A stretch of 34,809 nt of DNA from a virus, in the IMG/VR virus record IMGVR_UViG_3300010151_000059, positions 1-34,809 of that record, one strand, 5' to 3'. Of the stretch, positions 1 through 34,809 are shown in pieces; positions within the stretch are counted from its first letter, which is position 1; every line of letters starts with the position of its first letter. Below the pieces are notes generated by a model that ran no database searches, was not told the DNA's origin, and saw nothing but the letters and a program-made list of their open reading frames with translations. A program made the position numbers and the translations under genes.

Positions 1-43
1 CGAGCACCGGAACAACGAGTACAACGAGCACCGGAACAACGAG
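1..43 (+). repeat. Two 19-nt direct repeats, 24-nt period
   Basis: The 19-mer cgagcaccggaacaacgag occurs at 1-19 and again at 25-43, giving a Ser-Thr-Gly-Thr-Thr rich octapeptide period in the truncated CDS. The array probably continues upstream of the window. Confidence 0.85.
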
Positions 44-938
44 GGCAGCACCGGGTACAAAGAGTTCTATCTTTGGAACAAAGGGTCCGTGGGGGCCGGT
101 TCAGGTTAAGTTAAATCAAATGGGCAAAAGAGATTCGCAGGGACGGCTACTAACAGACGAGGGACTCTGGGGTCCGAAGACTTCTAGGGCGTGGAATGAC
201 GCTACCAAAGAAAAAACTACAGCTACTCAGTCAACTGATTTAACTCCAGTTCAAGCTTTAGCTAGGTTGAATCAGATTGCTCCAGCTCAGCCAGCTCAGC
301 CAGCTCAGCCAGCTCAGACTCAGACGGCTAATGCCACAAAGGCTACAATATATAATGCATATATGAAGTTCCCTGATGGAGATCCGGAGATGGTTTTGGC
401 TGCTAGAAATGATTTTTATAAAGCAACTAAAAGAACTGTAAATGATATAGAGGATTATAATGATCTGAATAATGCTCAAAAAGATTATATCCATAAGGCG
501 TATCTTGCAGATAAAGCTAAGAATCCAAAGATGGAAATGAAGTTACAGTTCTATAGACCACAGGCTGCTGCACCAGCAACACCTACTTTCAATAGCGCAG
601 ATTTTATTTCAGATGGTAATCTCCATATGAGAAAGACTGATGGTGAAGTATTCTATGCATCAGATCCGAGTAAGCCAAATAAATTAACGCCTCTTTCTGA
701 AAGAAGCATAAAGAGAGATGGAACGAACTATCTAACCAATATAGAGCAGAGAAAGCTGATGAGAAGGGTAAGGCAGGAACTGCCCGGACCGTCTAATGCT
801 GCTGCGAGAAGAATGTATCGTCAGAGCATTGCCGGCCAAAGGAGGTCTTCTCGGGGCATCAACCCGCTGGAAAGAACTCGCGGCAGAGATAGGGCGGACA
901 AGGCCCGAGGAGATCTCAGAGCAAGGTCTACTAAATAA
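1..938 (+). CDS. Repeat-rich protein with peptidoglycan-binding-like motif (5' truncated)
   Basis: The frame (codons from base 3) is open from the window edge to TAA at 936-938, so the true start lies upstream and the ATG at 120 is probably internal. The visible N-terminal part is Thr/Ser/Gly-rich with an eight-residue periodicity. It is followed by GPWGPVQVKLNQMG and then DEGLWGPKTSRAW, the spacing and Gly-x-x-Gly-Pro-x-Thr signature of PG_binding_1-type domains, which suggests cell-wall binding. A Gln-Ala-Pro linker of repeated AQP follows, then a charged region, and the C-terminus is very rich in Arg. I infer a virion or lysis-associated protein. The PG-binding call rests on one short motif and no catalytic domain is visible. 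Confidence 0.6.
   Translation, partial: STGTTSTTSTGTTRAAPGTKSSIFGTKGPWGPVQVKLNQMGKRDSQGRLLTDEGLWGPKTSRAWNDATKEKTTATQSTDLTPVQALARLNQIAPAQPAQPAQPAQTQTANATKATIYNAYMKFPDGDPEMVLAARNDFYKATKRTVNDIEDYNDLNNAQKDYIHKAYLADKAKNPKMEMKLQFYRPQAAAPATPTFNSADFISDGNLHMRKTDGEVFYASDPSKPNKLTPLSERSIKRDGTNYLTNIEQRKLMRRVRQELPGPSNAAARRMYRQSIAGQRRSSRGINPLERTRGRDRADKARGDLRARSTK
282..317 (+). repeat. Four tandem 9-nt units encoding PAQ repeats
   Basis: The unit ccagctcag is repeated four times without change and encodes a Pro-Ala-Gln linker between the peptidoglycan-binding-like part and the rest of the protein. Such identical short units are prone to slippage, so linker length may vary between isolates. Confidence 0.9.
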
Positions 939-956
939 TTTTCTGAAACAATGCAT

Positions 957-991
957 TTCCGTACTATATTCGGGTGGAGTATAGTACGGAA
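957..991 (+). promoter_or_regulatory. 12-bp perfect hairpin overlapping an SD sequence
   Basis: The arms ttccgtactata (957-968) and tatagtacggaa (980-991) are perfectly complementary around an 11-nt loop. The 3' arm contains the first four bases of the likely ribosome-binding site GGAAGG (988-993) for the ATG at 998. No T-run follows, so a simple terminator is unlikely. Its placement suggests control of translation initiation or an RNA-processing site. Confidence 0.6.
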
Positions 992-997
992 GGCTTT

Positions 998-1570
998 ATG
1001 ATTAAGATATTCGGCAGTAGTCCCTCGTCAAATCCTAAACCTAAGATCAGAGAGAAGAGGGCGAAAGCCGACCCTAAGAAGCAAGATAAGCTCGGTCAAG
1101 AAAAGCTAGATAAGCTCGACCCAATGGTCATTCCGCTGCTAGCAGTCGGCCTAAAGAATAGTCCAAGCAATTCATTCTTAACGTCCAGTCAGGACGTTAT
1201 CTGCAATAATCCTTATAGATTGTCAGACAACTGGATTAACTCACTTAATAAGTGGGCTCAATCTCAAACGAAAGCTATGGTCTTAGATCCCCCTACCGCG
1301 CTTATTGTCGGAGCCAGGAATCTAATCGGACCAGTAATTGTTGAAAAGATTGTGGAGCCAAAAATGAATGTGGAGTTTCCAATGCCAGCCCTAATTTGCA
1401 TTGACAAGAATGGGTGGAAGTATTACTTTAAAACAAGTAAGGCACATGACTTTGACAAAGGAGATTCTATTTCGTTCTCCGGCCAGCTAACAAGTCATGG
1501 AGAAGGAATCTCTTTCTTTAAGCGACCGACAAAAATCCAAAAAGTTATTTTTATCGAGCCAGTCGGATAG
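998..1570 (+). CDS. Hypothetical protein with basic N-terminus
   Basis: A product of about 190 aa that I do not recognise. I chose ATG 998 over the in-frame GTG at 974, which sits in the loop of the upstream hairpin, because GGAAGG lies four bases before it. Residues 10-45 are Lys/Pro/Asp rich and probably disordered. The C-terminal third alternates hydrophobic and polar residues (ALICID, GWKYYFKT, SISFSGQL) in a beta-rich pattern that could be an OB-like fold, though no motif proves it. The gene stands alone between the hairpin and the adenylosuccinate synthetase homologue. Confidence 0.6.
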   Translation: MIKIFGSSPSSNPKPKIREKRAKADPKKQDKLGQEKLDKLDPMVIPLLAVGLKNSPSNSFLTSSQDVICNNPYRLSDNWINSLNKWAQSQTKAMVLDPPTALIVGARNLIGPVIVEKIVEPKMNVEFPMPALICIDKNGWKYYFKTSKAHDFDKGDSISFSGQLTSHGEGISFFKRPTKIQKVIFIEPVG

Positions 1571-1669
1571 GCTAGTCTGGTATGTAATAGTGGCCTCTAC
1601 TATTTGCCTTGAAATTAGTAGAAAAAACCTTAACACCCCAAGGCAGAAGAAAGAAAAGGAGGTGCTTTT

Positions 1670-2689
1670 ATGTCCAGGTTAGTCAATTTTGCAGATATTG
1701 TAATTGGTTTAGCCTGGGGTTAAAACCCCAGTGATGAAGCAAAAGGAAAGATTACAGCCTACTTGGCGAGTAGTGGTAAGTATAATTTCGTTGTAAGGTG
1801 GGCGGGAGGAAACAACGCAGGACACACAGTTTGGGTTGATGATAAAAAGTATAGCACTCACCTTGTTCCATCCGGCGTATTCTATGGAATAGCCTCTGTT
1901 GTTGGTCCTGGGTGTGTTCTTCATCCGAAGTCTTTTATGAAGGAATTATCCTATTTAGAAGATAATGGATTCGACACAAGCTTGGTCAAGGTTTCTCCAA
2001 GATGCCACATTGTAACTGATAAGCATATCGCTTATGATAAGAGGCATCTAGCTGCAAAGCTAGGAACAACAAGCAAGGGTATTGCTCCTTGCTATGCTGA
2101 TAAATCTGCTAGAACCGGAATCTTAGCTAAAGATGTTTTGTCTCCAGATATTATTTGGGATGAAAAATTAAGTGGAAATGTATTATGTGAGGGGGCTCAG
2201 GGAGTTTGGCTTGATATTGATTACGGACTTTATCCGTATGTAACTTCGTCTACCACACTTCCATATGCCGCATGTTCTGTGGGATTTCCTCCGCAGAAGA
2301 TTGAAAACATTTGGGGTGCTGCGAAGATTTATGATACTAGGTCTGGCGAAGATCCAAGATTTCCTTCTAGCTTACTTGAAGATCCTGAGCTTTCAAAGAT
2401 TGCTTCTTTGGGAGAAGAGTTTGGCGTAACGACTGGTAGGCCGAGAAAAGTTAATTGGCTAAACTTGGATATGTTAATAGCGTCGATCAATCTTACTGGA
2501 ACAACGAATCTTGTGATAAGCAAGTGTGATATTTTAAAAAAGCTTAAAAAGTTTAAGATGTTCAGTGAGAATTCTCTTAGAACCTTTAAAACCTTTGATG
2601 CTATGTCTAAGGCGATAACACTCATTATTACAAACGAGTGTCCTCTTGTGAAAAGCATTAAGTATTCACACTCTCCGAAGGAGGTTTAA
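1670..2689 (+). CDS. purA: Adenylosuccinate synthetase family protein, frame interrupted by TAA at 1721
   Basis: Family role: GTP-dependent joining of aspartate to IMP (PurA), or to dGMP in PurZ of 2-aminoadenine phages. ATG 1670 follows a strong SD (aaaggaggtg). Codons 1-17 end in VIGLAWG, then TAA AAC CCC AGT, then DEAKGK in the same frame. Removing those 12 nt restores the canonical nucleotide loop WGDEAKGK. Downstream motifs look intact: GGNNAGHT, TTSKGIAPCYADKSARTG, EGAQG with LDIDYG and YPYVTSS, and TTGRPR. A product without the insert would be about 335 aa, shorter than the roughly 430 aa of E. coli PurA. The catalytic Asp of the loop is present, which favours PurA over PurZ (where, as I recall, it is Ser). 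The stop may be bypassed, may inactivate the gene, or may be an assembly error. No in-frame internal start keeps the loop. Confidence 0.8.
1715..1730 (+). repeat. 16-nt inverted repeat carrying the in-frame stop of the purA homologue
   Basis: The sequence tggggttaaaacccca is self-complementary in its 7-nt arms around AA. It spans the Trp-Gly codons, the TAA at 1721-1723 and the next codons. A GT dinucleotide flanks the extra segment on both sides (1719-1720 and 1731-1732), so loss of 12 nt between them would recreate the uninterrupted loop. Confidence 0.85.
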
Positions 2690-3529
2690 TTGGCAAAAAT
2701 AATGATTCTGTATCATGCGGGCTGTCCAGACGGATTTGGTGCTGCATGGTCATTCTATCAAAAATATGGGAGCGGAGCAACATATGTTCCGGTCGTTCAC
2801 AACTGCAAGCCTCCGAACGTCAAAGGCTGCAGTGTATTTATTGTGGACTTTTGTTACCCTGAGCCTATAATGAGGGAGATAGCAAGGGATGCCGCCAGCA
2901 TTGTGGTCTTAGACCACCATAAGACGGCAGAGAAAGCTTGTGCAGATTTAAAATACTGCCACTTTGATATGCATCAGTCGGGAGCAGTATTGGCGTGGAA
3001 ATATCTATTCAAGGATATTCCGGTTCCAGCACTGATTCAGCACGTTCAAGACAGAGATTTGTGGACTTGGGCTATTCCAAATTCAAAAGAAATCTTAAGT
3101 GTTGTTGATTCCTATGATAGATCCTTTGCAAATTGGGACAATCTAAATAACAAGATTGGAATGATATACTCTAGTGGCTGGTATCAAATGGTGGAGTCCG
3201 GAAGGGATATCTTAAAGTATAAGAACTCTATTATAAAAACAGTAGTTTCGAATGCTCATAAGGTAAACATCCTTGGCGACGAAGTAATTGCCGTAAACTC
3301 TTCCTGCTTTCAATCAGAGATAGGGAATATTTTAAGTGAAGGCGCAGATTACGCTGCGGTTTATTTTTTCGATGGATATAGATACAGGTTCTCTTTAAGG
3401 TCAAAAGAAAATGGAATAGATGTGTCAGAGGTAGCTCTTGAATTCGGCGGCGGTGGACATAGAAACGCAGCAGGATTTACAACTGAAAGTATTGATAGCT
3501 TAAGAATGGGAAACAAAGATGGCGAGTAA
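2690..3529 (+). CDS. DHH-family phosphoesterase
   Basis: A 279-aa protein with the DHH superfamily layout: HAGCPDGFGAA at residues 9-19 (motif I), an Asp at 53 (VDF), the defining DHH at 75-77, and the glycine-rich DHHA1-type C-terminal motif GGGGHRNAAGF at 253-263. Family members are metal-dependent phosphodiesterases acting on oligoribonucleotides, cyclic dinucleotides or single-stranded DNA, and the substrate here cannot be told. The start is TTG 2690 directly after the stop of the purA homologue, with SD gaaggaggttt 5-8 nt upstream, so the two are probably translationally coupled. A role in recycling nucleotides or degrading host signalling nucleotides is inference. Confidence 0.88.
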   Translation: MAKIMILYHAGCPDGFGAAWSFYQKYGSGATYVPVVHNCKPPNVKGCSVFIVDFCYPEPIMREIARDAASIVVLDHHKTAEKACADLKYCHFDMHQSGAVLAWKYLFKDIPVPALIQHVQDRDLWTWAIPNSKEILSVVDSYDRSFANWDNLNNKIGMIYSSGWYQMVESGRDILKYKNSIIKTVVSNAHKVNILGDEVIAVNSSCFQSEIGNILSEGADYAAVYFFDGYRYRFSLRSKENGIDVSEVALEFGGGGHRNAAGFTTESIDSLRMGNKDGE

Positions 3530-4265
3530 GAATCTTAAATTTTTTAGTAACATTGACGCTGTTTTAGAGGCTGATGATTGGTCCGCCTTTCGAGACAAAA
3601 GTGATAAGGTTTGTGATAATATCACTCTCGGCCAAGCCAAAGCGCTGCTCCTAACAGATGCTGGATTTGAGGTTATTAAAAATTCCGATCCTAATGTGAG
3701 CTATGGCTATGCTAGCTATAATCAGGGTTATTATTTACGGACTTTTGTAAATCGATTTATTAGAGCTTCCATTAGCAGGTTTCCACAGTTGGGTGATCAG
3801 ATCATCAAGAAATCAAAGCTTCCTTCTGCCAGAAAATACTGTTTGGATAATGGGTTTTATTCAGATATATCATTTGTAAATAAATTTGCAAAGTCAAAGA
3901 TTACTGATGAGAGAATGTTTGCGGCACAACATTGTTCTATAGATACTTTGCGGACTCTAAAGAATGATGGTGATATGAAGATACGCAAAATAGTATTCGG
4001 AAGACTCGGCGCAGTCGAGTGTTTAGATGAAATGTTAACAGATAAAATGGCAGACATTAGGGTGATGGGGGCAATGGCGGCACCGTTTGGATACAAGGGC
4101 TTAGAGGTTGCGATAACAAAAGAGATTGCCAAAAGGCCATTTGCAATAATGGTTTCAAAGGTTTCTACTGCATCACTGCCCCTTATCCTGGCTAACAGAA
4201 ATCTAAAGTCAAGATGGGTATCGAAAATTGTGGAAGAAAGAATGAGTCATGCTACGAGTTTTTAA
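3519..4265 (+). CDS. Hypothetical alpha-helical repeat-like protein
   Basis: A 248-aa protein starting at ATG 3519 inside the end of the DHH gene (11-nt overlap). I do not recognise a family. The middle region has helical repeat-like segments (MKIRKIVFGRLGAVECLDEM, ADIRVMGAMAAP) resembling HEAT/LRV-type repeats that respond to sequence decay rather than catalysis. Its C-terminus (LPLILANRN, SRWVSKIVEERM) matches the C-terminus of the next gene, so the two are probably distant paralogues. No signal peptide or membrane segment is seen. Confidence 0.65.
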   Translation: MASKNLKFFSNIDAVLEADDWSAFRDKSDKVCDNITLGQAKALLLTDAGFEVIKNSDPNVSYGYASYNQGYYLRTFVNRFIRASISRFPQLGDQIIKKSKLPSARKYCLDNGFYSDISFVNKFAKSKITDERMFAAQHCSIDTLRTLKNDGDMKIRKIVFGRLGAVECLDEMLTDKMADIRVMGAMAAPFGYKGLEVAITKEIAKRPFAIMVSKVSTASLPLILANRNLKSRWVSKIVEERMSHATSF

Positions 4266-4301
4266 TAACATTTCATACGATAGATTTTGGAGAATATAAA
4301 T

Positions 4302-5216
4302 ATGCCATCTAAACTTGATACTTTTGATAGTGGCAATCCGATTGTTAGTCCGAGCCAGAAGGATATCTTGGCATACGCAGTTAGTCAGGCCATTAAAAAT
4401 ATGGGAGGCTATTACTCGACTCCCGAATCGAGTAAGATTATTAATGACGATACATTCGAGTATATCTGGAAGAATTTTCCAGACAAACAGAGTGTTCTAT
4501 TGGAACAGATACTCAGTTGTGCAACAGCCTCCAGCGGTTCTTATTATAAGATGAATCTTTCTGCTGAGTTTTCAATGAAGTGGATATCAAAACTGTACTG
4601 GTTCCTCTCCGAGGAAGATACCGAACAGGAAGATGCTTGGGATTTTCTCTCTACGAAGCTGCGGATTCAGCCATTCGTTGATGCAGGCTATGATTACTTA
4701 GAGGCTCTGACAGGCGCAGAACTTCGTGGAAATGATAAATGTGCTGAAACGCTAAAGGCGCATGGACTACTCAACTCTAAGGACTCAAACTTTTATGACT
4801 TCTGTTTCTCGAAAGTCAAGAGACAGGTTGGCGGAGTCGATATTAAATACAATATTGTATCTTCTGCCGCAGAAAACGAGGCTTTGTCAGAGGGTCTTAT
4901 TAGGAAGATTGCTAAGTCTGCCCCGATCTCTTTAAAGAGGCAGGTAACGCGCTTGCTATCTGGCAAGATTAATAACCTCAAGTATAGTCTTCGATATGAA
5001 CAGAATAAGGGTTTGGAGGCTGATATCACAAAAAATGTGGATTATTTTGAATCGCTGATTATCTTATTTGCAAGTGTACCTGACCGAGAACTCCTAGAGA
5101 GTGTTGCGGAGGCAATATCAACAGATAATCTGCCGTGGATTTTGCCAGCGGTATCACAGGTTAATAATCGCTGGCTAACGGAGCGAGTCGAAAGACTAAT
5201 GCAAAACGCCCAATAA
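4302..5216 (+). CDS. Hypothetical alpha-helical protein, relative of the upstream gene
   Basis: About 304 aa. ATG 4302 is preferred over TTG 4287 because ttggaga at 4287-4293 then serves as SD at normal spacing. It is helical in appearance, without a catalytic motif I can name. The C-terminus (LPWILPAVSQ, NRWLTERVERLM) parallels LPLILANRN and SRWVSKIVEERM at the end of the preceding protein, suggesting duplication followed by divergence and perhaps a shared partner that binds this tail. It continues the 1670-6350 transcription unit. Confidence 0.65.
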   Translation: MPSKLDTFDSGNPIVSPSQKDILAYAVSQAIKNMGGYYSTPESSKIINDDTFEYIWKNFPDKQSVLLEQILSCATASSGSYYKMNLSAEFSMKWISKLYWFLSEEDTEQEDAWDFLSTKLRIQPFVDAGYDYLEALTGAELRGNDKCAETLKAHGLLNSKDSNFYDFCFSKVKRQVGGVDIKYNIVSSAAENEALSEGLIRKIAKSAPISLKRQVTRLLSGKINNLKYSLRYEQNKGLEADITKNVDYFESLIILFASVPDRELLESVAEAISTDNLPWILPAVSQVNNRWLTERVERLMQNAQ

Positions 5217-5226
5217 GGATAACAAG

Positions 5227-5412
5227 ATGAGATCAAAAAGAGAGACTTACTTAAACATAAGAGTTGTCAACAAAGACACAAAGGCAGTTTTCGAGCATGT
5301 CGGAGTTCCGCTTGATCATGTTGAAATGATTAGAATGAATCCGAATCTTAAGGTTGAGGTTATAGGTCGCAGGGGCGGCAGAAAGAATGATAGAAAAACT
5401 ACTGATCGTTAG
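5227..5412 (+). CDS. Small basic hypothetical protein
   Basis: 61 aa starting at ATG 5227 after the SD-like aaggataacaag. The C-terminus is strongly basic (GRRGGRKNDRKTTDR), suggesting nucleic-acid contact, but there is no recognised family. Its end overlaps the start of the next gene by 26 nt. Confidence 0.55.
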   Translation: MRSKRETYLNIRVVNKDTKAVFEHVGVPLDHVEMIRMNPNLKVEVIGRRGGRKNDRKTTDR

Positions 5413-5992
5413 TGCTATAATAATATTTGGATTCTCTTCGGCATTTGCCGAGCCACATAAGTCCAGATATATAGCAGACCTAAAAACGACACATAGTGTA
5501 AGCGATTACGCCGGTACAGCTAATTTGATGATAAGTTATACTGTATCGTTTCAGAGTAGCAAATATTTAGCATTAACTACGGCATATCCATTGGTAGACA
5601 TAAAGTCTGCTCTAGAAGAGATTGTATCGTATTATTCTTTATATTTGCTTAGTGATGGGCTTCGGGGTTCAGACTGCCAAAGCGGATTTAATTTAAACAT
5701 CTTTATTATAGGCAGCAAGGAAATGTCTTCTTCAAGTAGATTTGCTGATTACTTTAAATCCATTGGATGGGAGGGAGGAAGGGTGTATGCCTTCTATGAT
5801 GCAACCCCTGAGATTAGAGGTAATTCATCTATCCTTTTGACAGATTTATCACCTAGGCTAAACTATCTGTCCCTGGCTCATGAAATTGCACATTATATGT
5901 GGGACAGGCAATGTCTGGCCTCCCACTATGGAAGTGATTCAGAATCCTTCTCAAAGAGATTCGAATCGTACATAGACAAAAACACTGATTAA
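5387..5992 (+). CDS. Exported HExxH metalloprotease-like protein
   Basis: 201 aa. The N-terminus MIEKLLIVSAIIIFGFSSAFA is a clear signal peptide: a short charged start, a hydrophobic core and an AFA cleavage site near residue 21. A zinc-binding motif HEIAH is at 165-169, followed by Glu residues (SESFSKRFES) that could supply a gluzincin third ligand. The mature protein contains a Cys pair that could form a disulfide outside the cytoplasm. I infer a zincin acting in the periplasm or cell envelope, perhaps for lysis or superinfection exclusion. No known phage family was recognised. ATG 5387 lies inside the preceding gene, so translation is probably coupled. Confidence 0.65.
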   Translation: MIEKLLIVSAIIIFGFSSAFAEPHKSRYIADLKTTHSVSDYAGTANLMISYTVSFQSSKYLALTTAYPLVDIKSALEEIVSYYSLYLLSDGLRGSDCQSGFNLNIFIIGSKEMSSSSRFADYFKSIGWEGGRVYAFYDATPEIRGNSSILLTDLSPRLNYLSLAHEIAHYMWDRQCLASHYGSDSESFSKRFESYIDKNTD

Positions 5993-6005
5993 ACAAGGAA
6001 TAAAC

Positions 6006-6350
6006 ATGTCAAGTATAGCGTTTGAAGCATTTGTCAGAGAAAAGTTATCATCAATAGATGAGCGTCTTGAAAACATAGAGGCAAGATTTGATGAGGCAAC
6101 CAACTTTGCAAGTAATATGATAGGCGAAGATGGGGGCTTACTAGGAGCCCTTGACTTTAGTTTGATTCGGGACGTTATGTCGTCACTAACGAACTCAGCA
6201 GAGGCCGGGTCCGAAGCCGGTGATGATGAGCAAGGACAGCTAGCAGACTTAACGTCGGCCTTGCAGTCTTTTCGAGAAAAATTAACGGATCTTAAGTCTA
6301 TTCTTCCGCCAGACTTATCGAGCCTAACATCCGAAGAGACAAGCGAATAG
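6006..6350 (+). CDS. Acidic coiled-coil hypothetical protein
   Basis: 114 aa from ATG 6006 after aaggaataaac. The N-terminal part (EKLSSIDERLENIEARFDEA) has a heptad pattern typical of a short coiled coil. The C-terminus is acidic and Ser-rich. No known family. It is the last gene before a 185-nt gap. Confidence 0.6.
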   Translation: MSSIAFEAFVREKLSSIDERLENIEARFDEATNFASNMIGEDGGLLGALDFSLIRDVMSSLTNSAEAGSEAGDDEQGQLADLTSALQSFREKLTDLKSILPPDLSSLTSEETSE

Positions 6351-6535
6351 ATATTTTCTGATATAACATATTGCCCTACTATAGTGCTGTGAGGGGATGG
6401 TCCCCTTGGTTTCTCGAAATAACCATTTACTACGAAGATAAGCAGCATTTGATATTTTTCTAATATCATTCGGGAGCCTACTATATAGGGGGGTGGAATC
6501 CTCCACGAACTGTAACCGCTGCTAGGAGATACGTT
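6351..6535 (+). promoter_or_regulatory. 185-nt intergenic leader before the MoxR/VWA cassette
   Basis: Non-coding. It holds three small inverted repeats: ggggatggtcccc near 6393-6406; tgatatt/aatatca at 6450-6456 and 6462-6468 around a 5-nt loop; and gtggaatcctccac near 6492-6506. A TTTACT near 6426 lies about 18 nt before TGATAT and could be a sigma-70-like promoter. SD taggaga (6523-6529) precedes the GTG at 6536. The structures suggest an independently controlled transcript, but no known riboswitch was recognised. Confidence 0.4.
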
Positions 6536-7612
6536 GTGAACATTAGTCAGACCAAGGAAATTCTAAAGAATATGCCTTATGATAAAAGCATCATGCTTCA
6601 CGCGAAGCATGGTGTTGGAAAGTCCTCTGTCGTTCGACAGGTGGCATACGAACTAGAAGCCGAAACTGGCGATACTTATGGCTTTTTTGACGTAAGGCTC
6701 TCTCAGTGTGAGGTTGGAGACATTAAGGGTATGCCCCATAAGGATGAGGCAAAGAACATCATTCGCTTTCTTAAGCAGGAATGGTGGCCCCGCGCTCAGG
6801 ATTCAAAGGGAATCCTTTTCTTTGACGAGCTTAACCGGGCATCAAAGGATGTGCTACAGGCTGTTTTCGAGATTTGTCTCGACCGTCGTTTGGACGGAGA
6901 GAAGCTGCCTGACGGTTGGCGTGTAGTCTCTGCTGTAAACTCAGACGATGATTACGATGTTGTCGAGCTAGACCCGGCGCTTAATGATCGCTGGTTCCAC
7001 ATCGACTTTGACCCCTCAGCTATTGAGTGGATGGATTGGGCTCGAAATGAAAAGGTTCATAAGGCTGTTGTTGAATTCGTCAACCGCAACCAGAACCTTC
7101 TCGACCCTCCGGTTGGAAACCTTGAGGCTGGCCGAGTGTATCCCTCTCGCAGAAGTTGGGTTGCGTTCAGCGACACCCTTATCCACATGAACCTAGATAG
7201 TCGGACTGACGATGGAATGCTAACTCAGGTTACGAAGGGTTGGTTGGGGCGAGAAATCGCCATTTCCTTCCAGAAGTTTCTGACCAATGAGTTCTCGCAT
7301 CTTCGCCCGGAAGAAATCATTGACACCTTCGATAAGGTTAAGTCAAAGGTTGAGTCGGCCTGCAACGACATTGAGGTTATCGCCGCTATGTCTAGGTCGG
7401 TTGTCGCTGAGGTAAACGGCCGAAGTCTCACAAAGATGAAGGATAAGCAGCGTGCAAACCTTCGTGCATTCTTTATGATGCTTCCGAATGATGTTGCTTC
7501 TCAGGCATGGGTAGCCATGCTTGCCGGAGCAAAGACGAAGAAGATTGTCATGGATTGGCAGAGTGATGATGACTTCCGAGAGCATCTAAAGCAGATTTAT
7601 CTCTCAAAGTAA
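6536..7612 (+). CDS. MoxR-family AAA+ ATPase
   Basis: 358 aa starting at GTG 6536 behind SD taggaga. Walker A is GVGKSS at residues 26-31, and Walker B is ILFFDE at 93-98 followed by LNRAS, typical of MoxR ATPases. A sensor-like Asn (AVNSDDDYD) and an Arg-containing LNDRWFH follow. MoxR proteins act as chaperone-like remodelers together with a VWA partner, and the next gene encodes one. Arginine codons are mostly CGN, whereas flanking genes use AGA/AGG, so this pair is either very highly expressed or recently acquired. The target is unknown; virion assembly or host-complex remodelling are possibilities. Confidence 0.88.
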   Translation: MNISQTKEILKNMPYDKSIMLHAKHGVGKSSVVRQVAYELEAETGDTYGFFDVRLSQCEVGDIKGMPHKDEAKNIIRFLKQEWWPRAQDSKGILFFDELNRASKDVLQAVFEICLDRRLDGEKLPDGWRVVSAVNSDDDYDVVELDPALNDRWFHIDFDPSAIEWMDWARNEKVHKAVVEFVNRNQNLLDPPVGNLEAGRVYPSRRSWVAFSDTLIHMNLDSRTDDGMLTQVTKGWLGREIAISFQKFLTNEFSHLRPEEIIDTFDKVKSKVESACNDIEVIAAMSRSVVAEVNGRSLTKMKDKQRANLRAFFMMLPNDVASQAWVAMLAGAKTKKIVMDWQSDDDFREHLKQIYLSK

Positions 7613-7684
7613 TTTTGCGCCCACAGGTAGGCATAGGGTTATCAGGTGTCTAAACTTTCTCTTTAAATACATTGGAGTATTATT

Positions 7685-8821
7685 ATGGCAAACACTAGCG
7701 TTAAAAATAAGCTCGACTCAGCTATCTCTAAGCTGATTGCGTTTCAACCTCTTTACGGAGAGGTATTCCTCTTTCTGAACAAGAAGGAGCGGCTGGACCT
7801 ACCCACAATGGCGGTTGGAGTTATCCGCCGTGTAGACCTAGCACTATATTACAACCCCGAGTTTGTTCAGAAGCTAACCGCAACTGAGCTTCGCGGTGTG
7901 CTAAAGCATGAGGCTCTGCACATTCTGCTTCACCACCTTACTCGCTCAAAGCACTTCGCATATAACGCGAAGGGCTATAACATTGCTGCCGACAGTGCTA
8001 TTAACTGTCACATTGAGGGTCTGCCAGAGGGGGCTGTTTATCCCTCTACACTTGGGCTTCCTGATAATCAGTCGGCAGAGTGGTACTATGAAAGTCTAAA
8101 GAAAGAGGCCGACAAAGAGGGCGGATTTGATGGACTTGGTGACAAGTACGGAGATACCGTTGACGACCACTCAATGTGGGGCGACTTTGATAGTGATATT
8201 GTCGAAGAGAAGATTAGAGGTATCGCAGAGAAGGCGATTAAGGCCCAGGAAAAGAAGGGTTGGGGCAACATTCCCGGTGGCATTGCTGCACAGATTATCG
8301 CCGCAAACAAGCCGAAGGTAAACTGGAAGAAAGAGGTTCGCTGGTTTATTAACAAGCTGGTAATGATGGGTCGAAAGAACACTCGTATGCGCCCTAACCG
8401 ACGCTATGAGTTTCAGTCACCCGGAACAAAGCGCAATTATACAAGCAAGCTGCTTGTCGCTTTTGATACCTCTGGCTCTGTTTCTGATAAGCAACTGGAA
8501 TACTTTGCGACAGAATTAAACGGAATGATTGACCACGTTGAAGTTGACTTCATTCAGTTTGATACTAAGATTTATGGTAAGCCTAAGCCCTTCTCAAAGA
8601 AGACTGCAAAGATTGCCATTAAGGGTCGCGGAGGTACGTGTTTCCATCCTGTGATTCAGCTAGTTGATGAGAAGAAGTATGACGGACTTGCTGTCTTTAC
8701 AGATGGTTATGCCCCGTTCCCGGCAAAGCCGCGAGCAAGGGTTCTTTGGGCCGTATGTAAGCAGGATGAGGGAGTTAATTTTCCCTACGGAAAGAAAGTT
8801 GTTATTGACGAAAAGAAATAA
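7685..8821 (+). CDS. VWA-domain protein with metallopeptidase-like N-terminus (DUF2201-type)
   Basis: 378 aa. The N-terminal half carries HEALH at residues 75-79, followed by NIAADSAINCHI, the layout of the putative metallopeptidase domain found with VWA-like domains. The C-terminal half contains the MIDAS-type DTSGS at 261-265, then GRGGT and FTDGY, matching a von Willebrand A fold that binds metal and protein ligands. Paired with the MoxR ATPase 72 nt upstream, it forms a MoxR/VWA module comparable in logic to RavA-ViaA. It shares the CGN-rich arginine usage of that gene and is followed by a strong terminator. Peptidase activity is unproven and the motif may be structural. Confidence 0.85.
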   Translation: MANTSVKNKLDSAISKLIAFQPLYGEVFLFLNKKERLDLPTMAVGVIRRVDLALYYNPEFVQKLTATELRGVLKHEALHILLHHLTRSKHFAYNAKGYNIAADSAINCHIEGLPEGAVYPSTLGLPDNQSAEWYYESLKKEADKEGGFDGLGDKYGDTVDDHSMWGDFDSDIVEEKIRGIAEKAIKAQEKKGWGNIPGGIAAQIIAANKPKVNWKKEVRWFINKLVMMGRKNTRMRPNRRYEFQSPGTKRNYTSKLLVAFDTSGSVSDKQLEYFATELNGMIDHVEVDFIQFDTKIYGKPKPFSKKTAKIAIKGRGGTCFHPVIQLVDEKKYDGLAVFTDGYAPFPAKPRARVLWAVCKQDEGVNFPYGKKVVIDEKK

Positions 8822-8836
8822 CTGTCTAAAATATAC

Positions 8837-8895
8837 CAGAAGCTTTTGCTTCTGTTAAAAGGAGGCGAAGGGTTTAACCTTCGCCTCCTTTTTTT
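8837..8895 (+). terminator. Double hairpin with Rho-independent terminator
   Basis: A first hairpin cagaagc-tttt-gcttctg lies at 8837-8854. It is followed by an 11-bp GC-rich stem (8861-8871 with 8878-8888), extended by four A-T pairs, around GTTTAA, then a run of seven T at 8889-8895. This is a classic intrinsic terminator closing the MoxR/VWA unit. Confidence 0.93.
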
Positions 8896-8913
8896 GGAGT
8901 TAATAAAGAAAAT

Positions 8914-10107
8914 ATGATACATGAAATATCAAAAACGCACAGTAGGATTGCTACAATCATAGTGGCATTTAATGCCGGGGCCAGAGTGGAAGAGAAAGGC
9001 GGATATAATCCTGGCATAGCTCATATGCTAGAACACTCCTTGTTCAAAGGAACGGCCGCAAGAACTGCATACGACATTCAGAGGCAAATAGGATTCTACG
9101 GCGGCCACTCTAATGCGTTTACATCGCATGAGGCGGTCGCTTATTATATTTCTGTTCCCTATGAAAATCTAGAACCATGCATGGACATTCTGTCGGATAT
9201 GATTTTTAATCCAATCTTTCCAGATGAAGATGTAATTAGAGAGATAGAGGTAGTAAAAGAAGAGGAAATGTCATCATTAGACGCCGTCTCTTCATACATG
9301 TGGAATATGTTTTCTGATGAATTCTTTGATAACTATTTATCTAATCCAGTAATCGGAACACAGGAGTCTATATCGAAATTTACAGTAGACGAAGTAAGGC
9401 GCTTCCATGCTCAATTTTGCAACAGAAAAGATGCTATAGTTTCTATCTGCAGTAATCTGAACAAGAAGAATTCAAAGGCTCTTCTAAATAAATACTTTGG
9501 TAAGGCGTCTGGAAGAACTAGAAATCCACACAAGTTTAAGGGGTCAAACTATCTCGGCAGGCGATACGGGGAGCTTGTTAAGGGCGGAGTGGAGCACTCT
9601 TATGTTTGGTTGGCTATGCCGTCCGTTCCGACGAACTCTGAGATTGATAGCGAAATCATGGTGCTATCAGCTGTCCTAGGAAGAGGTATGGATTCTAGAT
9701 TATTTGAAGAGGTAAGAGAGAAGCGCGGATTGGTATATAGTATCTCTGCCGGAACAACAGACTTCCAGGGTGGAGCCGCTTCTATGATTGAGTTTTCTAC
9801 AAGAGAAGAGAATATAACTCCGGCTATAGAAATTGTAGACACGGAGCTAACTAGGATTAAATTGGATATGCCTAGTGAAGAGGAAGTTCAGAGGGCCAAG
9901 AATAAAATAAAGTCCTCTTTCTACTCTGCTATGGAAGATAGCTATAGCTTAGCTTTTTGGGCAATTAAGCGTAGGCTCGACGGGCTATCCTCTATCGAAG
10001 ATCATATGAAGAGCGTCGAGGCGGTTACGCCGTCAGGTATAACTTCTGCTGCCAATAGAATCTTTGACCAAGAGAAACAGTTTACGGTTATCTGTAGGGG
10101 TGAATAA
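8914..10107 (+). CDS. M16-family zinc metallopeptidase
   Basis: 397 aa from ATG 8914. The inverted zinc motif HxxEH is present as HMLEH at residues 37-41, and an acidic cluster VVKEEE at 114-118 supplies the distal Glu at the usual spacing of about 76 residues. The C-terminal domain has REKRGLVYSISAG, the conserved Arg/Tyr segment of M16 C-terminal domains. The length matches one catalytic plus one inactive domain, as in bacterial processing-peptidase-like M16B proteins. No signal peptide is seen, so it should act in the cytoplasm. M16 enzymes degrade or trim small peptides. In a phage this is uncommon to my knowledge; the substrate is unknown. Confidence 0.92.
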   Translation: MIHEISKTHSRIATIIVAFNAGARVEEKGGYNPGIAHMLEHSLFKGTAARTAYDIQRQIGFYGGHSNAFTSHEAVAYYISVPYENLEPCMDILSDMIFNPIFPDEDVIREIEVVKEEEMSSLDAVSSYMWNMFSDEFFDNYLSNPVIGTQESISKFTVDEVRRFHAQFCNRKDAIVSICSNLNKKNSKALLNKYFGKASGRTRNPHKFKGSNYLGRRYGELVKGGVEHSYVWLAMPSVPTNSEIDSEIMVLSAVLGRGMDSRLFEEVREKRGLVYSISAGTTDFQGGAASMIEFSTREENITPAIEIVDTELTRIKLDMPSEEEVQRAKNKIKSSFYSAMEDSYSLAFWAIKRRLDGLSSIEDHMKSVEAVTPSGITSAANRIFDQEKQFTVICRGE

Positions 10108-10299
10108 ATGCAAGATTATTGGCTTTTTGTTTTTGCGACTGCTCCTGATGTTCCAATAATAGTTCAGGCGGTCTTTCCTCCTGAAATGGAAGAGGAAGCA
10201 TTAGAGTTTGTGAATGATGGAAATGGATACAGAACAATAAGGAAATCAACTTGGAGATTCGGAAGAGTGCCAGAGTATGGAGATACTCTTCCTCTTTGA
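10108..10299 (+). CDS. Small hypothetical protein
   Basis: 63 aa beginning at the ATG that abuts the stop of the M16 gene (TAAATG), so translation is probably coupled. It contains an acidic segment (PPEMEEEALEFVNDG) and aromatic residues. No family recognised. Confidence 0.55.
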   Translation: MQDYWLFVFATAPDVPIIVQAVFPPEMEEEALEFVNDGNGYRTIRKSTWRFGRVPEYGDTLPL

Positions 10300-10437
10300 A
10301 GATTGCAAAATGAAGTTACCCCGCTTGTAGCGGGTGGGCCGAAAGGCAAGATTAAGTGGGTGGTTGCTTGATCAAATATTTAGAATAAGCAGATGTGAAG
10401 ATTTTGCCCGAAGCATCAGGGCGAAGGGAGTTTTATT
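10300..10437 (+). promoter_or_regulatory. 138-nt leader upstream of thyX
   Basis: Non-coding. A 6-bp hairpin cccgct-tgt-agcggg spans 10320-10334. A second weaker stem gccc/gggc (10406-10409 with 10419-10422) lies just before the SD-like gaagggag and the GTG at 10438. TTGATCAA near 10369 is palindromic. The arrangement suggests thyX has its own leader. I could not match it to a known folate or nucleotide riboswitch. Confidence 0.35.
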
Positions 10438-11088
10438 GTGAATTACGAAAACAGCGTAAAGCTTATCGGAGTATATGGAGCGGACGAACTACACGCCCTG
10501 TCTGCTTGGACAAGCACAAGTCGTGAGTTGACAGATAAGAAGAGGGGCCGGATTGGAAATCTCTTGTCTATGCTGGCGAAAGAAGGCCACCATAGTCCGT
10601 TCGAGAAGTCAAGTCTACATTTCTTAGTTAAATCAGACATTGCGTCACACATTCACCTTCTAAAGCACAGAATAGGTGTGAGCTTGAATGGTCAATCGGC
10701 ACGTTATCGGGAATTTGTTTCTGATGACTATTACATTCCAAATGATTGGCCTGTAGCACAGCAGTGTGCGCTTAGGGCACACATAGAGGCGTCTTTCTTG
10801 AGGTATCATTCTTGTATTGAACGATTAGAAAAGTCTGGAGTTTCAAGAAAGAGGGCGAAAGAGAGCGCCAGATTCTATCTTCCATATGGAATCCAAATTA
10901 CATGCGATGTTATGTTTAACTGGAGATCATTCGCTCACTTTCAGAAACTAAGAAACAGCGAGCACTCTCAGGTAGAAATTAGAACTATAGCTGAAAAAAT
11001 GCTAACGCTAGTTGCTGCCGAAGGGAGTTTTCCACTAACGATCAAAGCAATGAAAGAGGCTGGTATGCTTCCAGATGGGATTATTTAA
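10438..11088 (+). CDS. thyX: Flavin-dependent thymidylate synthase ThyX
   Basis: 216 aa from GTG 10438. ThyX makes dTMP from dUMP using methylenetetrahydrofolate, FAD and NADPH. The hallmark appears as KHR at residues 76-78, followed by IGVSLNGQSARY, so the first Arg of the RHR signature is Lys and the gap to Ser is 8 rather than the usual 7 residues. HHSPFEK, RFYLPYGIQ and NWRSFAHFQKLRNSEHSQVEIR match the other conserved ThyX segments. It supplies thymidylate for phage replication and fits with the purine genes in this window. Confidence 0.95.
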   Translation: MNYENSVKLIGVYGADELHALSAWTSTSRELTDKKRGRIGNLLSMLAKEGHHSPFEKSSLHFLVKSDIASHIHLLKHRIGVSLNGQSARYREFVSDDYYIPNDWPVAQQCALRAHIEASFLRYHSCIERLEKSGVSRKRAKESARFYLPYGIQITCDVMFNWRSFAHFQKLRNSEHSQVEIRTIAEKMLTLVAAEGSFPLTIKAMKEAGMLPDGII

Positions 11089-11308
11089 AATGAAGTGGAA
11101 TAAGAGAACGGTCTGGTCTGCTGGTGATGGATTCTCCAGCGTAGAGATAACAAAAGATAGTTCCGAGAAATATAGTTGGGTTATAATGAGGTATGAGCTA
11201 GACCTTGGGTTTGGCGATACCCCGCCAGTCTGTGTTGCAAGAGGCTACTGTCGCAGTCTAGCAGAAGCGAAGGAAACTTCTATGGAGATTTATAAAAATG
11301 CCGCATGA
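11075..11308 (+). CDS. Small hypothetical protein
   Basis: 77 aa if started at ATG 11075, which overlaps thyX by 14 nt; ATG 11090 (72 aa) is the alternative and begins just after the thyX stop. The sequence reads as a compact alpha/beta protein (WSAGDGFSSVEITKD, YELDLGFGDTPPVCVARGYC). No family recognised. It overlaps the next gene by 11 nt. Confidence 0.55.
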   Translation: MGLFKMKWNKRTVWSAGDGFSSVEITKDSSEKYSWVIMRYELDLGFGDTPPVCVARGYCRSLAEAKETSMEIYKNAA

Positions 11309-11528
11309 ATTTGACGGACAAATAGTATTGGGCGATCATTGTAACTGCTGCAACAAAACGGTTGAGTGGTTTCACATGCCAGACTCACTCGCAGACGCGT
11401 GCAAGGACTGCGGCTTTGTAAGAATTGATATAAGGCGTAAAAACGAAGAGGGCATTTGGGAGTATGAAGCTGGCGCAACTATCCAAGAGTGGTTAGATGA
11501 TGTTTACGGAAGTAAGGAGGAAAAATAA
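11298..11528 (+). CDS. Small zinc-ribbon-like protein
   Basis: 76 aa with two Cys pairs, CNCC near residue 15 and CKDC near residue 36, separated by about 20 residues, consistent with a zinc ribbon. The rest is charged (IRRKNEEGIWEYEAG). Function unknown; possibly binds nucleic acid or a host protein. Confidence 0.55.
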   Translation: MPHEFDGQIVLGDHCNCCNKTVEWFHMPDSLADACKDCGFVRIDIRRKNEEGIWEYEAGATIQEWLDDVYGSKEEK

Positions 11529-11529
11529 A

Positions 11530-12096
11530 ATGGACTCAGCGACACTTCCGGCCCCCAAAGAGAGGAATCTTTATCTTCCGAGTCAGGTTGATCAAAAGTC
11601 CATGAATGATTTGACTAAGAGCATTGTTTTGATAAACGAACATGATGCCTTTCTAAAAAAGATGTATGGAATATATAACATAAAGTATGTTCCAAATCCT
11701 ATTAAGATGTATATTGATTCTTACGGTGGGGCAGTTTACCAGTGCTTGGGATTGCTTGGCATTATGGAGAGCAGCAAGACTCCCATTTACACAATCGTAA
11801 CTGGTGCGGCAATGTCTTGTGGCTTTATGATTCTTATCTCTGGACATAAGAGATTCGGATACGCCCACTCAACTCCACTGTATCATCAGGTATCAACCGG
11901 ATTCTGGGGAAAAATACAAGACTTAGAAGAGAAGATTGTAGAAACCAGAAGGCTTCAACAAAAGATTGAGGATATCACTTTAGAGAAAACAAGCATTACA
12001 AAAAAGAAGCTCAAAAAGATCTTAAAGAATAAGATTGATTGGTTTATGACCGCAGAGGAAGCTTTATCTCTTGGTGTTATTGATGAAGTTTTGTAA
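11530..12096 (+). CDS. ClpP-like serine protease
   Basis: 188 aa. I chose ATG 11530, behind the strong SD aaggagg (11515-11521), over the upstream ATG 11497, which lies inside the previous gene. ClpP-family features: YIDSYGG at 61-67, the nucleophile Ser96 in GAAMSCG, His119 in LYHQ, Asp170 in KIDWF, then MTAEEALSLGVIDEVL. The spacing closely follows the E. coli triad Ser97/His122/Asp171. This would be a cytoplasmic self-compartmentalising peptidase, or a prohead-type protease of the same fold. No phage ClpX-like unfoldase is in the window, so it may borrow a host ATPase. Confidence 0.92.
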   Translation: MDSATLPAPKERNLYLPSQVDQKSMNDLTKSIVLINEHDAFLKKMYGIYNIKYVPNPIKMYIDSYGGAVYQCLGLLGIMESSKTPIYTIVTGAAMSCGFMILISGHKRFGYAHSTPLYHQVSTGFWGKIQDLEEKIVETRRLQQKIEDITLEKTSITKKKLKKILKNKIDWFMTAEEALSLGVIDEVL

Positions 12097-12122
12097 TGAG
12101 ATAGGATTTGCAGGAGCATAGA

Positions 12123-13085
12123 ATGAAGATAATCGTAAAAATGCTTTTTGGAAGCAGAGTTTATGGCACAAACCTGCCCACCTCAGATACAGATTACAAG
12201 CAGGTATTTTTGTCCAGCTTTGATGACATGGCTTTGTTCAAAGGAAAGAGAATCACCGCATCGACTAGCTCTGCCGGAAAAAATACATCAGAAGATATTG
12301 ATATGGAATCAATTGAATTAGGAAGATTTCTAGATCTTTGTATGCAAGGTCAAACCAACGCAATAGATATGCTGTTTACTCCGGAAGAATTCTGGATTGA
12401 AAGCTCTCCTATTTGGGATAGAGTTATCGAGCTTAAGCCACATCTGTTAAATAGGAAGATCAAAGCTATGGCAGGATATTGTCGCAGCCAAGCATCGAGA
12501 TATTCTGTTAAGGGAGATAGGCTAAATGACGTAGAGGCTGCTATAGATTTGTTTGAGAGGCTTCCACCAGAAGATAGATTGGAGCTTCACATAGATGCTT
12601 TGGGATCTCTATGTTCAAGAGAGCATATAGAGTTGCGAGAAATTGAAGTTGGCACAGGTGATGGCAAAAAGATTCTAGCCCTTACGGTTTGCGGGAGATA
12701 TCTCCCTATGACAACAAGGATAGGCTATTCTCTTGACAATGTCTTATATCCGGCTAAGAATAAACATGGGAGGCGAGCTAGGGCCGCTGCCGATGCAGAT
12801 GGAGCAGACTATAAGGCTATGATGCACGCACTAAGAGTCGCTGGCGAAGCGATTGAGTTAATGAGGACGGGAAATATAACCATGCCTCTTTTGGATAGAA
12901 GTTTTTTATTAGAGGTTCGCAAGGGAGATATTCCAGCTAAAGAAGTTTCTAATGAAATTGATAATAGGCTGGAGTTACTAGAGAAGGCTGTTGAAAATAG
13001 CTCTCTTCCCGAGGAATCTAATAGAGAGAAGATAGAAGAGTTCATTATCAATATTTATAAAGAACATTTTGGAGTTACAAAGTAA
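12123..13085 (+). CDS. Predicted nucleotidyltransferase (YcgL-like)
   Basis: About 320 aa. ATG 12123 is preferred to TTG 12108 because gcaggag then acts as SD. The N-terminus has the polymerase-beta-like motif GSRVYGTNLPTSDTD (residues 10-24), where GS and the D-x-D pair bind nucleotide and metal. A helical C-terminal region with RAAADADGADYKAMMHALR follows, typical of large stand-alone predicted nucleotidyltransferases. The substrate is unknown: it could nucleotidylate RNA or protein. It continues the protease/thyX run and overlaps the next gene by one base. Confidence 0.8.
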   Translation: MKIIVKMLFGSRVYGTNLPTSDTDYKQVFLSSFDDMALFKGKRITASTSSAGKNTSEDIDMESIELGRFLDLCMQGQTNAIDMLFTPEEFWIESSPIWDRVIELKPHLLNRKIKAMAGYCRSQASRYSVKGDRLNDVEAAIDLFERLPPEDRLELHIDALGSLCSREHIELREIEVGTGDGKKILALTVCGRYLPMTTRIGYSLDNVLYPAKNKHGRRARAAADADGADYKAMMHALRVAGEAIELMRTGNITMPLLDRSFLLEVRKGDIPAKEVSNEIDNRLELLEKAVENSSLPEESNREKIEEFIINIYKEHFGVTK

Positions 13086-13291
13086 TGAAAAAGTTTCTTT
13101 TAATAGCAGGAGATAATTATTATCCAGAGGCCGGAACTGAGGACTGGATAGCCACGCTCAAAACAGAAGAAGAAGCCGCCTCTGAGGTCACTCCTAAGAC
13201 GTCATTAGATCACTGGCTTGGAGCGTGGGAAATTCGCGGGTGCCATTATGATTGGTATGACATTATTGACTTGAGAGAATGGGTTAATTAA
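13085..13291 (+). CDS. Small hypothetical protein
   Basis: 68 aa, TAATG overlap with the nucleotidyltransferase. Rich in Trp and acidic residues (DHWLGAWEIRG, DWYDIIDLREWVN). No family recognised. Confidence 0.55.
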   Translation: MKKFLLIAGDNYYPEAGTEDWIATLKTEEEAASEVTPKTSLDHWLGAWEIRGCHYDWYDIIDLREWVN

Positions 13292-13554
13292 TGAAAATTA
13301 AAATAACCATAGATTATATCCTTACTCATGAAACGGAAGTCGATATAGATTTGAGCGACTTCGATATAAATGATAAGGGAGCAATTGATGAATATCTTGT
13401 TACAGAGGCGGCCAAAGGTTTGTCTCATGGCGAAGTTGTAGGGTGGGAATATGATGACTCTGCAATTAGTAATTTTCTAAAAGAAGAATTTAATAAGGCT
13501 TGGGATAAAAAATTGATAGCAACAGACTTGCGTTCTAGCAAAGAGGGAGAATAA
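13291..13554 (+). CDS. Small hypothetical protein
   Basis: 87 aa, one-base overlap with the preceding gene. A beta-strand-like N-terminus (MKIKITIDYIL) is followed by an acidic stretch (EVDIDLSDFDINDKG). No family recognised. Confidence 0.55.
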   Translation: MKIKITIDYILTHETEVDIDLSDFDINDKGAIDEYLVTEAAKGLSHGEVVGWEYDDSAISNFLKEEFNKAWDKKLIATDLRSSKEGE

Positions 13555-13555
13555 T

Positions 13556-13828
13556 ATGGGAGCACATGATTATATCATTAGAGTAAATGCATCAGACAGA
13601 GAGGGTGTTCGGACGGCATGGGATAACTGTGTAGAAGAAGATACCTATGAGTCTGGCTCTGGTGCTTACGCCGGTAACTCAACAACCTTCGCCCGAGGGG
13701 TTCGCTTTCAGGGTCATAGCTTTAACTCTGAATCTGAAGCTCGAGATTATATCTTGGAGTATCATAACAAGCGAGATAGCGCTATTGCATGTTCCTTCTT
13801 TGTTCCCCTTTCTCTAACAGAGAGGTAA
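13556..13828 (+). CDS. Small hypothetical protein
   Basis: 90 aa from ATG 13556 after SD gagggaga. Its middle is Gly/Ser/Tyr-rich (YESGSGAYAGNSTTFARG) and its end is helical. No family recognised. The frame immediately after its stop stays open into the next gene (see findings). Confidence 0.6.
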   Translation: MGAHDYIIRVNASDREGVRTAWDNCVEEDTYESGSGAYAGNSTTFARGVRFQGHSFNSESEARDYILEYHNKRDSAIACSFFVPLSLTER

Positions 13829-13855
13829 AATAAGAAGATTGAAGATGCAAAGTTA

Positions 13856-14215
13856 GTGCTGAGAAAGACCAAAGAAAAGAAGTATCACGGAATGACGACT
13901 TTGTGTGAATCATTTTTCAACAGAAAATCAACATTTGTCGGGTGTTCAACATGCTCTTCGCGTCTTAACTTAGACAGACTTAAAGCAAAATATAATTTCC
14001 CAATTAAGTCAGAAGCATTGTCAAGTTATATATCTTATCCGCAACTTCCAAAGTGTCCGCTTTGTAGCTCTAACTTACTTAGCGAGACAGCTGTCAAGAG
14101 AGTGGCTTCTTGGTCAGAAAAAGAGTCTAAGGCGATAGCGAAAGTGGAGGATGCTGGCGCGCAAAGGCCAAGCAGGAAGATAGCTTGGGTTGTCGGCGGT
14201 TGGGCAGCTTGTTAG
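13856..14215 (+). CDS. Zinc-ribbon-like hypothetical protein, start uncertain
   Basis: 119 aa from GTG 13856, but no SD is placed for it and the in-frame codons upstream (KKIEDAKLVLRKTKEKK) look coding, so the true start may be a non-standard codon near 13838. Two Cys pairs, CSTC and CPLC, about 45 residues apart suggest a zinc-binding fold. The C-terminus is basic then Trp/Gly-rich. The stop overlaps the next start (TAGATG). Function unknown. Confidence 0.55.
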   Translation: MLRKTKEKKYHGMTTLCESFFNRKSTFVGCSTCSSRLNLDRLKAKYNFPIKSEALSSYISYPQLPKCPLCSSNLLSETAVKRVASWSEKESKAIAKVEDAGAQRPSRKIAWVVGGWAAC

Positions 14216-14452
14216 ATGAGCGACGTACACACCGAGCATTGCTGCTCTGTTCATGGATGTAAATATGGTAATCGCGAAAACGATTGCACGGTGGAGTCTG
14301 GGGAGAAAAGACAAAGCTTTCTATGCGAATATTGCCATGATACAATTAGTTTTTTTGAGAATGCTAAAGACGAATATTTTAATGTAATAGCATTAAAAAA
14401 ACTGCTGAAGTGTGTCAAAAATGGAAGTCCAAATACTCAAAAGGAAGATTGA
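14216..14452 (+). CDS. Small Cys-rich protein with HGCKYG motif
   Basis: 78 aa starting directly after the previous stop. It contains EHCCSVHGCKYGNRENDC, a Cys/His cluster seen in many small phage and bacterial proteins, and a second pair CEYC near residue 38. Presumably zinc-binding; the function of this group is unknown to me. Confidence 0.6.
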   Translation: MSDVHTEHCCSVHGCKYGNRENDCTVESGEKRQSFLCEYCHDTISFFENAKDEYFNVIALKKLLKCVKNGSPNTQKED

Positions 14453-14462
14453 CGAACGATGC

Positions 14463-14481
14463 GGCGGGGCTTAACCTCGCC
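14463..14481 (+). promoter_or_regulatory. Hairpin upstream of the IMPDH-family gene
   Basis: ggcgggg and cctcgcc pair (one G-T wobble) around CTTAA in the short gap before ATG 14498. There is no T-run after it. It may limit read-through or shape the leader that carries the SD-like acgagg. Confidence 0.45.
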
Positions 14482-14497
14482 ACGAGGATGAAAAAGA

Positions 14498-15517
14498 ATG
14501 AAATTTAAAGAAGCATTAAGCTATGGAGACGTTTTAATTGCGCCTCAATATTCAGATATACGCAGCAGGAAAGAAGTTAGCACGACCACTTTGCTTGGCG
14601 ATGTTGAATTTAGGCTGCCGATTATATCAAGCCCAATGGATACGATCACAGAAGAAAAAATGTCTATAGCAATGGGCAAGGCTGGCGGTCTTTCAATTGT
14701 TCACAGGTACAACACGCCTGAGCGGCAGGCTTTGATTGCAAAAAAGGCCATTAGCTCAGGAGCCGTAACGCATATAGCTGCCGCAATAGGAACGTCAACA
14801 GATGAGCTTCAGCGTGCGCGCACACTCGTAGATGCTGGCGTTAGAACCATCTGCGTTGACACGGCACATGGCGATCACATTCTGATGAAGACTGCTTTAA
14901 GAAATTTGAAAAAAGAATTTGGAAGTTTGATTCATATAATGGCCGGAAATGTCGCAACGAAAGATGGATATGAATCTTTGGTTGATTGGGGAGCAGATAG
15001 CATAAGGACGGGAATAGGTTCAGGCAGCATCTGTAGCACAAGAATTCAGACGGGACACGGAGTGCCTGCGTTACAATCTATTATCGATTGTTCTCAGTCA
15101 AGTTATTGTGCGCCAATCATCGCAGATGGTGGTATTCGCAACTCTGGAGACATAGTTAAGGCTCTTGCCGCAGGAGCAAGCTTTGTAATGATTGGCTCAC
15201 TGCTCTCTGGAACGGACGAAACTCCTGGCGAAATACTTATAACGAATGAGGGCAGAGTTAAGTCTTATCGAGGAATGGCCTCTAAAGATGCTCAGATGGA
15301 TTGGCGCGGGCGGCAAGCCTCGGCAGAGGGCATAGCAACGACCGTACAATACAAGGGGCCTGTGGCAGACGTGTTAGCCGATTTGGAAAGAGGTATTCGC
15401 TCTGGACTTTCTTATTCTGGAGCGAGGACTGTTCGAGAATTGCAAGAAAAGGCCATCTTTGTAAGACAAACTAACGCTGGACAGTTCGAGAGTTCTACAC
15501 ATATTTTGAGCAAATAA
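14498..15517 (+). CDS. IMP dehydrogenase / GMP reductase family enzyme
   Basis: 339 aa. IMPDH makes XMP from IMP, and GMP reductase converts GMP back to IMP. Conserved parts: DVLIAP (11-16), SSPMD (44-48), the catalytic loop GSGSICSTR with Cys179, ADGGIR, and flap [10 protein letters not shown], then YKGPVADVL and [10 protein letters not shown] near the end. The CBS pair found inside bacterial IMPDH is absent. The flap lacks the usual Arg-Tyr dyad ([10 protein letters not shown]) and partly resembles GMP reductase, so I leave the reaction open. With the PurA homologue it would steer IMP toward guanine or adenine nucleotides. A diverged 3' remnant of a second copy lies at 19110-19283. Confidence 0.9.
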
Positions 15518-15524
15518 GGCAAAT

Positions 15525-15740
15525 ATGATAATGTTTTCACCACAGGAGGCTGCCGTATTAGACCTAATTGTTAGGAGGAAGAACGCCGGATTAGGTGCGA
15601 CTGAGGCAACGATTAATCTTCTAGAACAATTGGGAGGCAACTCGTTAATTGTAGCGAGCATTATTCTTTACGGGGAGTCACCTGATTCAAACTATAAGCT
15701 TGTCAAAATGGCAAACTCTTATTCATCTCGTTGGAAATAG
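15525..15740 (+). CDS. Small hypothetical protein
   Basis: 71 aa from ATG 15525 (ATG 15531 is an alternative). Helical, with LLEQLGGNSLIVASIILYGES. No family recognised. It ends inside the region preceding the next start. Confidence 0.5.
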   Translation: MIMFSPQEAAVLDLIVRRKNAGLGATEATINLLEQLGGNSLIVASIILYGESPDSNYKLVKMANSYSSRWK

Positions 15741-15745
15741 CAAGA

Positions 15746-15928
15746 ATGACAATATATAAATCAAAAAGAGATGGAAAGCTGTATATTTTAAGCAAGCATT
15801 CTCCTCCCAAATATACCGGCAGTTGGATTGAATGTGCAGAGTATTGTTTTCATAGAGGTCAAATTTCTCCGTGGAAAACAATTCCGGATTATAAGAGGAA
15901 CGACTTTTATATAGTTAGAGAGGTTTAG
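15746..15928 (+). CDS. Small hypothetical protein
   Basis: 60 aa from ATG 15746; the in-frame TTG at 15731 would overlap the previous gene. Basic and aromatic (MTIYKSKRDGKLYILSKH). Two Cys (ECAEYC). No family recognised. Confidence 0.5.
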   Translation: MTIYKSKRDGKLYILSKHSPPKYTGSWIECAEYCFHRGQISPWKTIPDYKRNDFYIVREV

Positions 15929-15935
15929 GGAAATT

Positions 15936-16223
15936 ATGTTTGTATTAATTGGATTTAAAACTGAACGCGAATATGGCTATGGCGGATGGACTGATAATGT
16001 TTCTGAGACTGAAGAAAACATTGCCCTCTTTGATGCAAGAGAGCAGGCTCTAAAATATATTGAAGACTCTACGCTAGCTAGCGCGAAGACCGGAAAGTAT
16101 ATGTCAAGTGTTCAGAAGGGTAGATTTAAGTTTAAGTCCTCCTCTCTTCTTCACTATTATGATTCAGCCAATGTTTCGACATACTACCCGGAAGAACTTC
16201 CCCTTAACCCGGTCTTCATATAA
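15936..16223 (+). CDS. Small hypothetical protein
   Basis: 95 aa from ATG 15936 after tttaggg. A Gly/Tyr-rich N-terminus (FKTEREYGYGGWTDNV) precedes a helix with Ala/Glu. Unknown function; typical of small phage early genes. Confidence 0.55.
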   Translation: MFVLIGFKTEREYGYGGWTDNVSETEENIALFDAREQALKYIEDSTLASAKTGKYMSSVQKGRFKFKSSSLLHYYDSANVSTYYPEELPLNPVFI

Positions 16224-16243
16224 TTTTTGGGTTAATAGAGAAA

Positions 16244-16456
16244 ATGTTCAAATATAACGATTGCTGTAAAATAGAGAACAGAGGGTTTGTTTATCTGGCT
16301 GAATTGCCGCCACAAGATATACCTCAAGTGGGAGACTTAGCTTTGGTTGACCAAATTCTGCAAAGAGTCAGAGCTATTGAGGATGTTCGGCTTTCAGCTC
16401 CCAAACCAAATCTTGTTTCAGTGGGGATCTTTTTTGAATCACTTGGAGAGGCGTAG
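16244..16456 (+). CDS. Small hypothetical protein
   Basis: 70 aa from ATG 16244. The segment LPPQDIPQVGDLALVDQILQRVRAIEDV reads like a small beta-barrel preceded by a loop. No family recognised. Confidence 0.5.
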   Translation: MFKYNDCCKIENRGFVYLAELPPQDIPQVGDLALVDQILQRVRAIEDVRLSAPKPNLVSVGIFFESLGEA

Positions 16457-16463
16457 GTAGAAA

Positions 16464-16601
16464 ATGAAAAATAAGTATACAAATACTAAGTTTATTATTT
16501 ACGATAGAGTCGTAGATCACACAGAAGATTGCCCTTGGCATCAAGACTGGCACGCATGTAATTGCGGAGCCCTAGATTTACCGGAGAAAGAAAATGAGTG
16601 A
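16464..16601 (+). CDS. Very short Cys/His protein (45 aa)
   Basis: ATG 16464 to TGA 16599-16601, overlapping the next start. The central CPWHQDWHACNC is a dense Cys/His cluster likely to bind zinc. The SD-like ggtag lies just upstream. It fits the tightly packed gene order, which supports it being real. Confidence 0.5.
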   Translation: MKNKYTNTKFIIYDRVVDHTEDCPWHQDWHACNCGALDLPEKENE

Positions 16602-16794
16602 GAAAGAAATGGGAATCTGCACAGGTTGCAAGAAAGAGTGCGATAACCTAAGCCAAGTTGGGTCACGCGGGCCTCGGCGCGTTACTTTGTGCGAAGACTG
16701 TATGACGTGGGAGGCTCGATTGACTATGAAATATTCAGATCTCTTGAGCAATTGCTACCCCCTGCGTTGGAGAGGGGTGGTCGAATCTTCTTGA
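16594..16794 (+). CDS. Small zinc-ribbon-like protein
   Basis: 66 aa from ATG 16594 (8-nt overlap with the 45-aa gene, SD ccggagaaag). CTGCKKEC near residue 9 and CEDC near residue 33 form a likely zinc ribbon. The next gene starts 4 nt after its stop and belongs to a family that also binds metal. Confidence 0.55.
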   Translation: MSEKEMGICTGCKKECDNLSQVGSRGPRRVTLCEDCMTWEARLTMKYSDLLSNCYPLRWRGVVESS

Positions 16795-16798
16795 GGCA

Positions 16799-17173
16799 AT
16801 GTGCGCGCATATTGAGCACTACCTTAAGTACACGGGAAAGGCCATCATAGAGGACGGTGCAGAACCGCCTTTGAACGGTCACTATATGCACTCGTTTTAT
16901 TTTTGTCAAATAAAAGAAAAGTTTGGAGGACTCAGAGCCTATTTTAACGGCGGCGATGATTTTATCTCGGGAGTGATTACTTTTGCAGAGACAATGTCTT
17001 ACGAAATCTGCGAGACTTGCGGAGGAAAAGGTAAGCTCAGAAGAACTGCTTGGAACAGCACTCTCTGCGATAAACACTATGAGGAAAGAGTTATTTTTGA
17101 TAATGCAAAGAGGCAAGAGCTTAACGAGCAGCAGCTAGACATGTGGGATAAGACTGAAAGGATTGAGCAATGA
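16799..17173 (+). CDS. Phage hypothetical protein with CETCGG zinc motif
   Basis: 124 aa from ATG 16799. It contains IKEKFGGLRAYFNGGDDFISG, then CETCGGKGKLRR and TLCDKH, a combination I recognise from uncharacterised proteins in many phages. Those are usually longer at the N-terminus, so this one could be 5' shortened, although the upstream gene leaves little room. Four metal ligands (two CxxC-like pairs including CDKH) point to zinc. Role unknown. ATGA overlap with the next gene. Confidence 0.6.
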   Translation: MCAHIEHYLKYTGKAIIEDGAEPPLNGHYMHSFYFCQIKEKFGGLRAYFNGGDDFISGVITFAETMSYEICETCGGKGKLRRTAWNSTLCDKHYEERVIFDNAKRQELNEQQLDMWDKTERIEQ

Positions 17174-17406
17174 AAACTACAATTGAAATTAACCAATGGT
17201 TACAAGATGCGATTGTTAAGAATCTTATGGATATTGTCCGGGAAGAGGTCGGGGATGAATATTGGATAAATTTTGATTCGGCAGAGTATGGAGTAATCAC
17301 TATTGAGTGTAAACGCAGAGGATTACGCGGATGGGAATATGATTGTGTAAGAAGGACCTTTGATTACCGAGAAGCACTGAAACTTTATCTTAATGGAACC
17401 GAATAG
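17170..17406 (+). CDS. Small hypothetical protein
   Basis: 78 aa, ATGA overlap with the upstream gene. Mixed alpha/beta appearance with ECKRRGLRGWEYDCVRRTF. No family recognised. Confidence 0.55.
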   Translation: MKTTIEINQWLQDAIVKNLMDIVREEVGDEYWINFDSAEYGVITIECKRRGLRGWEYDCVRRTFDYREALKLYLNGTE

Positions 17407-17415
17407 GAGTTGAAA

Positions 17416-17910
17416 ATGAAAAAAAGATTACACCCATATCTAGCACCGCATCCTGGCCCCGGTATTAATGACAGGGGAAATGAAAAATATCACGGAGGAC
17501 ATTTTAATCTATTTGGATTGGAATTAGATGTCTCTTGGGATGAAAAAGAAGAATCTTGGATGGTTTCTGGCACATGCATTATGAATGACGAAGAAATGAG
17601 TTCCTCTTTAGAGGGCTTGGTGAAGGCGTTACCACTTGAGACTGTGGCGATGGTGTTTGGCGATGAAAAAGAAGTCACACTGAGCGAGGTTCTTATTGAA
17701 GGCAACGATAAATTCTTTTGGGATGATTCAGGAGCAAGGTGGATGATTGGAACAGAGACTGGAGCCAACAATGGATCACATCTGGGCAGCACCATTTGTG
17801 TGAGAATCGTTGGACTAACAGACCTTCCATCCGGCGAGGTAAGACTATTTAAGAATAGTACTCTTGTTTATGTTTATCCTAAAGAGAGAAATAAGATATG
17901 TCTAAAATAA
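17416..17910 (+). CDS. Hypothetical protein
   Basis: 164 aa. ATG 17416 is preferred to TTG 17410 because aggag at 17405-17409 is then well placed. Acidic, with Trp and Gly loops (ELDVSWDEKEESWMVSG, FWDDSGARWMIGTETGANNG). No recognised domain. Its end overlaps a 14-codon ORF (17898-17942) that may be a gene remnant. Confidence 0.6.
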   Translation: MKKRLHPYLAPHPGPGINDRGNEKYHGGHFNLFGLELDVSWDEKEESWMVSGTCIMNDEEMSSSLEGLVKALPLETVAMVFGDEKEVTLSEVLIEGNDKFFWDDSGARWMIGTETGANNGSHLGSTICVRIVGLTDLPSGEVRLFKNSTLVYVYPKERNKICLK

Positions 17911-17992
17911 AATGGATTGTTGACGGAGATTATTCTAGGTAAAATGATTATGGCTTCTGGTATTAAACCAGAACAAACTAAGGAGAGTAGAT
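17898..17992 (+). promoter_or_regulatory. Short ORF remnant and hairpin before the release-factor gene
   Basis: A 14-codon ORF MSKIKWIVDGDYSR ends at TAA 17940-17942 and looks like the truncated start of a lost gene. The hairpin ttctggt-attaa-accagaa at 17955-17973 follows. SD aggag at 17981-17985 serves ATG 17993. Confidence 0.4.
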
Positions 17993-18666
17993 ATGAATTC
18001 TATTATATTAGAGATTAGAGCCGCCGAAGGCGGCAGGGACAGCAAACTTCTTGTTAAAGATCAATTTGGAATTTACGCCAAGGTCTGTCGCCGGAACTCT
18101 CTTTAGCTTAAGCCTAATAGATTCTCGTCCAGGGATTATAATCGCCCTAGTAAAAGGGAAGAATGCTTTAAAGATGTTTGGCAGAGAAGCGGGGGGGTCA
18201 TCGTTTTCAGAGAGCATCCCCTACTGACAAAAGAGGGCGAATTCATACTTCAACAATAACTGTTGCAGTTTTAGAGGAGCCTAAGCAGGCTGACATAAAG
18301 ATTTTAGAAAAAGATCTTGAATGGAAAACCTGTCGTGGCTCTGGAGCGGGAGGTCAGCACAGGAATACAACTGACTCTGCTGTTCAGCTAAAGCATATCC
18401 CAACTCAGATATCTGTGCGATGTGAGCAGGAGCGCTCTCAACGCCTGAATAAAGAGAACGCCTTAAGATTGCTTCGGGCAAAGCTTTATGAGATAGAATC
18501 TGATACGCTTGGGAAAAAACGCTCAAGGATTAGATCCTCTCAGGTTGGCTCGGGAATGAGGGGAGATAAGATTAAAACTTATCAGATTCAAAGAGATAAA
18601 GTTACAGATCACAGGACTGGCAAGGTTACTAAATTTAGTGATCTTTTAAAGGGAAGGTTGGAATAA
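17993..18666 (+). CDS. RF1-type peptide-chain release factor, needs two +1 frameshifts
   Basis: Class I release factors read stop codons and hydrolyse peptidyl-tRNA. ATG 17993 (SD aggag) begins IILEIRAAEGG, the start of the codon-reading domain; domain 1 is absent. Frame 0 stops at TAG 18104. A +1 shift at CTT TAG C continues into SLIDSRPGIIIALVKGKNAL and FGREAGG. A second +1 shift in the seven-G run (18191-18197) joins GGHRFQRASPTDKRGRIHTS and then GSGAGGQ (GGQ catalytic). Corrected length is about 223 aa. SPT sits where RF1 has P-x-T and RF2 has S-P-F, and the flanking GRIHTS favours RF1 type. Read-through without a shift would give no family similarity. Programmed shifting, mutation or base-call error are all possible. 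Confidence 0.8.
18101..18107 (+). promoter_or_regulatory. CTT TAG C candidate +1 frameshift site
   Basis: The zero-frame codons are CTT and TAG followed by C. Slipping one base gives CTT AGC and enters the frame with release-factor similarity. The bacterial prfB site is CTT TGA C. The upstream GGAA is a weak stand-in for the SD-like element that stimulates the prfB shift. Confidence 0.45.
18191..18197 (+). repeat. Seven-G homopolymer at second frame change
   Basis: Six G would keep EAGGHR in one frame, and seven are present. A P-site slip from GGG to GGT would also restore it. Homopolymers of this length are common sites of sequencing indels, so error or mutation is the simpler explanation. 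Confidence 0.8.
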
Positions 18667-18677
18667 TGGAGAAATAA

Positions 18678-18946
18678 ATGAGCAAAGTAAAACATCCGAA
18701 TCACTATCAGAGCGGCGCTGCCCAGGGAGACTCTTCGGTTTATGAAACGATTAAAGTTATCGAAGCATGGGACCTGGGATTCCATTTGGGAAATACTGTT
18801 AAGTATATATCTAGGGCCGGAAAAAGCATGACAATGTTCTGGAAGATTTGAAGAAGGCAAGGTGGTATCTGGACCGCTTAATCGAGACTCGTGAAAAGGA
18901 ATCTGCAACGAGTCTTGACGCAACAGTTCCCGCGCCTAAATTGTAG
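18678..18946 (+). pseudogene. DUF3310 protein, first copy, frameshifted
   Basis: ATG 18678 starts HPNHYQSG and IEAWDLGFHLGNTVKYISRAGK, closely matching the intact copy at 20430. A missing base in the A-run at 18821-18825 throws the frame to a TGA at 18849. Restoring it gives DNVLEDLKKARWYLDRL up to TAG 18944-18946. DUF3310 proteins are small phage proteins of unknown role, sometimes described as nucleotide-kinase-like. Substitutions throughout show the copy is diverged and not a recent duplicate. A -1 slip in the A-run is possible but lacks a standard heptamer. Confidence 0.85.
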
Positions 18947-19045
18947 TTGAAGCCGCTCGGCAAGTCGTCGGGCGGCTTTCCGGGCAAAAGCTTTGCATAA
19001 ATTCGTGAGGCGCTCTGAGAACTATGACAAGATACCTTAATATTC
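18947..19045 (+). promoter_or_regulatory. Hairpin-rich gap after the first DUF3310 copy
   Basis: aagccgc (18950-18956) pairs with gcggctt (18972-18978), a terminator-like stem with a short T-run. A small gcaaa-agc-tttgc hairpin follows. The shared word cgggcaaaag also occurs after the second DUF3310 copy, supporting common descent of both gaps. Confidence 0.5.
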
Positions 19046-19074
19046 TTGATTATTAAAACATAATAAAGTATATT
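19046..19074 (+). promoter_or_regulatory. Sigma-70-like promoter, TTGATT-N17-TATATT
   Basis: The -35 TTGATT (19046-19051) and -10 TATATT (19069-19074) are separated by exactly 17 AT-rich bases. The equivalent position after the second DUF3310 copy holds TTGATA-N17-TAAACT, so the element is conserved between the duplicated modules. Confidence 0.55.
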
Positions 19075-19109
19075 ATGGAAGAGGATAACCTGATGCAACT
19101 GACTGAGCT

Positions 19110-19283
19110 GTTCCGTACAAAGGCCCTGTAGCGGATATACTGAGTGATTTAGAGAGGGGCATTCGGGGTGGGCTTTCATACTCGGGGGCAAGAACAATCG
19201 GTGAGCTACATGAGAAGGCAAGGTTTGTCAGGCAGACCGGCGCAGGGCAGCATGAAAGCTCAACACACATTCTGAGCAGGTAA
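19110..19283 (+). pseudogene. 3' remnant of a second IMPDH/GMPR-family gene
   Basis: With the frame starting at 19110, the segment encodes VPYKGPVADILSDLERGIRG, then [17 protein letters not shown] and SSTHILSR before TAA 19281-19283. This closely parallels the last 57 residues of the intact enzyme at 14498-15517, with many substitutions. It has no start. Upstream it is fused to ATG 19093 (MQLTELF), which matches the first codons of the gene at 20850. The junction near 19112 is therefore a recombination breakpoint. The piece sits directly before the nucleotidyltransferase gene, suggesting the ancestral order was IMPDH-like gene then nucleotidyltransferase. Confidence 0.88.
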
Positions 19284-19286
19284 GTA

Positions 19287-20012
19287 ATGGCGAAAATAAT
19301 CTCTAAATGCAGAGAGTGTAATAAGGCCTATACAACATATGATGTTGGATATAATGCTTTTTGCTCAGTAGGTTGTGCGGCAGATTACCAGTCATGGGGG
19401 CCAGAGGATGAATCTGCAATCTGTGATGCCTGTGGAAATCAATCAAATAACTTTGAAGTAGTAAACTCGCCAACAATTGCGGGAGTAGTTGTCTGTCAAA
19501 GATGTATAGATAAATCAAAACTTATTAAGGAGAAAGATAATATGAATAATCCGAAACCAGTTCCAACTCCGTATACCACCGTTTGCGTATCAGGCGGATT
19601 TGACCCAATTCATGTTGGGCATGTAAGAATGATACAGGACGCATCAGAGTATGGGAATGTAATTGTAATCTTAAACTCCGATGAATGGCTAATGAGAAAG
19701 AAGGGTTATGTCTTTATGCCATATGAGGAACGACGTGAAATCCTAGAGTCTATAGCGAGAGTCCATTCTGTGTGCTCTGTTGATGATTCGGACGGAACAG
19801 TGTGTACCGCCTTGGTAGATATAAATCCAAACTACTTCGCTAATGGCGGAGATAGAAAGCAGGATAATACGCCAGAGGTCACCTTGTGCGATGTTCATGG
19901 CATAGTATCTTTGTGGAACATTGGTGGTGACAAAGTTCAGAGTTCTTCTAGGTTGACAAATAATATATCAAGTGAACATATTATCGAAGACGCAGACAAG
20001 GAGGTTATTTAA
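19287..20012 (+). CDS. Zinc-ribbon protein fused to a cytidylyltransferase-like domain
   Basis: 241 aa. Residues 1-75 hold Cys clusters (CREC, FCSVGC, CDAC, CQRC), a probable zinc-binding unit. Residues about 95-220 form a nucleotidyltransferase with GGFDPIHVGHVRMIQDA, the HxGH (HIGH-like) motif of the cytidylyltransferase/HldE family, which adds nucleotides to phosphorylated sugars, lipids or cofactors. ATG 19542, preceded by the strong SD aaggag (19527-19532), lies in the same frame at the domain boundary. The nucleotidyltransferase may therefore also be made alone, or the fusion may be recent. Confidence 0.85.
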   Translation: MAKIISKCRECNKAYTTYDVGYNAFCSVGCAADYQSWGPEDESAICDACGNQSNNFEVVNSPTIAGVVVCQRCIDKSKLIKEKDNMNNPKPVPTPYTTVCVSGGFDPIHVGHVRMIQDASEYGNVIVILNSDEWLMRKKGYVFMPYEERREILESIARVHSVCSVDDSDGTVCTALVDINPNYFANGGDRKQDNTPEVTLCDVHGIVSLWNIGGDKVQSSSRLTNNISSEHIIEDADKEVI

Positions 20013-20255
20013 ATGCCAAAAAAGAAAAAGTTTACCAGTTATATGACTTATTATGTAGTAACAACTGATACTAATAACGATGGAAAGATTGGTGTAATTG
20101 AAATTCATGCAGCTGGTCCGCTTAAGCAGGGAAGCTTAGAGGATATGCTTCTTGAGCAAGAAGAGTTTCGCGGCCTAGAGATTGATATGATAATTTCCGA
20201 GACTGATGTTCCGGCCTTTACTCTGAGATCCCAACCATATTTAGATCCACTATAG
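20013..20255 (+). CDS. Small hypothetical protein
   Basis: 80 aa from ATG 20013 abutting the previous stop, SD aaggaggtta. A basic start (MPKKKKF) precedes a beta-rich stretch and an acidic helix. No family recognised. Confidence 0.6.
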   Translation: MPKKKKFTSYMTYYVVTTDTNNDGKIGVIEIHAAGPLKQGSLEDMLLEQEEFRGLEIDMIISETDVPAFTLRSQPYLDPL

Positions 20256-20262
20256 GGGAAAA

Positions 20263-20433
20263 ATGACAATTTATATAGTTACAGAAGAATCATATGCAAA
20301 TGAGAACAGAATTGTTGCCGTGTTTTCTACGGAGGAAGCTGCAGAAGAATTCATTTATGAGAATGAGTCAGATGGGGATGATGTTGGGTTTTGCACAGAG
20401 GAATGGCCTGTCAATGGAGACTTCGACAGATGA
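20263..20433 (+). CDS. Small acidic hypothetical protein
   Basis: 56 aa, ATG 20263 to TGA 20431-20433, with SD-like gggga upstream. Acidic (FSTEEAAEEFIYENESDGDD). It overlaps the start of the DUF3310 gene by four bases (ATGA), the same packing as its neighbours, which supports it being real. Confidence 0.55.
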   Translation: MTIYIVTEESYANENRIVAVFSTEEAAEEFIYENESDGDDVGFCTEEWPVNGDFDR

Positions 20434-20669
20434 GCAAAGTTGATCATCCGAGCCACTATCAGTGCGGGGAAAGATTGTCGGACGGCTCGTCTACTTATGA
20501 GGCAATCAATGTTATCGAAGCGTGGGAGCTTGGATTTAATCTAGGCAATACTGTTAAGTATATCTCTAGGGCCGGGAAGAAGCATGAAAATGTATTAGAA
20601 GATTTGAGAAAAGCAAAGTGGTATCTGGATCGACAAATAGCCTTATATGAGGGCGAATCTAAAGGTTGA
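20430..20669 (+). CDS. DUF3310 protein, intact copy
   Basis: 79 aa. ATG 20430 is chosen over the in-frame TTG 20391 because it coincides with the stop of the preceding gene and matches the start of the first copy. DPF-like phage family features: HPSHYQCG, then AINVIEAWELGFNLGNTVKY, ISRAGKKHENVLEDLRKAKW and YLDRQIALYE. Function unknown, although members are often annotated as nucleotide kinase-like. The paralogue at 18678 is frameshifted, so this may be the working copy. Confidence 0.85.
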   Translation: MSKVDHPSHYQCGERLSDGSSTYEAINVIEAWELGFNLGNTVKYISRAGKKHENVLEDLRKAKWYLDRQIALYEGESKG

Positions 20670-20700
20670 CTTGCCGCTTCAAATATCCTGCCTAAAATAT

Positions 20701-20777
20701 AATTGAGGCGAGCAGCGAAACGAGCGGCTCGCTCCTCGGGCAAAAGGTTCACAGGGTTCCTGCGCCCCGCCTCAATT
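20701..20777 (+). ncRNA. Structured intergenic RNA element
   Basis: aattgaggcg (20701-20710) and cgcctcaatt (20768-20777) form a perfect 10-bp closing stem. Inside are gcgagc/gctcgc and cagg-gtt-cctg hairpins, so the 77-nt segment could fold as a multibranched RNA. It follows DUF3310 and precedes a promoter. It lacks the T-arm and anticodon layout of a tRNA. It may be a terminator/processing structure or a small RNA. Confidence 0.4.
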
Positions 20778-20801
20778 CGGCATAGACTAACTTAAAAAAT
20801 A

Positions 20802-20830
20802 TTGATATTTAAATATAAATAAAGTAAACT
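20802..20830 (+). promoter_or_regulatory. Sigma-70-like promoter, TTGATA-N17-TAAACT
   Basis: TTGATA (20802-20807) and TAAACT (20825-20830) are 17 bases apart in an AT-rich segment aligned with the promoter at 19046. It would drive the membrane protein, Hsp20-like and KH genes. Confidence 0.5.
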
Positions 20831-20849
20831 ATATCTAAATGGAAGAAGA

Positions 20850-21155
20850 ATGCATTTAACTGATTTGTTAATATTTTGTCTAAGTTCCGCTGGAATAACT
20901 ATAATAATAGTTGCATCAGATCTTATGGCTCCAGTTAGAAGGCTTTTATCCAAAAGTCTATGGCTAGAAAAGCTCATAAACTGCTCCATGTGTACTGGAG
21001 TTTGGGTCGGTGCACTTTTGTCCTTGTATTTTGATATCAATCCAATCATTGGAGCATCAATTGCAAGCGTCACAAGCTGGTCCATTCATAATATTGTTGA
21101 CGCAGCTAACTCAATTGCTGCAAATCTTGATATCCCTATTGAAGACGAGGAATAA
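20850..21155 (+). CDS. Small membrane protein
   Basis: 101 aa with two or three hydrophobic segments (residues about 5-24, 46-62 and 66-82) and a loop CSMCTGVWVGA that resembles the C-x-x-C-x-G-x-W-V-G motif of DUF1360-type phage and bacterial membrane proteins. The C-terminus is acidic. Holin-like or inner-membrane function is possible. The first codons are also found as a truncated copy at 19093. Confidence 0.6.
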   Translation: MHLTDLLIFCLSSAGITIIIVASDLMAPVRRLLSKSLWLEKLINCSMCTGVWVGALLSLYFDINPIIGASIASVTSWSIHNIVDAANSIAANLDIPIEDEE

Positions 21156-21161
21156 ATTGAT

Positions 21162-21734
21162 ATGAAAGATGTAAAGGATGTAATTAGCAGGGTTTCTATT
21201 CCGGCTAGAATTTTGGAAATGCTATGGACAGATGATGAGTTTTTCAGAGAGGTTTCTTCGAATAAGAAAGTTTCTTCTTCTGGAAAATTTCCAAGGTGTG
21301 ATCAGTGGTGTGATGATAGCGGCTTTCATATGGCGTTTGCTCTTGCGGGATATTCTCCAAAAGATGTCACACTTGAAGTCGGGGGCAGTGAGATTTGTAT
21401 AACTGGATCTGGAACAAAGCTGACTTCAATTGGGCCGGCAGAAAATATTCGAACTGAGCTCGGCAATGCTGCTTCTGTTATCGAGGTTCTGGCGACAAAG
21501 GTGGAAAGTGGTGTCGATATCGAAGAGTATCCGGCTAAAACTCCGAATATTATTGTTCAAAAGGGCATGATAGTTCGCGGCATAGCCAGAAGAAACTTTA
21601 AGAGTAGATTTTATATAAACCCTTCATTTGATGTCCAAAAGGCGACGGCATCAATGAAGGATGGCCTTTTGGAGCTTACTGTTCCTAGGAAAGAAGAAGT
21701 AGCATCAAGAATTATAAGCATAAAGGAGCTTTGA
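21162..21734 (+). CDS. Hsp20/alpha-crystallin-like small heat-shock protein
   Basis: 190 aa from ATG 21162. Small heat-shock proteins hold unfolding proteins in a soluble state. The crystallin-domain start GFHMAFALAGYSPKDVTLEV and the end (RRNFKSRFYI, ATASMKDGLLELTVPRKE) are well matched, including the G-x-L-like GLLEL tail. Between them an insertion of roughly 70 residues separates beta-strands, unusual for Hsp20. It sits directly before a KH-domain gene, suggesting a protein/RNA chaperone pair. Confidence 0.8.
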   Translation: MKDVKDVISRVSIPARILEMLWTDDEFFREVSSNKKVSSSGKFPRCDQWCDDSGFHMAFALAGYSPKDVTLEVGGSEICITGSGTKLTSIGPAENIRTELGNAASVIEVLATKVESGVDIEEYPAKTPNIIVQKGMIVRGIARRNFKSRFYINPSFDVQKATASMKDGLLELTVPRKEEVASRIISIKEL

Positions 21735-21735
21735 A

Positions 21736-21993
21736 ATGTTAGAGATTAAGTCTTTGTTGACCGAAATGGTCAGAAATATTGTTGATGACGAAACCTCGGT
21801 TCAAGTAACTCAGACCGAATCCGATAAAGGCTTCCTTCTGGAAGTTAGAATTGGAAGGGATGATGTTGGGAAGGTCATTGGAAAGCAGGGAAGAATTGCT
21901 GCAGCGCTAAGAACTGTGATTAAAGCTACTGCGGCGAAAAAGGGCCTTCATGTCATGGTCAATGTGTTTAACAAGCCATTGGGAGAGGAATAA
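21736..21993 (+). CDS. KhpA-like KH-domain RNA-binding protein
   Basis: 85 aa starting 1 nt after the Hsp20-like stop, SD aaaggagc. A single type-II KH domain with the RNA-contacting loop VIGKQGRIAAALRTVIKA (GKQG at 49-52) and the flanking pattern VRIGRDDVGK is nearly that of bacterial KhpA. Host KhpA works with KhpB to bind many transcripts. A phage copy could bind phage or host mRNAs or compete with the host protein. The length equals that of KhpA, and the gene appears complete. Confidence 0.9.
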   Translation: MLEIKSLLTEMVRNIVDDETSVQVTQTESDKGFLLEVRIGRDDVGKVIGKQGRIAAALRTVIKATAAKKGLHVMVNVFNKPLGEE

Positions 21994-22002
21994 GGGGGCA
22001 TT

Positions 22003-22374
22003 TTGAAGTGGAGAGAAAAATGTATAGAGTATCCCGGCGTAATGTTCGGATCCTCACTAAGAAGTGCAAGAAAGCGAGCCTCCAAAAGGCAGCTGCCATT
22101 CACCATTACAAGAGAGTATATAGAAGATCTGTTCGTCAAGCAAGACGGACGATGCTTCTACTCTGATATAGAACTTAATATAGTGAAAGTTAATGGGAAT
22201 CATGTACATGATCCACTGAAAATGTCATTAGACTGTATTGATCCAGAGAAAGGATATATAGATGGGAATGTTGTTTGGTGTGCATATTGCATAAACTCAT
22301 TTAAGCTTAAAATGCCGGTAAATGATATGCTGAAAATCTGTAGGCAAATTATCAAAAAAGCAGATAAAAAATAA
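22003..22374 (+). CDS. HNH-type endonuclease-like protein
   Basis: 123 aa from TTG 22003, preceded closely by aaggggg. The pattern GRCFYSDIEL, then MSLDCIDPEKGYIDGNVVWC and AYCINSFK matches phage HNH-like proteins in which Asp-x-x-(x)-G-Y-x-x-G-N-V supplies the metal site. Basic N-terminal SLRSARKRASKRQLPF suggests DNA binding. It could be a homing endonuclease or packaging-associated nuclease. A catalytic His is not obvious, so activity is uncertain. Confidence 0.65.
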   Translation: MKWREKCIEYPGVMFGSSLRSARKRASKRQLPFTITREYIEDLFVKQDGRCFYSDIELNIVKVNGNHVHDPLKMSLDCIDPEKGYIDGNVVWCAYCINSFKLKMPVNDMLKICRQIIKKADKK

Positions 22375-22388
22375 TGGACTTTTGAATT

Positions 22389-22592
22389 ATGTTATATAGA
22401 GACGGAGGGTTGACGAAATTTGAAGAGAAGGTAAATGAAATATATCAAAATTATGGTATTGATACCAAGAGCATGGATGAAAATGATTTAATTGATGTTT
22501 ATAATTATTATGCACAGAAGCCAAAAGAATTGGACGCAGACCTAGATAAGTCCAGAAAATTTTATGGGAAATTTGATAACGATATACTTTGA
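22389..22592 (+). CDS. Small acidic hypothetical protein
   Basis: 67 aa from ATG 22389, acidic and Tyr-rich (IDVYNYYAQKPKELDADLDK). No family recognised and no clear SD. Confidence 0.5.
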   Translation: MLYRDGGLTKFEEKVNEIYQNYGIDTKSMDENDLIDVYNYYAQKPKELDADLDKSRKFYGKFDNDIL

Positions 22593-22621
22593 TTTACTAT
22601 TAATAATTATAGCCTTATAGA
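22593..22621 (+). promoter_or_regulatory. Promoter-like element before the HU gene
   Basis: TTTACT (22593-22598) and TATAGA (22616-22621) are 17 bases apart in an AT-rich gap. The palindrome acacgtgt follows a few bases downstream. The only gene in reach is the HU-like gene at 22665. Confidence 0.4.
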
Positions 22622-22664
22622 TATAACACACGTGTTCATGCGTGCGTGAGGACAAGTTGAACTT

Positions 22665-22949
22665 ATGATAAACAAGAAAGAATTGGCAAAAAGAATTGCT
22701 TCGAAGACTCTACTCTCTCAGAAGGAGGCATACCAAGTGTTGGATGCAACAATCGCCTCGATCTTAGAGGGCCTAGAGGAAGACGGAGAAGTATCAGTTG
22801 TTGGATTCGGAAAGTACTACCTATATACTCACGCCGCGCGGCCAGTTAGAAACCCAAAAACTCAAGAAGAAATGGTGTTGGACACTTATCAATCAGTGAA
22901 GTTTAAGGTTAGTGATAAAATTAAAAAGCATTTTAAGAATATCAAATAA
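22665..22949 (+). CDS. HU/IHF-family DNA-binding protein
   Basis: 94 aa. Family features: MINKKELAKRIASKT at the dimerising N-terminus, VVGFGKYYL, and the beta-arm region AARPVRNPKTQEEM with the RNP-like tip used to intercalate DNA, then VKFKVSDKIKK. It bends and compacts phage DNA and may assist replication or packaging. It carries its own promoter-like element. Confidence 0.93.
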   Translation: MINKKELAKRIASKTLLSQKEAYQVLDATIASILEGLEEDGEVSVVGFGKYYLYTHAARPVRNPKTQEEMVLDTYQSVKFKVSDKIKKHFKNIK

Positions 22950-22980
22950 AATGGCGAATATTTATGGGAGCCTATCTTAA

Positions 22981-24603
22981 ATGGCCAACGATACCGACAC
23001 TCAATTAACTAGATATACATCCGCCGTGACAATTGTCACGGCGGATGTAATGAACCGTTTGTACGGCGGAGAATACGGATATAATACAGTCGTTGATGCG
23101 TTTCACCCACTTGTCGCTGGACACGTACACGATGGCACGCACGCGAACGGACGCTCCTCTAAAGTCCTTTTAACAGATGGAGGCCATGTGCGAGGCCAGT
23201 TGGCTCACGCAAACCTCGGAGGATACAACGGGACAATTCCGGCAGTTCAGCATGTCAATATCCAAAGCTATTCTGATCTTGTATATGGATCCCCGGCGTC
23301 AAGAAGGGCTGCTGCGCTTCTATCTGGAGATCCATTGGTTAATCTCGCCATACCGGAATACATAGAAAACCCGGTTAGCGGTGAAAAGAAATACTACTTA
23401 GACCTATCTTCCTCTGCTGGTGGATCAGATAAGAACGTTCAGTTTAATGATGCTGGTGCGTTCGGCGGCGACAACGGATTTGTTTACGACTATGATACTA
23501 GCCGAGTAGGCATAGGAACAGTAACTCCAGTTAGGGCTTTGCACATTGTAGACGCAGTTAATCCGCCAATCAGAATTACCGGAATTCCATCTGGATCTGG
23601 AGGAACTCCGCTCGGTATAGATGCTAACGGAGACTTCTATACAGATGCTGCAATTGGTGCTTATACTGCTGATGGACAAGGAATTGAATTAACTGGATCT
23701 GAGTTCTCTCTTGAAATTGATGTATCTGGCGATATAGTTTTGGCCAAGACCGCCGCAGGGATTACAGCGCTTAATGACGCTGCTTGGTGGGATGCTCGAA
23801 AGATTCAGGGTGTTACAGTTGCGAGCCCGCTTGCTCCGAGCTCTGGTGACGTTCTGGTTTATGACGGAGTAAGCGAGTTTGTTTCGCAGGCTCCCGCTGA
23901 ACAAAATTTATTTTCCACAGTAACTGTTGCCGCTGACGGAGGAACCGCCGCTGGAGGCCCCGTTGAGGCGGATAGTGCAACAGATACCCTCAACTTAACT
24001 GCTGGTGCAGGAATTACTTTAACAGCGACTGCCGGGACCGACACGGTGAAGATAGCGGCAGGTGCTCCATCTGGAGTTCCGACAACAACGGCGACACAGG
24101 TTATGCCACACAATTTATGTTCTCACGGGGCTAATCCGTCAGATGACAAAATATACTCAGGCACTGGAACTGCAGCTGGCGATGTTTGTGCCCTTTCGAA
24201 AAATTATCCTGCTTCCGGTTCCTATTATGCGTCTTTCCCTGTTGCTGTTCCGAAAAATGCATCCGGAGCTAATCCGGCTAGCTTTGTAGTAACTACGGCG
24301 TGGGTAGGGGAGGGCTCCCAGCCCGACGGGGAAATAGCTACAGGAATGTCTTATAGCGATAGCGGCGGAATTGATGTTCAAGTTCAGGGCGATCCCTTTT
24401 CGTTTACTTGGGCTGCAGACAACGTCCAAACGCTAATAGTAGGGAATCTTAAGGTCGGAATAGCTACTCACGCTAGTGTTGCGCTAGCAACTAGTAACAC
24501 TGGATATATTCATATTCGCATTGGAAGGATTGGCGAGCACGAAGAAGATGAATATGAAGATGACGTACACCTTATATACTGTCAGATTGAATGGACTTGG
24601 TAA
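22981..24603 (+). CDS. Tail-fibre/virion surface-like protein
   Basis: 540 aa from ATG 22981. It is Gly/Ala/Thr-rich with repeated short beta-strand motifs (GGHVRGQLAHANLGGYNG, VQFNDAGAFGGDNG, RVGIGTVTP, ITLTATAGTDTVKIAAG). It also has GHVHDG near residue 47 and IHIRIGRIG near the end, all typical of phage fibre or receptor-binding structural proteins that assemble as trimers. No chaperone domain is seen. A 34-bp perfect palindrome lies within codons 12-23. The upstream spacing to the HU gene is short. Confidence 0.75.
   Translation: MANDTDTQLTRYTSAVTIVTADVMNRLYGGEYGYNTVVDAFHPLVAGHVHDGTHANGRSSKVLLTDGGHVRGQLAHANLGGYNGTIPAVQHVNIQSYSDLVYGSPASRRAAALLSGDPLVNLAIPEYIENPVSGEKKYYLDLSSSAGGSDKNVQFNDAGAFGGDNGFVYDYDTSRVGIGTVTPVRALHIVDAVNPPIRITGIPSGSGGTPLGIDANGDFYTDAAIGAYTADGQGIELTGSEFSLEIDVSGDIVLAKTAAGITALNDAAWWDARKIQGVTVASPLAPSSGDVLVYDGVSEFVSQAPAEQNLFSTVTVAADGGTAAGGPVEADSATDTLNLTAGAGITLTATAGTDTVKIAAGAPSGVPTTTATQVMPHNLCSHGANPSDDKIYSGTGTAAGDVCALSKNYPASGSYYASFPVAVPKNASGANPASFVVTTAWVGEGSQPDGEIATGMSYSDSGGIDVQVQGDPFSFTWAADNVQTLIVGNLKVGIATHASVALATSNTGYIHIRIGRIGEHEEDEYEDDVHLIYCQIEWTW
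23016..23049 (+). repeat. 34-bp perfect palindrome inside the fibre-like gene
   Basis: The arms tacatccgccgtgac and gtcacggcggatgta flank the central AATT; all 34 bases are self-complementary. It encodes YTSAVTIVTADV, so both strands remain coding. Such length is far beyond chance in coding sequence. Confidence 0.95.
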
Positions 24604-24690
24604 TCATTGTGGGTTTGGACATAACGGCCAATTAATCCTAGCTATATTGTTTTGATTCTGCCGCATAAGTCGTAAGGCTATAGGAAATTA
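24604..24690 (+). promoter_or_regulatory. Short gap after the fibre-like gene
   Basis: 87 non-coding bases. TTGGAC (about 24616) and TAGCTA lie 18 bases apart and could be a weak promoter for 24691. No terminator structure is evident. Confidence 0.25.
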
Positions 24691-25020
24691 ATGGATGTTT
24701 TGATCTTATTTGGCTGTAACGGCCATGTCGAAGAGTCTGGATTTATTTGCTGCAATTCTATAGTTAACCCAATCGTAGATCTATCAAAAGTTAAAAAAGA
24801 AACCAGAGAAAAGGCTTCCCACTTTTTGGGGCATGCATGTAATCTGTTTGATGCTCCGTGCAATGATCATAACAAGTGTGTTAATATAATAAATTTTTTA
24901 TACAGACAATTCGGTATTATAAGCGAAGAAGGACTGCGTGAAATACAGGCTTTTCTAAGAATGCATAAAAGATGTGGCATATATATAATGCTGATATCAA
25001 AGGAGGGCTTCAATGTCTGA
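24691..25020 (+). CDS. Cys/His-rich hypothetical protein
   Basis: 109 aa from ATG 24691. Cys residues occur in FGCNGH, FICCNS, HACNLFDAPCNDHNKC and KRCGIY, enough for a metal site or disulfides, although the lack of a signal peptide argues for metal. No family recognised. Its end overlaps the next gene by 8 nt. Confidence 0.6.
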   Translation: MDVLILFGCNGHVEESGFICCNSIVNPIVDLSKVKKETREKASHFLGHACNLFDAPCNDHNKCVNIINFLYRQFGIISEEGLREIQAFLRMHKRCGIYIMLISKEGFNV

Positions 25021-25366
25021 TGTAAGGGTTCCTACAAATAATCGATATTTAGATTCAAAAAAAGAGAAGGCACGAAACGATACAGAGGCAGCCTTCAATG
25101 ATTACAAAAAGCTTCTTTCAGATAAGACACATCCTGATAATCAAACACCTGGATATCATAAAAATGTTGTATCTACCTTGAATAGGTTATTGGTGGCAGC
25201 AGATTCACTAGATGAGGCAAACCCAGGAGAGGGAATCTTTGGCCTTATAGTTCTATCGCTAAGATCGTCACTAAAATTAAGAGATGATAATATTAAGTTA
25301 GCCTTAGAGATAAGAGAGCTTAAGAGGGAAATTGATAGGGTAAAGAAAAATCAGGGAGCGAAATGA
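25013..25366 (+). CDS. Coiled-coil hypothetical protein
   Basis: 117 aa from ATG 25013 (SD aaggaggg). Helical throughout; the C-terminal part (LALEIRELKREIDRVKKNQ) is a strong coiled-coil candidate. ATGA overlap with the next gene suggests coupled expression. Confidence 0.6.
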   Translation: MSDVRVPTNNRYLDSKKEKARNDTEAAFNDYKKLLSDKTHPDNQTPGYHKNVVSTLNRLLVAADSLDEANPGEGIFGLIVLSLRSSLKLRDDNIKLALEIRELKREIDRVKKNQGAK

Positions 25367-25599
25367 TAGCTAAGGAAAAATTAATCTCATTAATTCTTGA
25401 AAAGATATCAAAGAATAATGAAATTATTAGACTCCTGAAAGATGAGGCTAGCAAATTTTCTCTGGACCCCACAAAGGACGGTGCCTATATTGCACGTATA
25501 GGATATCGTGCGGCGCTGCAGGACATTCTAGAGGAGGTTAAGAGTATTAATGTCGGAAGAGAACCGGGTCCAAATTTTCGAGAAAACAAAAGAAGATAA
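25363..25599 (+). CDS. Small helical hypothetical protein
   Basis: 78 aa, ATGA overlap upstream. A helical N-terminus (ISLILEKISKNNEIIRLLKD) and a basic tail. Its 3' end overlaps the FtsK-like gene by 50 nt in another frame. Confidence 0.55.
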   Translation: MIAKEKLISLILEKISKNNEIIRLLKDEASKFSLDPTKDGAYIARIGYRAALQDILEEVKSINVGREPGPNFRENKRR

Positions 25600-26641
25600 T
25601 TTAAAGAGCCTGCTTACTGCGTTTAAAATAAAGGTTGACTCCGTTTTTTTAGAGGAAAAAGAATATTTCGATATATATGATATATCATTAAAGCAGGGAG
25701 AGAGGGCTCTAAAGATAGATCGCTCTCTAAGGGACTTGGGCACTGCCCTCAGAGCTTACTCTTATCCGACTGGCTTTACGGCAATGAACAGCGGAGTGTA
25801 TAGACTTCATATACAGACTCGGCAGATTCCATCGCCATCCTTTGCAGAAACGTATCAGACCTTAAATAGGGAGCACTATGTTCCTGTGGCCCTCGGCGTT
25901 GACGCACACGGAAACACTATAAGTTTAGATCTTAATAAGATGCCAAACATTCTAATAGGGGGAACTACTGGCTCAGGGAAGAGCGTGCTATTGCATAACT
26001 TTATATTGTCACTAATTGGTGGCGACTCAATCATCTACCTTATAGATCCAAAGATGGTCGAGTTCTCTTGCTACAAGGGAGTCTCCTCTGTAAGGAGAAT
26101 TGTGCATTCAGCAGAAGAGGCTACAGATATAATAGAAGATATCACCAAAATAATGGAAGAGCGTTTTGTTTTCTTGCAGCGATCAAAAACAAGAAGTGCA
26201 AAGGAATATAACGCGAAAGCAAAGCGAAAAACATTTATGGAGCCAATTGTCTTAGTTATTGATGAGTGGGCAGATCTAACCTTGCAAGATAAGTTGATAC
26301 AAAAGAAGCTATGTTTGTTGGCTCAGAAGGGCCGTGCCGCAGGTATATCTATAATTCTGGCGACCCAGAGGCCGTCAGCAACCGTTATATCCGGCTTAAT
26401 GAAGGCAAACTTTCCAGCAAGAATTGCTCTAAAAGTTGCATCTGCAGTAGATAGCAGGGTTATATTGGACACCGGTGGGGCAGAAAAGATATCTGATATT
26501 GGAACTGGGCTATATTTGGACGGAACATTATCAGAGCCTAAATTATTTAGGGCCCCAAACATTATTGACATTGATACAGAGCTAGATAACTTGGGTGTTA
26601 AAAGGAGGATACGCCCACTCTGGGAGAGGATTTTGTTTTGA
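25550..26641 (+). CDS. FtsK/SpoIIIE-family DNA translocase
   Basis: 363 aa from ATG 25550. FtsK-type motor core: Walker A GGTTGSGKS at 137-145, Walker B VLVIDEWAD with Asp238/Glu239, and ATQRPSATVISGLMKANFPA followed by a conserved AVDSRVILD segment. There is no N-terminal membrane region and no gamma DNA-reading domain, so the protein is the motor alone. In bacteria these pump DNA, and in a phage it may segregate, concatenate or package DNA, or assist conjugation-like transfer. It overlaps the next gene's start. Confidence 0.93.
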   Translation: MSEENRVQIFEKTKEDNLKSLLTAFKIKVDSVFLEEKEYFDIYDISLKQGERALKIDRSLRDLGTALRAYSYPTGFTAMNSGVYRLHIQTRQIPSPSFAETYQTLNREHYVPVALGVDAHGNTISLDLNKMPNILIGGTTGSGKSVLLHNFILSLIGGDSIIYLIDPKMVEFSCYKGVSSVRRIVHSAEEATDIIEDITKIMEERFVFLQRSKTRSAKEYNAKAKRKTFMEPIVLVIDEWADLTLQDKLIQKKLCLLAQKGRAAGISIILATQRPSATVISGLMKANFPARIALKVASAVDSRVILDTGGAEKISDIGTGLYLDGTLSEPKLFRAPNIIDIDTELDNLGVKRRIRPLWERILF

Positions 26642-27177
26642 GACGTTTTTCTAAAAAAGAGATATTATCTTCTCTGAGGATTTCTGATATAGCAAGTAGT
26701 CAGGGAGTCTCTATGATCGAGACTAACAGCGGCAACTTTACGCATAAGTGTAAGTGTCCTGCCGTAGATCATAAGTCTGGATTAGAGAGAACTGGTTCGC
26801 TATATATTGATAATATCAATAATAATTTTTATTGTTTTGGATGTGGGGCCTCAAATAACGTTATAGATTTTTACATGCTTTGCACAGAGAAAAGCTTTTC
26901 GGAGGCCTTGGAAGACCTGTCAAAGGTAGTTGATCCATCCAAAGTTAAGGTTTGCGCCGCAGAAAATAAGCAAAACAATTTCTCGGTCTTGCTGGAAATC
27001 TCTACTGAAATTAGAAAAACGCAGACAAATCATCAAGATGATCTAGAGTGGATTGGTCTTTTGATTAAAAAAATGGATTTAAAGTTGACCCTACTAGATC
27101 GTAAAGATGTTATTGGCGCTAGAGAGGTACAGAAAAAATTAAAGCAGATTTTAAAGCGGAGGTATCCAGGCGTATGA
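26638..27177 (+). CDS. Protein with CHC2-type zinc-finger domain
   Basis: 179 aa from TTG 26638, SD gggagagg. The N-terminal domain has Cys/His ligands in HKCKCPAVDHKSG and FYCFGCGAS followed by VIDFYMLCTEKSFSEALEDL, matching the CHC2 zinc-binding domain of DnaG-type primases, which recognises template DNA. The TOPRIM catalytic domain is absent; the C-terminal part is helical and ends basic. It is therefore either an adaptor or regulator for a separate primase core or a helicase-loading factor. It overlaps the SbcD-like gene by ATGA. Confidence 0.85.
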   Translation: MRRFSKKEILSSLRISDIASSQGVSMIETNSGNFTHKCKCPAVDHKSGLERTGSLYIDNINNNFYCFGCGASNNVIDFYMLCTEKSFSEALEDLSKVVDPSKVKVCAAENKQNNFSVLLEISTEIRKTQTNHQDDLEWIGLLIKKMDLKLTLLDRKDVIGAREVQKKLKQILKRRYPGV

Positions 27178-28343
27178 GAGTAATAGTGTGTGGAGATGTT
27201 CATATGGGCGCTGTGTTTGGGCTAGGGAGGCCAAACGGAACTGGCGGCAACACAAGGGTTGATGATTACGAAGCGAGTTTAAATTACGTAATTGATTACG
27301 TAATCGACACAAAGGCTGACATTTTCATTCAAACTGGTGATGTTTTTGAGTTTCGAGATCCCGAGCCTGAGCATATGGGAATTATAGATCGAGCGCTTAA
27401 GCGGCTATCAAATGCAAATATTGCGTCATTTATTTTGATGGGCAACCATGATTATAAACGAAGTGGAGAAAACTTTATCAGCTCAATTTCATCTTTGGGG
27501 GCTTGTGAATATCCTAATGTTAGAATGATTTTAAATCAAGATGTTATACAGGTGTCAAACAAAGATGATGAAAAAGTAAATCTACTTCTGCTTCCTTATC
27601 GAGATAAGCGCATGTACAAGGGCAAAAATACCCTAGAACAATCTAAGGAGTATGACCTTGAGGTTCAGTCTTTAGTTAAAACTTGCGAGCCAAATATCCC
27701 GATAGTTGCAGTTGGGCACAATTTCTTTTACGAAGGAAGCTACAACGCCTACGGCGGCGCAGAGGTTATGGCTGACCCGCTAGCCTTCACGGGGTGTGAT
27801 GTAGCTATGATGGGCCATGTTCATCAGCATCGAATCGTAAGAACAAGCTCTCCAGTTTGCATATATACTGGCTCAATGGAAAAGTCAAACTTTGGGGATG
27901 CCAATGTTGATAAGTACTTTGTAGATTATGATATAAGCAGGAAGCGTGCCAAGTTCCGAAAAATACCAGTAAGAGGATTGCTGGATATGTCTCATGATTT
28001 AACTGGATCTGATTTTTCACAGATTATAAAGAACTTAGATGATGCGATTGGAGCTTTCGATATCAATGGGAAAGTGGTAAGGTTTCGAGTCGCCATAGAC
28101 GAGCAAGTGTTGCCGGCTGTAGATAAGAAGAGCATACAGACAAAGCTTTATGATAATGGAGCGTTCTTTGTCTCAAAGGTTATTGTCGAAGTAGCTGCGA
28201 AACGAATCATTCGAGATATCGAAATTACCAAATATAAAGATGATTACTCTATGTTTAAGGCGTTTTCTGGATCACAAGATATTGACAAAGAATATAAAAA
28301 GATTTTGTTGAAAGAAGCCAAAACAATTATGGGAGGCATATGA
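27174..28343 (+). CDS. sbcD: SbcD/Mre11-like nuclease
   Basis: 389 aa. Metallophosphoesterase signature: GDVHMG (7-12), GDVFEF (55-60), GNHD (90-93), VGHN, and GHVHQHR. SbcD/Mre11 nicks and trims DNA ends with its SbcC/Rad50 partner, encoded next with an ATGA overlap. A phage SbcCD pair is used in T4 (gp46/gp47) for recombination-dependent replication and host DNA degradation. The length matches that family. Confidence 0.95.
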   Translation: MRVIVCGDVHMGAVFGLGRPNGTGGNTRVDDYEASLNYVIDYVIDTKADIFIQTGDVFEFRDPEPEHMGIIDRALKRLSNANIASFILMGNHDYKRSGENFISSISSLGACEYPNVRMILNQDVIQVSNKDDEKVNLLLLPYRDKRMYKGKNTLEQSKEYDLEVQSLVKTCEPNIPIVAVGHNFFYEGSYNAYGGAEVMADPLAFTGCDVAMMGHVHQHRIVRTSSPVCIYTGSMEKSNFGDANVDKYFVDYDISRKRAKFRKIPVRGLLDMSHDLTGSDFSQIIKNLDDAIGAFDINGKVVRFRVAIDEQVLPAVDKKSIQTKLYDNGAFFVSKVIVEVAAKRIIRDIEITKYKDDYSMFKAFSGSQDIDKEYKKILLKEAKTIMGGI

Positions 28344-30445
28344 TTCCAATTAATTTAAAAATAAAAAACTTTTTCTCCCACAAGGAGAGCGAGATTGATT
28401 TTTCAAAATTTGACTCAGCCCTCCTGATTGGAAACACAGAAGGAGATTACACGAAGAGTAATGGATCAGGAAAGTCTGTGGTCTTTGAAGCTATTCTGTG
28501 GGGCTTGTTTAATAAATCTAGATCCATGATGATGGACGATATAATTCGGTGGGGCGAAGCCTCCTGTGCTGTAGTTATCGAATTCAAACATGAGGATAAA
28601 GTATATCGAGTAAACAGAACTAGAAATCGGATTACATCAAGCTCTGTTGTTGAGTTGAGCTATTTAGATAAAGCCGGGGACTGGATAGATATTTCCTGTT
28701 CTACATCTGGTAGCACGAACAAGAAGATCGAAGAAATCATTAAGCTTGATCATAAGACTTTTGTAAACTCTATCTACTTCCGACAAAATGATATTTCTGA
28801 GTTTGCAGAAGTGGAAGCTTCGAAGAAGAAAGAGATTTTAAAATCAATAGTTGATATATCAAGGTGGGATAAATACGAAAAGGAGGCCAGAAAAAAGGCC
28901 AAGGAAATTACTCTTGAGTGCAAGGTTCTTAAGAAATCAGTTGAAGAGTATGACGAAACCCACAAGGGCCTTGAGGGTGTTAGGCTTGAAATTGCTGAAT
29001 CCAAATTAAAATCAGAAGCATTAACCAAGCGAAAGGGCTCATGCATTAGCGATGTTTCCTCTTTAGAGGAGAAGTATTTAGCTTTAAAGCGATCCCTTGA
29101 TACGGATACTTATGATAAAGCTACAGAGGAGATAGCCACACTAAAGGCTAAAGAGGCTGGCCTTTCCAAACAGATTAAGGCATATACCGAAAAGATTAAG
29201 GGCTTGGAGCTGGAGAAGGTTCCGCTTTCGGGCACAGTTGAAAAGCTAAATAATTATTTAAGTGGTAAGAATATAGTAGAAGTTAGCGAAGATAAGCTTA
29301 GCGATTTAAAAGCTGAGCTATCGTCTAATAAGGTTGAAAAAAGTTCATCAGATGAGCTGATTAAAAATCTTAATGATATTAATATATCTCACGATCATTG
29401 TTACGTTTGCCGGCAGGAAATTGGACAGGAGCTTTATGATTCGCTAAAGTCCGATATTACCTCTAAGAAGGATGAATATTTAAAGAAACGAGGTATTGCT
29501 GCCGAAGAAATCGTAAAAATAGACAAAGAACTGAATCGTCTTCTGAAGACCCAAGCAGACAACAAGGAGATCACGAAGGCAACGGATCGGCTTGAGTCTG
29601 AGAATTATAAGTTAACAATAGTGAACGATAACATTGTTAAGCATAATGTTGAATTGGCCGACCTAGTGAGCCTTAGGGATAAAGCCTTAGGTCGATTGAA
29701 GACTAACAAGACCCTTCTTGAGTCTATAAAGAATGAGGATTTTCAAACGCTCCGAAAGCATATCAAGGCACTGAAGGCAGAAAAAGAAGATCTTACAGAA
29801 AAGATAACCAAAGAGGATATAAATATCGGGCGGCTTCTCGAAAGAGAAAGTAATCTGGCAAAGTCTTTTGAGAAGATATCAGAAGACAAAAAGAATATTT
29901 CCGCGAAACTGAAGAAAATAGCCGTCTTTGAAAAGCTTGGACGAATGTTCGGAAAGAGCGGAATTCAAGCAGTTCTGCTAGATACAATCATAGAAGACTT
30001 GGAAAAGACATCAAATGTAATTCTGGCCTCAATATGTAATGAGCCAGTAGCTATCGTGCTCGAAACACAGCGATTAGGATCGGATGGAGTTTCGACAATA
30101 GAAACGTTAGATCTTAAGGTCCAAAAGGATGGATATCTACAAAACTTTAAGTCACTAAGTGGTGGTGAGAAATTTAGAATTTCCTTGGCTCTCAGGATTG
30201 GGTTAAGCGATATGTCCAGTCGATACGGAGGCTCCTCGCTAGAGTTTCTCTTGTTGGATGAAGTAAACTCTCCGCTAGATCGCTATGGAGTTGAGACTCT
30301 TTTCGTAAATGTGATAAAAGCGCTAGAGGATAAGTATAAGATTCTGGTAATTACCCATGATGAATCATTGAAAGAAAAGTTTGATAACGTTGTTGACGTA
30401 ACTAAAGTTGGCGGAGATAGTACTATCAAATTCGCCACAAGGTAA
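28340..30445 (+). CDS. sbcC: SbcC/Rad50-like ATPase
   Basis: 701 aa. The ABC-type nucleotide fold is split by a long coiled coil: Walker A ends NGSGKS (41-46), the zinc hook CYVC is at 354-357 in HDHCYVCRQE, the signature LSGGE is at 606-610, and Walker B has LLLDE near 637-641. The hook, flanked by heptad-rich segments, joins two molecules to tether DNA ends. This is the T4 gp46-type partner of the preceding nuclease. It is expected to act in recombination and DNA-end processing. Confidence 0.95.
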   Translation: MIPINLKIKNFFSHKESEIDFSKFDSALLIGNTEGDYTKSNGSGKSVVFEAILWGLFNKSRSMMMDDIIRWGEASCAVVIEFKHEDKVYRVNRTRNRITSSSVVELSYLDKAGDWIDISCSTSGSTNKKIEEIIKLDHKTFVNSIYFRQNDISEFAEVEASKKKEILKSIVDISRWDKYEKEARKKAKEITLECKVLKKSVEEYDETHKGLEGVRLEIAESKLKSEALTKRKGSCISDVSSLEEKYLALKRSLDTDTYDKATEEIATLKAKEAGLSKQIKAYTEKIKGLELEKVPLSGTVEKLNNYLSGKNIVEVSEDKLSDLKAELSSNKVEKSSSDELIKNLNDINISHDHCYVCRQEIGQELYDSLKSDITSKKDEYLKKRGIAAEEIVKIDKELNRLLKTQADNKEITKATDRLESENYKLTIVNDNIVKHNVELADLVSLRDKALGRLKTNKTLLESIKNEDFQTLRKHIKALKAEKEDLTEKITKEDINIGRLLERESNLAKSFEKISEDKKNISAKLKKIAVFEKLGRMFGKSGIQAVLLDTIIEDLEKTSNVILASICNEPVAIVLETQRLGSDGVSTIETLDLKVQKDGYLQNFKSLSGGEKFRISLALRIGLSDMSSRYGGSSLEFLLLDEVNSPLDRYGVETLFVNVIKALEDKYKILVITHDESLKEKFDNVVDVTKVGGDSTIKFATR

Positions 30446-30481
30446 CATGCTAATTTTATCATACAATATGCGGAGGCAATT

Positions 30482-31357
30482 ATGATAAGCTTAACCATAG
30501 CCGAGAGTGAAGTGGAATTTATATCTGGCATTCCATCTTATATTACTTTCTCTACAGATGTTCCATCAACGGTCTATTACACATTAGACGGCGAAACCCC
30601 AGGTGTAAATTCCCTGATCGCAGTTGGCAAGGTTTATATGCCAACAAGCTCTCGCGGACTAACCCTGAAGGCTATAGCCATATCCCCAACAGATACCTCT
30701 GTCGTGACCACTAAAAAATACAGCACTGACTCCGAAGATTATAATGGTCCAAGAAGAATCGGTGATGAAGGGATATCCATACTTCCCCCGAGCGGGATAG
30801 TTCTGGAGAGTCTGTCATTTGATTCGTCGGGTGATGCCGCCCAAGAAACGGCGATAGCCTTTGTAGACCTAGATGTTAAGGCGTCAAAAGTATCCACTGA
30901 TGGTGTTTGGGTTGAGGACGGAAAGACCTCTGTTCCTTTCGTAAATTTTCCAAAGGCTAATGATGTATCAGATCGATTTACTGTGTCCACAGTAAACGAT
31001 AATGTTGAATTCGACCCAAGGGCCAAATTTATAACCATTGATGGCTCGACACAGGCGAAGCTAGACGAACAAGTTGTCAAGATCGTAAACCGGACGTATA
31101 GTACCTTTGGCCCCACGTCCAAATTTTATGACGAAAGATTGGGCGAGTCTGAGCCCCTTGTTACCGGGAATTATATTCGCAGCTTCTACGACGAAGCTAG
31201 GCAGCTTTTTGTATCTTATTACTGGGAAAGTCTAGAGTCTAGATGGATAAGGTCTGTTCAAAGAGCAGAGGGAACAGTTTCTAAAAATGGAGCTAGTAGT
31301 CGAAACCACTTTGTATATCGCTGGATCCAAGACAGATCTGTCAGTGGAGCCTTTTAA
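30482..31357 (+). CDS. Hypothetical protein with beta-sandwich N-terminus
   Basis: 291 aa from ATG 30482 (SD ggagg). The N-terminus STVYYTLDGETPGVNS is similar to the FN3-associated/CHB_HEX_C_1 domain that decorates surface proteins. The remainder is mixed beta/alpha with GSTQAKLDEQVVKIVNRTYST and an aromatic C-terminus. A virion decoration or fibre-associated role is plausible but not shown. It lies between recombination genes, so its neighbours do not settle its role. Confidence 0.6.
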   Translation: MISLTIAESEVEFISGIPSYITFSTDVPSTVYYTLDGETPGVNSLIAVGKVYMPTSSRGLTLKAIAISPTDTSVVTTKKYSTDSEDYNGPRRIGDEGISILPPSGIVLESLSFDSSGDAAQETAIAFVDLDVKASKVSTDGVWVEDGKTSVPFVNFPKANDVSDRFTVSTVNDNVEFDPRAKFITIDGSTQAKLDEQVVKIVNRTYSTFGPTSKFYDERLGESEPLVTGNYIRSFYDEARQLFVSYYWESLESRWIRSVQRAEGTVSKNGASSRNHFVYRWIQDRSVSGAF

Positions 31358-31373
31358 TCCTTAGGAGTTTAAT

Positions 31374-32138
31374 TTGTTAAAGTTATCTGTATCATCTATG
31401 GACACTTATAAAAAGTGTCCAAAACAATACCACTATAGGTATATCGAAAAACCTGATGTTGAGAAGCAGGTATGGGGATCTTCAGAATTTGGGTCATGTG
31501 CCCACCGTATTCTAGAGTTATTTCACCTTAAGGTTCTCAAGGAGAAAATTGAAGAGAAAGACTATTCGGCCCTAATGAAGCAGTGTTTTATAGAGGGTGT
31601 GAAGGAGTTTGACATAAACGTATTACAGGAGCCAACGTGGATGCCAAATGGAGAGCTGCCAGGGATGATTGCCCTCAGAAAGGTGATTCAAGATTATCTT
31701 TTTAAGTTAAAAGAAGAGGGCACTCCAGATGTGATTGGAATCGAATTGGATTACGCTTTTAACATAGATGAGAACACCTTGGTTCGTGGATTTATTGATC
31801 GAGTTGATCGTATAAGCCCAGGAATTTATAAGGTTGTCGATTATAAGACAAGCAAAAATCAAAAGTATCTAACTCAATTCCAGCTTCTGGTATATGCGGA
31901 GGCTCTAAATAGAAGATTTAAAGATGTCAAAAAGGTATATGGGTCTTATGTTCTACTTAAGCATGGCTGCACAACAAAGGATTTTACCTTTACTCATAAT
32001 GATCTCGATAACTGTGTTGATACAATCATAAAGAGGGCTGAGTCAATCAATACAGATGAGACTTGGGTTAAAAAGCCAACAGTATTATGCGGATGGTGTG
32101 ACTATCAGTCAATATGCCAAGATGCATGGGACAAGTAA
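31374..32138 (+). CDS. PD-(D/E)XK nuclease, RecB/Cas4-like, with likely Fe-S cluster
   Basis: 254 aa from TTG 31374, SD taggag. The nuclease core shows FGSCAHRILELFH, GFIDRVDR, then VVDYKTSK (Asp-x-Lys) and QFQLLVYAEAL, the RecB/Cas4 arrangement. CPKQY at the N-terminus together with CGWCDYQSIC near the end form a four-Cys set that, in AddB and Cas4 relatives, binds a 4Fe-4S cluster. It probably cleaves DNA ends and complements the SbcCD pair in recombination or host-DNA degradation. Confidence 0.92.
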   Translation: MLKLSVSSMDTYKKCPKQYHYRYIEKPDVEKQVWGSSEFGSCAHRILELFHLKVLKEKIEEKDYSALMKQCFIEGVKEFDINVLQEPTWMPNGELPGMIALRKVIQDYLFKLKEEGTPDVIGIELDYAFNIDENTLVRGFIDRVDRISPGIYKVVDYKTSKNQKYLTQFQLLVYAEALNRRFKDVKKVYGSYVLLKHGCTTKDFTFTHNDLDNCVDTIIKRAESINTDETWVKKPTVLCGWCDYQSICQDAWDK

Positions 32139-32147
32139 GGAACCTCT

Positions 32148-32912
32148 ATGGCAAAAGAATATGAGCAGTTTGTTGAGATGTATGATGAGAAGATTTTCGT
32201 TAACACAAAAACAAAAGAGGGATACGGCAAAGTACTAAAAAAGATAGATCCTCTTTTGTGCAAGTGGGCCTCTCGGACTTATATGTCCGGATATGGATTT
32301 GATGACATTAAGCAAGAGCTTTCCGTTATAATCATAGAAGGAATAAATGCTTTTGATCCAGATAAAAAGGTAAAGCTGAGTTCCTTTTTGCATAATCATT
32401 TAAAAAATAAATTAATATCAAAATTAAAAAGTATAAACAAATTATCGAATGATGCATATGGACTATCAGAAGAGAAGACAAAAAGTATTTGCTCATGTGG
32501 TGGAATCTTTTCGGAAAAGGGGAAGGAGAACATCTGCAAAGAATGTGGAAATAAATATGGACCAGTCTATAGAGGCTCAAGAGAGGAGCTTCTCTTTAGC
32601 TTAATGCCAAAGAGAAGCCAGTCTGACGGAGAAGAGTATCTTGATTTTGAATCATCACTCTCATCAACAGACGGAATGTTTTCATCAAATAAGTCTCCAT
32701 ATGATGAAGTACACTTAAACATGGCAATAGAGAGGCTTGGAGGTCAGGTTGACCCAAAGACTCAAACTATACTTAAGATGGTTTGCTTGGAAGGATTTTC
32801 GATTGGTGATGCAGCAAGGCACGTTGGCATCACCGGGTGGGCCGCAAGTATGCGGCTCAAGAAGATAAAGTCTAATAAGATTATAAGTGATATATTAGAA
32901 GATCTAATCTAA
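32148..32912 (+). CDS. Sigma-factor-like protein with zinc ribbon
   Basis: 254 aa from ATG 32148 (SD aagga). Region-2-like FDDIKQELSVIIIEGINAFD followed by FLHNHLKNKLISKL resembles the promoter-melting helix of sigma factors. A zinc ribbon with CSCGG and CKEC interrupts the middle. The C-terminal LEGFSIGDAARHVGITGWAA is a helix-turn-helix like region 4. It may replace or modify the host sigma and drive later phage transcription, including the promoters near 19046 and 20802. Comparable in logic to the T4 late sigma gp55. Confidence 0.8.
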   Translation: MAKEYEQFVEMYDEKIFVNTKTKEGYGKVLKKIDPLLCKWASRTYMSGYGFDDIKQELSVIIIEGINAFDPDKKVKLSSFLHNHLKNKLISKLKSINKLSNDAYGLSEEKTKSICSCGGIFSEKGKENICKECGNKYGPVYRGSREELLFSLMPKRSQSDGEEYLDFESSLSSTDGMFSSNKSPYDEVHLNMAIERLGGQVDPKTQTILKMVCLEGFSIGDAARHVGITGWAASMRLKKIKSNKIISDILEDLI

Positions 32913-32919
32913 TTTTAAA

Positions 32920-34266
32920 ATGAAAAAAGAATTACTGGAGTTTTTAGAAGAAGAGATATCTATATCTAAGTATAAGATAATAACCTTAGATAGAGGAAGC
33001 AAAAAGACCTATAAAAATAGATTGCTTGCAATTGAGAGAGACTTTCTAAAGTTTCCGTTTGAGTCACTTGGCATTGATGATATTGATGCATTCAGAAAGG
33101 CTGTCTTAATGTTTAAGACAGATAGAGAGCTTTTTGACAAAGTATATAATAATAATCTAGACTCCAAAGCTCCAGAAGCTTTTATAATTTCAACTTTAAA
33201 TTTAAATAAAAGAATAAACTTTTTTAAAAATCTATATAAATATTTATTAGAAAATAAAATAAGAAAAGTCAATTTAATTGAGGAGTCATCTTTAGGTGGG
33301 GATAGAGCTGATGGCGCCGAGCTTACCGGCATAGATTCGATAAGAAAAAATGAAGGAGCCCTCATTTCAAAAGAGCGGGCAAGAATTCAAATCTTAATTT
33401 ATTGCTTTGCGAGGGTAATTCACAAAGAACTCTCAAGCATAGAGGCCGAGATAGGCCTGCTGAAAGATGGCGAAAATAAAGATATTCGAGTGTTAAAATC
33501 AAGAATTGATGGCCTTTTTGATTTTGGAATAAATAATATATTCAAACATTATAACTCTGGGATAACAGAGGTTCCGCTTCTCATAAACGGAACAATGGGG
33601 CACAATGATTATGTTCCATGTATTTATCCTCTGGTAAATCTCACGGATTCTATTGATGGCAACCTGAGCATCGATAGGGTTTTGGGTGAAGATAGAAATT
33701 TCTTCTCAAAGACTGGGGTTAGAATAAATAAGAAATTTATAAAAAGAGGATTTTCTATTGTCCTTCCTATCCCTAGGGTCGGAAATGAAACAATGGATTT
33801 ACTATATTTAGATTTATTTAGTTCATCCGGAACCCGCTTGAACAGCATTATGACAAAAAGCTTTTATAATATAAAAGTTAAAGAAGAATATAGCAAGGCA
33901 ATAGCTACTGTTCCGATTTGGGAATTCCCAGAAAAAATGAATAATCTTTATTTAAATAGGGAAATTCTTAGTCTCCTAGGGCTAGATTCCATGCCACTTA
34001 TTGGAAGTTTGGATTTTTTAGATAAGAATATTTACATGGCAGTAAACAATAATAATGGCAGTATAAAATTAAATAAAAAAGACAGTAAGATATTAGTTGC
34101 GGCAACTAGATCTGAGACAGCTCATGTAAATCAGGCCCATTTTTGGATTAAGTTACTAATAAAAGAAATAAAAGATGATTATGAAAGTAAATTTCATATA
34201 GAGTCGATACATGATAATTCTGATAACAGAAAGATTAAATATCAGGAATTTCTAAGGAATAAATAA
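32920..34266 (+). CDS. Large hypothetical protein
   Basis: 448 aa from ATG 32920; no strong SD is visible. It has a helical N-terminal half, then a beta-rich central part (VPLLINGTMGHNDYVPCIYP, IVLPIPRVGNETMDLL) and LVAATRSETAHVNQAHFW near the C-terminus. I do not recognise it; a structural virion protein is possible from length and position. It is AT-rich compared with genes upstream. The next start follows its stop by one base. Confidence 0.6.
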   Translation: MKKELLEFLEEEISISKYKIITLDRGSKKTYKNRLLAIERDFLKFPFESLGIDDIDAFRKAVLMFKTDRELFDKVYNNNLDSKAPEAFIISTLNLNKRINFFKNLYKYLLENKIRKVNLIEESSLGGDRADGAELTGIDSIRKNEGALISKERARIQILIYCFARVIHKELSSIEAEIGLLKDGENKDIRVLKSRIDGLFDFGINNIFKHYNSGITEVPLLINGTMGHNDYVPCIYPLVNLTDSIDGNLSIDRVLGEDRNFFSKTGVRINKKFIKRGFSIVLPIPRVGNETMDLLYLDLFSSSGTRLNSIMTKSFYNIKVKEEYSKAIATVPIWEFPEKMNNLYLNREILSLLGLDSMPLIGSLDFLDKNIYMAVNNNNGSIKLNKKDSKILVAATRSETAHVNQAHFWIKLLIKEIKDDYESKFHIESIHDNSDNRKIKYQEFLRNK

Positions 34267-34267
34267 T

Positions 34268-34809
34268 ATGAGTAATGGCCAAGACTTTAGTACAGTCACA
34301 AACATGCTGAAAAGAAAATATCCAGAGGTCTTTTATGATGATGGATCTGCCGATAGTGGATTCCAAGCATTTGCAAACAAGCTAGAGGAGTATCATAAAT
34401 ATTTAAGTACAGCAGTAAATGAACTTCCGACGCTTATTTTCCAGGCCGAGCAGATGTCAGAAGATAGCCACACCGCCCGCGACGGATCGCAGAGCTGGCC
34501 GGAAATATCTAATGAAGTTTTCGAGACTACAAAAGCATCGGTCATAACAAGAATAGAGGAGTCACTTCACTTAAGCGGAGTGAGAGGCCTGAATGAAGAG
34601 CTTGCTGCGGTTTACCTTGAGGCCGAAGCTTATTATCAAGATTATTCTTTTTCCGCAGATCATGACGGACCTGTATCTCAGCTTCTGAAACTTATTTCAA
34701 TAAAAACTTTTGTTGAAGCAGATTTCTTAGATATAAAAGCTTCCCTAGAAGTGCTGAGAGAAAAGGTCAAGCCAGAAAAGAGAGAAAAGGTCAAGCCAGA
34801 AAAGAGAGA
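34268..34809 (+). CDS. Hypothetical protein, 3' truncated, with charged repeats
   Basis: ATG 34268 opens a frame still open at the window edge after 180 codons. The first half is helical, with FANKLEEYHKYLSTAVNELP and ISNEVFETTKASVITRIEESL. The end is a tandem repeat of REKVKPEK. No family recognised. It could be a structural or scaffold protein. Confidence 0.65.
   Translation, partial: MSNGQDFSTVTNMLKRKYPEVFYDDGSADSGFQAFANKLEEYHKYLSTAVNELPTLIFQAEQMSEDSHTARDGSQSWPEISNEVFETTKASVITRIEESLHLSGVRGLNEELAAVYLEAEAYYQDYSFSADHDGPVSQLLKLISIKTFVEADFLDIKASLEVLREKVKPEKREKVKPEKR
34756..34809 (+). repeat. 24-nt tandem repeat at the window end
   Basis: Two complete copies (34756-34779, 34780-34803) of a 24-nt unit and a partial third encode Lys/Glu-rich octapeptides. 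The array continues beyond the window. Confidence 0.9.

Follow-up and report, generated by a model that had tools for sequence, protein, structure and literature searches.

The window, by which we mean the whole stretch of DNA analysed, is a 34.8 kb virus record of 34,809 nt (IMGVR_UViG_3300010151_000059). A release-factor gene lies on its + strand, as do all the features of the gene described here, with a Shine-Dalgarno sequence, AAGGAG, at 17980–17985 and an ATG start codon at 17993. From this ATG, frame 0 reads MNSIILEIRAAEGGRDSKLLVKDQFGIYAKVCRRNSL, then CTT at 18101–18103, TAG at 18104–18106, and then C. This first segment (17993–18103; 37 codons, MNSIILEIRAAEGG...RRNSL) contains the start of the PCRF domain, as judged from the sequence, Pfam and the selection pattern between the related phages L001 and L002. 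It runs into CTT TAG C (18101–18107), marked by the sequence and the relatives as a recoding site where a CTT in the P site would slip to TTT, in the +1 direction. The +1-frame segment SLSLIDSRPG...GREAGG, defined by the sequence and by L001/L002 selection, extends from 18105 to 18197, as far as a run of seven G. The C-terminal half (18193–18663), recognised by Pfam matches to RF-1 and PCRF and by RF1 in the PDB, comprises the end of PCRF, the recognition loop SPT and the GGQ domain (RF-1), and is closed by the final stop TAA at 18664–18666.

An earlier note on this DNA had described a frame-0 start followed by CTT TAG C, with the +1 frame entering SLIDSRPG, a weak Shine-Dalgarno-like stimulator, and GRIHTS and SPT in the protein. 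All of these are found in the window; the stimulator, a CGGAGG-like element ahead of CTT in most relatives, is only a degenerate GGAA at 18093–18096. The note had also let the +1 frame continue into the rest of the factor, which is correct for the entry into this segment but not further on, where the +1 frame of the window ends at 18227. Because of the 7-G run at 18191–18197, a second frame break found in the window copy only, the window has the C-terminal half of the factor (GGHRFQRASPTDKRGRIHTS...GGQ) in the third frame (18178–18666). The near-identical phage L001 (99.8% identity over 3.8 kb) has 6 G here and a single +1 shift, at the same CTTTAGC. Since the two other indels of the window against L001, at 16703 and 16758, are likewise in short homopolymers, the extra G is probably an artefact of sequencing or assembly, or else a mutation private to this copy. 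L002 and L003 (76% amino acid identity) also keep CTT TAG C, so the conservation that the note had proposed to look for in related phages is seen in all three. In this clade the stimulator is mostly lost.

The surroundings of the gene also differ between the copies. A DUF3310 gene at 18678–18944 has lost its frame in the window and L001, through an indel of 1 nt within a stretch of A (GGAAAAAGC), and is intact in L002; a second DUF3310 copy of the window begins at 20430. At 18977–18986, L001 carries an insert of about 1.1 kb with an Ala-rich ORF, absent from the window, and 19106–19285 holds a fragment resembling the C-terminus of the IMP dehydrogenase encoded at 14498–15517.

The product has PCRF and RF-1 domains (Pfam PF03462 and PF00472) and the GGQ motif. 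In PDB profile matches, RF1 scored best (246 bits), ahead of RF2 (about 156–161 bits) and PrfH (94 bits), which agrees with the RF1 type proposed in the earlier note. The match starts at the equivalent of residue 87 of T. maritima RF1, and domain 1 is therefore absent. The C-terminal half scored 180–188 bits against curated prfA cut-offs of 400–423, which are set for full-length proteins. The recognition loop is PPT in most relatives, SPT in the window and SPL in L002, so that the PxT tripeptide of RF1 is missing from the latter two. In 29 of the 30 phage records searched (100–619 kb, some of them fragments) the factor was the sole RF-1-domain match, and in the remaining one there was a second, weaker match. 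PHROGs contained no named family fitting the factor, and distant blastn against phage records returned DUF3310 only. The Pseudomonas phages VCM and psageK4e were considered as members and turned out not to belong to the recoded family.

Relatives were collected by patterns from the C-terminal half only, and hence were not selected on the recoding site. This gave 168 distinct relatives from IMG/VR and from 51 loci on bacterial genome contigs, isolates included. For 117 of them a +1 step is needed to pass from the frame of the N-terminal EIRAAEGG segment to that of the GGQ half, and in every one of these CTT precedes the stop, which is TGA in 88, TAG in 27 and TAA in two; the site of L033, for example, is CGGAGGGGT CTT TGA C, and L029 combines CTT TAG with a full stimulator. 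A further 43 have an in-frame stop instead, in two the N-terminal part or a clear motif is missing, and L251 and L254 have another indel. Relatives in one continuous frame with an indel at this point, named in the earlier note as counter-evidence, are rare: only four genes are uninterrupted. Bacterial isolates with an interrupted factor include Minicystis rosea, Nannocystis spp. and Pyxidicoccus; in Minicystis and Nannocystis the gene is chromosomal. Five Nannocystis genomes (L252, L253, L261, L266 and L269) have the +1 version with TGA and share neighbouring genes, which suggests that there it is a resident bacterial gene. One Nannocystis pusilla assembly (L254:4900-4960) lacks a T of CTTTGA and has a further indel, both likely assembly errors. 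We found no operon shared across bacterial lineages; the neighbours are ordinary or unassigned genes.

It is clear from codon usage that the site is under selection. CTT makes up 12% of the other Leu codons in these genes, and its presence at the shift site in all 117 shifted relatives excludes chance. In most of them a CGGAGG-like stimulator stands ahead of CTT at the prfB spacing; 101 of the 117 match GGAGG fully or in part. At the stimulator position, AGG was used for 62 of 65 Arg codons as against 9% elsewhere in the same genes (p 5e-60), and CGG for 85 of 95 as against 18%, a bias for which, on this comparison, amino-acid constraint alone does not account. Between L001 and L002, purifying selection was found in frame 0 before the site (dN 0.075, dS 0.57) and in the +1 frame after it (dN 0.18, dS 2.4). 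The 13 pairs examined showed the same change of constrained frame, from 0 to +1, at the codon level; downstream of the site, constraint was weakest in L257/L261. Sequence comparison thus shows that the site exists and is conserved, that CTT and the stimulator are under selection, and that the selected frame switches there. We conclude that CTT TAG C is a genuine interruption and marks a conserved +1 recoding site of a short RF1-type factor without domain 1. The programmed shift with TAG claimed in the earlier note is borne out to the extent that a prfB-like +1 cassette is conserved in the relatives, with TAG in the window clade.

These data also bear on whether the interruption is recoded at all. 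That sequencing or assembly introduced an indel into an ordinary intact gene might be suspected from the homopolymer indels of the window relative to L001 (the 7-G run in the same gene, 16703 and 16758) and from the neighbouring DUF3310 gene, frame-broken in both. However, L001, L002 and L003 share CTT TAG C unchanged, and a +1 break exactly at CTT-stop is present in 117 distinct relatives, isolates included; we consider this explanation vanishingly improbable for CTT TAG C, where the relatives rule out an artefact, while for the 7-G run an artefact is still likely. A decaying pseudogene would account for the lack of any single readable frame and for the second break in the window copy; it is extremely improbable, as the GGQ, PCRF and RF1 residues are kept, dN is far lower than dS in the appropriate frame on either side of the site, and relatives throughout the family share the break. 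It could also be imagined that the stimulator is a ribosome-binding site from which the second ORF is translated on its own, so that the factor is made in two pieces, and GGAGG does stand just ahead of the +1 ORF in many relatives. Re-initiation was rejected for want of start codons: one in the right frame lies 4–13 nt behind the stimulator in only two of the 117, 37 have none that would preserve the +1 segment, and 17 have none before GGHR. Moreover, the break falls inside one domain, PCRF, and an invariant CTT would be needless, so that a split factor is very improbable.

The second class, with in-frame stops, comprises 42 loci with TGA and one with TAG. The stop usually follows Gly (GGC TGA), at the same position as in the +1 class or at a second one; the two interruption positions, about 31 and about 41 codons from EIRAAEGG, are each used by both devices. 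The 42 TGA loci (L081, L191, L199, L267, L271, L272 and others) are candidates for UGA readthrough. The first interruption position aligns with the conserved Trp of the RF1 'KGW', and readthrough by tRNA-Trp, presumably inserting this residue, would restore it. L050 and L274 have CTA or CTG TGA C at the +1 position, yet are read in frame, as if one device had replaced the other at a single stop. The hosts and phages of this class mostly use TGA as an ordinary stop. A change of genetic code was rejected for the class, as TGA ends neighbouring ORFs in most loci, for example in Variovorax (L267), Jiella (L271) and Thalassospira (L272). In L187, L198, L215 and L256, TAA is the only stop in the flanks, with two in-frame TGA in L256, L187 and L198, and these four may have a recoded genetic code. 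We also noticed that the Novimethylophilus factor (L259:2524-5474) is placed after a kinase-phosphatase-RNA ligase gene (AAA_33, Metallophos, RNA_lig_T4_1), and that five phage members of the in-frame class (L196, L197, L216, L217 and L224) have a related ligase close by.

The nearest known parallel is prfB, encoding RF2, which is likewise a class I release-factor gene whose slip site reads CTT-stop-C, preceded at short distance by a Shine-Dalgarno-like stimulator, an element that most of the relatives have and that is degenerate in the window. The product here is of RF1 type without domain 1. The site lies at codon 37, in the middle of PCRF, with CTT aligned to the Trp of 'KGW', whereas that of prfB lies at codon 26, ahead of PCRF; and the stop is TGA, TAG or TAA (TAG in the window clade), whereas prfB uses the RF2-specific TGA. 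Among 8,164 prfB motifs surveyed in 2025 there was no TAG, and no programmed shift was seen for prfA in that survey (PMC12421855). An RF1 counterpart and readthrough versions were listed as unknown in 2016, in a study of 32 shift-site variants in the context of CUU followed by UAG (PMC5009743), and the CUU-stop entries of RECODE are all prfB (PMC10885494). Viral class I release factors with internal stops have been described in Mimivirus (R726, shift motif CUU UAG C) and Megavirus (mg280, CUU UAA C), both with UGA readthrough in addition (PMC3521657). Those factors are of eukaryotic/archaeal type and are encoded by giant viruses of amoebae, a single gene combining the two events, whereas the factors of the present family are bacterial ones of RF1 type that usually have only one event per gene. 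PrfH (RFH) is, like the present factor, a short class I factor without domain 1 (PMC1586002). It is set apart by its lower match (94 bits, against 246 for RF1), by a TIGR03072 score below the cut-off and by the absence here of an SxY loop; linkage to RtcB, as in PrfH, is not steady (6 of 30 records). In the literature searched, largely openly accessible journal articles, we found no paper describing this family, so that any claim to priority is provisional.

We consider it highly probable that the short RF1-type factor is made only through a +1 slip at the internal stop, and that the site acts as a sensor of termination capacity which limits the amount of factor. Ribosomes would initiate at 17993 and arrive at CTT, so that TAG occupies the A site. 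If termination is slow, the peptidyl-tRNA-Leu would slip from CUU to UUU and translation would proceed in the +1 frame through the GGQ domain; if it is fast, a 37-residue fragment would be released. In most relatives the CGGAGG-like stimulator upstream would promote this step, like its counterpart in prfB. We infer that ribosomes slip here, that they do so at a rate governed by release-factor supply, and which factor reads the stop (the phage factor, host RF1, or host RF2 at TGA). The mostly lost stimulator and the extra indel of the window, the variation of the stop at an unchanged loop and the four uninterrupted relatives speak against this reading.

Within the +1 class, at least 23 changes of stop identity were counted on a FastTree tree of the C-terminal half in which many branches are weak. 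Judged from this tree, TGA and TAG have been interchanged often, and the window clade, the outcome of one of many such switches, uses TAG within a family that mainly uses TGA. A single-base path between TGA and TAG passes through TAA, present in two of 117, or through the sense codon TGG. TAA is read by both bacterial release factors, and its near-absence is compatible with selection for a stop read by one bacterial factor only, as it is with other reasons. The frequent switching at an unchanged loop could also mean that any leaky stop sufficed and that the recoding, though real, is a fixed low-output device and no sensor of release-factor supply. We regard this as rather unlikely, as the interruption sits in a release-factor gene, like those of prfB and the Mimivirus factor, and the scarcity of TAA fits a need for a stop read by a single factor.

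A dependence of the stop on the recognition loop was weak at most (Ser or Pro in the loop, Fisher p 0.02, uncorrected for phylogeny), and the loop stays PPT-like across TGA, TAG and TAA. Self-limitation through the factor's own reading of UAG, as the earlier note suggested, is unproven, because most relatives with PPT use TGA and the stop varies without a matching change of loop. The PPT loop of RF1 reads UAA and UAG only. If this holds here, the TGA sites would sense host RF2, and the TAG sites RF1 or the phage factor; with a broader specificity of the factor, all sites would be self-limiting. A sensor that responds to whichever host factor reads its stop, RF2 for TGA and RF1 for TAG, and not to the phage factor, is accordingly a distinct possibility, somewhat short of even; the RF1-type loop combined with a TGA site in most members favours it, whereas these factors may themselves read UGA.

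Only tentatively, and with rather more doubt than confidence, do we suggest that throughout the family, which occurs in large phages and some bacteria, the factor limits its own synthesis by reading the internal stop of its gene, and that this state was reached repeatedly through two devices (+1 slip at CTT-stop and in-frame UGA readthrough, probably with Trp), at two gene positions and with UGA, UAG or UAA. If this is true, factors of widened stop-codon specificity are implied. Annotation pipelines are likely to split such a gene or to call it broken. Recoding of bacterial-type release factors was thought special to prfB and is documented in bacteria for RF2 only. With two devices and three stops in one family, the question of why only RF2 is so controlled becomes testable; the family offers natural slip sites differing in stop and stimulator, and it points to control of translation termination by phages.
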